NCBI RefSeq assembly: GCF_001306175.1 | Contig: NZ_LGKN01000004.1 | Span: forward strand, 310,001 to 374,000 | Direction of reading: 5' to 3' | DNA: 64,000 nucleotides | Source: Ardenticatena maritima | GTDB lineage: Bacteria > Chloroflexota > Anaerolineae > Ardenticatenales > Ardenticatenaceae | Shown: piece by piece, positions 1-64,000 of the stretch | Layout: each line of letters opens with the position of its first letter | Numbering within the stretch: position 1 is the first letter of the stretch | Position numbers and translations under genes: made by a program | Notes under the pieces: generated by a model | What the model was told of the DNA's origin: nothing | The model's database searches: none | The model's input: only the letters and a program-made list of their open reading frames with translations

Positions 1-2
1 AG

Positions 3-1745
3 ATGAACCAAACAACACCACGCACACACACACGTACCTATCGCCGACGCCGCACGAGTACCGGCTTGTCCTTGCCTTCGGTGCTCACCATGGCCGTTGG
101 GCTGGGTGTGGTTGCCTTGCTGGTCGTTCTCTTCCCGCTCGATTGGGTGCGTGCCCCTACCGTCAACATGACAACAGACCAAACGGTCTTCTCGCCCAAT
201 GGTGATGGGCAACTGGACGTGGTGACGGCCTTCTTTGAATTGTCGCAACCCGCCAACGTCACCGTCGAGGTACTGAATAGCGTCGGGCAACGTGTGCGGA
301 CGCTGATGAATGAACAACCGCTCCAAGCGGGACAACACTCCTTTGCGTGGGACGGGCGCGATGAAGGCGGCTTCGTTGTGCCCGACGGTACGTACCGCTT
401 GCGCATTATCGCCGCCGGCACGATGCGGTCGAGTGAAGAGAGCGAGCCCGTGACGGTGGACACCACCCCGCCGCCGCTCGTGCTGGCAAACATTGACAAG
501 GAAATCGTCACGCGCGAAACATCCTTCACGCTGGAAGGCACCACTTCACCCGACGCCCTTGTCTGGCTGAACGATGAGCCGCAACCCATTGCGGTGAACC
601 CGAACGGTGTGTTCCGCGTCGTGCGCCAACTTCCCGAAGGGACAACAACCTTCACGGTGCGCGCGGTGGACATCGCCGGCAATACCGCCACCTCAACGTT
701 CGACGTGACGGTGCGCACAACGCCGCCCAACGTCACCATTCTGGAACCGCAACCCGAAGCCTGGTTGAACACCAACCCCGTCACGGTGCGCGGGCAAGCC
801 CAACCGGGCGCGATTGTGACAGTCAACGGCAAGGAAGTTCCCATCAACGAAGATGGGCAATTCAGCGTGGACGTGGTGCTGGAAGAAGGCGATAACGCCA
901 TCATCGTCGAAGCCCGCGACGAAGTGGGCAATGTGAGCCACATCGAGCAGATTGTCCACCTGCGCACGCAGGGACCCACCATCACCCTGACGAACCTGAC
1001 GGACGGGCTGAAAGTCTCCTCGCCCACGCTGCGCATTGCCGGCCAGGTTGATCCCGGCGCCTCGCTCATCATCAATGGGCAAGAAGTGCCTGTGGACAGC
1101 CGCGGCAATTTCAGCGCGTTGCTCACGTTCGCCGAAGGCGATAACCTCATCACACTCTCGGCGACCGACCGCGCCGGCAACACCACCACCATCCAACGCA
1201 TGGTGCGCTACACGCCCGCCGGCGTCAGCGGCGAAAGCCCCCTGGCAAGCCTGAACCTGCCCAACGACGTGGTGGCACAGCGCGTGCTGCTTGGGCTGGC
1301 ACTGCTGGTGCCCTTCTTCCTGCTGGTGGTGTACTGGATGCGCCCCTTGCACTTTTCCTTGTCGGTCGAAAACCCCGTCTTCTATCCCAACCGCCCCGAC
1401 GATTCGCGCCTGCTGGTGATGAACCTTGACCTGTCGCGTCCCGCCCGCGTCACCATCCGCGTGTACGACCAGATGGACAACCTGGTGGCCACGCTGGTTG
1501 AAAAACGCAAGCACCGCCGCGGCGACCACTTCCGCCTGTGGGACGGGCGCGATGAATACGGGAATGTGCTGCCAAGCGGCTCGTACCTGGTGGAAGCCAC
1601 GGCTGACACGCGGTTTACCACGGTGACCAGCGCCGTGTGGGTCTATGTGGATGCCACGCCGGTGATGCTGGGCACGGTTAGCCAGCAAGCCGACCGACAG
1701 GAGCATGCATACGTCGAAGGGGAAATTGTGGACACCGATATCTAG
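3..1745 (+). CDS. Membrane-anchored surface protein with FlgD-like and Ig-like repeats
   Basis: 580 residues. A basic N-terminus is followed by a hydrophobic helix (about residues 25-48), so most of the chain is probably outside the membrane. Next comes a FlgD-Ig-like domain (FSPNGDGQLD near residue 63, then a WDGRDEGG turn), then three or four tandem beta-sandwich repeats with recurring xPGAxVxVNGxEVPV and EGDNxIxxxAxDxAGN signatures. A second helix (about 427-447) is followed by a second FlgD-like module (FYPNRPDDSRL, LWDGRDEYG). Such repeats are known in bacterial surface and adhesion proteins; no catalytic motif is visible. The ATG is only two bases into the window, so its ribosome site cannot be seen and the gene could start further upstream. 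A strong terminator follows. Confidence 0.7.
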   Translation: MNQTTPRTHTRTYRRRRTSTGLSLPSVLTMAVGLGVVALLVVLFPLDWVRAPTVNMTTDQTVFSPNGDGQLDVVTAFFELSQPANVTVEVLNSVGQRVRTLMNEQPLQAGQHSFAWDGRDEGGFVVPDGTYRLRIIAAGTMRSSEESEPVTVDTTPPPLVLANIDKEIVTRETSFTLEGTTSPDALVWLNDEPQPIAVNPNGVFRVVRQLPEGTTTFTVRAVDIAGNTATSTFDVTVRTTPPNVTILEPQPEAWLNTNPVTVRGQAQPGAIVTVNGKEVPINEDGQFSVDVVLEEGDNAIIVEARDEVGNVSHIEQIVHLRTQGPTITLTNLTDGLKVSSPTLRIAGQVDPGASLIINGQEVPVDSRGNFSALLTFAEGDNLITLSATDRAGNTTTIQRMVRYTPAGVSGESPLASLNLPNDVVAQRVLLGLALLVPFFLLVVYWMRPLHFSLSVENPVFYPNRPDDSRLLVMNLDLSRPARVTIRVYDQMDNLVATLVEKRKHRRGDHFRLWDGRDEYGNVLPSGSYLVEATADTRFTTVTSAVWVYVDATPVMLGTVSQQADRQEHAYVEGEIVDTDI

Positions 1746-1752
1746 CCGAGAC

Positions 1753-1798
1753 AAAAGAGACCTGGCGGACGCACCACGCGACAAGCCAGGTCTCTTTT
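1753..1798 (+). terminator. Rho-independent terminator
   Basis: Perfect 14-bp stem, AAAAGAGACCTGGC pairing with GCCAGGTCTCTTTT, around an 18-base loop, followed by a T-rich tail. It ends the preceding surface-protein gene. Confidence 0.85.
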
Positions 1799-1831
1799 CT
1801 TTTTGATGACAATGTTGCAGGGTGAAACACG

Positions 1832-2404
1832 ATGACCAGAAAAGCCTGGATTGAGATAATTCCCATTGAAGAAGCCGACGAACGCCTGGCGGCGGTGTAC
1901 GCCCAATGCGCCGACCCGCAAACCGGTGAGCCGGCGCATATCATGGCGATTCACAGCCTCAACCCCCAATCCATGCTCGACCACCGCAGCCTCTACAAAA
2001 CACTCATGTATGGGCGTTCTCCCCTGCGCCGCGCCCAGCGTGAGATGATTGCACTGGTGGTGTCAGCCGCCAACCACTGCAAGTACTGAATGACCCACCA
2101 CGGAGCGGCGCTCCGTCGGCTTGTGAAAGATGAAACGCTGGTGCGCCAGTTGGCTGACGATTACACCCAGGCGCCCCTTTCGCCTGCCGAGCGTGCCATG
2201 CTCGATTATGCTGTGAAACTTACGCGCACGCCCTGGGCGGTGGATGAAACCGATATTGCCGCCCTGCGCAACGTCGGTTGGGACGACCGCGCCATTCTCG
2301 ACATCGCGCAAATCACCGCCTACTTCAATTATGTCAACAGATTGGCGGAAGGGTTGGGGATTGTGCTCGAAGACTACTGGCAAGAGGATGACATTCTGGA
2401 ATGA
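1832..2404 (+). CDS. AhpD-like peroxidase-related protein, candidate selenoprotein (CxxU)
   Basis: Two ORFs in the same frame are separated only by TGA at 2087-2089. Read through, they give one 190-residue protein of the AhpD/carboxymuconolactone-decarboxylase superfamily (peroxidase-related branch). The family's redox motif is CxxC followed by HH, as in CxYCxxHHGxAL. Here the sequence reads NHCKY-TGA-MTHHGAAL, so TGA sits exactly at the second, resolving/peroxidatic cysteine (residue 86) and both flanks are conserved. An internal ATG follows the TGA directly, so gene callers will see two genes. A 7-bp hairpin lies at bacterial-SECIS distance. The reading preferred here is CxxU with selenocysteine; the alternative is a nonsense mutation TGC/TGT to TGA. 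No sel genes lie in the window. The start ATG follows a weak AGGGTGAAACACG site. Confidence 0.7.
2100..2116 (+). promoter_or_regulatory. Candidate bacterial SECIS hairpin
   Basis: ACGGAGC (2100-2106) pairs perfectly with GCTCCGT (2110-2116) around the loop GGC. The loop starts 17 bases after the TGA at 2087-2089 and its first two bases are G. Known bacterial SECIS elements are short stem-loops lying roughly 16-37 bases after UGA with a G at the start of the loop. The hairpin is inside the reading frame, as bacterial SECIS elements are. It could also be chance in GC-rich coding DNA. Confidence 0.55.
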
Positions 2405-2431
2405 GCCTCTGCGCGAGCAGACAATGCTCAT

Positions 2432-2467
2432 GAAGCCCTGGTTGGTTTTGCCTAACCACGCTTCTTT
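2432..2467 (+). terminator. Possible weak terminator after AhpD-like gene
   Basis: GAAGC pairs with GCTTC and, inside, TGGTT pairs with AACCA, separated by a small internal loop, followed by a short TTT run. It lies between the converging AhpD-like and SpoIID genes. The stem is imperfect and the T-run short, so the call is tentative. Confidence 0.35.
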
Positions 2468-3515
2468 ACGCAACCACCAAAGGCGTAAACAAGCCGGCGA
2501 AGCGGTCTTCCAGTGTGGCAAGAATCTCGGCGGCGCTCTCCTCGTCCAAAGGCGATGACACCAGCCGCATTTGCCCCGGCGCCTGGGCATGCTGTAATGT
2601 GAGCACCGTCACCCCGTCGCCCACCTGCACAGGGAATTGTTGCCCGCCAACGTGCAGCCGATACGTCCCCATGCGCGGTGTCGCGATTTCCAGCCCGCCC
2701 ACGCCATACGCCGCATCGGTTCCGCTCAACGTTGTGAAAACCCGCCCATCGGGCGCATGCAGACGCACCGTCACCCCTGGAAGGCTCAGTTCAGCAGCGA
2801 GCGCCCGCCGCCGTGCCGTAAATCGCTCTTCGCGCAACAGACGCCACGCCAGCGTTTCTTCACCTTCCAGCGCAAAAGTGGGCTGTTCCATCACATCCAG
2901 CAGCGCCAGCCGAAGCGCTCCCGCCTCTTCAACCGGCAGCCAGCGCGACACCAGGCGCACCGACTGAGCCGCATAGCGCCCTTGCACCAGTTCAATCCCC
3001 GTGTAGAAGTGGCGCAAAATCGCCTCGTAGGAAGCGCCCTGCGCCGCCATCGCCATCGCCCCCGTCTGGCACATGCCGACCCCATGCCCACGCATGGGTT
3101 GTTGCGGGGCAGGACACATCACACCACGCAAGTAGGGCACGCTGTACTGCGGCCAAACTTCTTCGATACTGCGTGTGCGCCCATCGCAAGCGGCAAAGTA
3201 GAGCGCGTGAATGATTCGCCCCTGGAACACCGCCACCACGCCCGCCGTCGCCTCAATGGCTGCATCACTCCGCGGGTCGGTCGCAGGCGTCCAAACCTGG
3301 CAATGCGTGGTGGTGCAGAGGTCGGCGTCGGCTTCGGGGTGGCGACGCGCGGTCAAGGCATAGCAACGCGCCGCCACCGCCTGGGCTTTTTGCGCTTCCA
3401 GCGGCGCGCCTGCGCCAATTTCGTGCGGCACAACCCCGCGCAAATAGGTTTCCACGGGCATGGCGCGCACCGTACCGTCGGGCATCAGCAGCCGCACACT
3501 CGATTTGAGGTTCAT
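2466..3515 (-). CDS. SpoIID/LytB domain protein
   Basis: 349 residues. The SpoIID/LytB core is at the N-terminus: VETYLRGVVPHEI, AQKAQAVAARCYAL, then ATAGVVAVFQGRIIHALYFAACDGRT and GHGVGMCQTGAMAMAAQGASYEAILRHFYTG. In Bacillus SpoIID is a lytic transglycosylase acting on denuded glycan strands; LytB-type relatives modify or regulate cell-wall hydrolases. No signal peptide is seen, because the frame begins directly with the domain, so export is unclear. The C-terminal ~120 residues are not recognised. It is last in a minus-strand run, 24 bases after the GH13-like gene. A wall-remodelling role is inferred from the domain only; no other sporulation genes are nearby apart from the distant SpoIIM-domain permease. 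Confidence 0.8.
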   Translation of the reverse strand: MNLKSSVRLLMPDGTVRAMPVETYLRGVVPHEIGAGAPLEAQKAQAVAARCYALTARRHPEADADLCTTTHCQVWTPATDPRSDAAIEATAGVVAVFQGRIIHALYFAACDGRTRSIEEVWPQYSVPYLRGVMCPAPQQPMRGHGVGMCQTGAMAMAAQGASYEAILRHFYTGIELVQGRYAAQSVRLVSRWLPVEEAGALRLALLDVMEQPTFALEGEETLAWRLLREERFTARRRALAAELSLPGVTVRLHAPDGRVFTTLSGTDAAYGVGGLEIATPRMGTYRLHVGGQQFPVQVGDGVTVLTLQHAQAPGQMRLVSSPLDEESAAEILATLEDRFAGLFTPLVVA

Positions 3516-3539
3516 CAGACACCACCTTTCGCACTGCGC

Positions 3540-5456
3540 TCATTCCACACGCAACAGCACAACGCCGCCAGGTTCCAGCATGAGGGGCAAACGCCCATCC
3601 GGGTCGGGCGTGAGAATGCGGTCGTTCAACACATCGGCGAGCGGTACGGTGGTCGGCATCGTCAAGGTCAATGTGCCGGCATGCTCAAAGTCTGTGTTCA
3701 CCACCAGCATGAAGCGGCGGGACGTCTCGGCTGCCTGGCGTGTGAGCACCCAAACAGCGCCATGCGTTTCAAACGTGAACGTGCCGGGGCGGGAATCCGT
3801 GAACAGGTCTGCGTAGGCATGGCGCACGGTGTAGAGCCGCGTCAGCCAGGGGATGAGCGTCTCGGTGTTCAACCAGGGCAACGCATGCGGGCTGAACAAC
3901 GCCAGTTTCTCGGTCGTCCAAAAGCGCAGTTCTTCCGCCGTAAAATCAATCCCCGTGTTGACGGGCGCCGTTTCGCCCACTTCAAACCCATTGTGCACCC
4001 ACGGCACTCCCGGCACAAACGCATGAATCGCCGCCAGCACGCGGCTCCGCCGCACGCCCCCCGTGAGCGCCGCCACGCGATGGGTGTTGTGGTTCTCGCC
4101 CGCCGCCAGTTGTAATTCGCGCATGCCCTGCGCCGCCACATCGGGCAAGAAGGTGCGCAGCGCCTCGAACGATTGGCTGATGAGCGTCATCGGTCCCATG
4201 GCGACGTTGTAGCCGCGCGGGTCGCCGGTCAGGCTGGCATCAAAGTTTTCTTCCCAAAAGGCAAAATCGGGCTTGGCGGCACGGGCTGTTTGCATGATAG
4301 CCTGTTTGAGGTCGGCGGGCAACGCGTGTCCCATGTCCAGCATCACGCCGTCCACATCAAATTCGGCAATGTAATGGGGCAGAATGCCCACAATGTGCGC
4401 CCACAAATCGGCAACGCGGTTTTCAGGCGTCGCGAGGTCGGGCGGGTAGAAGCGCACCGTGTTGTAGGCAATGTAGTTGTAGTCGGGGTGGTCGTACAGA
4501 CGCAGATAAGTGACATCCGTCCAGGGGGGTTGCCCCTCGGTGGGCGGCCAATCGGCGAAAGCGCCGGGGATACGCACCAACGTGCCATCGGGCAAACGCC
4601 CCCGCCAAGCGCCCGTTTCTGTCTTGAACAGGCTCTCGCGCGGTGGGGGCGGGGTGAACATGGCGCGATAGACCGCATGCGGGGGTAGCGGCGCACCGCC
4701 ACGCCGCCCCACCCAAGCCTCAATCGTCGCCAGTTCCTCGGCGGTGAAAAGCGGCAAGCCATACGCACGTTCATCGGTGCTGCCTGGTGCGCGGTCGGGC
4801 ACATCGGCGCGAATCCAGTAGAACCATTCAGGGTGTTCAGCCGCCCAGTCGCAATCCTTCGCGGCGGTGCGGAACACAAATTCCACCACCACACGCATGC
4901 CCAGCCGGTGCGCCGCTTGCACAAACGCCCGGAATTGGGTTTCGATGGGCACGTCGAGCGCCGGCTCGCCCAACATGTCATCAAGCAGATAGGCGTTGCG
5001 GCTGGCGTAGGGCGAACCGAGCACGCCTTTGCGACCATCGTTGCCAATGGCGTTGACGGGCAACAAGTGCAAGGTGTTGACGCCCATGGCACGCAGGCGC
5101 GGGAGCAACGCAATGGATTTGAGGAACGTTCCCGTTTCACGCCAGCCGTCGGGGTTGAGCGGCAACGTCAATTCGCCGTCGCCGTCATGGTCCCACGCGG
5201 TTGCCAGGCGCACAAAGAGGTTGTACGCCACACTCTGGCGGCTCCACGCCCCAGCCTCACCCTGGGGCATGGGGATAGGGGGCGCGTCGAGAAGGCGACG
5301 CACCACATCGGCATACGCATCAAAGGGGTTGAGCAGGCGCTCACCGGTTGCCTGAGGGTCGAACCAGCAAGCAGGCACCGCATAACGCGCCACCGACGTG
5401 CGGCGGCGCGTCAACGCTGTCAACAGGGCTTGCAACGCATCAACAGGTTGGCTCAT
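3540..5456 (-). CDS. GH13-like (alpha-amylase superfamily) glycosidase
   Basis: 638 residues from the ATG at 5456, preceded by GGGAGATGG; the open frame extends further upstream without a ribosome site. TIM-barrel signatures are visible: MGVNTLHLLPV (beta-2/3 region), MRVVVEFVFRT, FDVDGVMLDMGH (position of the nucleophile Asp, about residue 370) and FAFWEENF (acid/base Glu, about residue 400), then a C-terminal beta-domain. These fit clan GH-H alpha-glucan-active enzymes. The usual GxRxDxxH is altered (GVMLDMGH lacks the Arg), so substrate and even activity are uncertain. No signal peptide is seen, suggesting a cytoplasmic glucan or maltodextrin role. It lies between the Ca-ATPase and SpoIID genes on the same strand. 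Confidence 0.7.
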   Translation of the reverse strand: MSQPVDALQALLTALTRRRTSVARYAVPACWFDPQATGERLLNPFDAYADVVRRLLDAPPIPMPQGEAGAWSRQSVAYNLFVRLATAWDHDGDGELTLPLNPDGWRETGTFLKSIALLPRLRAMGVNTLHLLPVNAIGNDGRKGVLGSPYASRNAYLLDDMLGEPALDVPIETQFRAFVQAAHRLGMRVVVEFVFRTAAKDCDWAAEHPEWFYWIRADVPDRAPGSTDERAYGLPLFTAEELATIEAWVGRRGGAPLPPHAVYRAMFTPPPPRESLFKTETGAWRGRLPDGTLVRIPGAFADWPPTEGQPPWTDVTYLRLYDHPDYNYIAYNTVRFYPPDLATPENRVADLWAHIVGILPHYIAEFDVDGVMLDMGHALPADLKQAIMQTARAAKPDFAFWEENFDASLTGDPRGYNVAMGPMTLISQSFEALRTFLPDVAAQGMRELQLAAGENHNTHRVAALTGGVRRSRVLAAIHAFVPGVPWVHNGFEVGETAPVNTGIDFTAEELRFWTTEKLALFSPHALPWLNTETLIPWLTRLYTVRHAYADLFTDSRPGTFTFETHGAVWVLTRQAAETSRRFMLVVNTDFEHAGTLTLTMPTTVPLADVLNDRILTPDPDGRLPLMLEPGGVVLLRVE

Positions 5457-5517
5457 CGTGATTCCCATCTCCCATTGGCAATGTTGGCAGTGTATCGGCG
5501 GAGCGGACAGACGTTTT

Positions 5518-8220
5518 TCAACCTTCCTTGCGCCGCCGCCACCACTTTTCGATTTCCACCGCCACAAAAATAACCACTGCGACCGCCCAGGTTGCTACCA
5601 ATTCTCCCAACGTGAGCGGCTCGGTCTCGAAAATGGCTTGCAGCGGTTGCCAGTAGAGCACCAGCACCTGCAAAACGAGCGTACTGGCAACCGCGCCCAG
5701 CATCCACGGGTTGGAGCGCAATCCCAGGGTGAAGAGGGATTCGCGTTCGGAGCGAATCGCCATGACATGCGCCATTTGGGCAACCGCCAGTGTGTTGAAG
5801 ACCATGCTTTGCCACGCTTCGTGGCGTTCCAGCGCGTAGATTTGCACGCCGAGCGTCAGCAAGCCCATGAGCAAGCCCACCCAGAGAATGTGTTGCCAAA
5901 GCCCGCGCGCGAAAATGCTTTCGGTCGGTGGGTAAGGGGGGCGCTTCATCACATCTTTTTCAGGCGGTTCAACACCCAGCGCCAGCGCCGGCAACCCGTC
6001 CGTCACGAGGTTGATCCAGAGAATTTGGAGCGGCAGAAGCGGCACGGGCAACCCCAGCAGCGGCGCCAGCAACATCACCCAGATTTCGCCGCTGTTGCTG
6101 GTGAGCAGATAGCGCACAAATTTGCGGATATTGTCGTAAATGGTGCGCCCTTCTTCAATCGCGGCCACAATCGTGGCAAAATTATCGTCCAGCAGAATCA
6201 TGTCGGCGGCTTCTTTGGCCACATCCGTGCCGGTTATGCCCATGGCAATGCCGATATCCGCCTTTTTGAGCGCGGGCGCATCGTTCACCCCGTCGCCCGT
6301 CATGGCGGTATTGTGGCGGTGCGCCTGCAACGCCGTCACAATCCGCAACTTGTGTTCGGGGCTGACGCGGGCGAAAACGCGGACATCTTCCACGATGGCA
6401 ATCAGTTCCTCGTCGCTCATTTGCTCCAGGTCGCGGCCGGTGAGCGTGCGTGTGCCGGGTTCGGCGATACCCAACTGGCGGGCAATCGCCTCGGCGGTCA
6501 GCGCATGGTCGCCGGTAATCATCACGGTGCGAATACCGGCTTGCCTGGCTTTCGCCACAGCATCTTTGGCTTCGGGGCGCGGTGGGTCAATCATGCCGAA
6601 AAGCCCCACAAAGATGAGTTCCCGCTCGACGGTTTCCGCCGTCAGCGGTTCGGGAAGCGCCGTTAGGGGGCGAAAGGCAAGCCCCAGCACCCGTTGCCCC
6701 TGCGACGCCATGTCGGTGTTGGCGGTTTCAATCCGCGCCCGCCAGTCATCCGTCAGCGGCTCGGCGCGGTCTGCATTCCAAACATGGGTGCACAGCGGCA
6801 ACAACACATCCACCGCGCCTTTGGTGAAGAGGACGAAAGGCGTATCCAGCATCGGCAAAAGGCGGTGTTGGGCAGGCAAGCGATGAATGGTGCTCATGCG
6901 CTTGCGCTCCGAGGAAAAGGGCACTTCGCCCACGCGTGGCATTTCGGCTTCAAGGTCGGGTTTGAGCAGGTGGTACTGCACCGCCGCCATCACCAGCGCC
7001 CCCTCGGTGGGGTCGCCAACGGTGAAATAGCGGTCGGGCTGGCTGTGGTCGCGGCGCAGTTCGGCATCGTTGCAGAGCGCCCCGCCAATGAGCATGAGTT
7101 GCAAAGCCGGCGGAAGCGCGTCGGGGGGTGTTTCGGCGAGCGTATGAGCGCGTTCGGTCTGCAAGTCAATGCGCTGGTTGGCAACGTCAAGCACCGTCAC
7201 CGTCATACGGTTTTCGGTCAACGTTCCCGTCTTGTCCGAGCAAATGACCGTCACAGAGCCGAGCGTTTCAACAGCGGGCAAACGGCGGATGAGGGCGTTG
7301 CGCTGCACCATGCGGCGTGCGCCCAACGCCAGCGCAATCGTGACGACGGCGGGCAACCCTTCGGGCACAGCCGCCACCGCCAGGCTGATTGCCGTCAGGA
7401 GCATCTCCGCCACCTCGCCGCCACGCCACACGCCCAGCACGAACACCAGCGCCACCAACACAATCGCCACCGCCGCCAGACGCTTCCCCAATTGGTCCAT
7501 GCGGCGCTGCAACGGGGTTTGCTCTTCTTCAACGGATTGGAGCATGGCGGCAATTTTCCCCAACTCCGTCGCCATCCCCGTCGCCACCACAATCGCCTTG
7601 CCGCGCCCATATGTGACCGCCGTCCCCATGTAGACCATGTTGCGCCGATCCCCAATTGGCGTTTCGGGGTCGGGGAGCGGGTCGGTCTGCTTATCCACAG
7701 GCACGGATTCCCCCGTCAAGGCGGCTTCCTGCACTTGCAGATTGACCGCCTCGACCAGCCGCGCATCAGCCGGAACAGCCCCGCCTGCTTCCAGCCGAAT
7801 CACATCGCCGGGCACCAGATGGGTGGCTTCAATTTCCTGCCATTCACCATCGCGGAGCACATGAACATGCGGCACAGCCATCTTTTGCAAGGCTTCAATG
7901 GCTTTTTCAGCGCGGTACTCCTGGAAAAAGCCCAGCGCGGCATTCAACACCACAATCGCCAAAATAACGAGCGTATCTTTGAGGTCGCCGATAAGATAGG
8001 AAATGACCGCCGCCGCAAGCAGAATGAGCACCATGGTTTCCTTGAATTGTCCCAGCAAAATGCGCCATGCGGTGCGTCCGGTCGCGGCTTCCAAACGGTT
8101 GGGACCATATTCAGCAAGACGGCGGGTGGCTTCGTCGTGTGAAAGCCCTTTTTGCAGGTTGGTTTGCAACGCCTCAGCGACAGCATCCACAGGCAACGTG
8201 TGCCAGAGGGGGGTACGCAT
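5518..8220 (-). CDS. P-type Ca2+-translocating ATPase (type IIA-like)
   Basis: 900 residues, normal for SERCA/PMCA-type pumps. An N-terminal cation-ATPase domain ([17 protein letters not shown]) is followed by TGES (actuator domain, about 173), [15 protein letters not shown] in M4 (calcium-site signature of IIA pumps), [12 protein letters not shown] (phosphorylated Asp, about 330), KGAVDVLL and [16 protein letters not shown] (hinge, about 643). A C-terminal bundle with [13 protein letters not shown] follows. It exports Ca2+ (or Mn2+) across the cytoplasmic membrane at the cost of ATP. All key residues look intact. The ATG is preceded by GCAGGAGA. The GH13-like gene follows 61 bases downstream. 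Confidence 0.92.
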
Positions 8221-8457
8221 AGAAAATCTCCTGCAAGATGGGTTGGTTGCGTCTGCGTCGTCGAAAAGGACCGACCAGCCAAAGCCCAGCGGCTCTTGCG
8301 TTCAGTCTAGCAGAAAGCCCTTACCGAGCAAGCATATTGACACGCAGCCACCGGCAAAAATGCGCTTTCATCTTGAACGAAAAAATTTTTGCAAGTATAA
8401 ACTAAGAAATCGCAATCTTGCATAGGTTTTGATTGATACGATCGCCTCTTTTTCCTA
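8221..8457. other. AT-rich gap between divergent genes
   Basis: Upstream DNA of the Ca-ATPase gene. It is locally AT-rich around 8380-8410, with a minus-strand TATACT at 8394-8399 that could be a -10 box, but no convincing -35 was found. No ORF or RNA gene was recognised. Confidence 0.5.
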
Positions 8458-8486
8458 TTGAAACACCCTTTTCTTCATTCTATACT
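8458..8486 (+). promoter_or_regulatory. Sigma70-type promoter of the HD-GYP gene
   Basis: TTGAAA (8458-8463), 17-base spacer, TATACT (8481-8486). The transcript would start near 8493 and include the GGGGGG ribosome site before the GTG at 8525. Confidence 0.7.
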
Positions 8487-8524
8487 ACACCGCGGCATAC
8501 TAACTTTATTCTGGGGGGTATTCC

Positions 8525-11500
8525 GTGAACATTCTGCCAAAAGTAGAAACACCCTACATCATGGCCTATGCCAACCGACTTCTGGCGCGCATGCATCACG
8601 TTCTGCATGCCACGAAAGCCCTTCCCTGGCTTGCGTTTGCAGCATCTCCCCCCTCGCTTTCGCTGGACACCCTGCGCCAGCTCATTCCCACCTTGCCTGG
8701 CGTTGCATTTTTGCTGGATGAAGAGGCGCGGCTGATTGCGTGGTCGCCCGCCACAGCCGAACTGCTGCAAACACCACCTGAGACGCTCGCCGCCGCACCC
8801 GTTTTTGCGTTTTTCGCCCCCCGTTGCCATGAGAACGTTCAACGCGCCTTGCAGCGCGCCCGCCAAGAGGGTGCTATTCAAGCCGTCGTGGAGATTTTTC
8901 CCGAAGGGGCGGAAACATTGCGCTTCTTGCGCCTGCATCTGAAACGGTACGCCTTGCGTGAAGGCAACTACTTCGTGGGAACAGCGCACGACGCCACAGC
9001 CGAACATTTTGCACGCGAATGGCACACCCGCAGTACAGCGCTGTATGAAGCGCTGGACGCCTTTGTCCAGGCGATTGAAAACGGTGCGCGCAACACCACA
9101 GACCTGGAACCGACGCTCGCGCCTATCATCACCCACCTGGGCGCAGAAGGCGCCGTGTTATTCACTCCCACGGCGGTTGTCACGGTCAACATCCCCGACC
9201 GCATGGCGGAACAACTACACTCACAACACACACACCTTTTCACACTCGCAGACATCTGCACCGATACACGCCTGCGCGCCGAGCATGCTGACCTCGCCGC
9301 TACGCTTGACGCTCTCGTCAACACCACCCAACAACGTTATGTCATCTTGCCGCTGAGCATTCACGACGCGGAAAGCGCACTTATCCTGTTCTATGCCGCC
9401 GAGAAACGCTTCACAAGCGCCGAACAGGCTGCGTGGTACGCTACACGCCGTGTTTTGCGCCGCGCTGTACAGGTCGGCATCATTCTTGATACAGCCGCCC
9501 GCCAATTGCGCGACCTCACGATTTTGTATCAGGTGCACAGCCTGGCGCAGGAACACGCATCACCCGAAAGCCTGGCACGCCATCTCATCCCCACACTGAC
9601 TGCACTCCTTGGTGCGCATCACGTCAGATTCTATCTCTACACCAACCAAAAATGCATCTGCCAAGCAGACGCCACAACAGAATGCAATCTTCCCGAAACA
9701 GCGCTCTCCTTGATCGAAAACCAGATTGCCGGCGGGCGTACACGCATTTTGCAAGGGGATAACCTCGATCCCCTGCGCCAATTCTGCTCATCGGAATCAT
9801 GTTCGACGCTTGTTCTGCAACCGCTTTCCAACAATCATCCGGTTGGGTTTTTGTGGGTTGAATTCACGCATCCGCAACCATGGACGCCCAACGACCAGAT
9901 ACTCTTTTCCACATTGGGGCAAACCATCGGCGGCACAATCGCCAACCTGCATCTTCTGCGCCAAACCGAAAGCCGTCTGCGCGTGTTGGAAAGCGTTCAC
10001 CACGTCTCCCGCGCCCTGCGCGAAGCCCAATCCGCCGAAGAATTACTGGAATACCTGCTCGAACATGTGCTCCAAACGCTACATATCAACACGGGGAGCA
10101 TCTGGCTCTACAACGAAGAAGACGACCAGATGTACCCGATTGCCGCCCGTGGGTGGCTCGAAGCGTTTTCACAAAGCCCCGTCTCCGCGCATGGTACGAT
10201 TGGGGGGCTTGTTCTGGCACACAAACAAACCATCGTTGCCGAGGAGTTTCGTACCGACCCACGCACAAACCCCAACCTGCGCGACCGCGTTCCCCCCAAT
10301 TGGGGCGGGCTTTGCATCCCGCTTCGCCATGATGAACATGTGGAAGGGGTCATGTACCTCGCCGTCCCCAATGAACGGCGGCTGACCGAAGAGGAAATTC
10401 TCATCGCCGAAACGCTCGCCGAAATTGGCGCAACGGCGCTCAACCGCATGCGCCTGCACCAGGAAACGCAACAACGTGTGCGGCAATTGGAAGCCTTGCG
10501 CACGATTGACCGCGCCATCACAGGCAGCATGGACCTGCATCTCATCTTGAAAGTGATTTTGGACCATCTCATCCAATATACACAGGCAGATGCCGCCCTC
10601 GTGTCGCTTTACAATGCCAATGCAAACCTGCTCGAATTTGGCGTTGGACAAGGCTTCTACTCATACGGCATTCGCACCCTGACGCCGCACCTTTCTGAAG
10701 GGTTAGCCCTGAAAGCCTTGCATCAACACCGCATGCTCTTCGTAAAAACCCTTGCCGAAGATGAGACCTTCACACGCACCAGCCAAGTGTTGCTGGAAAA
10801 TGAACATTTGGTGAGTGGGTACTTCGTGCCGCTCTACGCCAAAGGCGCCCCCAAAGGCGTTCTGGAACTCTACTTCCGACGTCCCACGACGCTCCCATCC
10901 GACACGCTGGAATTCATCGAAACGGTCGCGCAACAAGCCGCTATTGCCATTGAAACAGCCCAACTGTTTGAAGACCTGCAACGGTCTAACGTCGAACTCT
11001 CGCTTGCATACGACGCCACGATTGAAGGCTGGGCGCGTGCCTTGGAACTCCGCGACGAAGAGACGGAAGGACACAGCCAGCGCGTCACCGAAATGACGTT
11101 GCTCCTGGCGCGCGCCATGGGCATCCAAGGGGAAGACCTGGTGCACATACGGCGCGGTGCGCTCCTGCACGATATCGGCAAAATGGGCATTCCCGACAGT
11201 ATTCTGCTCAAACCGGGACCTCTCACCGATGAGGAATGGGAAATCATGCGCCAGCACCCCGTGCTGGCGTACAAACTGCTTTCCCCCATCCCATTTTTGC
11301 GTCCGGCGCTCGATATTCCCTACTGCCACCATGAAAAATGGGACGGTACCGGCTACCCACGCGGGCTCAAAGGTGAGGACATTCCTCTCGCGGCGCGCAT
11401 CTTCGCCGTGGTGGACGTGTGGGACGCGCTCCTCTCCGACCGACCGTACCGCAAAGGGTGGCCGCCCGAAAAGGTGTACGCCTTCATTCAAGAACAAGCC

Positions 11501-11620
11501 GGCAAACACTTCGACCCCAAAGTCGTTGACGTGTTCCTCAAACTCTGGACGCCCGACATGGGGCACACTGTCCCCACCGAACTTCCGCTCGAAATCCTGG
11601 AAGCGATGGCGAAACGATAA
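8525..11620 (+). CDS. Multi-GAF HD-GYP phosphodiesterase/sensor
   Basis: 1031 residues from a GTG preceded by a G-rich ribosome site. A PAS-like segment (about 50-160, GVAFLLDEEARLIAWSPATAELL) is followed by about three GAF domains (about 325-470, 495-640, 665-815), then HD-GYP (about 830-1020). The HD motif (GALLHDIGKMGIPD, near residue 882) and the extended GYP signature (HHEKWDGTGYPRGLKGEDIP, near 942) are both complete, as is the RIFAVVDVWDAL segment. HD-GYP proteins hydrolyse cyclic di-GMP; GAF domains bind small ligands or chromophores. No transmembrane helix is evident, so it should sense cytoplasmic signals. It is transcribed alone from a good promoter. It may counterbalance the GGDEF/EAL protein at the other end of the window. 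Confidence 0.88.
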   Translation: MNILPKVETPYIMAYANRLLARMHHVLHATKALPWLAFAASPPSLSLDTLRQLIPTLPGVAFLLDEEARLIAWSPATAELLQTPPETLAAAPVFAFFAPRCHENVQRALQRARQEGAIQAVVEIFPEGAETLRFLRLHLKRYALREGNYFVGTAHDATAEHFAREWHTRSTALYEALDAFVQAIENGARNTTDLEPTLAPIITHLGAEGAVLFTPTAVVTVNIPDRMAEQLHSQHTHLFTLADICTDTRLRAEHADLAATLDALVNTTQQRYVILPLSIHDAESALILFYAAEKRFTSAEQAAWYATRRVLRRAVQVGIILDTAARQLRDLTILYQVHSLAQEHASPESLARHLIPTLTALLGAHHVRFYLYTNQKCICQADATTECNLPETALSLIENQIAGGRTRILQGDNLDPLRQFCSSESCSTLVLQPLSNNHPVGFLWVEFTHPQPWTPNDQILFSTLGQTIGGTIANLHLLRQTESRLRVLESVHHVSRALREAQSAEELLEYLLEHVLQTLHINTGSIWLYNEEDDQMYPIAARGWLEAFSQSPVSAHGTIGGLVLAHKQTIVAEEFRTDPRTNPNLRDRVPPNWGGLCIPLRHDEHVEGVMYLAVPNERRLTEEEILIAETLAEIGATALNRMRLHQETQQRVRQLEALRTIDRAITGSMDLHLILKVILDHLIQYTQADAALVSLYNANANLLEFGVGQGFYSYGIRTLTPHLSEGLALKALHQHRMLFVKTLAEDETFTRTSQVLLENEHLVSGYFVPLYAKGAPKGVLELYFRRPTTLPSDTLEFIETVAQQAAIAIETAQLFEDLQRSNVELSLAYDATIEGWARALELRDEETEGHSQRVTEMTLLLARAMGIQGEDLVHIRRGALLHDIGKMGIPDSILLKPGPLTDEEWEIMRQHPVLAYKLLSPIPFLRPALDIPYCHHEKWDGTGYPRGLKGEDIPLAARIFAVVDVWDALLSDRPYRKGWPPEKVYAFIQEQAGKHFDPKVVDVFLKLWTPDMGHTVPTELPLEILEAMAKR

Positions 11621-11630
11621 GTACCGCGCT

Positions 11631-11666
11631 CCCACGGCGGCGCACCATCTCGTGCGCCGTCGTGGG
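11631..11666. terminator. Long GC-rich hairpin, possible terminator
   Basis: 15-bp stem starting CCCACG and ending CGTGGG, with one G-T pair and a 6-base loop. It sits 10 bases after the HD-GYP stop. No T-run follows on either strand, so it is an atypical terminator or an mRNA-stabilising structure. Confidence 0.5.
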
Positions 11667-11749
11667 ATTGAGGGTGTCAAGTACTTGCTTCTTCCTCATC
11701 TTTGCCCACAATACGCCCACACCCAAGATTCAATGAAGATGAGGAGAGC

Positions 11750-12988
11750 ATGTTGACAGAAGGCTTTGCATTCGAGACACAACATCGCATGGGTGCCGCG
11801 CGTGTCGGGCGCTTGCAGACGCCCCACGGTCTGGTTGAAACGCCCGCTTTCGTCGCCGTCGGCACCCAAGCCACCGTCAAAAGCCTGACGCCCGAAGACC
11901 TACACAACGTTGGCACACAAATCATCTTCGCCAACACCTACCACCTCTATCTGCGCCCCGGCGCCGACATCGTCGCCGAAATGGGGGGGCTTCACCGCTT
12001 CATGCGCTGGGATGGTCCCATCATGACCGATTCGGGGGGCTTCCAGGTGTTCAGCCTGGGCGCCAGCATCGAGCAGGGCGTGGGCAAAGTAGCGTCCATC
12101 TTTCCGGATGAAGACCCCAACACCCCACGCCCCAAACGGAAACCCACCGAAGGGCAATCGCTCGTCAAAATCACCGAGGAAGGCGTTGAGTTTCGCAGCC
12201 ATCTCGACGGCTCGCGCCACTTCTTCACCCCTGAACTTTCCATCGAGATTCAGCGCAAGTTGGGCGCGGACATCATTCTCGCCTTTGATGAATGCACTTC
12301 CCCCCTACACGATGAAGCCTACACACGCCGCGCCATGGAACGCACGCACCGCTGGGCGCTCCGTTCGCTGGAAGCCTTCCGCACCAGCCACCCCCTGCAC
12401 GGCTACCCACAAGCCCTCTATGGCATCGTGCAAGGGGGCGCATACCACGACCTGCGCGTCGCAAGCGCCCGCTTCATCGCCGAACAGCCTTTCGACGGGA
12501 TCGCTATCGGCGGCTCGTTAGGGCGCACCAAAGAGGACATGCGCGCCGTATTGGAATGGACAATCCCACTTCTGCCGGACGAAAAACCGCGCCACCTTCT
12601 CGGCATCGGCGAAATCCCCGACATTTTCGACGCCGTCGCGCGCGGAGTGGATACGTTCGACTGCGTCGCCCCCACACGCATGGCGCGCAACGCCGGCATT
12701 CTGGCGCGCACGCTCGACGGCAAACGCCTGCCCAAATTCCGCATGAACCTGCGCAACGCCCGCTTCAAGCGCGACCCACGCCCGCTTGTGGAAGGGTGCA
12801 CCTGCTACACCTGCCGCACCTATTCGCGCGCCTATGTGCATCACCTGTTCCGCGCCAACGAACTGCTGGCGTACCGTCTGGCAACCATTCACAACCTGCA
12901 CTACCTGAACGACCTCATGCGGCAAATACGTGCGGCGCTCTTGCAAGGCACGTTCGACGAATTGCGCCGCCATTGGCTGGGCGAGTGA
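11750..12988 (+). CDS. tgt: Queuine/preQ1 tRNA-guanine transglycosylase
   Basis: 412 residues. The ATG at 11750 follows GAGGAGAG; an upstream TTG at 11702 stays in frame but lacks a ribosome site. Bacterial TGT exchanges G34 of tRNA Asp/Asn/His/Tyr for preQ1. Family signatures are DSGGFQVFSLG (with the catalytic Asp region), FDECTSP, GIVQGGAYHDLR, AIGGSLG, GVDTFDCVAPTRMARNAG, and the zinc site CTCYTCRTYSRAYVHHL. It is longer than the roughly 375-residue E. coli enzyme, mainly through an insertion around residues 110-135 (IFPDEDPNTPRPKRKPT). It leads a plus-strand run that continues with two methyltransferase genes. Confidence 0.95.
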   Translation: MLTEGFAFETQHRMGAARVGRLQTPHGLVETPAFVAVGTQATVKSLTPEDLHNVGTQIIFANTYHLYLRPGADIVAEMGGLHRFMRWDGPIMTDSGGFQVFSLGASIEQGVGKVASIFPDEDPNTPRPKRKPTEGQSLVKITEEGVEFRSHLDGSRHFFTPELSIEIQRKLGADIILAFDECTSPLHDEAYTRRAMERTHRWALRSLEAFRTSHPLHGYPQALYGIVQGGAYHDLRVASARFIAEQPFDGIAIGGSLGRTKEDMRAVLEWTIPLLPDEKPRHLLGIGEIPDIFDAVARGVDTFDCVAPTRMARNAGILARTLDGKRLPKFRMNLRNARFKRDPRPLVEGCTCYTCRTYSRAYVHHLFRANELLAYRLATIHNLHYLNDLMRQIRAALLQGTFDELRRHWLGE

Positions 12989-13000
12989 GGGCAGAGACGC

Positions 13001-13843
13001 ATGGAGATTGTGCTTTCCCACTACCAGACAACACCGCTCACACGTGCGTATGAGGCGGGGCAAACCGAAGCCACCACCTCGCTCGACCTGGGGTTGACTA
13101 CCACGACCGTGCGCCTTGACGCTCAGGGCGTCCACTTGCCTGACGGCACGCGCCTGACGTGGGAACAAATCGCGTTCATCAACGAAAACCCCAACAACGT
13201 GTTCCGCATCGAAGAAGGCGAAGCCGTCAAAATTCAAACCTTTTCCCCCCTGACAAACCGTCAATACAGCCTCATGCCCACCAAACGCGCGCCCACCATG
13301 CTCGTTTCGGGTATTCCCATGCATCGCATCAAAGGCACCGACCCCGTCGCCGACACCCGCGCCAAAATTCGCGCGGTTGCCCCTGTGAAAGGGCGCGTGC
13401 TGGATACGGCGACGGGGCTGGGCTACACCGCCATCGAAGCCGCCCGTACCGCCGAGCAAGTCATCACCATCGAACTCGACCCCGCCGCGCTGGAAATGGC
13501 GCGCGCCAATCCCTGGTCGCGGGCGCTGTTCACCGCGCCCAACATCGAACAACGCATTGGCGACGCCTTCGACGTGGTGGAAACCCTGGAAACGGAAACC
13601 TTCCACCGCATCATCCACGACCCGCCGGCGTTCAGCCTCGCCGGACATCTCTACTCAACCGATTTCTACCGCGAACTCTACCGCGTGCTTCGTCCGGGGG
13701 GGCGGCTTTTTCACTACATCGGCGACCCCAACAGCAAGTCGGGGCGCAACATCACGCGCGGCGTGCTCCAACGGCTGGAACAAGCCGGCTTTCGGCGCAT
13801 CGCCCGCCGCCCCAACGCGTTTGGCGTGGTGGCGTGGAAATGA
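13001..13843 (+). CDS. Predicted SAM-dependent methyltransferase (COG2521-like)
   Basis: 280 residues. The N-terminal half (about 1-120) is unassigned beta-rich sequence; the C-terminal half is a Rossmann methyltransferase: [16 protein letters not shown] (motif I), [14 protein letters not shown] (motif II), IIHDPPAFS (an N/DPPx motif typical of nucleic-acid or amino methylases) and [16 protein letters not shown]. The layout resembles the mostly archaeal predicted methyltransferases of COG2521. The substrate is unknown; adjacency to tgt makes an RNA substrate possible but unproven. The start lies 12 bases after the tgt stop. Confidence 0.7.
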
Positions 13844-13857
13844 ACAAGGAGCAGGGC

Positions 13858-14679
13858 ATGACATCGCATGACGGCGAATTTCCCCACCTGAAAGAGGCGA
13901 CGGTGGACGCGTGGAACCGCAAAGCCGCGTTCTGGGCGCAACGCATGGGCGAAGCAGGCAACGCCTTCCACCAAACCCTGGTGGAACCCACCGCCCTGCG
14001 CCTGCTTGCGCTTCAACCCGGCGAGCGCGTGCTGGAAATCGCGTGCGGGCATGGCATTTTCGCCCGTCGGCTCGCCGACCTCGGCGCGGACGTGCTCGCC
14101 ATTGACGCCAGCCCCGTGTTTGTCGAAGAAGCCCGCCGCCGCACCGCCGGGCGGCGCGTGCAGGTGAAGCAGTGCGACGCCACCGACGAAGCCGCCTTGC
14201 GCGCCCTTGGGCGCGATTTTGACGCCGTGGTCAGCAACATGGCGCTGATGGACATCCCCCAAATCGCGCCGCTGTTCCGCGCCGTCGCGCATCTTCTGCG
14301 CCCCGGTGGACGGTTCGTCTTCACGCTCTGCCACCCCGCCTTCAATCAGCCCATGATGAGCCAACTGCTGGAAGAAATTGATGAAGACGGCTATCTCCAC
14401 CTCAAACGGTCTCTGCGCATCTGGGGCTACCTCACCCCCACGGCAACCCCCGGCGTGGGCATGGTCGGCGAACCCGTCCCACACTACTACTTCCACCGAC
14501 CGCTGCATGTGCTGTTGGGGCATGCGTTCGCCGCGGGGCTGGTTGTTGATGGGCTGGAAGAAGCCGCCTTCCCCCCACCCGAAGATGAAACAACCGCCGG
14601 CGACTATCGCCCGTTTGGCTGGCAAACCTTGCCCGACATCCCCCCCGTGTTGGGCGTCCGCGTCCGACGAGGGGAGTAG
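13858..14679 (+). CDS. Class I SAM-dependent methyltransferase
   Basis: 273 residues from the ATG at 13858, chosen because GGAG lies 7 bases upstream; an ATG at 13840 overlaps the previous gene. Core motifs are VLEIACGHGIFARRLA (SAM-binding motif I), VLAIDASPVFVEEA, FDAVVSNMALMDI and VAHLLRPGGRFVFTLCHPAF. The pattern is that of the UbiE/Methyltransf_11 type acting on small molecules. The C-terminal region (YYFHRPLHVLLGHAFAAGLVVDGLEE) is a conserved cap in such enzymes. The substrate is unknown. It is followed after 6 bases by the carotenoid-type gene, so a lipid or isoprenoid substrate can be imagined but is not shown. Confidence 0.75.
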   Translation: MTSHDGEFPHLKEATVDAWNRKAAFWAQRMGEAGNAFHQTLVEPTALRLLALQPGERVLEIACGHGIFARRLADLGADVLAIDASPVFVEEARRRTAGRRVQVKQCDATDEAALRALGRDFDAVVSNMALMDIPQIAPLFRAVAHLLRPGGRFVFTLCHPAFNQPMMSQLLEEIDEDGYLHLKRSLRIWGYLTPTATPGVGMVGEPVPHYYFHRPLHVLLGHAFAAGLVVDGLEEAAFPPPEDETTAGDYRPFGWQTLPDIPPVLGVRVRRGE

Positions 14680-14685
14680 CCACCC

Positions 14686-15459
14686 ATGAATCGCTTGCGC
14701 ATGTGGGCAATCCACAGCGCCCTGTGGCTGTACATCGGCACACTTGTGTACACAGCGCTGCGTGCGCCTCTGCATCTGCCCCTGCTTGTGTTCATCTTTC
14801 CGCTCTCTGCACTTTCCTTTGTGGCGTTTTCCGCTCTGCACGCCTGGGAAACCGAAGGGGGCGCGCGTGCGTTGGCGTTCATCGGCACCACCATCGGCAT
14901 TGGCTTTGCAGCCGAATGGGTGGGGGTAAAGACCGGTTGGCCTTTCGGCGCGTACACGTACAGCAACCGCATGGGCGGGCACATTTTCGGCGTTTCGCCT
15001 TTTGTGCCCCCCGCCTGGTTCATGATGGGGTATGTGGCGTGGCGGCTGGGAGAATGGCTTGCCGCCGAACGCCATCGCGCCTGGCAGATTTTGCTGGCGG
15101 CATGGTGCATGACGGCGTGGGATTTGCTCATTGACCCCATCATGGTCTATCAAAACCATTGGACATGGCTGGAACCAGGGGCGTATTTCGGCATCCCGGC
15201 GCAAAATTACGCCGGCTGGTTCTTCACCGCGGCGCTCATGTACACGCTCTACTGGCGTCTCGCGCGCCCCGCCATACCACACCCCGCCGCCGTCCGTCTC
15301 CCCTTGCTGGCGTACACAGCCACATGGTTGTTCGATACGCTCATCGCCTGGCAAGTCGGTTTGCACGGCGCAGCGGTCGCCGGTTTTTGGGGCATGGGCG
15401 GGCTCGCACTGGCGGCGTGGGCACGCCCCATCCCTTCCAATCCAGAAGCACGACATTGA
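14686..15459 (+). CDS. Carotenoid biosynthesis membrane protein (DUF422, CruF-like)
   Basis: 257 residues with about seven hydrophobic helices. Conserved family segments are ALHAWETEGGARALAFI, GFAAEWVGVKTGWPFGAYTYS, PFVPPAWFMMGYVAWR, AWDLLIDPIMV and NYAGWFFTAALMYTLYW. DUF422 includes CruF and archaeal bisanhydrobacterioruberin hydratase, which add water to the 1,2 double bonds of acyclic carotenoid ends. No other carotenoid genes are in view, so the pigment pathway must lie elsewhere. It has GGGGAG before the ATG and continues the tgt-methyltransferase run. Confidence 0.75.
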   Translation: MNRLRMWAIHSALWLYIGTLVYTALRAPLHLPLLVFIFPLSALSFVAFSALHAWETEGGARALAFIGTTIGIGFAAEWVGVKTGWPFGAYTYSNRMGGHIFGVSPFVPPAWFMMGYVAWRLGEWLAAERHRAWQILLAAWCMTAWDLLIDPIMVYQNHWTWLEPGAYFGIPAQNYAGWFFTAALMYTLYWRLARPAIPHPAAVRLPLLAYTATWLFDTLIAWQVGLHGAAVAGFWGMGGLALAAWARPIPSNPEARH

Positions 15460-15469
15460 GAGGAGAACC

Positions 15470-17209
15470 ATGCACGACCTGACGATTGCCTACACCATCG
15501 CCATGCCGGAACCCTGGACGCACGAATACCACGTGCGCATTGACATCGAAGGCATCACCGGCGACACACTCGACCTCGCCATGCCGGTCTGGACGCCCGG
15601 CTCATACCTGGTGCGCGAATTTGGGCGGCACGTAAGCCGCTTCACCGCGCTTGCCCCCGATGGCACACCGCTCCACTGGGAGCGCGTGGACAAAGCCACC
15701 TGGCGCGTTCACACCGGCGGGCAGACCGCCGTCAGCGTGCGCTACCGCGTCTATGCGTTTGAGTGGACGGTGCGCACCAGCCATCTCACCAGCGAACACG
15801 GCTACTTCAACGGCACCAGTGTTTTCATGTACGTTGTGGGGCAGACCCAAACGCCCGTCAGCCTGCGCATTCACCCCTACGAAGGCTGGCGCGTCTCCAT
15901 CGCCTTGCCGCAAGATGAAGAAGGGCGCTACCACGCCCGCTCGTATGACGAACTCGCCGACAGCCCCGCCGAAATCGGCACCCATCGGCTCTTCCGCTTT
16001 GAGGTGCAAGGACGCCCACACGAGATTGCGCTCTTTGGGCACGGCAACGAAGAGCCCGACCGCCTGGTCGCCGATATTCAGCGTATCGTCGAAACCGTTG
16101 CCGCCTTCTTCAAGAACGACATTCCCTACGAACGGTATCTCTTCATCATCCACCTGGGCGACGGTCTCCGCGGCGGGCTGGAACACCGCAACGCCACCAC
16201 CATCGCGGTTGACCGCTGGGCGTTTCAAGATGAAGCACGCTATACCGACGTGCTGCGGCTGGTGGCGCATGAATTTTTCCACACCTGGCACGTCAAACGC
16301 ATTCGCCCCCACAACTTCGACCCCTTCGACTACTCGCGCGAAGTGTACACCCCGCTCCTGTGGGTCATGGAAGGCTTTACCGCCTACTACGACGCGCTCT
16401 TTGTGCGCCGCGCCGGCTTGACATCCCCCGAAGCCTATCTCGATTACCTGGGCACGCGCATCGCGAACTACCTCAACATCCCCGGTCGCCATGAAATGTC
16501 GGTCGCCGAATCCAGCCTGCTCGCGTGGATCAAACTCTACCGGCGCGACGAAAACACCGACAACAGCACCGTGAGTTATTACCTGAAAGGCAGTTTGCTG
16601 GCGCTTCTGCTGGACATTGACTTGCGCGTACAAAGCCAGGGGCGGCGCTCGCTTGATGACGTCGAATGGGCGTTGTGGGAACGCTACGGACGCCGCGACC
16701 GCGGCTTCACGCCCGATGAATTCCGCGCGGTGCTGGAAGAAGTCGGCGGGCGCTCCTACGAAGCCTTTTTCGCGCGCTATGTCGAAGGCACCGACGAATT
16801 GCCGCTTGCCGAAGCCCTGCGTGCGCTGGGCTTGCATCTTCATCTGGAAGTGGACGCCGGCACGCCGCGCGCCTGGCTGGGCGTCGAACTGCGCGAGGAA
16901 GCCAACACCGTGCGCATTGCTTCCGTGCGGCGCGACAGCCCCGCCGCCCACCACGACATCAACGCCAACGACCTTCTGCTGGCGTGGAACGGCTTTTACG
17001 TGCGCGACACAGCGTTTGTGCGCGAGCGCCTGCGTGAAAGTCAACCGGGCGACGTGGTGCGTCTGCATCTCGTGCGCGACGGACGGCTTATTGAGCGGCA
17101 GGTGGTGCTGGGCGAAACGCCCCCCAACCGCGCCACCCTGCGCCCCGCCGAGGACGCCACACCCGAACAACAAGCCCTCTTGCACGCCTGGCTTGAGGGG
17201 TTATCATAA
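15470..17209 (+). CDS. M61 family metallopeptidase with PDZ domain
   Basis: 579 residues from the ATG at 15470, which follows GAGAGGAGAACC. An N-terminal beta-sandwich (MPVWTPGSYLVREFGRHV) typical of M61 glycyl aminopeptidases is followed by the zinc site VAHEFFHTWHVKRIRP (HExxH, about residue 267) and the third ligand in LLWVMEGFTAYYD, then a helical domain. A C-terminal PDZ domain (about 480-565, AWLGVELREEANTVRIASVRRDSPAAHHDINANDLLLAWNG) follows. M61 enzymes release N-terminal Gly or Ala and act as PDZ-bearing chaperone-proteases. No signal peptide is visible, which suggests the cytoplasm. It is co-directional with its neighbours, separated by 10 and 18 bases. Confidence 0.9.
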   Translation: MHDLTIAYTIAMPEPWTHEYHVRIDIEGITGDTLDLAMPVWTPGSYLVREFGRHVSRFTALAPDGTPLHWERVDKATWRVHTGGQTAVSVRYRVYAFEWTVRTSHLTSEHGYFNGTSVFMYVVGQTQTPVSLRIHPYEGWRVSIALPQDEEGRYHARSYDELADSPAEIGTHRLFRFEVQGRPHEIALFGHGNEEPDRLVADIQRIVETVAAFFKNDIPYERYLFIIHLGDGLRGGLEHRNATTIAVDRWAFQDEARYTDVLRLVAHEFFHTWHVKRIRPHNFDPFDYSREVYTPLLWVMEGFTAYYDALFVRRAGLTSPEAYLDYLGTRIANYLNIPGRHEMSVAESSLLAWIKLYRRDENTDNSTVSYYLKGSLLALLLDIDLRVQSQGRRSLDDVEWALWERYGRRDRGFTPDEFRAVLEEVGGRSYEAFFARYVEGTDELPLAEALRALGLHLHLEVDAGTPRAWLGVELREEANTVRIASVRRDSPAAHHDINANDLLLAWNGFYVRDTAFVRERLRESQPGDVVRLHLVRDGRLIERQVVLGETPPNRATLRPAEDATPEQQALLHAWLEGLS

Positions 17210-17227
17210 AACCAAGGAGCACGTGCC

Positions 17228-17368
17228 ATGCCTGAGATCGTCCGCTGGCTCATTTTCATCGTGTACAGCATTCTGTTCTGGCTTGCCATGGCCGCCGGTA
17301 TCGTGATGAGTATCGCCGTCGTGCGCGCCGTGTGGGAAGCCATCCGCGGCTGGCGTCATCACTCATAA
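17228..17368 (+). CDS. 46-residue membrane protein
   Basis: Small gene with AAGGAG at 17213-17218 before the ATG. The product MPEIVRWLIFIVYSILFWLA, continuing through a hydrophobic stretch to a basic end (WRHHS), is one long or two short transmembrane helices. It belongs to no family I recognise. It sits between the M61 peptidase (18 bases) and the DUF2339 gene (29 bases) in the same direction, so it is probably co-transcribed. It could be an accessory subunit of the DUF2339 membrane protein or a stand-alone stress peptide. Confidence 0.6.
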   Translation: MPEIVRWLIFIVYSILFWLAMAAGIVMSIAVVRAVWEAIRGWRHHS

Positions 17369-17397
17369 CCGCCATCCAAAGGCAAAGGAGGCGCATC

Positions 17398-19101
17398 ATG
17401 CCCACACCAACCCGCGAAGAGGTGCAAGCCGTTCTGCAACGCCTCGACGCGCTGGAAGCCGAACTGCGCGCATTGCGGCGGCAGGTCGAAGCGTGGGGTG
17501 AAACCACCGAAGCGGAAGAACCACCGCCCGCCACACCAGAAGCCGCCGTACCAGAAACCGCCCCGACCGCGCCGCAACAGCCCTTCGCATTCGACCCCCA
17601 AGCCTGGCTGGCGCGGCTGGGCGTTTTGCTGATCTTCCTGGGTGTGGGCTTCTTCTTTGTCTATGCCGTCCAGCAAGGCTGGCTCATGCCGGTCGTGCGC
17701 ATTCTGCTGGGGTTGGCGGCGGGGTTCATTTTGCTGGCGCTGGGCTGGATACGTGCACCGCGCCATCCGTCCACCGCCGCCGTGCTTGCCGGGGGCGGGC
17801 TGGCGCTCTGGTATCTTTCGTGGTTCGCCGCCCACGCCCTGTACGACCTCGTTCCCTTCGCCGTCGCTTTTGGCGCGGCAACGCTCACCACGGCGCTCGC
17901 CTACGGTCTGGCGTGGCTGCGCTTCCACCCCGCGATTGCCGCCCTGGGCGTCATCGGCGGTCTGCTGACGCCGGTGGTGCTTTCATCGCAAGGCGGCTCG
18001 TTCCTGGCGCTCAACGCCTACGTCCTGCTGGTGCTAGCCGGCGGTGCGGGCGTGTACGTCCGCTCCGGGAGTCTCACCGTCTTGCTCGCCATGTGGTCGG
18101 CGGGCTGGGGGCTGTACGCCTGGCAGGTGGACACTGTGGGCGCGTTTCCCGCCGCCGTCATCACGCAGCGGCTCATCGTCCAGGTGGCGCTGACCGCTTT
18201 TGTGCTGCAACTCTGGTGGCTCCCACTTTGGCGGCTGGCGCGCACCCCCGCGCGGTGGTTGGCGCAACTCGCCGCGATCGTCGGCGCGACGTTCGCGCCG
18301 ATTCTTTGGAGCGTGCACACTTTCATCCTGTGGGACATGCCCGACCGACCGGCGGGGAGCGTCCTTTTGGGCGTTGCGCTCACATGCGCGTTGCTGGCGT
18401 GGGGGTTGCGCAACGACGCCAACCGCCCCTACGCCGCCACGGCACACGGCGCCACCGCGCTTCTCACCTCAATTCCCGCCTGGCCGCTCCTGCTCAACGG
18501 TGCTTCCTACCTGGAAACTGTCCTGACCATCGCCTACACGCTGCAAGCCGCCGCCCTGCACATCGTGGCATGGCGACGCCGCTCCACCACCGCCGCGCTG
18601 GGCGCACACCTGATGACGCTCATCACCGGTATCATCGTGTGGGTGCGCTTTTTCGAGACCACGCTCCCGCCGTTTGGCGCAGAAGTCTGGGCAAGCCTGC
18701 TCTTCATTGCCATGTTGATAGCCGCTGCGCAATGGCGTGGGCGCACCGAAATGCGCCGCGCCTACGAAATCGCCGCCCACATCTTTGCCCTGGGCTGGCT
18801 TGCCCGCGAAGCCGCCTTGCTGGAATGGGGCATGGGTGGCGTCTCGTTCCTCTGGGCGCTCGTGGGCGTCATCGAATACGTCACGGCGCTTGCCCGTGGG
18901 CATCGCTGGCTCTACCGCTACGGCTTCGCCCTGCTCATCCTCGTCGGGCTGAAACTGCTCATCCTCGACACCCAAACAGTCGCCCTGCTCTGGCGGGCGG
19001 TCTTGTTCATGGTGCTCGGCGGCGTCTATGTCGCCCTTGGGGTATTGGGGCAACGCTGGCTGGTGCGCGAAACACCAGAACCCGACCTGCAAAAAAGTTG
19101 A
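17398..19101 (+). CDS. DUF2339 polytopic membrane protein
   Basis: 567 residues; the ATG at 17398 follows AAAGGAGG. The N-terminus is a coiled coil (about 5-40, REEVQAVLQRLDALEAELRAL), then a Pro/Ala-rich linker (about 41-62), then about 14-16 hydrophobic helices beginning WLARLGVLLIFLGVGFFFVYAV, the hallmark start of DUF2339. The family is widespread, of unknown function and has no known catalytic residues. Similar N-terminal coiled coils suggest self-assembly at the inner membrane. It is last gene in the tgt-led run. Confidence 0.8.
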   Translation: MPTPTREEVQAVLQRLDALEAELRALRRQVEAWGETTEAEEPPPATPEAAVPETAPTAPQQPFAFDPQAWLARLGVLLIFLGVGFFFVYAVQQGWLMPVVRILLGLAAGFILLALGWIRAPRHPSTAAVLAGGGLALWYLSWFAAHALYDLVPFAVAFGAATLTTALAYGLAWLRFHPAIAALGVIGGLLTPVVLSSQGGSFLALNAYVLLVLAGGAGVYVRSGSLTVLLAMWSAGWGLYAWQVDTVGAFPAAVITQRLIVQVALTAFVLQLWWLPLWRLARTPARWLAQLAAIVGATFAPILWSVHTFILWDMPDRPAGSVLLGVALTCALLAWGLRNDANRPYAATAHGATALLTSIPAWPLLLNGASYLETVLTIAYTLQAAALHIVAWRRRSTTAALGAHLMTLITGIIVWVRFFETTLPPFGAEVWASLLFIAMLIAAAQWRGRTEMRRAYEIAAHIFALGWLAREAALLEWGMGGVSFLWALVGVIEYVTALARGHRWLYRYGFALLILVGLKLLILDTQTVALLWRAVLFMVLGGVYVALGVLGQRWLVRETPEPDLQKS

Positions 19102-19126
19102 AAGTGCTCCCCCGTGTGGCTATACT
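19098..19126 (+). promoter_or_regulatory. Sigma70-type promoter
   Basis: TTGAAA (19098-19103), 17-base spacer, TATACT (19121-19126), just past the DUF2339 gene and 49 bases before the next ATG. It gives the following gene its own start of transcription. Confidence 0.65.
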
Positions 19127-19174
19127 ATCAACACGCCAGCAGCAAGAGCCACGAACAAGCCCGGAGGGACGCTT

Positions 19175-19762
19175 ATGGAATCAGGCAATTTGTTGAACGC
19201 CTACTACGAGTTGGGTCGCGTTGCCGAAGAAATTGTGCACACATTGGGCGAACTGATTACGCGCGGGCATTTGTCCGCCGAACGCAAACGCTGGCTCAGC
19301 GAAGCCCTCGAACAATTGGCGGAAGCCCGCGAAGGCTTCATTGTCACCCTGCGCACATCTTCGGTGGAAGACCTGCTCGAACTGGAAGGGCTTGTGCGCC
19401 ACGTGCTGTTTGAGTGGAACTGGCTCGCCGACGAAATGGGCATGGACATCCTGCCCGAACACATCATCCACCTGCCGCGGCGGCAACTGCTCACCTTCGC
19501 GCACAGTTACCTGACGCTGGCGCTCATGCCGCGCCTGCCAAGCGACCAGGTGACGTTCCCGCGCCCGCGCACCTACGCCGACATTCCCTCGCCACGCCGT
19601 CCCGGCGAGGTGCTGGCGCGCCTGGAAGAAGTCGAGGAAACGCTGGCGCGGCTGCACATTGCACGCAATCGCCCCGAACACGGGCGCTTGCGCCGCACCT
19701 ACGGCTTCTTTGAAACCAGCGCCTGGCTCGTGCGCGACCACCGCCGCATGTTTGGGAATTGA
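19175..19762 (+). CDS. Conserved-looking helical protein of unknown function
   Basis: 195 residues from the ATG at 19175, behind CGGAGGGA. The sequence is rich in amphipathic helices (ELGRVAEEIVHTLGELITRG, LSEALEQLAEAREGF, VLARLEEVEETLARLHIARN), with a middle Pro-rich stretch (RPRTYADIPSPRRPGEV). It has no signal peptide, membrane helix or catalytic motif. I do not recognise a family. It has its own promoter and terminator, so it is a single-gene unit just upstream of obg-nadD. Confidence 0.65.
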   Translation: MESGNLLNAYYELGRVAEEIVHTLGELITRGHLSAERKRWLSEALEQLAEAREGFIVTLRTSSVEDLLELEGLVRHVLFEWNWLADEMGMDILPEHIIHLPRRQLLTFAHSYLTLALMPRLPSDQVTFPRPRTYADIPSPRRPGEVLARLEEVEETLARLHIARNRPEHGRLRRTYGFFETSAWLVRDHRRMFGN

Positions 19763-19791
19763 CCAAAAGCGTGTATCATGCACGCCGTCTC

Positions 19792-19820
19792 AGCGCAGCC
19801 ACAGTGCTGCGCTTTCTCAT
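19792..19820 (+). terminator. Rho-independent terminator
   Basis: AGCGCAGC pairs with GCTGCGCT around the loop CACAGT, then a T-rich tail (TTTCTCATTTCTT). It ends the small helical-protein unit. Confidence 0.7.
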
Positions 19821-19837
19821 TTCTTGCACCGAGCCAT

Positions 19838-19865
19838 TTGAAGAACACCAACATAGTGTTATAAT
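19838..19865 (+). promoter_or_regulatory. Promoter of obg-nadD
   Basis: TTGAAG (19838-19843), 16-base spacer, and a consensus TATAAT (19860-19865), 33 bases before the obg ATG. Confidence 0.75.
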
Positions 19866-19898
19866 GACACCATAGCAGGAACAAACGAGGATAGCCTT

Positions 19899-21182
19899 AT
19901 GAACCAGGGTGGATTTTTTGACGAAGCACGTATCTACGTAGAAGGCGGCAAAGGCGGCGACGGCGTCGTCGCCTTTCGGCGTGAAAAGTTTGTGCCCAAG
20001 GGCGGTCCCGCCGGTGGGAGCGGGGGACGCGGCGGGCATGTCTATCTGCGCGTTGACCCGCAAAAAAGCACCTTGCTCTCCCTGCACCAACAAACCCACT
20101 ACCGCGCGGGGCGCGGACAGCATGGAAGCGGCAACAACAAAACCGGCGCATCCGGCGAAGACGTGTACATTGACGTGCCGCCGGGGACGGTCGTCCGCGA
20201 CGCCGAGACGGGCGAAATCCTGGGGGATCTCACCGAACCGGGGCAAACCTTGCTCGTCGCGCGTGGCGGGCGTGGCGGGCGCGGTAATGCCGCGTTCAAA
20301 AGCAGCACCAACCAGGCGCCGCGCATTGCCGAAAAAGGCGAACCGGGGGAAGCCCGCTGGCTCATCCTCGAACTGAAACTGCTCGCCGACGTGGGGCTGG
20401 TGGGTAAACCCAACGCCGGCAAAAGCACCTTGCTCAGCGTCATCAGCCGCGCACGCCCCAAAATCGCCGACTACCCCTTCACCACCCTGGAACCCAACCT
20501 CGGCGTTGTGGATTTGGGCGTCGAGTACGAGCCTTTTGTCGTCGCCGACATTCCGGGGCTGATTGAAGGGGCGCACGAGGGGCGCGGGTTGGGCGACCAA
20601 TTCTTGCGCCACATCGAACGCACACGCCTGCTGGTGCACCTGCTCGATGGGCTGTCGCCCGATCCCCTCGCCGATTTTGACGCCATCAACGAAGAATTAG
20701 CCGCCTACGATGAACGGCTGGCGGCGCGTCCGCAAATTGTGGTCTTCACCAAAATGGACATTCCCGACGTGCGCGAGATTTGGCCGCTGGTGCGGGAAGA
20801 AATCGAAGCGCGAGGCTACCCCGTGCGCGCCATCTCCGCCGCCACGGGCGAAGGCGTGCGCGACCTGCTCTACCTGATAGCGCAGCGCCTGGAATCCTTG
20901 CCCAAGCCCGAACCAGCCGAAGCGCCCGTCAAAGTCTATCGCCCGCTGGAAGAAGACGAAACGCGCTTCCACATCTGGCGCGATGAAGACGGCACATGGG
21001 TGGTTGAAGGGCGCGAACTCGAACGCATTGTCAGCATGACCAATTTCGACCTGTACGAAGCGGTCGCGCGCTTCCAGCGCCAGTTGCAAGCGCGGGGCGT
21101 GCAAGAAGCCTTGGAAGCCGCCGGCATTCAACCGGGAGACACGGTACGCATCGGAGAGGTGGAGTTTGAATGGTACGCATAG
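19899..21182 (+). CDS. obg: GTPase Obg/CgtA
   Basis: 427 residues. The N-terminal glycine-rich Obg fold ([24 protein letters not shown], then GGXGGRGG runs) covers about 1-158. The G domain has G1 [10 protein letters not shown]3 [13 protein letters not shown]4 FTKMD and G5 [10 protein letters not shown]-terminal OCT domain (about 345-427, [23 protein letters not shown]) is present, as in Gram-positive and Deinococcus-type Obg. Obg associates with the 50S subunit and couples ribosome assembly with growth and the stringent response. The ATG follows GAGGATAG. It overlaps nadD by 13 bases, implying translational coupling. Confidence 0.95.
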
Positions 21183-21808
21183 CGAGCCGCGTGGGGATTT
21201 TTGGCGGCACGTTCGACCCGCCCCATCTTGGGCATCTCATTGTCGCCGAACTCGCCCGCGACGCCCTGCAACTTGACACGGTTTACTTCATGCCGGCGGG
21301 CAAACCGCCCCACAAATACCGTTCAGCGCCCTCGGCGGGGCGGCATCGCGTGGCCATGCTGGAACGCGCAATCGCCGACAATCCCGCGTTTGACATTCTC
21401 ACCATCGAAGTCGAAAGCGAGCGCATCAGTTACACCGCCGACACGTTGGAAACCCTGCGGCGCACCATGTTCACCCATGGCGAAACGCTCTACTTCATCA
21501 TGGGCGGCGATTCGCTCGCCTACTTTCACACCTGGCGCGACCCACAGCGCATTTTGCGCCAGGCGCATCTGGCGGTCATCGCACGTCCGGGCTGGACGAT
21601 TGACCTGGAAACGCTGGAAACCCACTTGCCGGAAGCACGCGGGCGTGTGGAGATTGTGAACGCGCCGCTCATCGAAATCAGCAGTAGCGATATTCGCCGG
21701 CGCGTCCGCGAGGGGCGCACCATTCGCTACTTCGTTCCCGACAGCGTCGCCGAGTACATTTACACGCACCACTTGTACGTCAACGTGCCCACCACCGAAT
21801 ACGTCTGA
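21170..21808 (+). CDS. nadD: Nicotinate-nucleotide adenylyltransferase
   Basis: 212 residues. Nucleotidyltransferase signatures are [19 protein letters not shown] (contains HxGH), then [17 protein letters not shown] and the C-terminal [29 protein letters not shown]. It makes nicotinate adenine dinucleotide from NaMN and ATP in NAD synthesis. The start lies within the end of obg, a common bacterial pairing of obg and nadD. The C-terminal tail after EYI is about 15 residues longer than usual. Confidence 0.93.
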
Positions 21809-21817
21809 GAGGCGCGG

Positions 21818-22471
21818 TCAATCGCCTTCATAGCGAAAGCCGTGCCCGCGCACCGTGACAATGAACTCATGGTTGGGGGCGTACTCCGCCAGCCGACGCC
21901 GCAGACGGCGAATCAGCGCATCCAGCGCCTGCTCGGTCACGCCTTCAAGGGCTTCTTCCCCCCACACCGCGGCGATAATCTCATCGCGCGACAAGGTGCG
22001 CCCCCCCGCTTCATAAAGCGTGTAAAGCAACTGGAACTGTTGCGGGCTGAGCGGCGGTTCCACCAGACGCCCAGCCACCCACACATCGCGCCGTTCGGGG
22101 TCAATGCGCAGGCGGCGCTCGTCGGTCATCTCGATATGGACGGGAATGGTGCCTTCCCGGTCAACGAACGAAAAACGATACGCCAGCCCAATTTGCACAA
22201 TATCGCCGTCGCGCAAGAGGCGCGGCGCATCCAACACATCGCCATTGACAAACGTGCGGTTCTTGCTCCCCAAGTCTTCAATGACGAAGCCCGTCTCTGT
22301 ATGCCGAATGAGAGCGTGTCGGCGCGAAACCTGCCGGTTGGGGAGATGAATATCCGCCGTTGGCGCGCGTCCAATCAGCATCTCCGGCTTGTCGAGATAC
22401 CAACGATCGCGCGGCGCTGTACCGACGCTCTCTTTTAGCAAAATCAACATGGCGTATTCAGTCGTCATCAT
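21818..22471 (-). CDS. FHA-winged-helix transcriptional regulator
   Basis: 217 residues. The FHA domain is about 28-100: MLIGRAPTADIHLPNRQVSRRHALI, followed by DLGSKNRTFVNG, with the Arg, Ser and Asn that bind phosphothreonine all present. The C-terminal OmpR/PhoB-type winged helix is about 125-215: LSPQQFQLLYTLYEAGGRTLSRDEIIAAVW, then VTEQALDALIRRLRRRL and TVRGHGFRY. There is no receiver domain. The domain set recalls mycobacterial EmbR (order reversed), which is controlled by a Ser/Thr kinase; a kinase gene lies divergently next door. The ATG has AGGAAGG upstream; a second ATG three bases later is equally possible. Confidence 0.85.
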   Translation of the reverse strand: MMTTEYAMLILLKESVGTAPRDRWYLDKPEMLIGRAPTADIHLPNRQVSRRHALIRHTETGFVIEDLGSKNRTFVNGDVLDAPRLLRDGDIVQIGLAYRFSFVDREGTIPVHIEMTDERRLRIDPERRDVWVAGRLVEPPLSPQQFQLLYTLYEAGGRTLSRDEIIAAVWGEEALEGVTEQALDALIRRLRRRLAEYAPNHEFIVTVRGHGFRYEGD

Positions 22472-22491
22472 GCACCTTCCTGCTTACGCAT

Positions 22492-22520
22492 TTGACAAGC
22501 CCTTTTCAGACTACTACGCT
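22492..22520 (+). promoter_or_regulatory. Promoter of the Ser/Thr kinase gene
   Basis: TTGACA (22492-22497), 17-base spacer, TACGCT (22515-22520). The transcript would begin near 22527, leaving a short leader before the GTG at 22545, which supports that start. It lies in the divergent gap next to the FHA regulator, which could act here. Confidence 0.5.
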
Positions 22521-22544
22521 TCCTCAATGGAGGAGGAGAAAGAC

Positions 22545-23543
22545 GTGAGCCAATTGCTTGCACCCAACACTATTTTACGCGAACGCTACAAAATCATTGA
22601 TTTGATTGGGCAAGGCGGCATGGGCGCCGTCTATCTGGCGGAGGATTTGCGCTTGCCCGGACGGCGCACCGCCATCAAAGAAATCGCCCTGGAAAAAGTC
22701 GCCATGGGCGATGAAACGCTCATGCAACAAGCCCGCGAGCAATTCCAGCGCGAAGCCAGCATCCTCGCTCAACTCGACCACCCGTCCTTGCCCAAAGTGT
22801 CGGATTACTTTGAAGCCAACGGGCACGATTACCTGGTCATGGACTATGTGCCCGGTGATGATTTGCGGGTTGTGCTGGAACGCGCCCGCGCCGAAGGGCG
22901 CTTTCTGCGCGAACGGGACGTTTTGCGCTGGGTGGATGAAATCGCCGACGCGCTCATCTACCTGCATTCGCTCCCGCAACCGGTGCTCCACCGTGACATC
23001 AAACCGAGCAATATCAAATTGACGCCATCCGGGCGTATCAAACTGGTTGACTTTGGGCTTGTTAAACTGCTGGCGCTGGACGACACCGCCACCGTCACAG
23101 TCATCCAAGGGCGCGGCACTGTTGCGTACACGCCCATCGAGCAATACGGCGGCGACACCGGGCATACCGACGTCCGTTCGGACATCTACGCCCTGGGCGC
23201 GACGCTCTACCACCTGCTCACCGGGCATCTGCCGGCGGACGCCAAGCAACGCTTCCTGAAAGCCGAAGCCCTTACCCCCCCACGCGAACTCAACCCCAAC
23301 ATTTCGCGCCAGGTGGAACGCGCCATCTTGTGGGCGATGGAACTTCACCCCGCCAACCGCCCCCCCGACGTCGCCACTTTCGTCGCGGCGCTTCACGGGC
23401 GCATCGCGCCCCCAACGCATGACCGTGGAGAAGCCGCACCGCTGGCGCTGGGCGAATTGCTTGCCGAGCAAGCACCACTGGCGGCGCTCGCCGGCGCGAC
23501 GTTCTTGCTGGCGCTCTGGCTGACGGCGCTCGCCGCCGGCTAA
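22545..23543 (+). CDS. Ser/Thr protein kinase (PknB-like, no sensor domain)
   Basis: 332 residues from a GTG 7 bases after AGGAGGAG; the open frame extends upstream but overlaps the divergent regulator. Kinase motifs are IGQGGMGAVYLAED (glycine loop), AIKEI (Lys), HRDIKPSNIKL (catalytic loop), DFGLVKL (Mg-binding DFG) and an activation segment rich in Thr (TATVTVIQGRGTVAY) ending in a PIEQYG variant of the APE region. A C-terminal hydrophobic helix (APLAALAGATFLLALWLTALAAG) is the very end, so there is no extracellular sensor such as PASTA. The likely substrate is the adjacent FHA regulator. Its stop overlaps the convergent GH3-like gene by three bases. Confidence 0.88.
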   Translation: MSQLLAPNTILRERYKIIDLIGQGGMGAVYLAEDLRLPGRRTAIKEIALEKVAMGDETLMQQAREQFQREASILAQLDHPSLPKVSDYFEANGHDYLVMDYVPGDDLRVVLERARAEGRFLRERDVLRWVDEIADALIYLHSLPQPVLHRDIKPSNIKLTPSGRIKLVDFGLVKLLALDDTATVTVIQGRGTVAYTPIEQYGGDTGHTDVRSDIYALGATLYHLLTGHLPADAKQRFLKAEALTPPRELNPNISRQVERAILWAMELHPANRPPDVATFVAALHGRIAPPTHDRGEAAPLALGELLAEQAPLAALAGATFLLALWLTALAAG

Positions 23544-26410
23544 GGCAAGCGTTCTTGCCGCATTGTGACCACAAGCGAAAGCAACATCCCCGCAATGGCG
23601 CACACAAGCGCCCCTTGCGACGCCCCCCACGAAGTGGGCAACACGCCAACGCCCCACATCGCCACGTACACCGCATACGCCCCCAGCCCCAGGCTAAACG
23701 CCAGCAAGAATTGCCGCATCCGCATCGCCGGCGTCCAGCCTTCTTGCGAAAACGCCAGCAACGCGCCCCCCGCCACAACAATCACCAACGCGATGAAGAA
23801 GGTGCGCCACGTGAGCGCGCCCGGCGGAATGTGCGTCACCGGCCACGGAGACGCGGGGACCGGTGTGGGCGTCGGCATCGGTTCGGGTGTGACGGACGGG
23901 GTTTGCGTCGGCAACGGCGTTGCTGTGGGCAAAGGCGTCGGTGTGGGCGGGATTTCTGTTGCAATCACGGCGGGCGCTTCTTCATCCTGAATGGTGAGCA
24001 ACAGGCTGGTGCTCCGCCGCGCTGGTGGCGCTTCGGCGCGAATGACCAGCAAGCCGGGGCGTTCAAGCATCACCACGGTTTCGGCAATACCATTGCGTGT
24101 GATGCGCTCATGGCGCGGCAACTCAATGCCTTCGTTGGGATAACTCAGGATAAACGTCACCGGCGTGCCGTCCGGCACGGGGTTGCCGTTGTGGTCGAGG
24201 ATGGGACCGGTGCGCACGATGATGGAGTCGCCAAAACGCACCAACGGCGGCACCAGCGTCGCCCCACCTTCGGGGGTGATGGTGGGCAAGGGGGTGGGCG
24301 TCGCCGCGCCGTTATCGCCCGCTGTGGAGATGACGCCAACCAGCCGCAGATTGATGAGTTGGTTGGGGTCGGGTTCCAGCGCGCGCAACAAATCGTAACC
24401 AATCCCCGGCACGCTCACCGGCGGCGCGCCCTTGGGCGTGTATTCGCCAAACAGCAGGCGCGCCGCAGCGGTGATGAAGGTGCGCGATGGTGTGTAGAGC
24501 GCAAAGTAGGCGGTGAGTTTGCTAATATCGGTCGCGTCGAGGTAGTAGGGCGCGCCCAAAGCAAAGACAATCACGCGCTTTTGGAGCAGTTGGTCGCCGG
24601 CTTCATTCAAAAAACGGGGCAAGGCGTCGCTTCCCGGATTGGTGATGGGGTCAATGCGGTCAATGAGGAAAATCACCCAATCGGCGGAATTGACCGCCTG
24701 CGCCACTGTGGCAACCGGTTCGCTTTCAAGCCCTTCACCCGTCTGGCGAGCATCAAGGTAGGCGTTCAGGTCAGCCAGGGTGAGGCTGATAATGTTCTCA
24801 TCGCGCAATTGTTGGCTGGCGTTGGGACCATACAGTTGCAGCAAGGCATCCTCGAACGCCCGCGGCGCAATGAACGGGCGCGGTTCACACGTGAGACAGT
24901 CGCGCACCAGGTGCGCATCACTGAAAACAACGATAGTTTCGTCCAGCAAGGGGGGACCAGGCAAGCGCGCCGCCAGGTCTTGCCAGTCGGGGTAGAGCAG
25001 TGTCGTGGCTTCTTCGGCGATACGCACCACTTCAGGCATGGAAGCGCGCAAGGGGGCGTCATCGCGGCTTTCCAGCGGCACAGGCACCACCTGGTTTAAG
25101 GTAAAGAGTCCGCCGCTCATGTTCAGTTTAGCGCGCAAAATGCGCCGCAGAGAGGCGTCCACACGCTCGGCAAAGGCGGGGTCGGTCCGATAGCGTTCAG
25201 CAAACCAGGTGATGGTGGTTTCAATGTTGGCGTAGTGGCTTTCCCAGTCGCCCGGCTGTCCAAAATCGGCAACAAAAAGCACATCATGCCCGGCGATGAA
25301 GGCTTCCTGCGCCACCTGGCGGGGCAAAAAGGTGCCAATCTGGTCTTCGTAGAAGCGCCGCACGGCGGGCACACCCAGCGCATCACTCACGAGCAAACCA
25401 TTGGCACGCCAGGCGTCCAGAGGCGAAAGGGCGAGAATCGTGGGCAAGTTCTGCGCGTCCAGGCTGATGGGGCGCGTCAACTGGCGAATGTTGACTTGCC
25501 AGCCGCGATAGCGAATATGCGCGGTTTGCAACCCATCCACCACACCATCGGGGTCGTTTTCATCCGCGCGCGTCACGGTGAAGTAGGGTTGCAGTTCCAC
25601 ACGCTGTAAATCATCAAGCGATTTTTGAACGGTGGCAATCTCTTCTTCGGGGCGGCGGTCACTCGACCCCAAGCCGGGGAAGTGTTTGGCAATAACCAGC
25701 AAGCGCCCGCTACTTCCCGCATGCACGCCGCGGGTGAAAGCGCGTCCCATTTGCCCCACCCAGTAGGGGTCGCCCCCAAAAGCCGCGGCGTCAAGGTTGC
25801 TGGGCAAACCGTATTGCGGTGTCGTCAACACATCCAGCCCGGGGTCCAGCACCATGTTGACGCCGACGGCGTGCAATTCGCGCCCCACAATCGTGCCCAC
25901 GATTTCAGCATTGGTCGGGTTCCACGTTGCGCCAATCGCCATAGGGCTGGGCACATCGGTAAACCCTTCGGGTGGCATGCCATCGGCGGGGCGTGAGGGC
26001 AGCGGCCAATATTCCATACCGATGAAGAGCGGCACGAACGGCTGGTTTTCCTGGCGGCTCGTCTCAAACGCCAGGGATTGCAAGGCGGTGGTGAGGGAAG
26101 CAATTTCGGCGGGTGCAGTCGCATCGCGCGGGTAGTTGTCGTTGGACGCACGCAACACCACGCCGCCCACATGCAGGTCGCGAATCAGGCGGGCGGCGAT
26201 ACTCTCTTCACCTACATCACGTCCGGGGAATGTCACCAAAAAGAGTTGCCCTACACGCTGTTCAATTGACATCGAAGCCAAAATCGCTTCAACCGGATCC
26301 TGAGCAGTGGCAGGTGCGGCACGCACCAGTGCGTACACACACACCACCAAAACAAAGTACCATGTTGTCAGTCGCATCAGGTTGGCTATGCAGCGTCGTT
26401 TCGGCTTCAT
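23540..26410 (-). CDS. Exported GH3-like (NagZ-type) glycosidase homologue with altered catalytic loop
   Basis: 956 residues. A signal peptide (about 12-36; a second ATG at residue 12 fits it better) is followed by a GH3 domain: IEQRVGQLFLVTFPG, FVPLFIGMEYWPLP, VNMVLDPGLDVL, VIAKHFPGLGSSDRR, and the nucleophile segment GLLVSDALGV. In NagZ, KHFPGHG is followed by a DSH loop whose His-Asp pair is the acid/base; here it reads GLGSSDRRPEE, so that pair is missing. A middle alpha/beta domain and an Ig-like domain (GNPVPDGTPVTFIL) follow, then a Pro-Thr linker (about 810-845) and four C-terminal helices. It is thus held at the membrane with the domain outside. It may be a low-activity enzyme or a binding protein for wall sugars. 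Confidence 0.75.
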   Translation of the reverse strand: MKPKRRCIANLMRLTTWYFVLVVCVYALVRAAPATAQDPVEAILASMSIEQRVGQLFLVTFPGRDVGEESIAARLIRDLHVGGVVLRASNDNYPRDATAPAEIASLTTALQSLAFETSRQENQPFVPLFIGMEYWPLPSRPADGMPPEGFTDVPSPMAIGATWNPTNAEIVGTIVGRELHAVGVNMVLDPGLDVLTTPQYGLPSNLDAAAFGGDPYWVGQMGRAFTRGVHAGSSGRLLVIAKHFPGLGSSDRRPEEEIATVQKSLDDLQRVELQPYFTVTRADENDPDGVVDGLQTAHIRYRGWQVNIRQLTRPISLDAQNLPTILALSPLDAWRANGLLVSDALGVPAVRRFYEDQIGTFLPRQVAQEAFIAGHDVLFVADFGQPGDWESHYANIETTITWFAERYRTDPAFAERVDASLRRILRAKLNMSGGLFTLNQVVPVPLESRDDAPLRASMPEVVRIAEEATTLLYPDWQDLAARLPGPPLLDETIVVFSDAHLVRDCLTCEPRPFIAPRAFEDALLQLYGPNASQQLRDENIISLTLADLNAYLDARQTGEGLESEPVATVAQAVNSADWVIFLIDRIDPITNPGSDALPRFLNEAGDQLLQKRVIVFALGAPYYLDATDISKLTAYFALYTPSRTFITAAARLLFGEYTPKGAPPVSVPGIGYDLLRALEPDPNQLINLRLVGVISTAGDNGAATPTPLPTITPEGGATLVPPLVRFGDSIIVRTGPILDHNGNPVPDGTPVTFILSYPNEGIELPRHERITRNGIAETVVMLERPGLLVIRAEAPPARRSTSLLLTIQDEEAPAVIATEIPPTPTPLPTATPLPTQTPSVTPEPMPTPTPVPASPWPVTHIPPGALTWRTFFIALVIVVAGGALLAFSQEGWTPAMRMRQFLLAFSLGLGAYAVYVAMWGVGVLPTSWGASQGALVCAIAGMLLSLVVTMRQERLP

Positions 26411-26650
26411 GCGCTCTCGGCTGGTTTGGGATTTGGTGGCTTCGGCTCGATTGTACTCATCTTTGGCTTCGTAGCGAAACCGTCAAGAAGGCGTCGGGCA
26501 GGCGTAGGGAAAACGCCAAGACAAACGCACGCATATGGGCTAGGATATGAGCACCTTCTCCTCCTTGCATGAGAATGACAAGAGGTTGACAGGGGACACG
26601 GCCGCCAGCAGGCAGCGAGCAAAAGGCTTCTCTTTCTCCTCCTTTTGCGG
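26411..26650 (+). other. Gap with possible C-rich small RNA
   Basis: Between the GH3-like and ACT genes. The plus strand carries two exact copies of TTCTCCTCCTT (26556-26566 and 26634-26644), the complement of a Shine-Dalgarno sequence, and then a strong plus-strand terminator although no plus-strand gene lies nearby. A weak promoter (AAGACA near 26517, TAGGAT at 26541-26546) would give an RNA of about 130 bases. The minus strand instead reads AAGGAGGAGAA twice but no convincing ORF follows. Confidence 0.35.
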
Positions 26651-26681
26651 GGGCACTGTTGAAAGACAGTGCCCTTTTTTT
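26651..26681 (+). terminator. Rho-independent terminator with no upstream gene
   Basis: GGGCACTGT pairs with ACAGTGCCC around TGAAAG, followed by seven Ts. The nearest plus-strand gene ends 3.1 kb upstream, so it probably terminates a small RNA. Confidence 0.85.
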
Positions 26682-26697
26682 GTGCCCCCACATCAGC

Positions 26698-26728
26698 AAA
26701 AAAGCGGTGGTCGCTGAAACCACCGCTT
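26698..26728 (-). terminator. Rho-independent terminator of the ACT gene
   Basis: On the minus strand AAGCGGTGGT pairs with ACCACCGCTT around a 7-base loop, followed by six Ts. It lies 29 bases after the ACT-protein stop codon and faces the plus-strand terminator at 26651. Confidence 0.85.
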
Positions 26729-26756
26729 GTTATGTGCAGAGCGCAACGCCTGACGC

Positions 26757-27158
26757 CTACGTCTCCTCGCTGCGCGCGCCCGCCTCGTTCACACGGTGCC
26801 CCGCCCGCCGCAGCGCTTCAATGGCGCGGGGAAGCGCATCTGCTTGCACCAACACATAATCCGTGTCGTAGGTGGAAATGGCAAAGATACTGATACCGGC
26901 TTGGGCAAGCGGTTCGGCAATCGAACGCAAGACACCCACAAGGCTGAAATCCAGCGGACCATGCACTTTGAGGCACCGCCAACCTGTTTCCGCCGTTACC
27001 CCTGCGGGAATGAGCGCCGCCGGGCAAACGATGGAGAGTTCATCGGCTGTACGGGTGATGGAGAAAAAAGCGTCTTGGGTTGCCCAAGCGGGTATGGCGC
27101 TCTCAGCATCAAGGCGGCAAACACCCAAAACGTGAGGAAGGAGAGAAAGTGTCAGCAT
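26757..27158 (-). CDS. ACT domain protein (ACT_7/CASTOR-like)
   Basis: 133 residues, two ACT-like halves. The family signature runs DELSIVCPAALIP, then GWRCLKVHGPLDFSLVGVLRSIAEPLAQAGISIFAISTYDTDYVLVQ. ACT domains bind amino acids and regulate metabolism or transcription; this stand-alone type, related to the fold of CASTOR amino-acid sensors, has no catalytic domain attached. The ligand cannot be told from sequence. The ATG follows AGAAGGA. It is a single-gene unit with a clear terminator and a highly structured 250-base upstream gap. Confidence 0.8.
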   Translation of the reverse strand: MLTLSLLPHVLGVCRLDAESAIPAWATQDAFFSITRTADELSIVCPAALIPAGVTAETGWRCLKVHGPLDFSLVGVLRSIAEPLAQAGISIFAISTYDTDYVLVQADALPRAIEALRRAGHRVNEAGARSEET

Positions 27159-27191
27159 ACGTATTCCTTCTCATGCAACACGCATCAGAGC

Positions 27192-27356
27192 ACCCCACGG
27201 TGCCGTGTGCCGCCCCGCGCGAGAACCCGCGCATGCCAAGTGGGGTCCTGCCCGGCAGATCACCCGTCGTGCACGAGATCACCGCCTTACTGGAGCGCGG
27301 ACCCCTTCCGTATGGTGTAGGGTCTGTGCGTATCAGACGGCATCACGCACACCGTC
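27192..27356. other. Highly structured intergenic segment
   Basis: The 251-base gap between the ACT gene and the MBL gene holds five potential stems: ACCCCAC/GTGGGGT (27192-27246), GCGCG/CGCGC (27217-27232), CTGC/GCAG (27248-27258), the palindrome TCGTGCACGA (27267-27276), GCGCGGACCC/GGGTCTGTGC (27295-27329, two G-U pairs if read on plus) and GACGG/CCGTC (27336-27356). GATCACC also occurs twice. No terminator follows on plus. It is either a plus-strand structured RNA or the 5' leader of the ACT mRNA; no known riboswitch class was recognised. Confidence 0.4.
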
Positions 27357-27409
27357 GGGCGCTATTCGTAATGATACTCACGCTCTCAAAAGCAGCCAAA
27401 CCCTCAGCA

Positions 27410-28159
27410 TCACAGCCCGTAGCGCATGGCATCACTCGCGGGCACAATGTGAACGCCAATCTGCGCTTCGGCTTCGGCGGCGAGTCTGGCAGCCTCTTCT
27501 TCGTCATAGGGCAGGTGAACAAGCACAACACGCGGCACGCCGGCATCACGGGCGACGATAGCGGCATCTTTGACGGTGCTATGCCCTTCGTAAGGACCGG
27601 TGGCTTCGTGGACAAGCAGGTCAGCCCCACGCGCCAGTTCGACGATATGCGGGGAAGGCGCTGTATCGCTGCTATACACGAGCACGCCATGCGCGCTTTC
27701 AAAGCGGAGCGCCACTGTGGGGCGACTGTGTTCTGCGGGCGCTGCCAGAACACGCACAGCGGATGAGGCGCAAACAGGCGTCCAGGGTTCCAGCGGGATG
27801 GTGTGCCATTCAATGGCAAACAAGCCTTCCCAACCGCTGGTATCGAACGTGTCCATCAGACGCCGCGCCGTTGCCACCGTTTCAGACGGCGCATAGACAG
27901 GCAACGGCGTTCGACGCCCCGCCAACCACAACTGCTGAATGAGGAGCGGAAACCCGACAACATGGTCGGGGTGGTTGTGGGTGAGGAAAAGGCGCACCAC
28001 CTGCGCGGGGTCGCCCCCCATGCGGATGAACGCGGCGAGCGCATTCCCGCCGCAATCCACCAGCGAGACATCATCGCCCACGGCGACGGCAAGCATGGTC
28101 GTTTCACGCCCCACAGGGTTGTAAGATGAGCCGCTTCCCAGCACGTAGAGGTACATCAT
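27410..28159 (-). CDS. MBL-fold metallohydrolase (RNase Z-like)
   Basis: 249 residues. Metallo-beta-lactamase fold: VDCGGNALAAFIRMG, the zinc motif FLTHNHPDHVVGFP (HxHxDH), APAEHSRPTVALRFE, VYSSDTAPS (metal-bridging Asp) and LVHEATGPYE. The spacing and the SSDT and HE motifs resemble the RNase Z/arylsulfatase branch, but the exosite arm of true tRNase Z is not evident, so the substrate may be different. The start ATGATG follows CGGAGTC. It is 29 bases after the ABC-permease stop on the same strand and may be its last co-transcribed gene. Confidence 0.8.
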   Translation of the reverse strand: MMYLYVLGSGSSYNPVGRETTMLAVAVGDDVSLVDCGGNALAAFIRMGGDPAQVVRLFLTHNHPDHVVGFPLLIQQLWLAGRRTPLPVYAPSETVATARRLMDTFDTSGWEGLFAIEWHTIPLEPWTPVCASSAVRVLAAPAEHSRPTVALRFESAHGVLVYSSDTAPSPHIVELARGADLLVHEATGPYEGHSTVKDAAIVARDAGVPRVVLVHLPYDEEEAARLAAEAEAQIGVHIVPASDAMRYGL

Positions 28160-28188
28160 CGGTTGACTCCGTTGAGGGTTGGTTTGCG

Positions 28189-29730
28189 CTAGCCATAGAG
28201 CGCTACAATCACACGCGGCGTGAGATAGACTTCGAGCAGCGCCGCGAGCGCCAGCAAGGGCAACACCACCAGAATGAGCACCCTCAGAAAATCGGCAATC
28301 GCCAGCACAATGCCTTCGCTGACGCTAAAATCGCGCGGGGGACCCAACACCATCGCGCCAATGCGCAGGGCATACGCCAACCCAATCACCACAGCGGGAA
28401 TTTCCACCACGCCATGCGGCAGGATAAACGCCACCAGGAAACGCCCCCAATCCTGTCCACCAGCCGCCAGCACGCTGGCAATGCCGCCAATCAGCGTGAA
28501 GGGCGCCAGAACGCTCAACGCGGGCACCACCCCTACGCTGAACAGGCTGAGCACGCCACTGATGAACACCACCCGCACGTTGTGCACCAGAATCGCACGC
28601 ACGCTGAAACGCGGCAACATCGCCAGGCCGGTCTGGTTCGCTTGCAATTGGGCTTGCAACTGACTGACATCAAGGCGGTTGAAGTCAATCAGTTCCGCCG
28701 GCACATGCCACGCCCGCGCCAGATACCACCCCAACCCAAAGCCGGCAAGCACGAAAAACGTTCCCGTCGCCATCGCCCAGCGGTCGCGCTTCAACATGGC
28801 GGGCAACACCTGGGTGTAAAAGCGGCGCAGGTGAAACGGCGGCGCTTCTTCCGGGACCTGTCGGACGCGCGGCACGTCATCGGGGGCGGCGCGCCAAAAG
28901 GCTTTCAACAACGCCCACGCCCGTTCCAGGTTGAGGAAGTCAATTTCGCGGGCGAGGATATGCTCACGATTGAATGAACGAATGCCAACCCGCAAGAGCG
29001 CAATCGTCAAGACAATGACGCCCGCAAAGAGCCACCAGAGCGCCGTGGTTTTGTTCCAAAAGAGAATCAACCCTTCCAGTTGCAAGAGCAACGCCACCGG
29101 CACGATGATAAAACTGGCGAGCAGGTTGGCGGCGCGCACACTCGTTGTATGGCTGCTGACGATGACCGCCGCCGAAACCATGAGCACGCCCTCAGCCGTG
29201 TTCAACAGCCAGATGAGGGCGAACGTGTACGCATCGAGCGACCACATGTCGGCGCGTACCATTGCCAGCGCATACACAGCCATGCCGAACCAACTCGCCA
29301 CCAGCGGCAACAGGAGCGACGCCAGCAATTTGCCCACGTAGAGGTCTACATCGCTGGCGGGTGTGGAGAAAAGCGCTTCGAGGCTGTTGCGCTCACGTTC
29401 CCCCACGAATGTTTCCAGCGCAATGACGAGCGAAAAACTCATGGGGAAAAACCCCACCGCCAGCAAACCAAAGGGCACCATCTGCTCGCCAATGATGGTT
29501 GCGCCGTATTGTTCCAGAAAATCGAAGAGCGCCGCCCCAATCAACAGCATGATGAAGGGGAAGACCAACGTCAGCAAGCCAATCGGGATGACGATACGCC
29601 AATCGCGCAGGCTGTCGCGCAGTTCACGCCGCGCCAATGTCCAGACAAGCGCGGGTGAGAGCGTGCGTTCCAGATAGGCTTCCGCCTGAAGCGGTTCGGT
29701 TGAGACCGAGGAGAGCGACGTTTCATGCAT
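28189..29730 (-). CDS. ABC-2 type permease fused to a SpoIIM domain
   Basis: 513 residues with about 11-12 hydrophobic helices. The N-terminal half (about 25-260) is an ABC-2/NatB-type permease: LARRELRDSLRDWRIVIPIG, and FVGERERNSLEALFSTPASDVDLYVGKLLASL, the permease motif before its second helix pair. The C-terminal half (about 305-510) is a SpoIIM/DUF95 domain (RAILVHNVRVVFISGVLSLF, GIASVLAAGG, FILPHGVVEIPAVVIGLAYALRIG). SpoIIM is known from sporulation engulfment but is widespread in non-sporulating bacteria. With the ATPase and small membrane protein upstream (overlaps of 4 and 8 bases) it forms an exporter of unknown substrate. Confidence 0.8.
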   Translation of the reverse strand: MHETSLSSVSTEPLQAEAYLERTLSPALVWTLARRELRDSLRDWRIVIPIGLLTLVFPFIMLLIGAALFDFLEQYGATIIGEQMVPFGLLAVGFFPMSFSLVIALETFVGERERNSLEALFSTPASDVDLYVGKLLASLLLPLVASWFGMAVYALAMVRADMWSLDAYTFALIWLLNTAEGVLMVSAAVIVSSHTTSVRAANLLASFIIVPVALLLQLEGLILFWNKTTALWWLFAGVIVLTIALLRVGIRSFNREHILAREIDFLNLERAWALLKAFWRAAPDDVPRVRQVPEEAPPFHLRRFYTQVLPAMLKRDRWAMATGTFFVLAGFGLGWYLARAWHVPAELIDFNRLDVSQLQAQLQANQTGLAMLPRFSVRAILVHNVRVVFISGVLSLFSVGVVPALSVLAPFTLIGGIASVLAAGGQDWGRFLVAFILPHGVVEIPAVVIGLAYALRIGAMVLGPPRDFSVSEGIVLAIADFLRVLILVVLPLLALAALLEVYLTPRVIVALYG

Positions 29731-30196
29731 GGGGGGTGCTCCTCAAAAACCATTTGCGAGCGGCAAACAACGCCAGCACACCTGTGGGGAAGAAGGGCGC
29801 ATGCAGAATGTAGAGGCGCAGGGCGGACGCTTGCCATTGCGCCAGCGTGCCGCCCACGCTGTGAAGCCGCAAGGCTTCTTCCCACACCAAGACGAACGGG
29901 GTGAACAACCAGCCCATGCCCAGCCCCCACAGCGCCAAACCGACACCCCAACGCACCCACACATAGCCCCGTGTGCGCGGCAAAGGGCGCACCGGCGTCA
30001 GCAGGTACCTCAACAAGAAGAGGGCGAATGCGATGGGCACAATCCAGTACCAAAGCACATACCGCACAAGCGCCATCATCGTGGCGTCGAAAAGCCCCAT
30101 GCGCCCCACCGGCAGCAGCAAGAGCAACGCCAGGGTCGCCGCTGCACCTAACGCGACAAATCCAAAGGTGCGTGCCAGCCAAGCCAACGGTTTCAT
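29723..30196 (-). CDS. Four-helix membrane protein of ABC operon
   Basis: 157 residues with four hydrophobic segments (about 12-34, 38-62, 77-106, 131-147) and no conserved motif I recognise. It overlaps the ATPase gene by 4 bases and the permease gene by 8, so the three are surely translated together. It is probably an accessory membrane subunit of the exporter. Confidence 0.7.
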   Translation of the reverse strand: MKPLAWLARTFGFVALGAAATLALLLLLPVGRMGLFDATMMALVRYVLWYWIVPIAFALFLLRYLLTPVRPLPRTRGYVWVRWGVGLALWGLGMGWLFTPFVLVWEEALRLHSVGGTLAQWQASALRLYILHAPFFPTGVLALFAARKWFLRSTPHA

Positions 30197-31116
30197 ACGG
30201 CTGCTCCCATCAAATGCAGATAGACATCTTCCAGGCGGCGCGGTTCTTCGGTGAGCGCCACAATCTCGCCGCCGCGGTCAAGAATGCGACGCACCAGCGC
30301 CGGGTTGGTGGTCTCAGGCGTGGTGGTGCGAAAGCGCACCCATGTATCACCGACGGCTTCGATCTCCACCATTTCCCCCGCCAGCGAGGCAAGGTCATCG
30401 AGCGGCTGCGCGAGCCGCAAGGTGAAAAGCGGCGCACCAAGCACCTGGTCGCGCAGTGCGTCCGGCGTGCCGATTGCCAACACGCGCCCCACACCCATGA
30501 TGACAATGCGGTCGGCGAGCAATTCGGCTTCGACAAGGTTGTGGGTGCAAAGCACAATGGTGTGCCCTTGCGTGCGCAAATCGGCAATGGCGGAACGCAC
30601 CTGAAACGCTCCTTCGGGGTCGAGCGCCGAGGTGGGTTCATCCAGAAAGAGCACCTGTGGGTCGTGCAAAAGCGCCCGTACCAGCGCCATCTTCTGGCGC
30701 ATGCCTTTGCTGAACTGCCCCAATCGGCGGTTGCGTGCTTCCCACAAGCCAAAATGGCGCAAGAGCGCTTCGGCACGCTGGTAGCGGTCAGCCGGCGACA
30801 TGCCATGCATTGCGCCAAAGAAATCGAGGTATTCCAGCGGCGTCAGCCGACCATACAAGCCGGGGAATTCGGTAAGCAAGCCTACATGTCGGCGCACGAG
30901 CCGCGCATGGTGGCGCACATCGTAGCCGGCGACAATGGCATAGCCGGCGCTGGGCTGCAAAATCCCCGCCAGGCAACGGATGGTGGTGGTTTTGCCCGCG
31001 CCGTTCGGGCCCAACAGCGCCAACACTTCGCCTTGTCGCACATCAAAGGTGATGTCGCGAATAGCGGTGAATGTGCCAAATTGTTTGACCAATCCGTGGG
31101 CTTGTACGATGGACAC
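30193..31116 (-). CDS. ABC transporter ATP-binding protein
   Basis: 307 residues from a GTG at 31116 (AGGAAAA upstream); the frame remains open further upstream but that part looks non-coding. Walker A LLGPNGAGKTTT, the Q-loop region (VGLLTEFPGLY), signature FSKGMRQKMALVRALL, Walker B VLFLDEPTSALDP and the H-loop CTHNL are all intact. The pattern is that of the CcmA/NatA exporters, including the C-terminal extension about 230-305. It powers the permease encoded just downstream. Confidence 0.92.
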   Translation of the reverse strand: MSIVQAHGLVKQFGTFTAIRDITFDVRQGEVLALLGPNGAGKTTTIRCLAGILQPSAGYAIVAGYDVRHHARLVRRHVGLLTEFPGLYGRLTPLEYLDFFGAMHGMSPADRYQRAEALLRHFGLWEARNRRLGQFSKGMRQKMALVRALLHDPQVLFLDEPTSALDPEGAFQVRSAIADLRTQGHTIVLCTHNLVEAELLADRIVIMGVGRVLAIGTPDALRDQVLGAPLFTLRLAQPLDDLASLAGEMVEIEAVGDTWVRFRTTTPETTNPALVRRILDRGGEIVALTEEPRRLEDVYLHLMGAAV

Positions 31117-31171
31117 GTTGGTTTTCCTGTTTTGCTGATTGGGTAGCGCAAGCGCACGCCGTGGTGGGAAA

Positions 31172-31199
31172 AGTATAGACGAGGTTGAGTGGAATTCAA
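31172..31199 (-). promoter_or_regulatory. Promoter of the ABC exporter operon
   Basis: On the minus strand TTGAAT (31199-31194), 16-base spacer, TATACT (31177-31172). The transcript would start near 31165, about 50 bases before the GTG of the ATPase gene. Confidence 0.65.
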
Positions 31200-31218
31200 A
31201 TGCGGACACAAGAAACAA

Positions 31219-31240
31219 AAATTCTAAAAAGTTAGAATTT
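31219..31240. promoter_or_regulatory. Palindromic operator-like site
   Basis: AAATTCTAA and TTAGAATTT form perfect 9-base arms around a 4-base spacer. It is placed 20 bases upstream of the -35 box of the ABC operon in unusually AT-rich DNA. It is probably a regulator-binding site; the regulator is unknown. Confidence 0.5.
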
Positions 31241-31250
31241 GCAAAAAGCG

Positions 31251-31292
31251 ATGAGTACAAATGTACTCATAAATTGAGTACGCGTGTACCTA
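31251..31292. promoter_or_regulatory. Tandem palindromic operator-like sites
   Basis: The first site, ATGAGTACAAATGTACTCAT (31251-31270), is a perfect 9-base inverted repeat with an AA centre. A second, degenerate copy starting TGAGTACGCGTGTAC begins at 31275, with centres 23 bases apart. The second copy touches the -35 region of the ncRNA promoter, so a dimeric repressor or activator may bind both. Confidence 0.55.
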
Positions 31293-31319
31293 TACAAGCG
31301 CATTTCAAGTTGCTATACT
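31291..31319 (+). promoter_or_regulatory. Promoter of candidate ncRNA
   Basis: TATACT (31314-31319) in the recurrent context TGCTATACT, with a poor -35 TATACA (31291-31296) at 17 bases. A weak -35 beside an operator-like site suggests regulated expression. Predicted start near 31326. Confidence 0.55.
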
Positions 31320-31325
31320 GTACAT

Positions 31326-31490
31326 GCACACCTACCCCCACAGGGAAGAACGGGGGACGAAAAACAGGAAACACCTCCTGTAACCGCAACAAGGCTGTTT
31401 TCCGCACAAAAGGGCTCGCAACCAATTCGTCACCGTTCTTCCCTCCCCCCCTCTCCAACAACACACCCCCGGCAAGGGGGTGTTTTTCTT
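31326..31490 (+). ncRNA. Candidate structured non-coding RNA
   Basis: About 165 bases bounded by a promoter and a strong terminator and lacking an ORF. A perfect 12-bp closing stem joins AGGGAAGAACGG (31342-31353) to CCGTTCTTCCCT (31433-31444). Inside is a 6-bp hairpin ACAGGA/TCCTGT (31364-31381) with loop AACACC, then a less structured stretch. The downstream lipoprotein gene has its own promoter at 31566, so this RNA is either independent or an attenuated leader. Some motifs (ACGGGGGAC, CGTCA) faintly recall c-di-AMP (ydaO) riboswitches, which often precede LysM wall proteins, but the class could not be confirmed. Confidence 0.5.
31463..31488 (+). terminator. Rho-independent terminator of ncRNA
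   Basis: ACACCCCC pairs with GGGGGTGT around GGCAA, followed by TTTTCTTT. It lies 147 bases upstream of the lipoprotein ATG, so it ends or attenuates the leader transcript. Confidence 0.85.
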
Positions 31491-31565
31491 TGCAATGCAA
31501 AGGGCGCAAGGTCGTTTCGCCACACGCCTGCACGTGCCCCCAGGAGTGCGCACATCTCCGCCTGG

Positions 31566-31593
31566 TTGGCGTCCGCCACCACCCGACTATACT
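31566..31593 (+). promoter_or_regulatory. Promoter of the LysM/C39 lipoprotein gene
   Basis: TTGGCG (31566-31571), 16-base spacer, TATACT (31588-31593); start predicted near 31600, 35 bases before the ATG. Confidence 0.6.
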
Positions 31594-31634
31594 TTGCCAG
31601 CCGTGCACATCAGGCAAAGCGGAGGAATTCATCT

Positions 31635-33056
31635 ATGCAGCGTTGTGGTATTTTTTTGTTGCTCATTTCGTTTATAGCGGCGCTGAATGCATGCACTACA
31701 TCCAATGCCCAGCCATCCACGTCGGTGGCAATGGCTTCGCCCACATCCGAACCGACTTTACCCACAGCGCCCCCGCCGACGGCAACCTTGCCGCCCAGCG
31801 CCCCCCCCACAGCCTCGCCCACGCCCACCATCACGCCCACGGCGACGGCAACCCCCACACCCACCAACACACCGACGCCATCGCCCACGCCAACCCCCAC
31901 ACCCAACGCCGAGGGGGAATTTGTGCACATTGTGCAGCCGGGCGAAACCATCTGGACGATTGCCGGGGCATGGCGGGTTTTACCCAGCCAACTCCTCTCC
32001 TACAACCACATCTCCGCCGGCGACGTTCAGCCGGGGCGTGAAATCCGCATTCCCGTGACCATGTTGGCGCAACCCTACCAGGGGAACGAAGGGGTGGTGC
32101 TGGCGACGCCTATCGCGCCCACGCAGGGACCAGACCGCGTGGTGTTGGGTCCCATGACGCACGACTGGCAAAAGTTGAACAACTGCGGTCCAACCACAAC
32201 CGCCATGTTCCTCAGTTATTTCGGTATTCAAGTGACCCAATTCGATACCGCCGCCTTTCTGAAACCCAACCCACGCGACCGCAATGTCAACCCAGGTGAA
32301 ATTGCCGCCTATTTGCGCCAGCAAGGGTTTGAGGTGTTTGTGGGCATCAACGGTGACATTCCTCTGCTGGAACGCTTGCTCCAAGCCGGCTTTCCCGTGA
32401 TTGTGGAACAATGGTTGCAGTACGACGGGGGCATGGGGCATTATCGCGTCGTGCGAGGGTTTGACCGCACAAAGCAAGAAATTCTCTTCAACGACAGTTT
32501 CCTGGGACCCGATATCTGGTTCACCTACGCCGATTTTCTGCGTGATTGGGCGTATTACAACAACCTGTATATCGTCGCCTATCCGCCGGAACAAACCGAC
32601 CTTGTCCGTTCGATCATTGGCGACGATTGGGAGCCGGCGAACATGTGGGCGCGCCTTGCCCGCGACATGGAAGCGCGCATCGCACAAGCCCCCAACGATG
32701 CGCTGGCGTGGTATGGCTTGGGCGAAGCCCGTTTGCGGTTGGGCGACCCCGAAGGCGCGATTGAAGCCTATGAACGCGCCATTGCCATCGGGTTGCCCTT
32801 CCGCTATCTCTGGTATCGGTACGGGTATCTGGAAGCGTTGAACCTCGTGGGGCAATACGAAAAAGTGTTGCAAGTGAGCGATGAGGTGCTTGCCAGTATG
32901 GAGATGAGCGAGGACATGCGCTACCAACGCGCGGTGGCGCTCAAAGCCCTTGGGCGCACAGATGAAGCCCGCGCTGAATTGGAAAAAGCCCTTGAAGAGC
33001 ACCCCGGCTTTGGGCCGGCGGCGGTGTTGCTCCAAACACTCACCGGCGGCTCGTAG
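31635..33056 (+). CDS. Lipoprotein with LysM, C39-like peptidase and TPR domains
   Basis: 473 residues from the ATG at 31635, 9 bases after GGAGG; the open frame further upstream overlaps the ncRNA. A lipoprotein signal ends LNAC (lipid-modified Cys about residue 20). A long Thr-Pro linker (about 35-90) leads to a LysM domain (HIVQPGETIWTIAGAW, about 97-142), then a C39_2 papain-like peptidase domain (NNCGPTTTAMFLSYF with the Cys, GHYRVVRGF with the His, FNDSF). C-terminal TPR repeats follow (about 345-470, ALAWYGLGEARLRLGDPEGAIEAYERAIAIG). It probably sits outside the membrane, binds peptidoglycan and cleaves peptides or acts as a transamidase; lgt in this window would lipidate it. Confidence 0.85.
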   Translation: MQRCGIFLLLISFIAALNACTTSNAQPSTSVAMASPTSEPTLPTAPPPTATLPPSAPPTASPTPTITPTATATPTPTNTPTPSPTPTPTPNAEGEFVHIVQPGETIWTIAGAWRVLPSQLLSYNHISAGDVQPGREIRIPVTMLAQPYQGNEGVVLATPIAPTQGPDRVVLGPMTHDWQKLNNCGPTTTAMFLSYFGIQVTQFDTAAFLKPNPRDRNVNPGEIAAYLRQQGFEVFVGINGDIPLLERLLQAGFPVIVEQWLQYDGGMGHYRVVRGFDRTKQEILFNDSFLGPDIWFTYADFLRDWAYYNNLYIVAYPPEQTDLVRSIIGDDWEPANMWARLARDMEARIAQAPNDALAWYGLGEARLRLGDPEGAIEAYERAIAIGLPFRYLWYRYGYLEALNLVGQYEKVLQVSDEVLASMEMSEDMRYQRAVALKALGRTDEARAELEKALEEHPGFGPAAVLLQTLTGGS

Positions 33057-33063
33057 GCACACA

Positions 33064-33097
33064 AAACGGGCGGCGCACAGAACGCCGCCCGTTTGCT
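33064..33097. terminator. Bidirectional terminator
   Basis: AAACGGGCGGCG pairs with CGCCGCCCGTTT (12 bp) around a 7-base loop between converging genes, with T-rich DNA on the plus side (GCTTTTC) and AAAA on the other. Confidence 0.75.
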
Positions 33098-33118
33098 TTT
33101 CAGCGCAGGTTGCTCATC

Positions 33119-33700
33119 TCACGCCGTTTGCGCCTGGCGATAAACGTGCCACATACGTTGAAGCGCCGTCACATTTGAAAAAATCGCCAGGACAACCAAT
33201 GCCGGCGTCAGCAGGTTGAAAAGCAAGGCAAAGACCAGCACCGCTATTCGCTCGAAGCGTGTGAACAGCCCCACTTTGCATTCCACGCCAATCCCCTCAG
33301 CGCGGGCGCGTGTATAACTCACCATGATACTGCCCACAATCGCCGCATAGACTAACATGGCTTCCACGTGTGCGCCTTGCTGCATGTACCACCACAACAA
33401 GCCGCCGTACAACGCCGCCTCGGCATAGCGGTCGAGCGTTGAATCCAGGAATGCGCCAAACGGGGTCACGCGGTTGGTGTAGCGCGCCAAACCGCCATCC
33501 AGCGCATCGAAGAGCGCCGTCACGATGATGAGCACGCCAGCCTCGCGAAACATGCCGCGCGCGAGCAACACGCCGACACTGCTGATCAGCAAAAATCCCA
33601 CAACCGTCAACTGGTTCGGCGTGACGCCGCTTTTGGCAAGCACCGCCGCCACACCATTCACCACGCCGCGGGTCTGTTTTCGCAACCATTCACTCAGCAT
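33119..33700 (-). CDS. CDP-alcohol phosphatidyltransferase (probable PI/PIP synthase)
   Basis: 193 residues and about six membrane helices. The full family motif DGxxARx8Gx3Dx3D is present (DALDGGLARY, then FGAFLDSTLDRY; about residues 66-92). Such enzymes transfer a phosphatidyl group from CDP-diacylglycerol to an alcohol. The alcohol cannot be read from the motif, but an inositol-phosphate synthase, an acyltransferase and a PimA-like glycosyltransferase lie directly upstream, as in the actinobacterial PI-mannoside locus. That makes inositol-1-phosphate the likely acceptor (phosphatidylinositol-phosphate synthase). It is last in its operon, 28 bases after the glycosyltransferase. Confidence 0.85.
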   Translation of the reverse strand: MLSEWLRKQTRGVVNGVAAVLAKSGVTPNQLTVVGFLLISSVGVLLARGMFREAGVLIIVTALFDALDGGLARYTNRVTPFGAFLDSTLDRYAEAALYGGLLWWYMQQGAHVEAMLVYAAIVGSIMVSYTRARAEGIGVECKVGLFTRFERIAVLVFALLFNLLTPALVVLAIFSNVTALQRMWHVYRQAQTA

Positions 33701-33728
33701 TTCATCCTCCTTGATGGCTGACCGCGCA

Positions 33729-34874
33729 CTACGACGAAGAAAGGCAATGCGCGGTGAGCAATTCGGTGTAAAACGATTCGACTTCCTCGGTCACAACACG
33801 CCAATCATAGCGGCGGCTGGTCTCACGCCCAGCCGCGCCGTAGCGCTCACACGTCGCCGGGTCATGCAACAGGCGAACAAGCGTTTCCGCCAACGCTTCT
33901 TCATCACCGGGCGGCACCAGTTCACCCTGCACGCCATGCTGCACCACACAGCGGTAGCCCGAAATATCGCTGGCCACCACCGGCACGCCCGCCGCCATGG
34001 CTTCCAACAGCACAATGCCGAAACTTTCAAAACCCACACTCGGCGCGCAAAAAATCGTCGCCGTGCGATACCAGCGCGGCAACTCCTCTGTGGGCACGTA
34101 GCCCACAAAGCGCACCCCATGCACCCGATAATGGCGAATGTACTGCACGTAGGGGGTGATTTCTTCCCGCTGGAACGCGCCCACCACCACCAACTGCGCA
34201 TTCGGCACCTGGGTTTTGACCTGGCGAAACGCCCGCAACAGGTAGCGAAAGCCCTTGCGTTCTTCCAGGCGTCCGACAAAGAGGATGACGGGACCTTGTT
34301 GTTGGTAGGTTTCAAACGGGTGGATGGTGGGGTCGGCGAACATCGCCCATTCGATACCGTTCGGGATGATGCGGTATTCCGCCGGGAAATAGGCGGCGAT
34401 GTAGTCGCGCGCCGCCTCGGAGACCGCAATCCGTCCATGCAGGGCGTCCAGATACCGAAAAAGCGGCTTGCCGAAATCAAACGCCAGGTTCTCCTCGCGG
34501 TATGCGTGGAATGTGCCCACCAGGACACTTTTGGCATAGCGCACGACGATGGGCGCAAGTGTGGGGATGGTGGGTTCGTGAATGTGGATGATGTCAAAGG
34601 GGGTTTCTTCCAGCAAACGGCGCACTCTGAGCACTGCGGCGGGCGACAGGGAGAGCCGCGCCACTGAACCGCTAAACGGCACGGGGATGGTCACTGTGCT
34701 GATGGGATGCAGCGGCGAGGCGTCAGCCGGCGGTTCGGACGATGGGGCAAGAATGGTTGGCGCATGCCCACGGGCTTGCAGATAGTGCGCCAGCGCCGCC
34801 ACATGGCGATTGACGCCCCCCGGCACAGCGAAATCATACGGCGAAACCAGCGCAATGCGCAAAGGGTGGCTCAC
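33729..34874 (-). CDS. GT4 family glycosyltransferase (PimA-like)
   Basis: 381 residues. The start GTG overlaps the acyltransferase stop as GTGA, which fixes it. GT-B fold: an N-terminal RIALVSPYDFAVPGGVNRHVAALAHYLQARGH acceptor half, then VILFVGRLEERKGFRYLLRAF, APSVGFESFGIVLLEAMAAGVPVVASDISGY with the E-x7-E donor motif. GT4 enzymes of this type use GDP-mannose or UDP-sugars. PimA adds mannose to phosphatidylinositol at the cytoplasmic membrane face, and the gene order here is the same as around pimA. The sugar is inferred, not proved. Confidence 0.85.
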   Translation of the reverse strand: MSHPLRIALVSPYDFAVPGGVNRHVAALAHYLQARGHAPTILAPSSEPPADASPLHPISTVTIPVPFSGSVARLSLSPAAVLRVRRLLEETPFDIIHIHEPTIPTLAPIVVRYAKSVLVGTFHAYREENLAFDFGKPLFRYLDALHGRIAVSEAARDYIAAYFPAEYRIIPNGIEWAMFADPTIHPFETYQQQGPVILFVGRLEERKGFRYLLRAFRQVKTQVPNAQLVVVGAFQREEITPYVQYIRHYRVHGVRFVGYVPTEELPRWYRTATIFCAPSVGFESFGIVLLEAMAAGVPVVASDISGYRCVVQHGVQGELVPPGDEEALAETLVRLLHDPATCERYGAAGRETSRRYDWRVVTEEVESFYTELLTAHCLSSS

Positions 34875-35764
34875 GCACTCGCCTCGCTGGTGGATTGTTC
34901 GCGGCACGCATCCCCCCACATGGGCACCGTGACAAACCACTGGTCAGGGTGCTCGCGGATGAATTGCTCCATGAGCGCCACAATCTGGCGCACGCCCCGC
35001 TCAACGTCGGCGGTTTTATCGCCCGTTTTTTCCAGGTAGATGGGGGGAAAGCCCACCGCACGAAAGCGGTTGTCGGGCAAGCGGTACGAATACGCGACCA
35101 CAATTGGCGCCCCCGTGCGCAAACTCAACTGCACCGCGCCGTCGGGCATGCGGGTTGGTTCACCGAAGAAGGGCACGCAAATGCCGCTGTTGGTAATGTC
35201 GCGGTCGCTCACAATGCCCACAACGCCGCCGCGTTTCAACGCTTTCAGCAGATTGAGCGGCTTTTCGACCGGGACAATGTGCAAGCCATGCGACGCCCGC
35301 AACGATGTCATCAACTGGAAAAGGGCTTCGGGCTGAATATGCTCGACAGGCGAGGTGATGTCGTAGCCGCGCACCGCCAACGCCTGCGCCGTCACTTCGG
35401 GGGAACCGAAGTGCGCCGTCACCAGCAAAACCCCTTTGCCGTGCGAGAGCGCCTCGTCGAGATACTCAATCCCCACCAGGTCGGCAAAAGCGCGCAACTC
35501 GTCGTCGGTCAGTTTCCAAAGGCGGAACTGGTCGTAGTAGTTCTTCACCAGGGTGCGAAAAACGCCCCGCACGACACGCCGCACCTCATCGGCGGGGGCG
35601 TTCGCCCCAAGCACATGACGCTGGTTGAATTCGATGTTGCGCCGTATTGTGCCCGCAAAGAGGTACAGCAGGTCGGCAATGCGGTCGCATATCCAATAAC
35701 CAACCGATGATGGAATGAATGGCACCACCAATGTGAGCAAACGATAGATGTAATACAGCACCAT
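34871..35764 (-). CDS. Lysophospholipid acyltransferase (LpxL/HtrB/PatA-like)
   Basis: 297 residues from the ATG at 35764, preceded by CAGGAGT; the frame extends 21 codons further without a ribosome site. Membrane-associated N-terminus (YYIYRLLTLVVPFIPSSVG), then the acyltransferase motif LVTAHFGSPEVTA (Hx4E), GVVGIVSDRDI, VPFFGEPTRMPDGAVQLSLRTGAPIV, and a C-terminal DQWFVTVPMW. In Gram-negatives this family acylates lipid A; in mycobacteria PatA acylates PI-mannosides. Given its place between ino1 and the PimA-like gene, acylation of a glycosyl-phosphoinositide is the best guess. Confidence 0.85.
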   Translation of the reverse strand: MVLYYIYRLLTLVVPFIPSSVGYWICDRIADLLYLFAGTIRRNIEFNQRHVLGANAPADEVRRVVRGVFRTLVKNYYDQFRLWKLTDDELRAFADLVGIEYLDEALSHGKGVLLVTAHFGSPEVTAQALAVRGYDITSPVEHIQPEALFQLMTSLRASHGLHIVPVEKPLNLLKALKRGGVVGIVSDRDITNSGICVPFFGEPTRMPDGAVQLSLRTGAPIVVAYSYRLPDNRFRAVGFPPIYLEKTGDKTADVERGVRQIVALMEQFIREHPDQWFVTVPMWGDACREQSTSEASA

Positions 35765-35798
35765 GCGCGGTACTCCTGCCTTGTTGGTCGCTCTCTCT

Positions 35799-35827
35799 AT
35801 CCTACGCAACTTTGAGAGAAGCGCCAA
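35799..35827 (-). promoter_or_regulatory. Promoter of acyltransferase-GT4-phosphatidyltransferase operon
   Basis: On the minus strand TTGGCG (35827-35822), 17-base spacer, TAGGAT (35804-35799). Together with the terminator just upstream it separates this operon from ino1. Confidence 0.5.
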
Positions 35828-35836
35828 CCGTTTGAA

Positions 35837-35870
35837 GAAAAAACAGCCTACACCTTACGGTGCAGGCTGT
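35837..35870 (-). terminator. Rho-independent terminator of ino1
   Basis: On the minus strand ACAGCCTGCACC pairs with GGTGTAGGCTGT (one mismatch) around GTAA, followed by six Ts. Confidence 0.85.
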
Positions 35871-35895
35871 CTGTTTCGGCAACTTTGTGGGCGGC

Positions 35896-36999
35896 TTAGG
35901 CGTCTTCACCCATCAGCACATCGTTGTCTTCGCCCGTAATGAATGCTTCGGTCTTTTCACGGGCTTCTTCGTCCGTAAACTGGCGCGGCGGCGACTTCAT
36001 GAAGTACGCCGACGGACCCACCAACGTACCGGCCAGACCGCGGTCGAGCGCGAGTTTGGCGCAGCGCACCGCGTCAATGATGACGCCCGCCGAGTTGGGG
36101 CTATCCCACACTTCCAACTTCAATTCGATGTTGAGCGGCACATCGCCGAAGGCGCGCCCTTCCATGCGGATGTACGCCCATTTGCGGTCTTTCAGCCAGG
36201 GCACGTAGTCCGACGGACCGATGTAGACGTTTTCGGGGTCGAGTTCGTAGTCCAGCTGCGACGTGACCGCGTTGGTCTTGGAAATCTTCTTGCTTTCGAG
36301 GCGGCTGCGTTCCAGCATGTTGTAGAAGTCCATGTTGCCGCCCACGTTCAACTGGCTGGTGCGTTCCAGGCGCACACCACGGTCGCGGAAGAGGCGCGTC
36401 AGCACGCGGTGGACAATCGTCGCACCCACCTGGCTCTTGATGTCGTCGCCAATGATGGGCAACCCGCGTTCGGCGAAGCGGCGCTGCCAGTAGGGTTCGC
36501 GAGCGATGAAGACCGGAATGGCGTTGACGAAGGCGCAGCCGGCTTCCAGCACCTGCTCGACGTACCACTTCGTCGCCATTTCGCTCCCCACGGGCAGGTA
36601 ATTGACCACCACGTCGGTCTTCGTATCCTTCAAAATTTGCACGATGTCAGCCGTGGGACCAGGCGCTTTCTGGATTTTCTGCGAAAGGTAGTGCCCCAAG
36701 CCGTCGTGCGTCATGCCACGATAGACGGGCACGTTCATGTAGGGCACATCCGCAAATTTGATGGTGTTGTTCTGCCCCGCCCAAATGGCTTCCGAAAGGT
36801 CTTTGCCAACCTTTTCGGCGTCAATGTCGAAAGCGGCAGTAAATTCGATATCGCCGACGTGGTAGCCGCCCAAGACGGTGTGCATCAAGCCGGGGATGAA
36901 TTCATCCGGCTTGGCGTTTTTGTAATAGTACACCCCCTGTACGAGCGAGTTGGCGCAGTTCCCCACGCCGATAATGGCAACGCGTACTTTCTTGCTCAC
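35896..36999 (-). CDS. ino1: Inositol-3-phosphate synthase
   Basis: 367 residues from a GTG at 36999, five bases after AGGAGG. Rossmann start [23 protein letters not shown], then [67 protein letters not shown] (conserved Lys), [25 protein letters not shown], and the C-terminal [22 protein letters not shown]. This is the short Actino/archaeal-type myo-inositol-1-phosphate synthase, converting glucose-6-phosphate to inositol phosphate with internal NAD redox. It is a single-gene unit with a strong promoter overlain by inverted repeats, next to the inositol-lipid genes that would use its product. Confidence 0.93.
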
Positions 37000-37032
37000 C
37001 TTGGCCTCCTGTTGCTGTGGAATTCGAGCATT

Positions 37033-37060
37033 TTGTGCGAATTTGTGCGTTTCCGCACAA
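37033..37060. promoter_or_regulatory. Triple half-site operator in the ino1 leader
   Basis: TTGTGCG occurs at 37033-37039 and 37043-37049 (one helical turn apart), and its inverse CGCACAA at 37054-37060; the last two form a perfect 7-base inverted repeat around TTTC. It sits immediately downstream of the predicted ino1 start of transcription, a position suited to repression. Confidence 0.5.
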
Positions 37061-37075
37061 TACATTCGGCGCGCG

Positions 37076-37103
37076 ATAGTATCACACTCTGTACGAGTGT
37101 CAA
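37076..37103 (-). promoter_or_regulatory. ino1 promoter with spacer palindrome
   Basis: On the minus strand TTGACA (37103-37098), 16-base spacer, TACTAT (37081-37076). The spacer holds the inverted repeat ACACTC-5-GAGTGT (37084-37100), which also covers half of the -35 box; a regulator bound here would block or reshape the promoter. Confidence 0.65.
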
Positions 37104-37137
37104 AAGGGGGCGAGAATTCACGGCATCCACCCACAGG

Positions 37138-37710
37138 CTAGCGCGCCAATGCGCCGTTTAAAAACACATCCACCATCATCGTCGCCGTCTGGACGGGGTC
37201 GCGCAGGTCGTTTTGGTGCGCCGGGTAGAAAAAGGGGTACGCCATGCCCAAAAAGAACCACGTCAACATGCGCGACGGGAGCGGGCGCAGTTCGCCGCGT
37301 GCAATCGCCGCTTGCATCAGCGCATCCAGCCGCTGGATGAAGGACGCCTGATACCGCATCATAAACGCTTGGCGCGTTTCGGGCTGCAACGCCGCCATTT
37401 CCTGGCTCGCCAGCCGGATGATGGCGCGGCGTTCGGGCGGTAGTGTGAAAATCCCCGTCAGAATCGCGGTCAACTGGTCGCGCAAGGTGGTATGTTCACG
37501 GTGCGCCGCTTCGATAATGGCGGCAACCGTCTCGATATTCTCTTCCAAAACGGCGATGAACAGCTCTTCTTTGGTCTTGAAATGGTGATACAAACCGGCT
37601 TTGGAAAGCCCGGCGGCTTCGGCGATTTCGCGCATCGAAAGCCCGCTATACCCATGCGCCACAAAGAGGCGCGTCGCAACATCGAGAATGTGGCGTTTGT
37701 GTTCATCCAT
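37138..37710 (-). CDS. TetR family transcriptional regulator
   Basis: 190 residues. N-terminal HTH: ILDVATRLFVAHGYSGLSMREIAEAAGLSKAGLYHHFKTKEELF, the canonical TetR_N pattern. The C-terminal ligand domain is variable (IIRLASQEMAALQPETRQAFMM). It is last in a minus-strand operon after the MFS pump and a small membrane protein, and a classic TetR-type palindrome covers the operon's start of transcription, so it very probably represses its own operon and releases on binding the pump's substrate. Confidence 0.9.
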   Translation of the reverse strand: MDEHKRHILDVATRLFVAHGYSGLSMREIAEAAGLSKAGLYHHFKTKEELFIAVLEENIETVAAIIEAAHREHTTLRDQLTAILTGIFTLPPERRAIIRLASQEMAALQPETRQAFMMRYQASFIQRLDALMQAAIARGELRPLPSRMLTWFFLGMAYPFFYPAHQNDLRDPVQTATMMVDVFLNGALAR

Positions 37711-37764
37711 GCTGTCTGTTCACCCCTGCACCATGCTTCGCCTTCTGCTGGTTTGACAACACGC

Positions 37765-38214
37765 CTAGACGCGGAAAAGTGGTCGCCCGTTGGGCATCAC
37801 CGGCCAGGGAATGGACGCCAAAAGCAACAGAATCGCGCCAATCAGCAGCCAGCGCCCCGCACGGGACGATTGGTTGCCCGCCGCCAGCGCCGCGCGCAGG
37901 CGTTTTTGCCCCACGTGCGCCAGCACCAGCGCCAACACCATCGGAAGCGCGTGCTCCATGCTCCAAAAACGCGCCACTTCATTCGCAAAAAGCGTTCCCG
38001 AACGCATCGCCTCCCCTGTCAGCGGGCTGACTGCAAACAGCGCGACGCCCAACAACACCTGCACATCCAGCGCAATGGGGAAGAAACGCAGCGCGTGCTC
38101 TTCCCACGTGCGCCACGCCCCCCGCATAAAGAGCAGGTGCACCAGCACCACAGCCGCAAGCAGAACGACGCCCCAACGCCACCACGAATGGGCTATCAAC
38201 ATCCATGTGTACAC
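37765..38214 (-). CDS. Small four-helix membrane protein with conserved histidines
   Basis: 149 residues, four hydrophobic helices. Features such as AHSWWRWGVVLLAAVVLVH, FFPIALDVQVLLGVALFAVSP, RFWSMEHALPMVLALVLAHVGQKRLR resemble a family often labelled cytochrome-b-like, in which the His of the HS, EH and AHVG motifs might bind haem. Function is unknown. It lies 21 bases after the MFS gene and 54 bases before tetR, so it belongs to the efflux operon. Confidence 0.6.
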   Translation of the reverse strand: MYTWMLIAHSWWRWGVVLLAAVVLVHLLFMRGAWRTWEEHALRFFPIALDVQVLLGVALFAVSPLTGEAMRSGTLFANEVARFWSMEHALPMVLALVLAHVGQKRLRAALAAGNQSSRAGRWLLIGAILLLLASIPWPVMPNGRPLFRV

Positions 38215-38235
38215 GTTTCCTCTCTCCTTTCCAAA

Positions 38236-39627
38236 TTAGTTGCTTTCCATCGCCGCAGGCGCTTCAGAAACGGGACGCGCCGCCAGCCGGAAACTCAACA
38301 GCCACAGCACGCCCATCATCAGCCCCACACTCAAAAACGCCGTCTGGTAGCCCGCAACAGGCTCACCACGCGAGACCGCCAGCGCCCCAATCCAGGCGCC
38401 GCCCACAAGTTGCCCCACACTGGTGAATAACGTCAGCACGCCCTGCGCCGAGGCGCGTTCTTCACGAGGGGCTTCTTGCAGCATGATGTAGCGCAACGCG
38501 GCGCCCAACAACCCCGAAAGCCCCAAACCAATAAGCAACGCCGCCGCATAGAACGAGAGGCGGCTCAGCGGAACGCCCCCCAGCACCAGCAAGCCCAACG
38601 CCGCCAAGCCGGTCGCGCTGGCGACAACGGGGCGTGCACCAACGCGGTCGAGCATGCGCCCGAACAGGGGCGAACCCACCGCCATGGCCAGCACCGCCGG
38701 CAACAGCATGAAACTCGCCGTACTCGACGCCACCCCCAGCGCCGCCACCAACAAATCCGGCACAAAGACGAACGAGGCTTCGCCAAACCCCGCGCCAAAG
38801 GCGAAAGCGCAGGTCAACACAATCTGCACCGACTGAAAGAGCCGCATCTGGATAACGGGGGTTTCAACGCACAGCTCCCACCAGACAAATATCGGCGCGC
38901 TCAACAGGAAGAGCAGCCACGCGCCCAGCACATTCCCCCGGCGCAGGCTCGCGGCGACCTGGGTTGTATCAATCTGGTTGATACCGTAGGTGAGCGTGCT
39001 CAGCACCACCACCAGCAACACCGTGCCCACCACGTCAAACGTGGCGCTGGTCTGCATGCGTGTGGCCGGCAGCAAGCGCCAACCGCCCCACATGAGCGCC
39101 ACCGCAATCGGTAGGTTGATGAGGAAGAGCCAATGCCAACTCAGCACACTCAACATGACACCCGCCAGCAAGGGCCCCACCAGGAACGCAATGCCAAACA
39201 CGGCGCCAATCAACCCCAACGCACTGCCCCGCTGTTCAACGGGGAACGTGTCGCCAATCACGGCGCTGGCGACGGGGAAAATTCCCCCCGCGCCCAGCCC
39301 CTGCACGGCGCGCCCCAACACCAACACGGCAAACGTGGGCGAAAACGCCACCAACAGCGAGCCAACGCCAAAAAGCGCCACATCCAGCACATAGACCAAC
39401 CGACGCCCGAACATGTCCGAAAAGCGCGCCATCAGCGGCGTGCTCACCAGGTTGCACAACACATACATGGTGAAAATCCACGCCGCCTGACGGGCGTCAA
39501 TGCCAAACTCAGCGCGAATGGACGGCAAAGCCGGTCCCACAATGGCAATGTCAAGCGCCGCCATCAGCACCCCAACGAACAACAACGCCAAAATGCGATT
39601 GCGCTGTTTTGCGTCCAGGTTTGTCAT
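38236..39627 (-). CDS. MFS drug efflux transporter (DHA2, 14-helix type)
   Basis: 463 residues from the ATG at 39627 (GAGGAG upstream); about 14 helices. Motif A-like MARFSDMFGRRLVYVLDVALFGVGS, motif C-like GLIGAVFGIAFLVGPLLAGVMLSVLSWHWLFLINLPIAVALM (antiporter signature plus the WRWxFxINxP-type segment of EmrB/QacA). The N-terminal helix has ALDIAIVGPALPSI (motif D1). It exports hydrophobic drugs by proton antiport. It is first gene of the TetR-controlled operon. Confidence 0.9.
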   Translation of the reverse strand: MTNLDAKQRNRILALLFVGVLMAALDIAIVGPALPSIRAEFGIDARQAAWIFTMYVLCNLVSTPLMARFSDMFGRRLVYVLDVALFGVGSLLVAFSPTFAVLVLGRAVQGLGAGGIFPVASAVIGDTFPVEQRGSALGLIGAVFGIAFLVGPLLAGVMLSVLSWHWLFLINLPIAVALMWGGWRLLPATRMQTSATFDVVGTVLLVVVLSTLTYGINQIDTTQVAASLRRGNVLGAWLLFLLSAPIFVWWELCVETPVIQMRLFQSVQIVLTCAFAFGAGFGEASFVFVPDLLVAALGVASSTASFMLLPAVLAMAVGSPLFGRMLDRVGARPVVASATGLAALGLLVLGGVPLSRLSFYAAALLIGLGLSGLLGAALRYIMLQEAPREERASAQGVLTLFTSVGQLVGGAWIGALAVSRGEPVAGYQTAFLSVGLMMGVLWLLSFRLAARPVSEAPAAMESN

Positions 39628-39655
39628 ACGCTCTGCTCCTCGCAATACTCATTTT

Positions 39656-39679
39656 TACCGACCAACCGGTCGGTCGGTA
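39656..39679. promoter_or_regulatory. TetR-type operator
   Basis: A 24-bp palindrome beginning TACCGACC and ending GGTCGGTA, with only one mismatched pair, made of repeated ACCGACC half-sites. It begins directly after the -10 box of the MFS operon and spans its start of transcription, so the bound TetR protein would block transcription. Confidence 0.8.
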
Positions 39680-39706
39680 AGATAGCACAGAACGCGCGCA
39701 TGTCAA
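39679..39706 (-). promoter_or_regulatory. Promoter of the efflux operon
   Basis: On the minus strand a consensus TTGACA (39706-39701), 16-base spacer, TATCTT (39684-39679). Confidence 0.75.
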
Positions 39707-39720
39707 TTCAGGCAAAACAC

Positions 39721-39748
39721 TTGCCAACCAGCCCGCCTTTCGTATCAT
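39721..39748 (+). promoter_or_regulatory. Promoter of endonuclease V operon
   Basis: TTGCCA (39721-39726), 16-base spacer, TATCAT (39743-39748). The expected start, seven bases on, coincides with the ATG at 39755 and no ribosome site exists, so the mRNA is probably leaderless. Confidence 0.6.
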
Positions 39749-39754
39749 GGCGAC

Positions 39755-40423
39755 ATGCGCCCAGAATGGACTCTCCCACCCGAACAAGCCATTGAATGGC
39801 AACGCCAACTCCGCGAGCAACTTGTGATTGCCGACGATTTCAGACCGCCCCGCCTCATTGGTGGTGTGGACGCCGCCTATATCGAAAACCGGGCGCTGGC
39901 GGTGATCGTCGTGCTCACCTTTCCTGATTTGCAGGTCGTCACCCATACCGTCGCCACCGTGCCTCACGAGTACCCCTACATTCCGGGTCTGCTCTCCATG
40001 CGCGAAGGACCGGCGATTGAAGCCGCCTGGCAAACGCTTCCCGAACACCAGCGCCCCGACCTGCTCATGTTCGACGGGCATGGCATTGCGCACCCACGCG
40101 GGTTGGGCATTGCCAGCCACATGGGGCTTTTGCTCGACCGCCCCAGCCTGGGCGTTGCCAAACGCATCTTGCGAGGGCGGCACGCCCCCGTGCCGGATGA
40201 AGTAGGCGCATGGCAACCGCTGGTCTATCGGGGGAAGACCGTTGGGGCAGCGCTCCGCACCAAAGCGGGCGTCAAGCCGGTGTACGTCTCGCCGGGGCAC
40301 CGCATCAGTCTCGAAAGCGCCATCCATTTTGTCCTGGCAACAACGCGCGGGTATAAATTACCCGAACCAACGCGCCTTGCCGACAAACTGGCGGCTCAAC
40401 ACAAACGCACCTGGCACTCATGA
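39755..40423 (+). CDS. nfi: Endonuclease V (deoxyinosine 3' endonuclease)
   Basis: 222 residues. Family signatures are IGGVDAAYIE (catalytic Asp in motif I), EYPYIPGLLSMREGPAI, LLMFDGHGIAHPRGLGIASHMGLLL (second Asp), SLGVAKRIL, and VYVSPGHRISLESAIHFVLATTRGYKLPEPTRLADKLA. It nicks the second phosphodiester bond 3' to hypoxanthine (deaminated adenine), useful in a heat-exposed genome. The ATG has no Shine-Dalgarno. Its stop overlaps the hydrolase start as ATGA. Confidence 0.95.
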   Translation: MRPEWTLPPEQAIEWQRQLREQLVIADDFRPPRLIGGVDAAYIENRALAVIVVLTFPDLQVVTHTVATVPHEYPYIPGLLSMREGPAIEAAWQTLPEHQRPDLLMFDGHGIAHPRGLGIASHMGLLLDRPSLGVAKRILRGRHAPVPDEVGAWQPLVYRGKTVGAALRTKAGVKPVYVSPGHRISLESAIHFVLATTRGYKLPEPTRLADKLAAQHKRTWHS

Positions 40424-41199
40424 CCAATTTCGTCGCTGAGGACTTCAATCCCGATGCCGATTTGGCGCGCGCCGCGCCGTTTCACCTGGCGGGCACATCC
40501 GGCGTGGCGTGTCTGCTCATTCATGGGCTGACCAGCACACCCTACGAAGTGCGCGAATTGGGCGAACACCTGCACGCATGCGGGCACACCGTCGCCGCAC
40601 CGCTCCTGCCGGGGCACGGCACCAGCCTGGAAGATTTGCGCCAACGCCGATGGCAGGAATGGGCGGCGCATGTGCGCGCCACGGCACAGCAACTCCGCCG
40701 CGAGCATCAACACCTGTTCGTCATCGGGAGTTCGCTAGGGGCGGGGTTGGCGCTCTGGCTGGCGCTGCACGAATCGGTGACGGGCATCGTCGGGCTCGGC
40801 ACGCCCTATCGGTTGCGCTGGTCAACCTACGCCGCCTACGTCTTGCAATACATCTCGCCCATCCTGCCCAAACGGGGCGGCGCCAGCATCCGCGACCCCG
40901 AAGCGCGTCGCCGCCATCCCAGTTATACCGGCATTCCGGCGCGGAGCATGCTGGAAATGATGCGCTTGCTGGCCGCTGTGCGCCCACGTTTGCATGAAAT
41001 TGAAGCGCCCACACTGCTCATCCACGCCTGGCACGACCGCGTGCTGGCGGCAGCAGGGGCGCGCGCCGTCTATGAACGCTTGGGCAGCATGCGCAAGTAT
41101 CTGGTCTTTGTCCACAATAGCGACCACATTGTGAGCGAGGATTACGAAAAGGAGATGGTGTTTGCGTTATGTCAAACGTTCATCAGCCAGACGATTTGA
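40420..41199 (+). CDS. Alpha/beta hydrolase (monoacylglycerol lipase/carboxylesterase type)
   Basis: 259 residues. Oxyanion-hole strand ACLLIHGLTSTPYEVRELGEHL, nucleophile elbow VIGSSLGAGLALWLA (GxSxG, about residue 107), a cap, the acid in LLIHAWHDRVL and the His in HNSDHIVSEDYEKE. The pattern matches thermostable carboxylesterases of the Est30/YvaK type. It cleaves short acyl esters in the cytoplasm. It is coupled to nfi by a 4-base overlap and to the sirtuin gene by a 31-base overlap; a link with deacylation is possible but only contextual. Confidence 0.85.
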   Translation: MTNFVAEDFNPDADLARAAPFHLAGTSGVACLLIHGLTSTPYEVRELGEHLHACGHTVAAPLLPGHGTSLEDLRQRRWQEWAAHVRATAQQLRREHQHLFVIGSSLGAGLALWLALHESVTGIVGLGTPYRLRWSTYAAYVLQYISPILPKRGGASIRDPEARRRHPSYTGIPARSMLEMMRLLAAVRPRLHEIEAPTLLIHAWHDRVLAAAGARAVYERLGSMRKYLVFVHNSDHIVSEDYEKEMVFALCQTFISQTI

Positions 41200-41942
41200 A
41201 ACGCGCCGCCAACCTGATTCGTCACGCCCGCTACGCGATTGCCCTCACGGGCGCCGGCATCAGCGTGCCGAGCGGCATTCCTGATTTTCGCTCGCCCCAC
41301 TCAGGGTTGTGGGAACGCTACGACCCCATGGAAGTCGCGTCGCTTGCCTCGTTCCGCCGTCATCCGGAACGCTTTTACGATTGGATTCGCCCCCTGCTGG
41401 AAACCACACGCAACGCACGCCCCAACCCGGCGCATGAAGCACTGGCACGCCTGCAAGCCGCCGGCTATCTGCATGAAATCATCACGCAGAACATTGACGG
41501 CTTGCACGAAGCCGCCGGCAGCCACGATGTGTTGCCGGTGCATGGGCACACACGCACAGGAACATGCCAGCAATGCGGGCGTAGCGTCGAAGGTGACCTG
41601 CTCTGGCGCGCCGTCGAGGCGGGAGAGGTCCCCCGCTGCCCAACATGTGGGGGCGTGCTCAAGCCGGATGTCATTCTCTTCGGCGAAATACTGCCCATGG
41701 ACATTTTCGAGCGGGCGCGCCAGGCCGCCGAGCGCGCCGACCTGGTACTCGTCGCGGGCAGTTCGCTTGAAGTCGCCCCCGCCGCCGACTTGCCGCTGAT
41801 CACGCTCAATCGCGGCGGCTCGCTCCTCATCGTCAACCTGGGGCCCACCGCGCTGGATTGGTACGCCACCCTCAAAATCGAAGGCGATGTCGCGGACGTG
41901 CTTCCACGCATTGCCGACCTGGTGCTCGACGACGCCGCCTAA
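41169..41942 (+). CDS. Sirtuin NAD-dependent protein deacylase
   Basis: 257 residues. GAGISVPSGIPDFRSPHSGLW (NAD site), TQNIDGLHEAAG, catalytic His in VHGHTRTGTC, four zinc Cys (CQQCG and CPTCG), KPDVILFGEILP, AGSSLEVAPAADLP, and IVNLGPTALDWYATLKIEGDVADVLP. It belongs to the bacterial class U/III-like sirtuins and removes acetyl or other acyl groups from lysine, making O-acyl-ADP-ribose. The start overlaps the hydrolase gene by 31 bases; an in-frame later start is unlikely because the N-terminal helix would be lost. Confidence 0.93.
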   Translation: MSNVHQPDDLKRAANLIRHARYAIALTGAGISVPSGIPDFRSPHSGLWERYDPMEVASLASFRRHPERFYDWIRPLLETTRNARPNPAHEALARLQAAGYLHEIITQNIDGLHEAAGSHDVLPVHGHTRTGTCQQCGRSVEGDLLWRAVEAGEVPRCPTCGGVLKPDVILFGEILPMDIFERARQAAERADLVLVAGSSLEVAPAADLPLITLNRGGSLLIVNLGPTALDWYATLKIEGDVADVLPRIADLVLDDAA

Positions 41943-41981
41943 GCCAGCCGCCCGCCCAAGGCGGTGCTTCACCAGGCAAAC

Positions 41982-42008
41982 AAAAAGGCCCCGCCATGCG
42001 GAGCCTTG
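41982..42008 (-). terminator. Terminator of the lgt-sortase operon
   Basis: On the minus strand AAGGCTCCGC pairs with GCGGGGCCTT (one mismatch) around a 3-base loop, followed by TTTGTTTG. It lies between the converging sirtuin and DUF3566-like genes. Confidence 0.65.
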
Positions 42009-42027
42009 TAAGTGCGCACTCTGGGCG

Positions 42028-42423
42028 CTATTCCAACCAGGGGGGTGTGCCGCCGCCTGAACCTGAAGAAGTGCTCCCTTTCGCACTCTCCAATTCCACC
42101 TCAAAGCCGCCGATCAACCGCGCCACCAGGTTGTACATCAGCGCATAAAACCAGGTAGTCACGCCAAACCATAGGCCATAAAACACAATGAGTACCAGGT
42201 AAACGACAATAAGCCCCAAAAGCCCCCCGCCCGTGCTTGTGGTATCAGCGGGGACGTCAACCCCGTTCATCCGCAACAAAGCGGAAATGGTTGACCACGC
42301 CGACAAAAAGAGCCACGGCACGAAGCAGAGCCCTACGATGGCAACAATCAACGCTCCCCACACGCAGCCCACTTTGAAAGAGGACAACAGGCCAAAACGA
42401 CGAATAGTGTAGCGCTTTGTCAT
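42028..42423 (-). CDS. Small membrane protein (DUF3566-like)
   Basis: 131 residues from the ATG at 42423 behind GAGGAG. Two main hydrophobic helices (about 17-40 and 68-100) around a polar loop, ending in the segment ALMYNLVARLIGGFEVELE, which resembles the conserved C-terminal motif of DUF3566 membrane proteins of actinobacteria. A Gly/Ser-rich tail follows. The function is unknown. It is last in the lgt-sortase run. Confidence 0.6.
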   Translation of the reverse strand: MTKRYTIRRFGLLSSFKVGCVWGALIVAIVGLCFVPWLFLSAWSTISALLRMNGVDVPADTTSTGGGLLGLIVVYLVLIVFYGLWFGVTTWFYALMYNLVARLIGGFEVELESAKGSTSSGSGGGTPPWLE

Positions 42424-42490
42424 GAGACTCCTCGCGGATTCGGTTGGTGGTTGTGTTAGAAGATGTATTTGAAGGTACGGTAAGCGGATT

Positions 42491-43282
42491 TTACCACGCG
42501 GGGCGTGCAATGACAATCAGGCGGTGTGTATTGGTTTCATAGGGCCAGCAGGTCACCAGCGTCAAACGTTCATCGGGGGTGGGCTTGATGAAGGCGGCGT
42601 TTTTGAGGCGCTGTTCGTAAGAAGCGCCTTTTTCTTGCACGATGTATTTTTCGGTGATGACATACGGATACGCGACATCGTTCACGTAAAGCGTGACTGT
42701 ATCCCCCGGATTGGTGTTCACAAGGTCGCGGAAGACTTCGCCGGCAATGTTGTGATGCCCACTCAGCACAACGTTGCCACCACGCCCCGGAAGCGCCGAG
42801 TTTTTGTGCCATCCCGCAGCAAAATCGGGGACAACCCACTCGCTGTACCGCTCTCCATTGGCGTTGGTTTTCACCACCCACCCCATTTCAACCACGGGCG
42901 CGTCCAGCCCGATGCTTGGAATCACGATGCGGGTTGGCGGCGCTGTGGCTGGCTGAACAGGCGGGGTCGGCGGTGGACGGGACGGGGTTGGGCGCGAGGG
43001 CTTTTCAGTCGGGACCTCCAACGGTGCGTCCGTTGGTGAGATGGGCGTAGTGGGGTCAGGTGCGACAGCCTCGGGAAAAGTGGGCAGCAGGAGAGCGACA
43101 TCGTCAGGGGTGGGCGACGGCGTGGGAAGTGTTTCAGCGAGCACAACGCCGTCGCCGTCGGCGTCCATGCCGCGGAATTGCCACGCGGGCAACAGCGACT
43201 GCACGCTCCATAGAGCGATGCCGGCCATGAGCAGGCCGGCACCGAGCAGGATCAAGAGTGAACTTACAAAACGGCGCGACAT
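42491..43282 (-). CDS. Class D/E-like sortase
   Basis: 263 residues. An N-terminal membrane anchor (LLILLGAGLLMAGIALWSV) is followed by a Pro-Thr-rich linker (about 50-112), then the sortase barrel: RIVIPSIGLDAPVVEMGW, GGNVVLSGHHNIAGEVF (catalytic His), TVTLYVNDVAYPYVITEKYIV and LTLVTCWPYETNTHRLIVIARP with the catalytic Cys and Arg. Sortases attach proteins with LPxTG-like signals to the wall or to one another. No protein with a C-terminal sorting signal was found in this window, so the substrates lie elsewhere. The gene stands between lgt and the DUF3566-like gene on the same strand. Confidence 0.9.
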   Translation of the reverse strand: MSRRFVSSLLILLGAGLLMAGIALWSVQSLLPAWQFRGMDADGDGVVLAETLPTPSPTPDDVALLLPTFPEAVAPDPTTPISPTDAPLEVPTEKPSRPTPSRPPPTPPVQPATAPPTRIVIPSIGLDAPVVEMGWVVKTNANGERYSEWVVPDFAAGWHKNSALPGRGGNVVLSGHHNIAGEVFRDLVNTNPGDTVTLYVNDVAYPYVITEKYIVQEKGASYEQRLKNAAFIKPTPDERLTLVTCWPYETNTHRLIVIARPAW

Positions 43283-43306
43283 AGGATTTCCTTGCCTTCA
43301 AAAGGC

Positions 43307-44236
43307 TTATGATTCGCGCTTCTTGCGCTCCAACGCGCGGCGTTGCGCCCGCGGCAATCGCTTGACCATCACGTCCAGCAACACTTCACCTTCCGCCGGT
43401 GGGCGCTGGTGACGCCGCCAGAGCAGAAACGCCGCGACACCGATAGAAACGATAGCGATCCACTGCGCCGTTGGCAAACCAAGGATTTTCCAGGCGTCGG
43501 GGCGCTGAAATTCGACCAAAAACCGCCCCAGCGGATACCAGATGAGATAGAGCAAGAAAATGTCGCCGCGGCGCAAGCGGTCGGCATAGCGCCGAGAGAC
43601 CCACAACAGCAAGACAACGCCAATGGCGTTCCAGAGCGATTCGTACAAGAACGTAGGATGAAAACGTGTCGAAAGCGGCAAATCGGCAAACTGCGGCAGG
43701 CGGTGTTCCAGGTCAATGTGGATTCCCCACGGCAGGTTGGTGGGGTTGCCGTAGAGTTCCTGGTTGAAATAGTTGCCCCAACGACCAATCGCCTGCCCAA
43801 TCAGCAAGCCAATCGCCCCCACATCCAGCAAATCAAGCAGCGGAAGATTGTGGCGACGGGCATACCACCAGACCGTCAACGCCCCCGCCGCGACGCCGCC
43901 GTAAATGCCAAGCCCACCACGCCAAATGGCCAGCGCCGACGGAAAGGGAATGGTGCGCCCCAAAATGGTGACATCAATGAACGGTTGCTCGATGAAATAA
44001 TAGCGCCACCCAGCCATTTCACCCGCCGGGCTACTGATGACGTGATACAAACGCGCGCCCAGAATGCCCGCCAAGAGCACCAGCGTCAACGCATTCCAGA
44101 TATGGTCGGGGTCAATGCCGCGGCGCTCGGCTTCGCGCGAAGCCACCCACGCGCCCAGCAACGCCCCAATGACAATCAGCAAGCCATACCAGCGAAAGAC
44201 AAGCGGTCCGATTTGAAACGCGATTGGGTCAGGCAT
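43307..44236 (-). CDS. lgt: Prolipoprotein diacylglyceryl transferase
   Basis: 309 residues, about seven helices. Family landmarks are VFRWYGLLIVIGALLGAW, ILGARLYHVI, RGGLGIYGGVAAGALTVWWYARRH, and the signature IGRWGNYFNQELYG with the essential Arg-Gly-Asn, then HPTFLYESLWN and GDIFLLYLIWYPLGRFLVEFQRPD. It attaches diacylglycerol from phosphatidylglycerol to lipobox Cys, for example of the LysM/C39 lipoprotein. The C-terminus is longer than usual by about 35 basic residues. Confidence 0.95.
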   Translation of the reverse strand: MPDPIAFQIGPLVFRWYGLLIVIGALLGAWVASREAERRGIDPDHIWNALTLVLLAGILGARLYHVISSPAGEMAGWRYYFIEQPFIDVTILGRTIPFPSALAIWRGGLGIYGGVAAGALTVWWYARRHNLPLLDLLDVGAIGLLIGQAIGRWGNYFNQELYGNPTNLPWGIHIDLEHRLPQFADLPLSTRFHPTFLYESLWNAIGVVLLLWVSRRYADRLRRGDIFLLYLIWYPLGRFLVEFQRPDAWKILGLPTAQWIAIVSIGVAAFLLWRRHQRPPAEGEVLLDVMVKRLPRAQRRALERKKRES

Positions 44237-44247
44237 GCCACTGCTCC

Positions 44248-44415
44248 TTAGCGAATAGGTTGCGAAACAACTTGCTCATTGGTCAATGGCGCCGGACCAG
44301 TTGCCGCCAGTCGCTCGGCAATTCCCAAGCCCAAAAAAATTTTCGTCAGCAACAACAACAAGAGGCTGGCGATAAGGCGCAAACGAATATCGCGTTTGTA
44401 TGAAATGGTCGTCAT
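44248..44415 (-). CDS. 55-residue single-helix membrane protein
   Basis: Start chosen at the ATG at 44415, which follows GGAGAAGAG; a longer frame upstream would cross the promoter. One hydrophobic helix (LRLIASLLLLLLTKIFLGLG), then a polar tail. I recognise no family. It is first gene of the operon leading into lgt (12 bases). Confidence 0.55.
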   Translation of the reverse strand: MTTISYKRDIRLRLIASLLLLLLTKIFLGLGIAERLAATGPAPLTNEQVVSQPIR

Positions 44416-44449
44416 GGGCTCTTCTCCATGTGGATTTGCAAGCCGCGCC

Positions 44450-44478
44450 ATGGTAGTGCAAAGTGTCAGGAGCGTCAA
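44450..44478 (-). promoter_or_regulatory. Promoter of the lgt-sortase operon
   Basis: On the minus strand TTGACG (44478-44473), 17-base spacer, TACCAT (44455-44450). Confidence 0.6.
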
Positions 44479-44643
44479 AAGCAATGCCGTTTTGCACATT
44501 CAGTATATCAACACGCGAACAAACCCCGCAATCTCAAAGCAACAATCGCCTTTTTTCGCAAGGCTTGCATTTCCACCAAAACAGACCAGAATATCACCTG
44601 CCGAACAGACAGACGATGCCCCCCGTGGGCACGAGGAGCAACA

Positions 44644-46287
44644 ATGAGCGAGTATTATCTCTCGAACGCCGACCAGATTGCCGAACATCTGGCGCAAGCC
44701 GACGAAGCCGTTGCGTTGGGCGACTACGAACGCGCCCGCACCGAATACCGCGCGGCGTTGACGCTCGCCGAAGCCGCAGGCGATGAAACCGCCCTGGCGG
44801 ATGCGATGCGCGGCTTGGGCACAGTGGCGCAACTGGAAGGGCACTACAAAGACGCCTTGCGGCTCTTGCGTGGGGCGCTCGCCCTGGAACGCCGCCTGGA
44901 ACGCCCCCGCCACCTGGCGCTTTTGCTGAACCGCCTGGGGGCGACCGCCTACGCCGCAGGCGAATACGAAGAAGCCCGCAACGCATTCAGCGAAGCCATC
45001 AAAACCGCCGAAGCCCTGCGCGACCCCGCCCTGCTGGGCGAAGCGGTGCTGGGCATGGGCTTTGTGGCGCAAGCCGAACATGACCTGGAAGAAGCCGAAC
45101 GCTGGTACGCCGAAAGTTTGCGGCTGGCGCGCGAATCAGACGACCAGCAGACCATCGCGCGGGCATTGCACCAATTAGGCAACGCGGCTTTTCTGCAAGG
45201 CAAACTCGACGAAGCCGAAACGTGGTATCGCGAAAGTCGGACGCTGGAAGAGGAAATCGGCAACCGCCAGGGCGCGGCGGCTTCACTCTACCAACTGGGG
45301 ATTTTGGCGCAAATGGAAAACGACCCCGAACGCGCACGCGACTATTACCGCGAAGCCCTGGAAACGTTTGAGGAATTGGGCGACCGCCACGGGATCGCCA
45401 GCGTGTTGCACCAATTGGGCACACTCGCCCAAGATGAAGGCGACCTGGAGACCGCCGCCCAACTGCTCGAACAAAGCCGCACCATCAAAGAAGAAATCGG
45501 CGACCAGCGGGGGCTTGCCACCACCCTGCACCAACTTGGGCGGTTGGCGGCCGGACGCGGCGAATACGACAAAGCCGAAAGCCTGCTCACCCAAAGCGCC
45601 AAACTCGCCGAGGCGCTGGGAGACCGCGCGGGCATTCTGCATTCACGCCACGAACTGGCGACGTTGGCGCAAGCCGTCGGCAAAGATGATGTCGCCGAAG
45701 CCATCTATCACGAGAACCTGCGCGGCTACGAAAGCCTGGGCGACCAACGCGGGCTTGCCATCACCCTCGCCCGCTTGGGTGATTTGCATTTCCGCCGCGG
45801 CGAAAACGAAGCCGCCGTGGCGTACCTCATCAAAGCCTTCACCCTGCTGGGCGCACTGAGCGAACGCGAACAAAGCGCCCTGGTGCACCTTGTCGCCGCA
45901 CTGTTCGCCCGCCTGGGGCGCGAACGCGTGGAACAATGGCTCCAGGAACTCGCCGACCGCGACGACGACGTGGCGTTCCTGCTCAACAGCGACTACTGGC
46001 GCAACATTGCCGACTTTCTGGATACGCTGGCGCAACGCGAAAAACTGGTGCAACAAGTGCGCCACGTGCTCCACCTGCGCGACCACGGCACCGACGCCCA
46101 ACGCCATCATCTGGCGCAGGATTTGCACGCGCTGGCGGAGCAACACGCCCAAGAAGAGAGCGTCCTCGCGGACTTCTACCGCACATTGGCGCACTTGCTC
46201 GAAGGGCACGACGCCCAACAGGAGATTGCCAACTTGCCGCCCGCCCTGCGCGACGTGATTTTGGACGTGTTGCACGATGCCCCCTGA
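44644..46287 (+). CDS. Tetratricopeptide-repeat protein
   Basis: 547 residues from the ATG at 44644, seven bases after CGAGGAG; the upstream frame is not gene-like. About ten consecutive TPR units of 40 residues (about 10-420) with strongly repeated wording such as LATTLHQLGRLA, RGEYDKAESLL and EELGDRHGIASVLHQLG. The 40-residue period resembles the TPR part of AfsR/MalT-type regulators and NB-ARC scaffolds, but no ATPase or DNA-binding domain is attached. The C-terminal 120 residues are helical (LARLGRERVEQWLQELADRDDDVAFLL). It is probably a cytoplasmic scaffold. Confidence 0.8.
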   Translation: MSEYYLSNADQIAEHLAQADEAVALGDYERARTEYRAALTLAEAAGDETALADAMRGLGTVAQLEGHYKDALRLLRGALALERRLERPRHLALLLNRLGATAYAAGEYEEARNAFSEAIKTAEALRDPALLGEAVLGMGFVAQAEHDLEEAERWYAESLRLARESDDQQTIARALHQLGNAAFLQGKLDEAETWYRESRTLEEEIGNRQGAAASLYQLGILAQMENDPERARDYYREALETFEELGDRHGIASVLHQLGTLAQDEGDLETAAQLLEQSRTIKEEIGDQRGLATTLHQLGRLAAGRGEYDKAESLLTQSAKLAEALGDRAGILHSRHELATLAQAVGKDDVAEAIYHENLRGYESLGDQRGLAITLARLGDLHFRRGENEAAVAYLIKAFTLLGALSEREQSALVHLVAALFARLGRERVEQWLQELADRDDDVAFLLNSDYWRNIADFLDTLAQREKLVQQVRHVLHLRDHGTDAQRHHLAQDLHALAEQHAQEESVLADFYRTLAHLLEGHDAQQEIANLPPALRDVILDVLHDAP

Positions 46288-46303
46288 GAACGGGGCATAC
46301 CAT

Positions 46304-46333
46304 TTGACAGAACCGCTTTCGTGTTCATCATAC
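46304..46333 (+). promoter_or_regulatory. Possible promoter upstream of an attenuator
   Basis: Consensus TTGACA (46304-46309) with weak -10 TCATAC (46328-46333) at 18 bases. It is the best promoter for the phosphoesterase operon, yet lies upstream of a terminator. Confidence 0.4.
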
Positions 46334-46370
46334 ACACATGAATGACAACCGAAGCAGTGGGGCAACGCTG

Positions 46371-46407
46371 AGCCGATCCTGCAAAGAAGCAGGTCGGCTT
46401 TTTTTTC
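46371..46407 (+). terminator. Rho-independent terminator/possible attenuator
   Basis: AGCCGATCCTGC pairs with GCAGGTCGGCT (one small mismatch) around AAAGAA, followed by eight Ts. A small hairpin CAGTG/CGCTG with loop GGGCAA precedes it. It lies 84 bases after the TPR gene and 34 bases before the phosphoesterase start. Confidence 0.85.
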
Positions 46408-46440
46408 GCCTCTCGTTGAAAAGTGCATAGCAGGGTACCC

Positions 46441-47109
46441 GTGAACGTTCTGACACTCAGCGACATTCCAATCGGCTTCATTTACAGCGAGCAGGTGCGC
46501 ACACGTTTCCGCCACATTGATGTGGTGCTCAGTTGCGGCGACCTGCCCTACTACTATTTGGAATACATTATCAGCATGCTGGATGTGCCACTCTATTTTG
46601 TGCGCGGCAACCATGCCAAACTGGTTGAATACACGACCGGCGGTCCACGCACCCACCCATGGGGCGCCACCGACATGCACCGCCGGGTTGTCAATCATCG
46701 CGGGTTGCTGTTAGCCGGCATCGAAGGGTCCATACGCTACAACCGGGGTCCCTTTCAGTACACCCAATGGCAAATGTGGGGGCATGTACTGCGCCTGACG
46801 CCCATGCTGATCCAGAACCGTCTGCGTCATGGGCGCTACCTGGACGTGTTCATGACGCATGCGCCACCGTGGGGCATTCACGACCAACCTGATTTACCCC
46901 ACCAGGGCGTGAAGGCGTTTCGCTGGTTCATACGCACGTTCAAGCCGGCTTACCACATTCACGGGCACATTCACGTCTATCGTCCAGACACCACCATCGT
47001 GACCCGTTTTCACGAGACATGGGTCATCAACACCTACGGGTATCAGGAACTCGTCATCAAGCCGGGGGTGTGCCCCAACAGCGACCCGCTCCGTTTCGGA
47101 AAGGAGTGA
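46441..47109 (+). CDS. Metallophosphoesterase
   Basis: 222 residues from a GTG at 46441 (AGCAGGG upstream); a GTG at 46423 is possible. Calcineurin-like motifs are VLTLSDIPIG (motif I, where the usual DxH His is Pro), LSCGDLPYYYLEY (GD), FVRGNHAKL (GNH), FMTHAPPWG (H) and HIHGHIHVYRP (GHxH). Most metal ligands are present, so it should bind two metals and cleave a phosphoester or cyclic nucleotide; the substrate is unknown. Only 3 bases separate it from the ParB-like gene, so the two are co-translated. Confidence 0.85.
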   Translation: MNVLTLSDIPIGFIYSEQVRTRFRHIDVVLSCGDLPYYYLEYIISMLDVPLYFVRGNHAKLVEYTTGGPRTHPWGATDMHRRVVNHRGLLLAGIEGSIRYNRGPFQYTQWQMWGHVLRLTPMLIQNRLRHGRYLDVFMTHAPPWGIHDQPDLPHQGVKAFRWFIRTFKPAYHIHGHIHVYRPDTTIVTRFHETWVINTYGYQELVIKPGVCPNSDPLRFGKE

Positions 47110-47112
47110 ACG

Positions 47113-48033
47113 ATGTTCGACCATTTTGCACGCGAAGACTTTGAACGCGCCCGCCGCAAGGCGTTTTGGAACAAAATTCTGGCACTCTTGCTGGGGAAGC
47201 AGAATGAACTGCTTCCCTTTGATGAAATTCAGCGCCGTTTGCCGATGAAAGGGCAGCGCTATTTGGGCTTGCAACAAGTCCCGCTTGATAAAATCGTCGG
47301 GAGCATGAGCCGCTACCGTGACTTTGACCGTGCATTTTTGCCCACGCAAGAAAAAACGCGCGACCGGTGGATCAACATTGACAAAGCCCACTACCAGGAT
47401 GTTGCGCTTCCACCGGTTGAACTCTACAAAATTGGCGATATTTACTTCGTCAAAGACGGCAACCATCGTATTTCGGTCGCCCGTGAGCGTGGGCAAATGT
47501 ACATTGACGCATTCGTCACCGAGATTGACGTGCCCGTACCGCTCACGCCCGACATGGACGTGCAAGAAGTGGTGCGCAAAGCCGAATATGCCGCGTTTTT
47601 AGAGCAAACCCACCTGGACACGGTGTGCCCCGACGCCAATTTTGAGTTGACCTTGCCGGGGCAATACGACAAACTGTTGGAACATATCGAAGGGCACCGC
47701 TGGTTTCTGGCGCAAGAACGTGGTGAAGACGTTTCCTTTGAAGAGGCGGTCAAATCGTGGTGTGAAAACGTCTATCGCCCCGTGGTCAAAATCATCGAAG
47801 AACAAAACATTCTGGATGCGTTTCCCGGGCGCACACCCACCGACCTCTACTTGTGGATTATCGAACACCACTGGTATTTGCGCGAAGCCTACGGCGACGT
47901 GCCACTGGAAGAAGCCGCCCGTCATTTCGTGGAAGATTACGCCGAACGTCCCATCAAACGCATGACCAGCATTATTCGGCGGGCAACACGCGAGTTGACC
48001 GGCAAGCCACTCAAAGAGGAGAAAAACAAATGA
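47113..48033 (+). CDS. ParB/sulfiredoxin-fold domain protein
   Basis: 306 residues. A ParB-like core lies at about 50-150: LQQVPLDKIVGSMSRYRDFD, then VELYKIGDIYFVKDGNHRISVARERG. The GNHR segment corresponds to the phosphate/nucleotide-binding box of ParB CTPases and Srx-like enzymes. No helix-turn-helix typical of chromosome-partition ParB is evident; the C-terminal part is helical and ends in a basic tail ([18 protein letters not shown]). The role is unknown; nucleotide or DNA binding is inferred. It overlaps the LOG-family gene as ATGA. Confidence 0.65.
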   Translation: MFDHFAREDFERARRKAFWNKILALLLGKQNELLPFDEIQRRLPMKGQRYLGLQQVPLDKIVGSMSRYRDFDRAFLPTQEKTRDRWINIDKAHYQDVALPPVELYKIGDIYFVKDGNHRISVARERGQMYIDAFVTEIDVPVPLTPDMDVQEVVRKAEYAAFLEQTHLDTVCPDANFELTLPGQYDKLLEHIEGHRWFLAQERGEDVSFEEAVKSWCENVYRPVVKIIEEQNILDAFPGRTPTDLYLWIIEHHWYLREAYGDVPLEEAARHFVEDYAERPIKRMTSIIRRATRELTGKPLKEEKNK

Positions 48034-48581
48034 CAAACGAGCGCACACGCCCGCTCATCGCTGTGTACGGCTCGGCACAACCCCAACCAGGCGATGAATT
48101 ATACGAAGAAGCCTATCGTCTGGGGCGTTTGCTCGCCGAAGCGGGGTTCGATGTGATGAGCGGCGGCTACTACGGGACCATGGCGGCGGTCAGTCGTGGG
48201 GCGCACGAAGGGGGTGGGCGCGTTGTGGGCGTCACCATGGCGATTTTCGACCCACGCCCACCCAATGAGTGGGTGCACGAAACCACCCACACCCCCGGCT
48301 TTCCCGAACGCTTGCGCACCCTAACCGAAATGGCGGACGCCTACATTGCCTTGCGCGGCGGCATTGGGACGCTTACCGAAGTCGCCTACACCTGGGGGCT
48401 GATGCAAACAGGAGCAATGCGCCCCAAGCCCTTCATCTTATTGGGGGCGCCCTGGCGGCGGCTCCTTGCCCTGTTGCAAGAAGATGATTTTCGTATCGCC
48501 CCGCACCACTACAACCTTTTGACGGTGATTGAAGACGTAGACGCGGCGGTACAACACCTACGCGACCAATTGGGCGTGTAA
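48030..48581 (+). CDS. LOG family (SLOG fold) nucleotide phosphoribohydrolase-like protein
   Basis: 183 residues. [54 protein letters not shown] is the LOG dinucleotide-fold signature; the second motif is [16 protein letters not shown], where the usual PGGxGTxxE has Arg for Pro but keeps GG, GT and the catalytic Glu. LOG proteins release ribose-5-phosphate from nucleoside monophosphates (cytokinin-type activity) or sense nucleotides. It is third gene of the phosphoesterase/ParB-like/LOG trio, suggesting work on a shared nucleotide. Confidence 0.8.
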
Positions 48582-48657
48582 GTTTCACAAATTTGCCATT
48601 TTACGCTACAACAAGCGGCGCACGAGTCCACACGTAGAGGAAAAACGAGGAGGCACC

Positions 48658-50100
48658 ATGGCCGAAGGTGTGACACCACGCAGCGAAGATTATTCGCGCT
48701 GGTATCAGGACATTATCCGCGAAGCCGAACTGGCCGACTATGGCCCTGTGCGGGGCACAATGGTGATTCGCCCCTACGGCTACGCCATTTGGGAAAACAT
48801 TCAAAAAGCACTCGACCGCCGTTTCAAAGCCACGGGGCACCAAAACGCCTACTTCCCCATGTTCATCCCGTACTCTTTTATTGAAAAAGAAAAGGAACAC
48901 GTCGAAGGCTTTTCGCCGGAGTTGGCGCTGGTGACGATTGGCGGCGGCAAAGAACTTGAAGAACCGCTGGTCGTGCGCCCTACGAGCGAAACCATCATCA
49001 ACTACATGTTCGCCAAATGGGTGCAGAGTTATCGCGATTTGCCGCTGCTCATCAACCAATGGGCGAACGTCGTGCGTTGGGAAATGCGCACACGCCCCTT
49101 CCTGCGCACGCTTGAATTTTTGTGGCAAGAAGGGCACACCGCGCACGCCACTTACGAAGAAGCCGAGGAAGAAGCCCTGCGCATGATTGAGATTTACCGC
49201 GACTTTGCCGAGAACGAAGGCGCGGTTCCGGTGGTGGTGGGGCGCAAATCGCGCCTTGAGCGGTTCGCGGGCGCCCTGCACACCTACACGATGGAAGCCA
49301 TGATGGGCGACAAGAAAGCCCTGCAAGCCGGCACCAGCCATAACTTGGGGCAAAACTTCGCCAAAGCCTTTGGCATTCAATTCCTGGATGAAAACAACGA
49401 GTTGCAATACGCGTGGCAAACCTCGTGGGGGGTGAGCACCCGCTTTGTGGGGGCGGTGATTATGGTGCATGGCGACGACCAGGGGCTGCGCCTGCCGCCG
49501 CGCCTCGCCCCGATTCAGGTGGTGATTGTGCCCATCTGGCGCAAGGAGCAAGAGCGCGAAAGCGTCGAACAATCCGCCCAGCGGGTGCGTGAGCAACTCG
49601 AAAATGCGGGTATCCGCGTCCACCTGGACGACCGCGAAGAGCATACGCCCGGCTGGAAGTTCAACTTCTGGGAAATGAAGGGGGTGCCGGTACGCATCGA
49701 AATCGGGCCGCGCGACGTTGCCAAGGGGGCGTTTGTGCTGGCGCGTCGTGATATTCCCGGCAAGGAAGGCAAAACATTCGACCACCCCATCGAGGAAGCC
49801 GCTTCACGTGTGCAAGCGCTTCTCGATGAGATTCAACGCAACCTGCTCGAACAAGCCCGCGCCTTCCGCGACGCCAACATTCATGACGTGCGCACCTACG
49901 ATGAATTGCGCGAGGTCATCGCCGCCGGCGGCTGGGCGCGCGGCTACTGGGCTGGCTCGGACGACGACGAACGCCGCGTCAAAGAAGAAACGGGGGCGAC
50001 GTTGCGCTGCTTCCCCTTCGAGCAACCCGGTGAGCCTGGCGTCTGCTTCATGACGGGGCAAGAAGCCACCGAAGTTGCGATTTTCGCCAAAGCCTACTGA
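48658..50100 (+). CDS. proS: Prolyl-tRNA synthetase (archaeal/eukaryal type)
   Basis: 480 residues. The class II core has [41 protein letters not shown] (motif 1), [59 protein letters not shown] (motif 2), and a [23 protein letters not shown] anticodon-domain start. There is no inserted editing (INS) domain, and the C-terminal zinc-type extension ([20 protein letters not shown]) ends in Tyr, so this is the type-3 ProRS of archaea, eukaryotes and some thermophilic bacteria. GAGGAGG precedes the ATG. Confidence 0.95.
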
Positions 50101-50118
50101 TTCACCCCCGCTAACGAG

Positions 50119-50156
50119 AGGTGCGGTGCATGAAGCCAATGCACCGCACCTTTTTT
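50119..50156 (+). terminator. Rho-independent terminator of proS
   Basis: AGGTGCGGTGCAT pairs perfectly with ATGCACCGCACCT (13 bp) around a 7-base loop, followed by six Ts. Confidence 0.9.
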
Positions 50157-50292
50157 CTTGTTGCAGGCACGTCCTCTCCATCGATTCAAATCTGTTGAAA
50201 ATCCTGTATCCGACGCGCCTTGTATTGACAGCCTGCCCACTCCATGCCACGATAGAAAAAGCGCCGCCCATATGTGCAGAGAGGGAGAAGCC

Positions 50293-53200
50293 GTGGACAC
50301 CTCTATCATCCAGCAAGCCATGTTGGTGAACATTTTCATCGTTGCCGCCCTGGTCATCACCGGGGTAGGCACGTGGTACGCCGGCACCCATGGCGGCTAT
50401 TTTCTCGCCCTTTTGACAGGCGCTCTTGCCACCTTTCTGCTCTTCGTGATCCTGGGCTTTGATTGGCTAACACTGTTTTCCATTCTCTGGCCCTTTTGGA
50501 GCGGGTTGCCGATTTTGGTTTATCTGGTCGGACTGTTGAAAGAACGCTGGCAACGGCTCATTCAACGTGAACAAAGCCTTCTCAAAGAAGTTGAACAGCG
50601 CCGCCGCATCGAGCGGTTTTGGCACCAATTGCTGGCCCAGCATCAAGCGTACTTCTGGACCTACGACCTCACCACAAACGAGGTCCACATTCAACCAGTA
50701 TCGCCCCCCTCGGCGCTGACAAAACTCCTGAGGAACCTGCCAACACTTCCCCACGACCATCCGCTCGCCTCCGCCTATCAACAAGCGCGCACCGGTCAAA
50801 CCGTGCGCACTGAGATTAATATTGCGGGACAAACATGGGTTTGCACCCTGGAGCCTGACTATCAAAACAGTTCTCCCCACCGCATCTTTGGGCTTGCGAT
50901 TCCACAGATCTCCACGCCTTCCAGCGACCCGGCGATTGAAGAAGAGCACCAACGCCTGCAAACGCTTATCAGCGAAAGCCCTATTATTTTCTTCCAGCGT
51001 GAACGTGAGGACGACGGCGAATGGCATCTGGTCTACATCAGCCCCAACGTCGAGCGGCTGCTGGGCTATTCCGAAGAAGAATTGCTTGCGAGCGATTTGC
51101 AATGGGCGCTTGACATCACCCACCCCGAAGATCTTCCCACCGGGACGGCGCACGTTGAACGCTTGCGCAAAACAGGGTCCAGCACCATGCGGGTTCGGTT
51201 GCGCCACAAGAAAGGGCACTACATTTGGGTTGAAAGTTATGCCCAGATCACCCGCACGGTGAATGGTCGCGAAGTGTATCAAGGCTATATGCTTGACATC
51301 ACCGAACTGGCTACCACGCAACAGCAACTTGAAGAACAACGCACGTTCTATCGCACCATTCTGGAGCACATGCCCGACATTGTGCTCGTCATCCTTGCCG
51401 ACGGGACGATTGTCTACGCCAGCGCCAACGCCCCACACCGTCTGCCTGGCTTGAAAGAACAAGAAACGCCCCGCATTCCAGCCGCTCTCACGTTGGCGCT
51501 TCGGCCGGAAGACCGTCACCAGGTCCATCATCTCTTGTCGGTCTTGCCGACATGTGTTGCAGGAGAAGTGTACCGCACAGAATGGGTCATCCATGATGAA
51601 GAAGGAAACGCCTCTTTCTACGAAGTGGAAGTGCGGCATCTCGCGGAAACCAACAGTATCAATGGCTATATTCTGACACTGCATGATATTACCGAACGCA
51701 AAGCCCTCACAAATCGCCTGCAACTTTTCTCCCACGCCATCGAACATGGCGCCCACCCCATGCTGATTTTGGACGCACACCTGAACATCATTTACAGCAA
51801 CAGCGCGTTTCAATCACTGTTGGGGAACACCAACCCGCCGGAGACGGCTTCTGGACTCACCGCACTCGAACATCTCGCGAACACATATCATTTCAACACA
51901 TCACTCAGCAATATCCGCGACTATGTGTTGGCGCACGGACAATGGCATGGGCAACTCGTTGGACACCATACCAATGGTGACCCGCTCATTCTCGATGTGG
52001 GGGTCTCGAAGTTTGAACGCGATGGGCAACTCTGGTTTGTCGTCATCGTGCAAGATATCACCGAAACACACCAAATGGCGCTGCAACTCCAACAAGCCAA
52101 CCTCTTTTTGGAACAACTCATTGAGCATAGCCCTATTGTCATGTTCCGCCGCGAAGGTGAAGATTTTCGGCTGACGTATATCAGCCCGAACGTTGAGCGT
52201 ATTCTGGGCTTTCCTGCGGAAGCGGTACTCGGCAAGCCACTGGACGCCATCAACGAACGTGTGCCGCCCGACGAGATTTCCCGACTCCATGCGCATGCCC
52301 AACGCGTCATCGAATACGGGTATGACAGCATCCTCTACCGCACATACCACCGCGATGGCACTGTGCGGTGGATTTACGGCGTCAGTCGCCGCTTTACCGA
52401 TGAGCACGGCACGCCCTTTGTTATCGGCTACCTCCAGGACGTCACTGAGGAAGAAGAAGCGCGTCGTGCGCTCCTCAAAAGCGAAGCCCGCTACCGCCAT
52501 CTGGTTGAGCAAAGCGGCTTGGTCATGTGCATTCTCGACATGGAAGGACGCTTCCACTGGGTCAACCGCACATTTGAAGAAGCAACAGGCTACACGCTGG
52601 ACGAATTGAGCCAGATAACGCTGTACGATCTGCTCAAACCAGCCTCACCCTCTGACATTCCACAGTTTCTGCACATGCTTCAAAGTAACGGCTATGTCGA
52701 AGGCATTGGGCGCGCCCGACATAAAGACGGCTCTCTGCGTCTTTTTCGATACAAAGCATTCTTACGTGTTGAAGACGGCGAAGAGTATATCTACGCCTAT
52801 GGGTACGACATTACCGAGCAGTACACGCTGCGTAAAGCCCGCAAGCGGCTGGAAACTCTGCAACAAACATTGTGGGAACTAGGGCAAAAAGCACTCGCCG
52901 AACGCACACCAGAGACGCTTTACACCTTTACCGTCACAACGCTGGCTCGAGCATTAGGCGCGCCCCATGTGCTCCTGTTTCTCTATGATCCCAAAGCCGA
53001 AGAAAACATCAGGCTTGCCGCCTCGCACGGCCTGGATAGCGAACAACATGCACGATTGTCGACACACACACCACTTCTTCAAAAAGTGGCGCATTCTCTC
53101 TTCTTGCACACCCCTCAATTGGTCCGTGAGGAAACGTCGGGGATCTTCGACGAAATGCCCCAACATGTCGCATACTATCTTCCCCTTGTACATGACTACA

Positions 53201-54657
53201 CCGCCTACGGCTTGCTTTTGGTTGTCGCGCATGAAGACATTTTCGACGAAAATACAGTCCAGTTTTTGCACAATGCCGGCACAATCCTTGTCAACGCCCT
53301 GCAACGTTACGCCTACGAACAAGAAATCGCCACGCTTGCCTACACCGACCCGCTCACGGACCTTCCCAATCGCCGCCTCTTCTTCGAGGAAGGGCAACGG
53401 TTGCTTGCGTTGGCAAAGCGCCACCAACGCTCAGTTGCCCTGCTCTATCTCGACCTGGACCAGTTCAAGGAAGTGAATGATACGCTAAGCCATGAAGCCG
53501 GCGACCTCTTGTTGCGCGAAACAGCACAACGGTTGAAGGAAGCCACCCGCGCCAGCGATCTCATCGCACGCTTGGGAGGGGATGAGTTTGCGATTTTGCT
53601 GTATGACGTCGGTGAAAATGAAGCCTTGCGCGTGGCGCATCGTATTCAAGAAGCCCTCCAAGAGCCAGTCGAAATTCTCGGCCATCGCATCGCACTCAGT
53701 ACGAGCATTGGCATTGCCTTTTTCCCGACACACGGGGAAGACCTGAACGACTTGCTCCGCAACGCCGACGTTGCCATGTACCACGCCAAACGTACCCGCG
53801 CCTTCGCTTCTGTGTATCGGGAAACGTTCCACGCCCACACACCCGACCATTTGACACTCGCCGCAGACTTGCGAACGGCGATTCAACAACGCCGTATTGA
53901 CGTCTACTTTCAACCCATCCTTGATGTGCAACATGGCACAATCCCCAAAGTCGAAGCACTGGCGCGCTGGTTCCACCCCGAACGAGGCTTCATCTCGCCG
54001 GGTGTTTTCATTCCGCTCGCCGAGCAACACGGCTTGATTGCTGAACTTGATCGTGTTGTCCTTGAAAAAGCCATCCAACATCTCAAAGAATGGCATCGCC
54101 AGGGGTTCACACATTTGCACGTTGCCGTCAATTTCTCTCCCCAAACCATTCGCAACATGCAAATTGTCGCGTTCCTCAAAACCCTGTGTGGTGTGTACAG
54201 TCTCCGACCACAGGCGCTGACGATTGAAATCACCGAAAGCATCCTGGCAGACTATCACACCATCAAACCCATCCTCCAACACTTGCATTCCCTTGGTATT
54301 GAAATTGCCATAGACGACTTTGGAACGGGCTACTCGTCGCTCTCGTACATCGAAAATCTCCCGCTTGACATCATCAAAGCCGATCGCGCCTTTGTCATGG
54401 GCATTGGAGAACGCCCCACAAGTGAAGCCATCCTCTCCACCATTCTCACACTGGCGAAGAATTTGGGCGTTGCCGCCCTCGCCGAGGGTGTTGAAACAAC
54501 GCAACAATTGCACTGGTTGCGCCAGCACCAATGCCGTTTTGTGCAAGGGTTTCTGCTGAGCAAACCGGTTCCCGCCGATGAGGTGTTGTCCACCATTGCC
54601 CAACTTGAAGAAAATCTCGGCACTCTTTTCCCCGGAAACCTATACAGTGAGGATTGA
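50293..54657 (+). CDS. Membrane PAS/GAF/GGDEF/EAL cyclic-di-GMP protein
   Basis: 1454 residues from a GTG at 50293 (GAGGGAGAAG upstream). Two or three N-terminal helices (about 8-75), a coiled coil (about 82-105), about five PAS domains (about 225-850, each with recognisable HPEDL, DITE or NPP-type segments), a GAF domain (about 870-1015), GGDEF (about 1025-1180) and EAL (about 1195-1440). The cyclase site RLGGDEFAI is intact, and RxxD (RASD) lies five residues before it, the inhibitory I-site. The EAL side has KVEALARW, ITESIL, DDFGTGYSSLSY and EGVET, so it too looks active. It can therefore make and break c-di-GMP, switched by many PAS inputs. ThyX follows after 7 bases. Confidence 0.9.
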   Translation: MDTSIIQQAMLVNIFIVAALVITGVGTWYAGTHGGYFLALLTGALATFLLFVILGFDWLTLFSILWPFWSGLPILVYLVGLLKERWQRLIQREQSLLKEVEQRRRIERFWHQLLAQHQAYFWTYDLTTNEVHIQPVSPPSALTKLLRNLPTLPHDHPLASAYQQARTGQTVRTEINIAGQTWVCTLEPDYQNSSPHRIFGLAIPQISTPSSDPAIEEEHQRLQTLISESPIIFFQREREDDGEWHLVYISPNVERLLGYSEEELLASDLQWALDITHPEDLPTGTAHVERLRKTGSSTMRVRLRHKKGHYIWVESYAQITRTVNGREVYQGYMLDITELATTQQQLEEQRTFYRTILEHMPDIVLVILADGTIVYASANAPHRLPGLKEQETPRIPAALTLALRPEDRHQVHHLLSVLPTCVAGEVYRTEWVIHDEEGNASFYEVEVRHLAETNSINGYILTLHDITERKALTNRLQLFSHAIEHGAHPMLILDAHLNIIYSNSAFQSLLGNTNPPETASGLTALEHLANTYHFNTSLSNIRDYVLAHGQWHGQLVGHHTNGDPLILDVGVSKFERDGQLWFVVIVQDITETHQMALQLQQANLFLEQLIEHSPIVMFRREGEDFRLTYISPNVERILGFPAEAVLGKPLDAINERVPPDEISRLHAHAQRVIEYGYDSILYRTYHRDGTVRWIYGVSRRFTDEHGTPFVIGYLQDVTEEEEARRALLKSEARYRHLVEQSGLVMCILDMEGRFHWVNRTFEEATGYTLDELSQITLYDLLKPASPSDIPQFLHMLQSNGYVEGIGRARHKDGSLRLFRYKAFLRVEDGEEYIYAYGYDITEQYTLRKARKRLETLQQTLWELGQKALAERTPETLYTFTVTTLARALGAPHVLLFLYDPKAEENIRLAASHGLDSEQHARLSTHTPLLQKVAHSLFLHTPQLVREETSGIFDEMPQHVAYYLPLVHDYTAYGLLLVVAHEDIFDENTVQFLHNAGTILVNALQRYAYEQEIATLAYTDPLTDLPNRRLFFEEGQRLLALAKRHQRSVALLYLDLDQFKEVNDTLSHEAGDLLLRETAQRLKEATRASDLIARLGGDEFAILLYDVGENEALRVAHRIQEALQEPVEILGHRIALSTSIGIAFFPTHGEDLNDLLRNADVAMYHAKRTRAFASVYRETFHAHTPDHLTLAADLRTAIQQRRIDVYFQPILDVQHGTIPKVEALARWFHPERGFISPGVFIPLAEQHGLIAELDRVVLEKAIQHLKEWHRQGFTHLHVAVNFSPQTIRNMQIVAFLKTLCGVYSLRPQALTIEITESILADYHTIKPILQHLHSLGIEIAIDDFGTGYSSLSYIENLPLDIIKADRAFVMGIGERPTSEAILSTILTLAKNLGVAALAEGVETTQQLHWLRQHQCRFVQGFLLSKPVPADEVLSTIAQLEENLGTLFPGNLYSED

Positions 54658-54664
54658 GAATGCT

Positions 54665-56239
54665 ATGAGTACGCAAACATTTCTTTCACCACCACCCCGT
54701 GTGACACTCATCAACGCCTTTGCCAAACCCTACGAAAACGCCGTCGCAACGGCGCGCACGTGCTACTCCCCCCGCGGCATCGTGTACCCCGAACAGGTCG
54801 CCGAAAAGCCCGACCTGCGCGACCGCATCGCTGAAAGCATCTACCAAGCGGGGCACCATACCACATTCCAGCATGGACATGTGCAATTCGCGCTGGAAAA
54901 CGTCAGCCGCCATTTCATTTGGTCTTTCCTGCACTCACACCCCTTCTACAACAGCGAGCAAGTCAGCCAGCGCTATGTCCGCGTCGCCCCCGACCAGATG
55001 GCGGTGCCCCCCCTGCGGGGAGAAGCGCTCCGCCTCTATCACGAAACGCTGGCGCGGCAAGTGAGCGCCTACGAGCGCCTCATCGAACTGCTGACACCAA
55101 CGGTGGAACGTCTCTACTTCGCACGCTTCCCCTCACGCGCGCCACGCAACGGGCAAGCCCACCCCCTGGCGCGGCGCTGGATTCCCAAGCGCGCCCAAGA
55201 AGTCGCCCGCTATGTGCTCCCCGTTGCCACGTTCGCTTACCTCTACCACACCATCAGCATCCTGACACTCTTCCGCTACTGGCGCCTCTGCCGCCAGTAC
55301 GACACACCCACCGAAACCTACATGGTGGTGGAACAAATGGTCAACGCTGTACTGGCGCTGGACCCTCTGCTCGCGCAGATTCTCGAAGAGCCGCTCCCGC
55401 TTGAAGAGACGCTCGAATACCGCTTCTGGCAGGAAGCCCACGCCCAACGGGCGCCCTGGTCGCGCGAGTACCGCGCTGAATTCGATGCCATGCTCGAAGG
55501 GCATACCAGCAAACTCGTCTCGTGGAAGCCCGACAACGAAGCCCTGCTGGCGCAAGCCGTGCGCGAAGTGCTGGGCGTCCCGCGCCACGCTCTCAACGAT
55601 GCAGACGCCATCGCCTTGGTACTCGACCCACGCCAAAATCGCTACTACGGGGAAGCGCTCAACGTGACGACGATGAGCAAACTCACCCGCACGCTGCACC
55701 ACCCGCATTACACGTTCCGCAAAAAACTCTCGCACACCGCCGACAGCCAAGACCAGCGCCATCGCATGACGCCGGGCAGTCGCCCCATGCTCACCGCCTA
55801 CCTCACCGAAGACCCCGATTACATCACGCCGGCGCTCATCCGCGAGACCCCCGCCGCACAGCGCCTCTATGATGAGACCATGGCGTACACGTGGGACGCC
55901 ATCAATCGCCTGCGGGCGCTGGGCGTCGAAGACGAATACGCCGCCTACCTGCTTCCCAACGCGGTGAGTATTCGCTTCACCGAAAGCGCCGACTTGCTGG
56001 CGTTGCACCACAAATTGCGCATGCGGCTCTGCTACAACGCGCAGGAAGAAATTTTTGCCGCCAGCCGCGACGAAGCGCTGCAAATCGCCGCCGTCAATCC
56101 CACCATCGGGCGCTACCTGGGCGCGCCCTGCACCCTGCGCCACGCCGCCGGGCGACGCCCCTACTGTCCCGAAGGCGACCGCTACTGCGGCGTGCCCGTC
56201 TGGAAATTGGGGATAGACGAGTACGAACGCATCTTGTGA
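54665..56239 (+). CDS. Two-domain FAD-dependent thymidylate synthase (ThyX)-like protein
   Basis: 524 residues, about twice the normal ThyX (220-250). N-half: QAGHHTTFQHGHVQFALENVSRHFIWSFLHSHPFYNSEQVSQRYV, with the RHx7-8S-type core altered. C-half: TMSKLTRTLHHPHYTFRKKLSHTADSQDQRHRMTPGSRP, close to the RHRxxSxNExS signature but with Gly-Ser-Arg instead of the second part. ThyX makes dTMP from dUMP using FAD and methylene-THF as a homotetramer with shared sites; a fused dimer could keep one working site between halves. Key serine and arginine positions in both halves should be compared with ThyX structures before activity is assumed. Confidence 0.75.
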   Translation: MSTQTFLSPPPRVTLINAFAKPYENAVATARTCYSPRGIVYPEQVAEKPDLRDRIAESIYQAGHHTTFQHGHVQFALENVSRHFIWSFLHSHPFYNSEQVSQRYVRVAPDQMAVPPLRGEALRLYHETLARQVSAYERLIELLTPTVERLYFARFPSRAPRNGQAHPLARRWIPKRAQEVARYVLPVATFAYLYHTISILTLFRYWRLCRQYDTPTETYMVVEQMVNAVLALDPLLAQILEEPLPLEETLEYRFWQEAHAQRAPWSREYRAEFDAMLEGHTSKLVSWKPDNEALLAQAVREVLGVPRHALNDADAIALVLDPRQNRYYGEALNVTTMSKLTRTLHHPHYTFRKKLSHTADSQDQRHRMTPGSRPMLTAYLTEDPDYITPALIRETPAAQRLYDETMAYTWDAINRLRALGVEDEYAAYLLPNAVSIRFTESADLLALHHKLRMRLCYNAQEEIFAASRDEALQIAAVNPTIGRYLGAPCTLRHAAGRRPYCPEGDRYCGVPVWKLGIDEYERIL

Positions 56240-56243
56240 AACA

Positions 56244-56279
56244 AAAAAAGACCTGACAGGCGTCTGTCAGGTCTTTTTT
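56244..56279. terminator. Bidirectional terminator
   Basis: Symmetric 16-bp stem AAAAAAGACCTGACAG / CTGTCAGGTCTTTTTT with loop GCGT between converging genes; both strands gain a T-run. Confidence 0.9.
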
Positions 56280-56293
56280 CTTCCAGGTGGGTG

Positions 56294-58012
56294 CTACGAC
56301 GCCGACCCCTCTACGACGCGGTAAAGCGCCGCCAACTGCGATTCAAGCAACTCGATAGCCGAGCGCATCGTTGCATGGTCGAAGGCAAAGCGTGCGCCCG
56401 CCGTTGCGTACAATTCGGGCAACGAGCGCGTGCCGCCCAGCGCCAGCGCCGCGCGATACGCCCGCACAGCCGCCGCCTGGTCTTTCAGCGCATTCGCCCA
56501 CACCTGCACCGACCCCAACTCCGCCAAGCCATACTCGACGTAGTAGAGCGGCACGGTGAAAATGTGCAACTTGCGGTGCCACCCCGTCACTTTGGCGTCT
56601 TCCAGGCCGCTCCAATCCACCCCCGGCATGAAGCGGTCCCACAACTCGCCCCACTTTGCATCACACGCCGCCGGGTCGCGCGCCTCGTCAATGTTCTCGT
56701 ACACCCAATGCTGGAACGCATCCACCACCGCCATGTAGGGCCAGAACAACACAATCCCTTCCAAATGCTCAATACGGGCGCGCGCATAATCCGCATCATC
56801 GTAAAAGCCGCCTTCATCCTTGTGCCAGTAGGGCGACGAAAGCAATTCCATCGCCATAGAGGCCACTTCGGCAAACTCCATACCAACTTCACGCTGGTGA
56901 ATGTACGGCAGCGCCATGGACTCGAAGGCGTGGAAGGCGTGCCCCGCCTCGTGCACCATCGTGCGCACATCACTCTGCAACCCGACCGCATTCATGAAGA
57001 TGAAGGGGCGGCGCGATACAGGAAACTCAATGCAGTAGCCGCCGGGCGCTTTGCCTTTGCGGTTCGCCAGGTCTAACAAGCCCTCTTCGCGCATGATGTC
57101 GAAATAGCCCCCCAGCGTCTCATCCACACGGTGGAAGATACGCGCCGAGGTGTCAATCAATTCCGCCTCGGTCTGGAAGGGACGCAACGGGGGGCGATAT
57201 TCAGGGTCAACGTCCAAGTCCCACGGGCGCAGTTGCTCCACGCCCAGCAACTGGCGGCGGCGTTCGTAAATGCGCGACGCCGCCGGCACAACCACATCTT
57301 CAATCGCTTTGTGGAACGTGCGGCAATCCTCAGGCGTGTAGTCGAAGCGCGTGAGCAATTCCCAGCGGAAATCACGGTAATTGGCGAAACCGGCGTTCTT
57401 CGCCTGCTGCTCACGCACATCCAGCATGCGCAGCCACAACTCGTTGAGCGCCTCGCGGTCCGCCAATTGGCGCTCGATCATCGTCCGCCACGCCCGTTCG
57501 CGCAGGTCGCGGTCGTGTTCTTGCAAGAGAGGGCGCATCTGGGGCAATGTGCGCTCTTCGCCTTTCCATTCCACCGTCTGCGCGCCGGTGATTTTGTTGT
57601 ATTCATTCGACAGGTTGCGTTCCTCGGTAAACAGCGGAACGTTCTCTTCACGGAAGATACGGGCTTCGGTTTCAATGCGCTTCAACGGCAACTCAAACCC
57701 CTCTGGGCGCAAGCCCGACGCCAGCAGTTTCTGTTTGAGCGCCTGCTCCGCCCGCTGAACGTGCGGATACACCTCACCAATGAAGCGTTTGAAGCGGGCT
57801 TCAGCGGCTTCGTCGGTGGTGTCCTGCGTCGTGGCAACGTAGAGGCGCGAGTAGATTTCATACACGCGCTCATCCAACGCCGACCAACCGCTCAGCCACT
57901 CCTGCACTGTGGCTTCGGTCAGCGGTTGTTTCTGCAACGCCTCGTAATACGGACGCAAGTCATCCCACGTCCAATCCAAAAACGCCTTGTAATCGTTCGG
58001 CAAGTCCAACAT
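56294..58012 (-). CDS. M3 family oligoendopeptidase
   Basis: 572 residues from the ATG at 58012 with GAGAGGAGA upstream. It has the M3 zinc site MVHEAGHAFHAFES (HExxH; third ligand Glu in the VGMEFAEVASMAMELL segment), flanked by FPVSRRPFIFMNAVGLQSDVRT and, near the C-terminus, HIFTVPLYYVEYGLAELGSVQVWANAL, as in PepF/Pz-peptidases. It cleaves short peptides in the cytoplasm. It lies 4 bases after the acetyltransferase stop on the same strand. Confidence 0.93.
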   Translation of the reverse strand: MLDLPNDYKAFLDWTWDDLRPYYEALQKQPLTEATVQEWLSGWSALDERVYEIYSRLYVATTQDTTDEAAEARFKRFIGEVYPHVQRAEQALKQKLLASGLRPEGFELPLKRIETEARIFREENVPLFTEERNLSNEYNKITGAQTVEWKGEERTLPQMRPLLQEHDRDLRERAWRTMIERQLADREALNELWLRMLDVREQQAKNAGFANYRDFRWELLTRFDYTPEDCRTFHKAIEDVVVPAASRIYERRRQLLGVEQLRPWDLDVDPEYRPPLRPFQTEAELIDTSARIFHRVDETLGGYFDIMREEGLLDLANRKGKAPGGYCIEFPVSRRPFIFMNAVGLQSDVRTMVHEAGHAFHAFESMALPYIHQREVGMEFAEVASMAMELLSSPYWHKDEGGFYDDADYARARIEHLEGIVLFWPYMAVVDAFQHWVYENIDEARDPAACDAKWGELWDRFMPGVDWSGLEDAKVTGWHRKLHIFTVPLYYVEYGLAELGSVQVWANALKDQAAAVRAYRAALALGGTRSLPELYATAGARFAFDHATMRSAIELLESQLAALYRVVEGSAS

Positions 58013-58016
58013 AGGC

Positions 58017-58595
58017 TTATCTCCTCTCCATCGAGTTTTTGAACAACGGACCACGCTCGCGCCATTCACGCGCCAACATGGCGTACAGTTTCATGTCATC
58101 AAAGCGGTCACGGTTGCGCATTTCTTCCCGCAAAATGCCTTCCAACTGAAACCCCAAACGCTCGGCAATGGCGCAACTGGCATGATTGCCCGTGGCGCAC
58201 CGCAGGTACACGCGGTTGAGCCCCAATTCCCCAAACGCAAAATCCACAATCGCCTGCGCCGCACGGGTCATAATGCCGCGCCCGGTGTACGCCTGGCTCA
58301 ACCAGTACCCCACGCCCCCTGTTGAATGGTCCAGATTCACGGCATGCACGTCAATCGAACCAATCACCTCATCACCATCCCACAGGTAAAACAGGTACAT
58401 TTTCCCTTCCGCCATCCACAGCAAACATTGGCGGATGAAGGCGCGAATATCCTCAGGTCCTTTGCAATCCCACGCCCAGGGCAGCCAACGCCCCAAATGC
58501 TCGCGGTTGGGCTCCACGGTGCGGTACACCGCTTCGGCGTGGTGCAGAAGCGCCAGCCGCACCTGTATGCCATCGCCTAAATCAAACGTCGCCAT
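58017..58595 (-). CDS. GNAT acetyltransferase (RimJ/RimL-like)
   Basis: 192 residues from the ATG at 58595 behind GGGAGGTGG. GNAT core: GDEVIGSIDVHAVNLDHSTGGVGYWLSQAYTGRGIMTRAAQAIVDFAFGELGLNRVYLRCATGNHASCAIAERLGFQLEGILRE, with the acetyl-CoA loop QAYTGRG (Q/RxxGxG/A). This pattern is that of ribosomal-protein N-acetyltransferases and close YdaF relatives. The target is unknown. Confidence 0.88.
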   Translation of the reverse strand: MATFDLGDGIQVRLALLHHAEAVYRTVEPNREHLGRWLPWAWDCKGPEDIRAFIRQCLLWMAEGKMYLFYLWDGDEVIGSIDVHAVNLDHSTGGVGYWLSQAYTGRGIMTRAAQAIVDFAFGELGLNRVYLRCATGNHASCAIAERLGFQLEGILREEMRNRDRFDDMKLYAMLAREWRERGPLFKNSMERR

Positions 58596-58714
58596 TGACC
58601 ACCTCCCGAATTGTTGCACTGGCAAACTATTTTATGCGAGGGTGAATGTCTCGCAAATGCGCGCAACTCCGCTATACTTGTCAAGCATATCCCCGTGCCA
58701 AAGAGGAGGCAAAC

Positions 58715-59197
58715 ATGGCAACATTCATCAAATACGCACTGCTGGTTGTGGGAGGACTGCTTTTCCTGGGCGTGGTCTCCCTTTGGGTCATGGCGCGCAT
58801 CACAGGTCCACGCCACGAGCCCGGTGTGCGCAATGGGCAACTCGCCCCATGCCCTGAAACGCCCAACTGTGTTTCCAGCCAGGCCGACCCCAGCGACCGT
58901 CTGCACTTTATCGAACCCATCCGCTATGAAGGCGACCAACAAGCCGCCCACGAGCGTCTTTTGCGCGTCATCCAGTCCATGCCGCGCGTGACCATCATCG
59001 AAAATCGCCCCGATTACATCTACGCGGAGTTTCGCACGCAGTGGATGCGCTTTGTGGACGACGTGGAATTTTATTTCGATGACGACGCCAAAGTGATTCA
59101 CGTGCGCTCAGCGTCGCGGGTGGGGCGGGGCGATATGGGCGTGAACCGCACCCGTGTGGAAACCATTCGCCGGGCGTTCGAGCAAGCCGCGCCATGA
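58715..59197 (+). CDS. DUF1499 membrane-anchored protein
   Basis: 160 residues; AGAGGAGG precedes the ATG. An N-terminal hydrophobic anchor (YALLVVGGLLFLGVVSLWVM), then the DUF1499 signature APCPETPNCVSSQADPSD, IYAEFRTQWMRFVDDVEFYFDDDAKVIHVRSASRVGRGDMGVNRTRVETIR. DUF1499 proteins are widespread, of unknown function, and have two conserved Cys. A TATACT box lies at 58673-58678. The stop overlaps the next gene as ATGA. Confidence 0.85.
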   Translation: MATFIKYALLVVGGLLFLGVVSLWVMARITGPRHEPGVRNGQLAPCPETPNCVSSQADPSDRLHFIEPIRYEGDQQAAHERLLRVIQSMPRVTIIENRPDYIYAEFRTQWMRFVDDVEFYFDDDAKVIHVRSASRVGRGDMGVNRTRVETIRRAFEQAAP

Positions 59198-60081
59198 GCA
59201 CGCCCACCCTGAGCGCCGCGCAATTGCAAGCGTTTCGCGACCGCACGTTTCGGCGGCGTTCCCCGTGGCGTGTGCGCACCCGCGACGAGGCAGTTGCCTT
59301 TGTGCGCGAGCGCGGCTTTGTCTTCTTCTGGCCGATTCGCGGCGTGTTGCTCCCCAGCCTCTGGGTCGCGGTAGCCGGCGAGCGCCCCGTCCCGCGGGAG
59401 CATGACGACCCCGGGCACATCACCTGGCAGTGGAAAGACGAGTTGTTGGGAAGCGACGCCTGGTTCTACGCCAAACTGCTGCGCGGCAAAGCCACCCTGG
59501 TGGCGCACGACCTGTTGCCCGCATTCTACGCGCTGAGCGACGCCACCGACGACCCCGCCGACGACGTGCGCGCCCTCTACATGGACGGTCTGCTCTCGCG
59601 CGAGGCGCGCGCCCTGGTGGAATACATCATCGAACATGGCGCGACACACACCATCGCCCTGCGGGCGGCGCTTGGCAAACGCGCTGCGGGGAGCGCCTTC
59701 GACCGCGCCTTGACCGAAGCGCAACGGCGCATGTTCATCATGCCCATCGCCATCGCCGAGGCGGGCGCGTGGCGCTACGCCTTTGTGTACGACCTTGTGG
59801 TGCGCCACCTGCCCGACCTGCCCACATGGGCTCGCCACATCACACGTAGAGAAGCGCGTACGCGCCTGCTGGCACGCTACCTGGAAAGCGTTGGCGCGGC
59901 GCAGGAACGGGACGTGCGCAAGGTCTTCGGCTGGACGCAAAAAGAAACCACCAGTGCTTTGAGCGCACTGGTGGCGCAGAAACGGGCGCTTTTTCCGGTG
60001 CAGGTCGAAGGCGCAGACGCCCCGCACATCGCCTTGCCGTCACTTCTCGAACCGTCCAGCCCTCAAGCGGGGCGGGCGTAG
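59194..60081 (+). CDS. AlkZ-related (YcaQ-like) winged-helix protein
   Basis: 295 residues. Segments such as EAVAFVRERGFVFFWPIRGVLLPSLW, ITWQWKDELLGSDAWFYAKLLRGKATLVAHDLLPAFYAL and the C-terminal TRREARTRLLARYLESVGAAQERDVRKVFGWTQKETTSALSALV resemble proteins labelled AlkZ-related, whose relatives (AlkZ/YcaQ) are DNA glycosylases that unhook crosslinks and alkylated bases using tandem winged helices. The catalytic QxD/QxQ box of AlkZ was not identified, so enzymatic activity is uncertain. It is coupled to the DUF1499 gene and overlaps the convergent metacaspase-like gene by 19 bases. Confidence 0.5.
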   Translation: MSTPTLSAAQLQAFRDRTFRRRSPWRVRTRDEAVAFVRERGFVFFWPIRGVLLPSLWVAVAGERPVPREHDDPGHITWQWKDELLGSDAWFYAKLLRGKATLVAHDLLPAFYALSDATDDPADDVRALYMDGLLSREARALVEYIIEHGATHTIALRAALGKRAAGSAFDRALTEAQRRMFIMPIAIAEAGAWRYAFVYDLVVRHLPDLPTWARHITRREARTRLLARYLESVGAAQERDVRKVFGWTQKETTSALSALVAQKRALFPVQVEGADAPHIALPSLLEPSSPQAGRA

Positions 60082-62303
60082 AACGAAATCCGCTTGACCG
60101 TCCAATCATCGTTGACGGGTGTTGCCGGCGCGAAGGTCAAGCCGCGCGTGGCGCTTTCGTTCAACAAGCGTTCCAACGGGTGTTGCTGTTCAAGCGAGCG
60201 CAAGCCCGACATCACCAACGAGCGAAAATCGCTGGGCTGCTCGGTGGCAATGAGCAGAACGGTTGTGCGCCCCGCCGGCGGTGAGACGGTCAATTCGCCT
60301 TTCAACCCCAATTGCAACGTGCGGTTAGCATCCAGGCGGTTGTCCACTGCACCCGGCGGCGGGTAGAACGGTTGCACGCTGAAATCGCTATTGAGCGCCA
60401 GCAAGGTGATATACACCGGGCGGGGGTGGCTGTTCTGCACGGTCAGCACCACCTTCTGCCCGAACGTCAGGCGATACATGCCATCGGCGTCGGGTGAAAG
60501 GGGCTGCACCTGCCCATTCGCGCCCAGCATCCCAAGCGCCAGCCCCATGGTGGTCTTCATCAAGGAAGCGGGGTCGGGGTTGTCGAGCAACGCCAGTTGG
60601 CGGTAGCGCGCCATGTGTTCGAGCCGCGCATGCAATCCCGCATGATCGGCGGCGTCGAACGGTGCGAGCAAGAGCCGCCCGGTAATCGTTTCCAGAAAGA
60701 CGCGCCCATCCGCCATACGCACAAACACCGCGCTGGGCGCACTGCGGGCATCGGTCAGGGTAATCCAGGGGAACGCGCCAAGCGACTCGGCGAGCATGGC
60801 GGCGCTTTCATCCAGCACAACCGGCAAGCGCATCTCCACGGGCGGCGCAAGCGGGCGGGCGCGTGCCCCCACCGGCACAGCCGCGCCTTCGGTCTGCACA
60901 GCCGTCGCCCGTGTGGCTTCCACACGCTGCACGCGCGCTTTGGCAAGCGGTTCAGCGTCGGCGAACGTTTCCACATCGGGCGCATAAAGCGCCAGCGGCG
61001 TTTCGGGACGCAAGCCATGCGCCGCCCCCGCATCGAGCGTGAGGGTCTGCCCCGCCACTTCCGTGACGGTGAATGCGGCATCACGCGGGCGCACCTGTCG
61101 CCCAAAAACAGTGCGCTCCACATCCCCTTCGACAACAGGGTGCTGGCTGGCAAAAAGGGCGTTCACCTGTTGCCCAACATCTAGAATGAGGTTCCGCCAC
61201 GTCGTATCGGTGGGCAAGGTCAACAAGGCGCGCACCAGGTGGTACGTCAGCGCGCCAAATTTGGCGGTGCGTCCATCCCCAAGCGGGACTTCGTACTCGT
61301 TGCTCAATTCCTCGGCGCGGCATCCACTCACCAGCACATAGCCGCCCCCCATCGGAAGCGCCCCCCGTTCGCCTTCGGCGTGCGCCGACGTACTGCGTGT
61401 GGCGGTCGAGGCGGGGGGTTCGCGCTCGTCCATAGGCACACGGCGCACCGTTCCCGTCTCGCGCGTGATACTGCCGCTGTGGCAACAGTCGAAGACCAGC
61501 ACAATGTCATCCGTTTTGGCTTGCAGACGGCTCACAAACGCGAACAACTCATCGTCGGTAATGTCGAACACACGCCCCTGCGGGTCGCGGCTGTCGTGAG
61601 GCACAATCGTTTCATCGCGTCCATCGGGCTCGTCGCCATGCACATCGCGCATTTGCGAACCGTGCCCGCTGTAATGCACATAGACGCGATCCCCCGGCTG
61701 GGTACGCGCCACCAACTGCTCGAACGCGTCCAGAATGTTCTGGCGGGTAGCCTGCTCATTCGTCAACAAGGTGATCTGCTCCGGCGAGACGCCAAAGCGC
61801 CGTACCAGCATATCGCGCACCGCGAGCACATCAGCGACGCATCCTTGCAAATCGGGAACGTGGGGCTGTGCATACGCATCAATGCCAATCAGCAATGCGC
61901 GGGTTGTCGGGCGAGGGGTTGCACCGGCATCGAAACCGGCGCCGGCTTCCACAGCACGGTCAATCGGGTTGGACATGGGGCTCTCCTTTGCCACATCAGC
62001 ATACGCCTCATCCAGCGCCGCCAGGCGCGCCTGTACTCGTGCTTGTTGTCGGCGTGTCAACCAGGCGAGAAATGCGCCGCCCAGCAACGCCCACGCGGTC
62101 ACAATGCCCGCCACATCACCGCCAACACGTCCCATCTGGAACGCGATGAACATCACCAGTACCCACGCAAACGCCAGCACGTAGGCAATAAATTCGAGCC
62201 ACTGCATGCGCTGCAACTGGCGCAAAAACGCCCGCTTCTGCATCTCGTAGGATTGCCGACGCGCCCACGCCTCAAACGCTTTTTCCGGGGGTGTTGAAGT
62301 CAT
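60063..62303 (-). CDS. Membrane-anchored metacaspase-like (C14) protein with DUF4384-like tail
   Basis: 746 residues from the ATG at 62303, which overlaps the HAD stop as ATGA. Two hydrophobic helices (about 35-75) precede a caspase-fold domain: RALLIGIDAYAQPHVPDLQGCVADVLAVRDMLV, YVHYSGHGSQMRDVHGDEPDGRDETIVPHD (catalytic His about 214), and DDIVLVFDCCHSGSI (catalytic Cys about 273). Both dyad residues are present. A middle domain of about 250 residues follows, then LTFGQKVVLTVQNSHPRPVYITLLALNSDFSVQPFYPP, a DUF4384-like module common behind bacterial metacaspases. Such proteins cleave after Arg/Lys, often Ca-dependently, in stress or defence; the target here is unknown. Confidence 0.85.
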   Translation of the reverse strand: MTSTPPEKAFEAWARRQSYEMQKRAFLRQLQRMQWLEFIAYVLAFAWVLVMFIAFQMGRVGGDVAGIVTAWALLGGAFLAWLTRRQQARVQARLAALDEAYADVAKESPMSNPIDRAVEAGAGFDAGATPRPTTRALLIGIDAYAQPHVPDLQGCVADVLAVRDMLVRRFGVSPEQITLLTNEQATRQNILDAFEQLVARTQPGDRVYVHYSGHGSQMRDVHGDEPDGRDETIVPHDSRDPQGRVFDITDDELFAFVSRLQAKTDDIVLVFDCCHSGSITRETGTVRRVPMDEREPPASTATRSTSAHAEGERGALPMGGGYVLVSGCRAEELSNEYEVPLGDGRTAKFGALTYHLVRALLTLPTDTTWRNLILDVGQQVNALFASQHPVVEGDVERTVFGRQVRPRDAAFTVTEVAGQTLTLDAGAAHGLRPETPLALYAPDVETFADAEPLAKARVQRVEATRATAVQTEGAAVPVGARARPLAPPVEMRLPVVLDESAAMLAESLGAFPWITLTDARSAPSAVFVRMADGRVFLETITGRLLLAPFDAADHAGLHARLEHMARYRQLALLDNPDPASLMKTTMGLALGMLGANGQVQPLSPDADGMYRLTFGQKVVLTVQNSHPRPVYITLLALNSDFSVQPFYPPPGAVDNRLDANRTLQLGLKGELTVSPPAGRTTVLLIATEQPSDFRSLVMSGLRSLEQQHPLERLLNESATRGLTFAPATPVNDDWTVKRISFYARPA

Positions 62304-63118
62304 GCGCCTGCTCCTGCTTCGTTCAGCACAAAACGCTCTAACGCCGCCGCCACCCCTTGGGCGTGCACAGGCGGCGCCACCCAATCGGCAATCGCCTGCA
62401 CTTCGGGGGCGGCGTTGCCCATCGCCACGCCCACCGCGGCGGCGCGCAACATGCTTTCATCGTTGCGGTTGTCGCCAATCGCCAGTGTCCGCGTGGGAGC
62501 AATGCCCAAGTGCTCAGCCAGCAACAAGAGCGCCCGCCCCTTGCTCACCTCGCGGTGCGTCAATTCAACAAAGCGCGCATGGCTCTGCACTACCTGCGCC
62601 ACCCGCCCCCACCGCTGGGCGGCTTCGGCAAGCAGGGCGGGCGTCTGCGCTTCATCACACACGAACACCACCTTGGTCGGTTCGCGCTGCACAAACGCCA
62701 GCAAATCGCCCACCACCTCAACCGGCGCCATCGGCGAAAGCGAGTGGTAGAACTCGGCTTCGGGCGTCATTTCGGCGACATAGAGCACATCGTCGAGATA
62801 GACGTTGAGGTGCACATCGTGCGCACGGGCGAACGCAATCGCTTCGCGGGTGATCGCGAGCGGGAGCGTCAGGTGCAACAGCGTGTTGGTCTCGTCGCGC
62901 ACAAGCGCCCCCTGGTAGCAAATCAGCGGCGCCGTCAAGCCCAATTGTTCCGCAAAGGGGCGCGTGGCGCAATACATACGCCCCGTTGCCAACGTCACCA
63001 CATGCCCGGCTGCCAGCGTGCGACGAATCGCCTCGGCAACACGCGGATGAATGCGCAAATCATGGTCGAACAGAGTACCGTCCAGGTCAAGCGCGATAAG
63101 CCAACGTTCATTGGTCAC
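62300..63118 (-). CDS. HAD superfamily Cof-type sugar phosphatase
   Basis: 272 residues from a GTG at 63118 (GGAG upstream) overlapping coaD by 11 bases. HAD motif I LIALDLDGTLFDHD, motif II ATGRMY, motif III Lys in the VSKGRALLLLAEHLG region, motif IV AIGDNRNDESMLRAAAVGVAMGNA. The large C2 cap (about 85-185) places it with Cof/YidA phosphatases acting on small phosphates or FMN. The substrate is unknown. Confidence 0.9.
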   Translation of the reverse strand: MTNERWLIALDLDGTLFDHDLRIHPRVAEAIRRTLAAGHVVTLATGRMYCATRPFAEQLGLTAPLICYQGALVRDETNTLLHLTLPLAITREAIAFARAHDVHLNVYLDDVLYVAEMTPEAEFYHSLSPMAPVEVVGDLLAFVQREPTKVVFVCDEAQTPALLAEAAQRWGRVAQVVQSHARFVELTHREVSKGRALLLLAEHLGIAPTRTLAIGDNRNDESMLRAAAVGVAMGNAAPEVQAIADWVAPPVHAQGVAAALERFVLNEAGAGA

Positions 63119-63590
63119 GGTGCTGCTCCACAAAAGCCGCCACTTCTTCGGGCACGAACAAGCCCAGTTTGTGGCTGTTGCGCACAATCATATCGCGCAC
63201 CAGCGTACTGCTGACAAACAATTCCCCGTTATCGGCGGGCAAAAAGACCGTATCAAGCCCACCCGACAAGCGAAAATTCATGTTGAACTGCTGAAACTCA
63301 TTCTGAAAGTCAGCCGAATTGCGCAACCCTTTGACAATCACGTCGGCATTTTTACGCCGCGCGTACTCCACCAGCAACATGCCAGTAAAACTGTCCACCT
63401 CCACATTGGGCAAATCCGCGGTCGCCAACCGCAACATCAACACGCGCTGTTCGGGCGTGAACATCGTCTTCTTGCGCGGGTTGTACCCCACCGCCACAAT
63501 CACCTGCTCGAACAGGCGCGCCGCACGGCGAATAATGTTCAAATGCCCATCCGTCGGTGGGTCAAAACTGCCAGGATAGACGGCAATCAT
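63108..63590 (-). CDS. coaD: Phosphopantetheine adenylyltransferase
   Basis: 160 residues from the ATG at 63590, with GAGGGAGGAG upstream. IAVYPGSFDPPTDGHLNIIRRAARLFEQVIVAVGYNPRKKTMFTPEQRVLML with T/HxGH, then IVKGLRNSADFQNEFQQFNMN and FVSSTLVRDMIV. This is the penultimate step of coenzyme A synthesis, making dephospho-CoA. It is first gene of the minus-strand run coaD-HAD-metacaspase, all with overlapping ends. Confidence 0.95.
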   Translation of the reverse strand: MIAVYPGSFDPPTDGHLNIIRRAARLFEQVIVAVGYNPRKKTMFTPEQRVLMLRLATADLPNVEVDSFTGMLLVEYARRKNADVIVKGLRNSADFQNEFQQFNMNFRLSGGLDTVFLPADNGELFVSSTLVRDMIVRNSHKLGLFVPEEVAAFVEQHRDQ

Positions 63591-63646
63591 GCGCTCCTCC
63601 CTCGTGGAATCTGCACCGATTATACACAAAGCCCATTTTGGGGCGA

Positions 63647-63675
63647 TTGCAAAGCCCAAAGGATGGGGCTATACT
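63647..63675 (+). promoter_or_regulatory. Promoter of the lmo0937-type gene
   Basis: TTGCAA (63647-63652), 17-base spacer, TATACT (63670-63675). Confidence 0.6.
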
Positions 63676-63710
63676 TTTGAGGCAAACAGTGATTGTGAGG
63701 AGAAAGACCT

Positions 63711-63875
63711 ATGGACCTTTCAGGTGTGCAAGGCAATTCCATCATCCTGGTCATTGCCGGCATCTTTCTGCTCTTTTGGGCATGGGGGTTTATCAAGAAA
63801 CTTGGCGGGCTGTTTCTGCACCTGTTATTGGGTGCGGCGATTATAGCGTTCCTCTACTACACAGGCATTCTGTAA
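63711..63875 (+). CDS. 54-residue lmo0937-type membrane protein
   Basis: GAGGAGAAAG precedes the ATG. The product has two helices (IILVIAGIFLLFWAWGF and LFLHLLLGAAIIAFLYYTGI) with the middle signature WGFIKKLGGLFLHLLL, resembling the lmo0937/DUF5670 family (xWLLGFxxxxxGGxIHxLL). These tiny stress-linked membrane proteins have no known activity. Confidence 0.7.
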   Translation: MDLSGVQGNSIILVIAGIFLLFWAWGFIKKLGGLFLHLLLGAAIIAFLYYTGIL

Positions 63876-63913
63876 ACCGCCCGCAACGCACAAACAACCT
63901 TGAAGGAGGGCTT

Positions 63914-64000
63914 ATGCACCCGTCTGGGGAAAGTCAAATAGCCTTACTTGAAAGCATGGTGAAGCATCTTGAAGATTACCTTGACGAGGACAAAGTCTTC
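63914..64000 (+). CDS. Start of an unidentified gene, cut by the window end
   Basis: The ATG at 63914 is preceded by AAGGAGGG. Only 29 codons are visible (MHPSGESQIALLESMVKHLE and on), an acidic helical start. The product cannot be named. It lies 38 bases after the lmo0937-type gene in the same direction, so it may share its promoter. Confidence 0.55.
   Translation, partial: MHPSGESQIALLESMVKHLEDYLDEDKVF

Follow-up and report, generated by a model that had tools for sequence, protein, structure and literature searches.

AhpD-like selenoproteins with a CXXU motif have been known since 2005, when 27 sequences assigned to COG2128 were described in Sargasso Sea data (PMC1088965), and in the GOS analysis of 2008 the group named 'AhpD-like 1' was the fourth largest family, with 299 sequences (PMC2398784). 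Current reviews list TIGR01926 or COG2128 as CxxU (PMC13188914, Table 1; PMC9312934), and AhpD-like CxxU proteins are presented in a 2026 review as predicted, without experimental verification (PMC13188914). All the AhpD-like/CMD selenoprotein families in these sources are CxxU (PMC1088965, PMC2398784, PMC13188914), save one fusion with UxxG plus CxxU, whose UxxG is taken to belong to the arsenite methyltransferase part; the statement in the earlier note that AhpD-like selenoproteins are mostly UxxC was therefore wrong. Among the cysteine-containing proteins, the proton relay of Mycobacterium tuberculosis AhpD is formed by Glu118, Cys130, His132, Cys133 and His137, and that of PA0269 by Glu36, Cys48, Tyr50, Cys51 and His55 (PMC3141380).

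In the window, which is the whole 64,000-nucleotide stretch of Ardenticatena maritima DNA analysed, open reading frame inspection revealed a single 190-codon gene at positions 1832-2404, broken only by a TGA at 2087-2089; this gene, its codons, the Shine-Dalgarno-like stretch and the putative SECIS hairpin located below lie on the forward strand. From the ATG at 1832 the frame runs through 85 codons to this TGA and then through 104 codons to a second TGA at 2402-2404, and the read-through protein has 190 residues (about 21 kDa) and contains ...AANHCKY-U-MTHHGAALRR.... In a profile search this protein matched the peroxidase-related model TIGR01926 over residues 6-178 (158.9 bits, cut-off 81.8), with the match running across the TGA, and Pfam CMD was also matched. 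As the earlier note had proposed, this is an AhpD-like gene interrupted by TGA at its redox cysteine: the codon stands in for the second cysteine of the CxxC motif, giving C83-K-Y-U86 with selenocysteine as residue 86. The translation, the TIGR01926 match and the conservation in six genomes support the annotation of an AhpD-like selenoprotein gene, and it is concluded with very high confidence that this is one AhpD-like redox gene in which the UGA of codon 86 is decoded as selenocysteine.

The ATG is preceded by a stretch (1817-1831) that reads as Shine-Dalgarno-like, AGGGTGAA. Further upstream, between the preceding gene (stop codon at 1743-1745) and the ATG, there is a strong hairpin followed by a T-run (1753-1804, with 14-bp arms at 1753-1766 and 1785-1798), leaving about 27 nt for a promoter. 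An equivalent hairpin made of other bases is found at the same place before the gene in a locus of the same genus (L025). This element may terminate transcription of the upstream gene or act as a leader attenuator for the selenoprotein gene.

With the AhpD-like COG2128/TIGR01926 CxxU family the window gene shares the family model, the position of selenocysteine and, putatively, a hairpin after the UGA, and only the host lineage differs. The best solved-structure matches, 3C1L, 2PFX and 6K40, are AhpD-like proteins with full-length homology to the window protein that have in common with it the CxxC-xxxH core and the relay glutamate and histidine, but the printed alignments place a cysteine where the window gene has TGA. 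Overall similarity to M. tuberculosis AhpD is weak (TIGR00777, 19 bits, cut-off 191.95); both proteins nevertheless present the Glu...CxxC...His pattern at the same spacing, E118/C130/C133/H137 corresponding to E71/C83/U86/H90, with a tyrosine at the His132 position and selenocysteine in place of Cys133 in the window protein. The AhpD superfamily also includes two models named as including selenoproteins, NF041238 (AhpD_rel_CFYUT) and NF053654 (YciW-related); the window protein is a member of neither, since its scores of 59.4 and 33 bits are far below the respective cut-offs of 175 and 310. The existence of such '(seleno)protein' AhpD models in NCBIfam means that the splitting of the gene by standard annotation, expected in the earlier note, is no longer a given.

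Within the order, the gene is present in six of seven genomes, including that of the window, and all six carry TGA at the same codon, so this is not a chance event. The proteins of the five other members are 65-87% identical to the window protein. An Ardenticatena sp. MAG encodes an 87% identical protein. At the phylum level a homologue was found in 177 of 400 genomes, and an alignment of 35 non-redundant homologous loci from across the Chloroflexota shows only TGA (21 loci) or TGC/TGT (14 loci) in the selenocysteine column, with no TAA, TAG or other residue in any of the 35. The TGA is always in frame and in the same column in the 21 loci, and comparison with the cysteine orthologues, as suggested beforehand, pairs it with the TGC/TGT of the second CxxC cysteine in 14 of 35 sequences. 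A TAG is found in the frame of one locus (L034), close to the C-terminal end, and is taken to be its normal stop. The partner cysteine C83 (codon 2078-2080) and H90 (2099-2101), the equivalent of His137 in the AhpD proton relay (PMC3141380), are invariant in the 35 homologues, and E71 (2042-2044), the equivalent of Glu118 in the same relay (PMC3141380), is Glu in 34 and Asp in one. The closest pair of sequences has dN/dS values of 0.094 before the TGA (85 codons) and 0.091 after it (104 codons), in agreement with the earlier statement that both flanks were uneroded, and in all other pairs both halves show pN far lower than pS, with pS near saturation in many of them. Purifying selection acts alike on both sides of the TGA, which excludes a decaying second half. 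Three Chloroflexota genomes (G148, G391 and G238) carry two TGA-containing AhpD-like paralogues each, and no relatives were found in viral contigs.

A putative bacterial SECIS hairpin follows the TGA at 2100-2116, with a stem of seven pairs (2100-2106 with 2110-2116) and a 3-nt loop (2107-2109), weakly extended to 2098-2119; counted from the T of the TGA it spans +14 to +30. The fold of the window sequence alone is no better than that of shuffled sequences (z about -1). Pairing was also scored across homologues in the register 14-30, 15-29, 16-28, 17-27, 18-26 and 19-25, against a null in which synonymous codons were redrawn from the same gene. The 21 selenocysteine genes have 99 in-register pairs, compared with 72.9 expected (sd 3.6), and 0 of 5000 redraws reach 99, a figure that is not a probability because the window sequence itself supplied the stem and because the genes share ancestry, a kinship that inflates the pooled count. 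By contrast, the 14 cysteine genes show 34 pairs, with 34.4 expected. Hairpin pairing 14-30 nt past the TGA thus exceeds the amino-acid requirement in the selenocysteine genes but not in the cysteine genes, which is what a SECIS predicts, and the in-register stem is absent from some of the selenocysteine homologues. The Rfam model SECIS_1 gave no match in the genome of the window, a silence that is uninformative because none was obtained in 14 control genomes either.

The earlier note had taken the absence of all sel genes as grounds for abandoning a selenoprotein, and the genome of the window (3.56 Mb, 98.6% complete) has all of them: profile searches detected selA (561 bits), selB (355 bits) and selD (367 bits), together with a tRNA-Sec (70 bits) whose anticodon is UCA, and selA, selB and the tRNA-Sec(UCA) are intact. 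The selD gene is also interrupted in frame by a TGA, at the position where SelD usually carries selenocysteine (LVACAG-U-ASKVG, L018:1531-1533). A near-perfect hairpin, similar to that of the AhpD-like gene, lies downstream of this TGA at about +11 to +28, and selD is likely a second selenoprotein gene, so the genome would encode at least two likely selenoproteins. No TGA or other stop interrupts the best formate dehydrogenase alpha match of this genome. Among the matches listed in the draw of 400 genomes of the phylum, selA was found in 66 of the 70 genomes with a TGA homologue and in 41 of the 49 whose homologues are all free of stops (Fisher P 0.07), a co-occurrence of little help because selA is present in 80% of the draw. 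The four TGA-bearing genomes without a selA match are all draft assemblies in 220-890 contigs. Completeness is 76-84% in three of them and 95% in the fourth, G101, where the absence is probably an assembly gap, because selA is found in further members of its genus. The sel genes, the conservation of the TGA, the purifying selection downstream of it and the selenocysteine-specific hairpin signal all support the CxxU selenoprotein first read from the sequence.

Three other explanations of the TGA have been considered. Since one base change takes TGC or TGT to TGA, it could be a random nonsense mutation in a pseudogene, or a miscalled cysteine codon at 2087-2089. This is extremely improbable when the codon is also TGA in the five remaining members of the order that have the gene and at 15 more loci of the phylum, never replaced by TAA or TAG, and when the codons beyond it are under purifying selection; TGA conservation has already refuted it. 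Synthesis of two chains, by termination and re-initiation at TGAATG, is suggested by the ATG immediately 3' of the TGA in the window gene and in those most closely related to it, but only seven of the 21 TGA loci have ATG at that codon, the others having CTG, ATC, ATA, ACG, ACA, ACT, GTT, GTG or GCC, a set that includes several non-start codons. The invariable location of the TGA at the catalytic cysteine position, within a two-helix active-site motif that splitting would cut, makes this possibility equally negligible. Finally, UGA reassignment is known in some bacteria, a precedent for reading the codon as another amino acid, such as Trp or Cys, by way of an altered genetic code or a suppressor. 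This is only marginally less improbable than the other two, considering that the genome keeps a full selenocysteine system, that the normal stop of the gene is itself a TGA (2402-2404) and that cysteine is the only aligned residue in the homologues. With near certainty, the TGA-split gene encodes a single complete enzyme of antioxidant type, with the TGA read as selenocysteine.

In this selenocysteine enzyme, insertion would take place at codon 86 itself, with the UGA decoded by SelB and tRNA-Sec, aided by the hairpin just downstream. The predicted fold, for which the solved cysteine homologues serve as a guide, is all-helical and AhpD-like, with Sec86 and Cys83 forming the CxxU redox pair on the helix hairpin conserved in AhpD, and the alignment places E71, C83, Y85, U86 and H90 at the spacing of the AhpD relay. 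E71 and H90 would provide the proton relay, together with Y85, which takes the place of AhpD His132. The selenolate at residue 86 would most likely attack a peroxide or an oxidised partner, Cys83 would resolve the oxidised selenocysteine as a selenenylsulfide, and a lipoyl, thioredoxin or low-molecular-weight-thiol donor would reduce the latter. The protein is thus most likely an AhpD-type thiol/selenol reductase or peroxidase, presumably cycling via an S-Se bond. A competing view, which concerns this chemistry and not selenocysteine insertion, is that the protein is chiefly an adaptor, passing electrons to a peroxiredoxin or OsmC/Ohr protein, and is not a peroxidase itself. The AhpD proteins of M. 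tuberculosis and C. glutamicum are reductants (PMC8945050; PMC3141380), but PA0269 has weak peroxidase activity, a peroxidase role has been considered for DR_1765 (PMC8945050; PMC3141380), and no partner gene was found among the ORFs adjoining the AhpD-like gene, which leaves the adaptor role at slightly under an even chance. The window gene is the sole CMD-domain match in a search of its genome. That the selenocysteine form, as the only AhpD-like gene of the genome, acts in this Chloroflexota order as a self-sufficient, efficient peroxidase and not as the reductant for AhpC is a tentative and rather unlikely proposal.

The family and its motif are already in reviews and NCBI models, and the locus is a correct detection of a kind of selenoprotein known since 2005 and a solid new case of it. 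No selenoprotein of Ardenticatena was found named in the literature. The present analysis corrects a split-gene reading and documents the use of selenocysteine in an Ardenticatena-like lineage, and since AhpD-like CxxU proteins are listed only as predicted, a cultivable host would allow a biochemical test.
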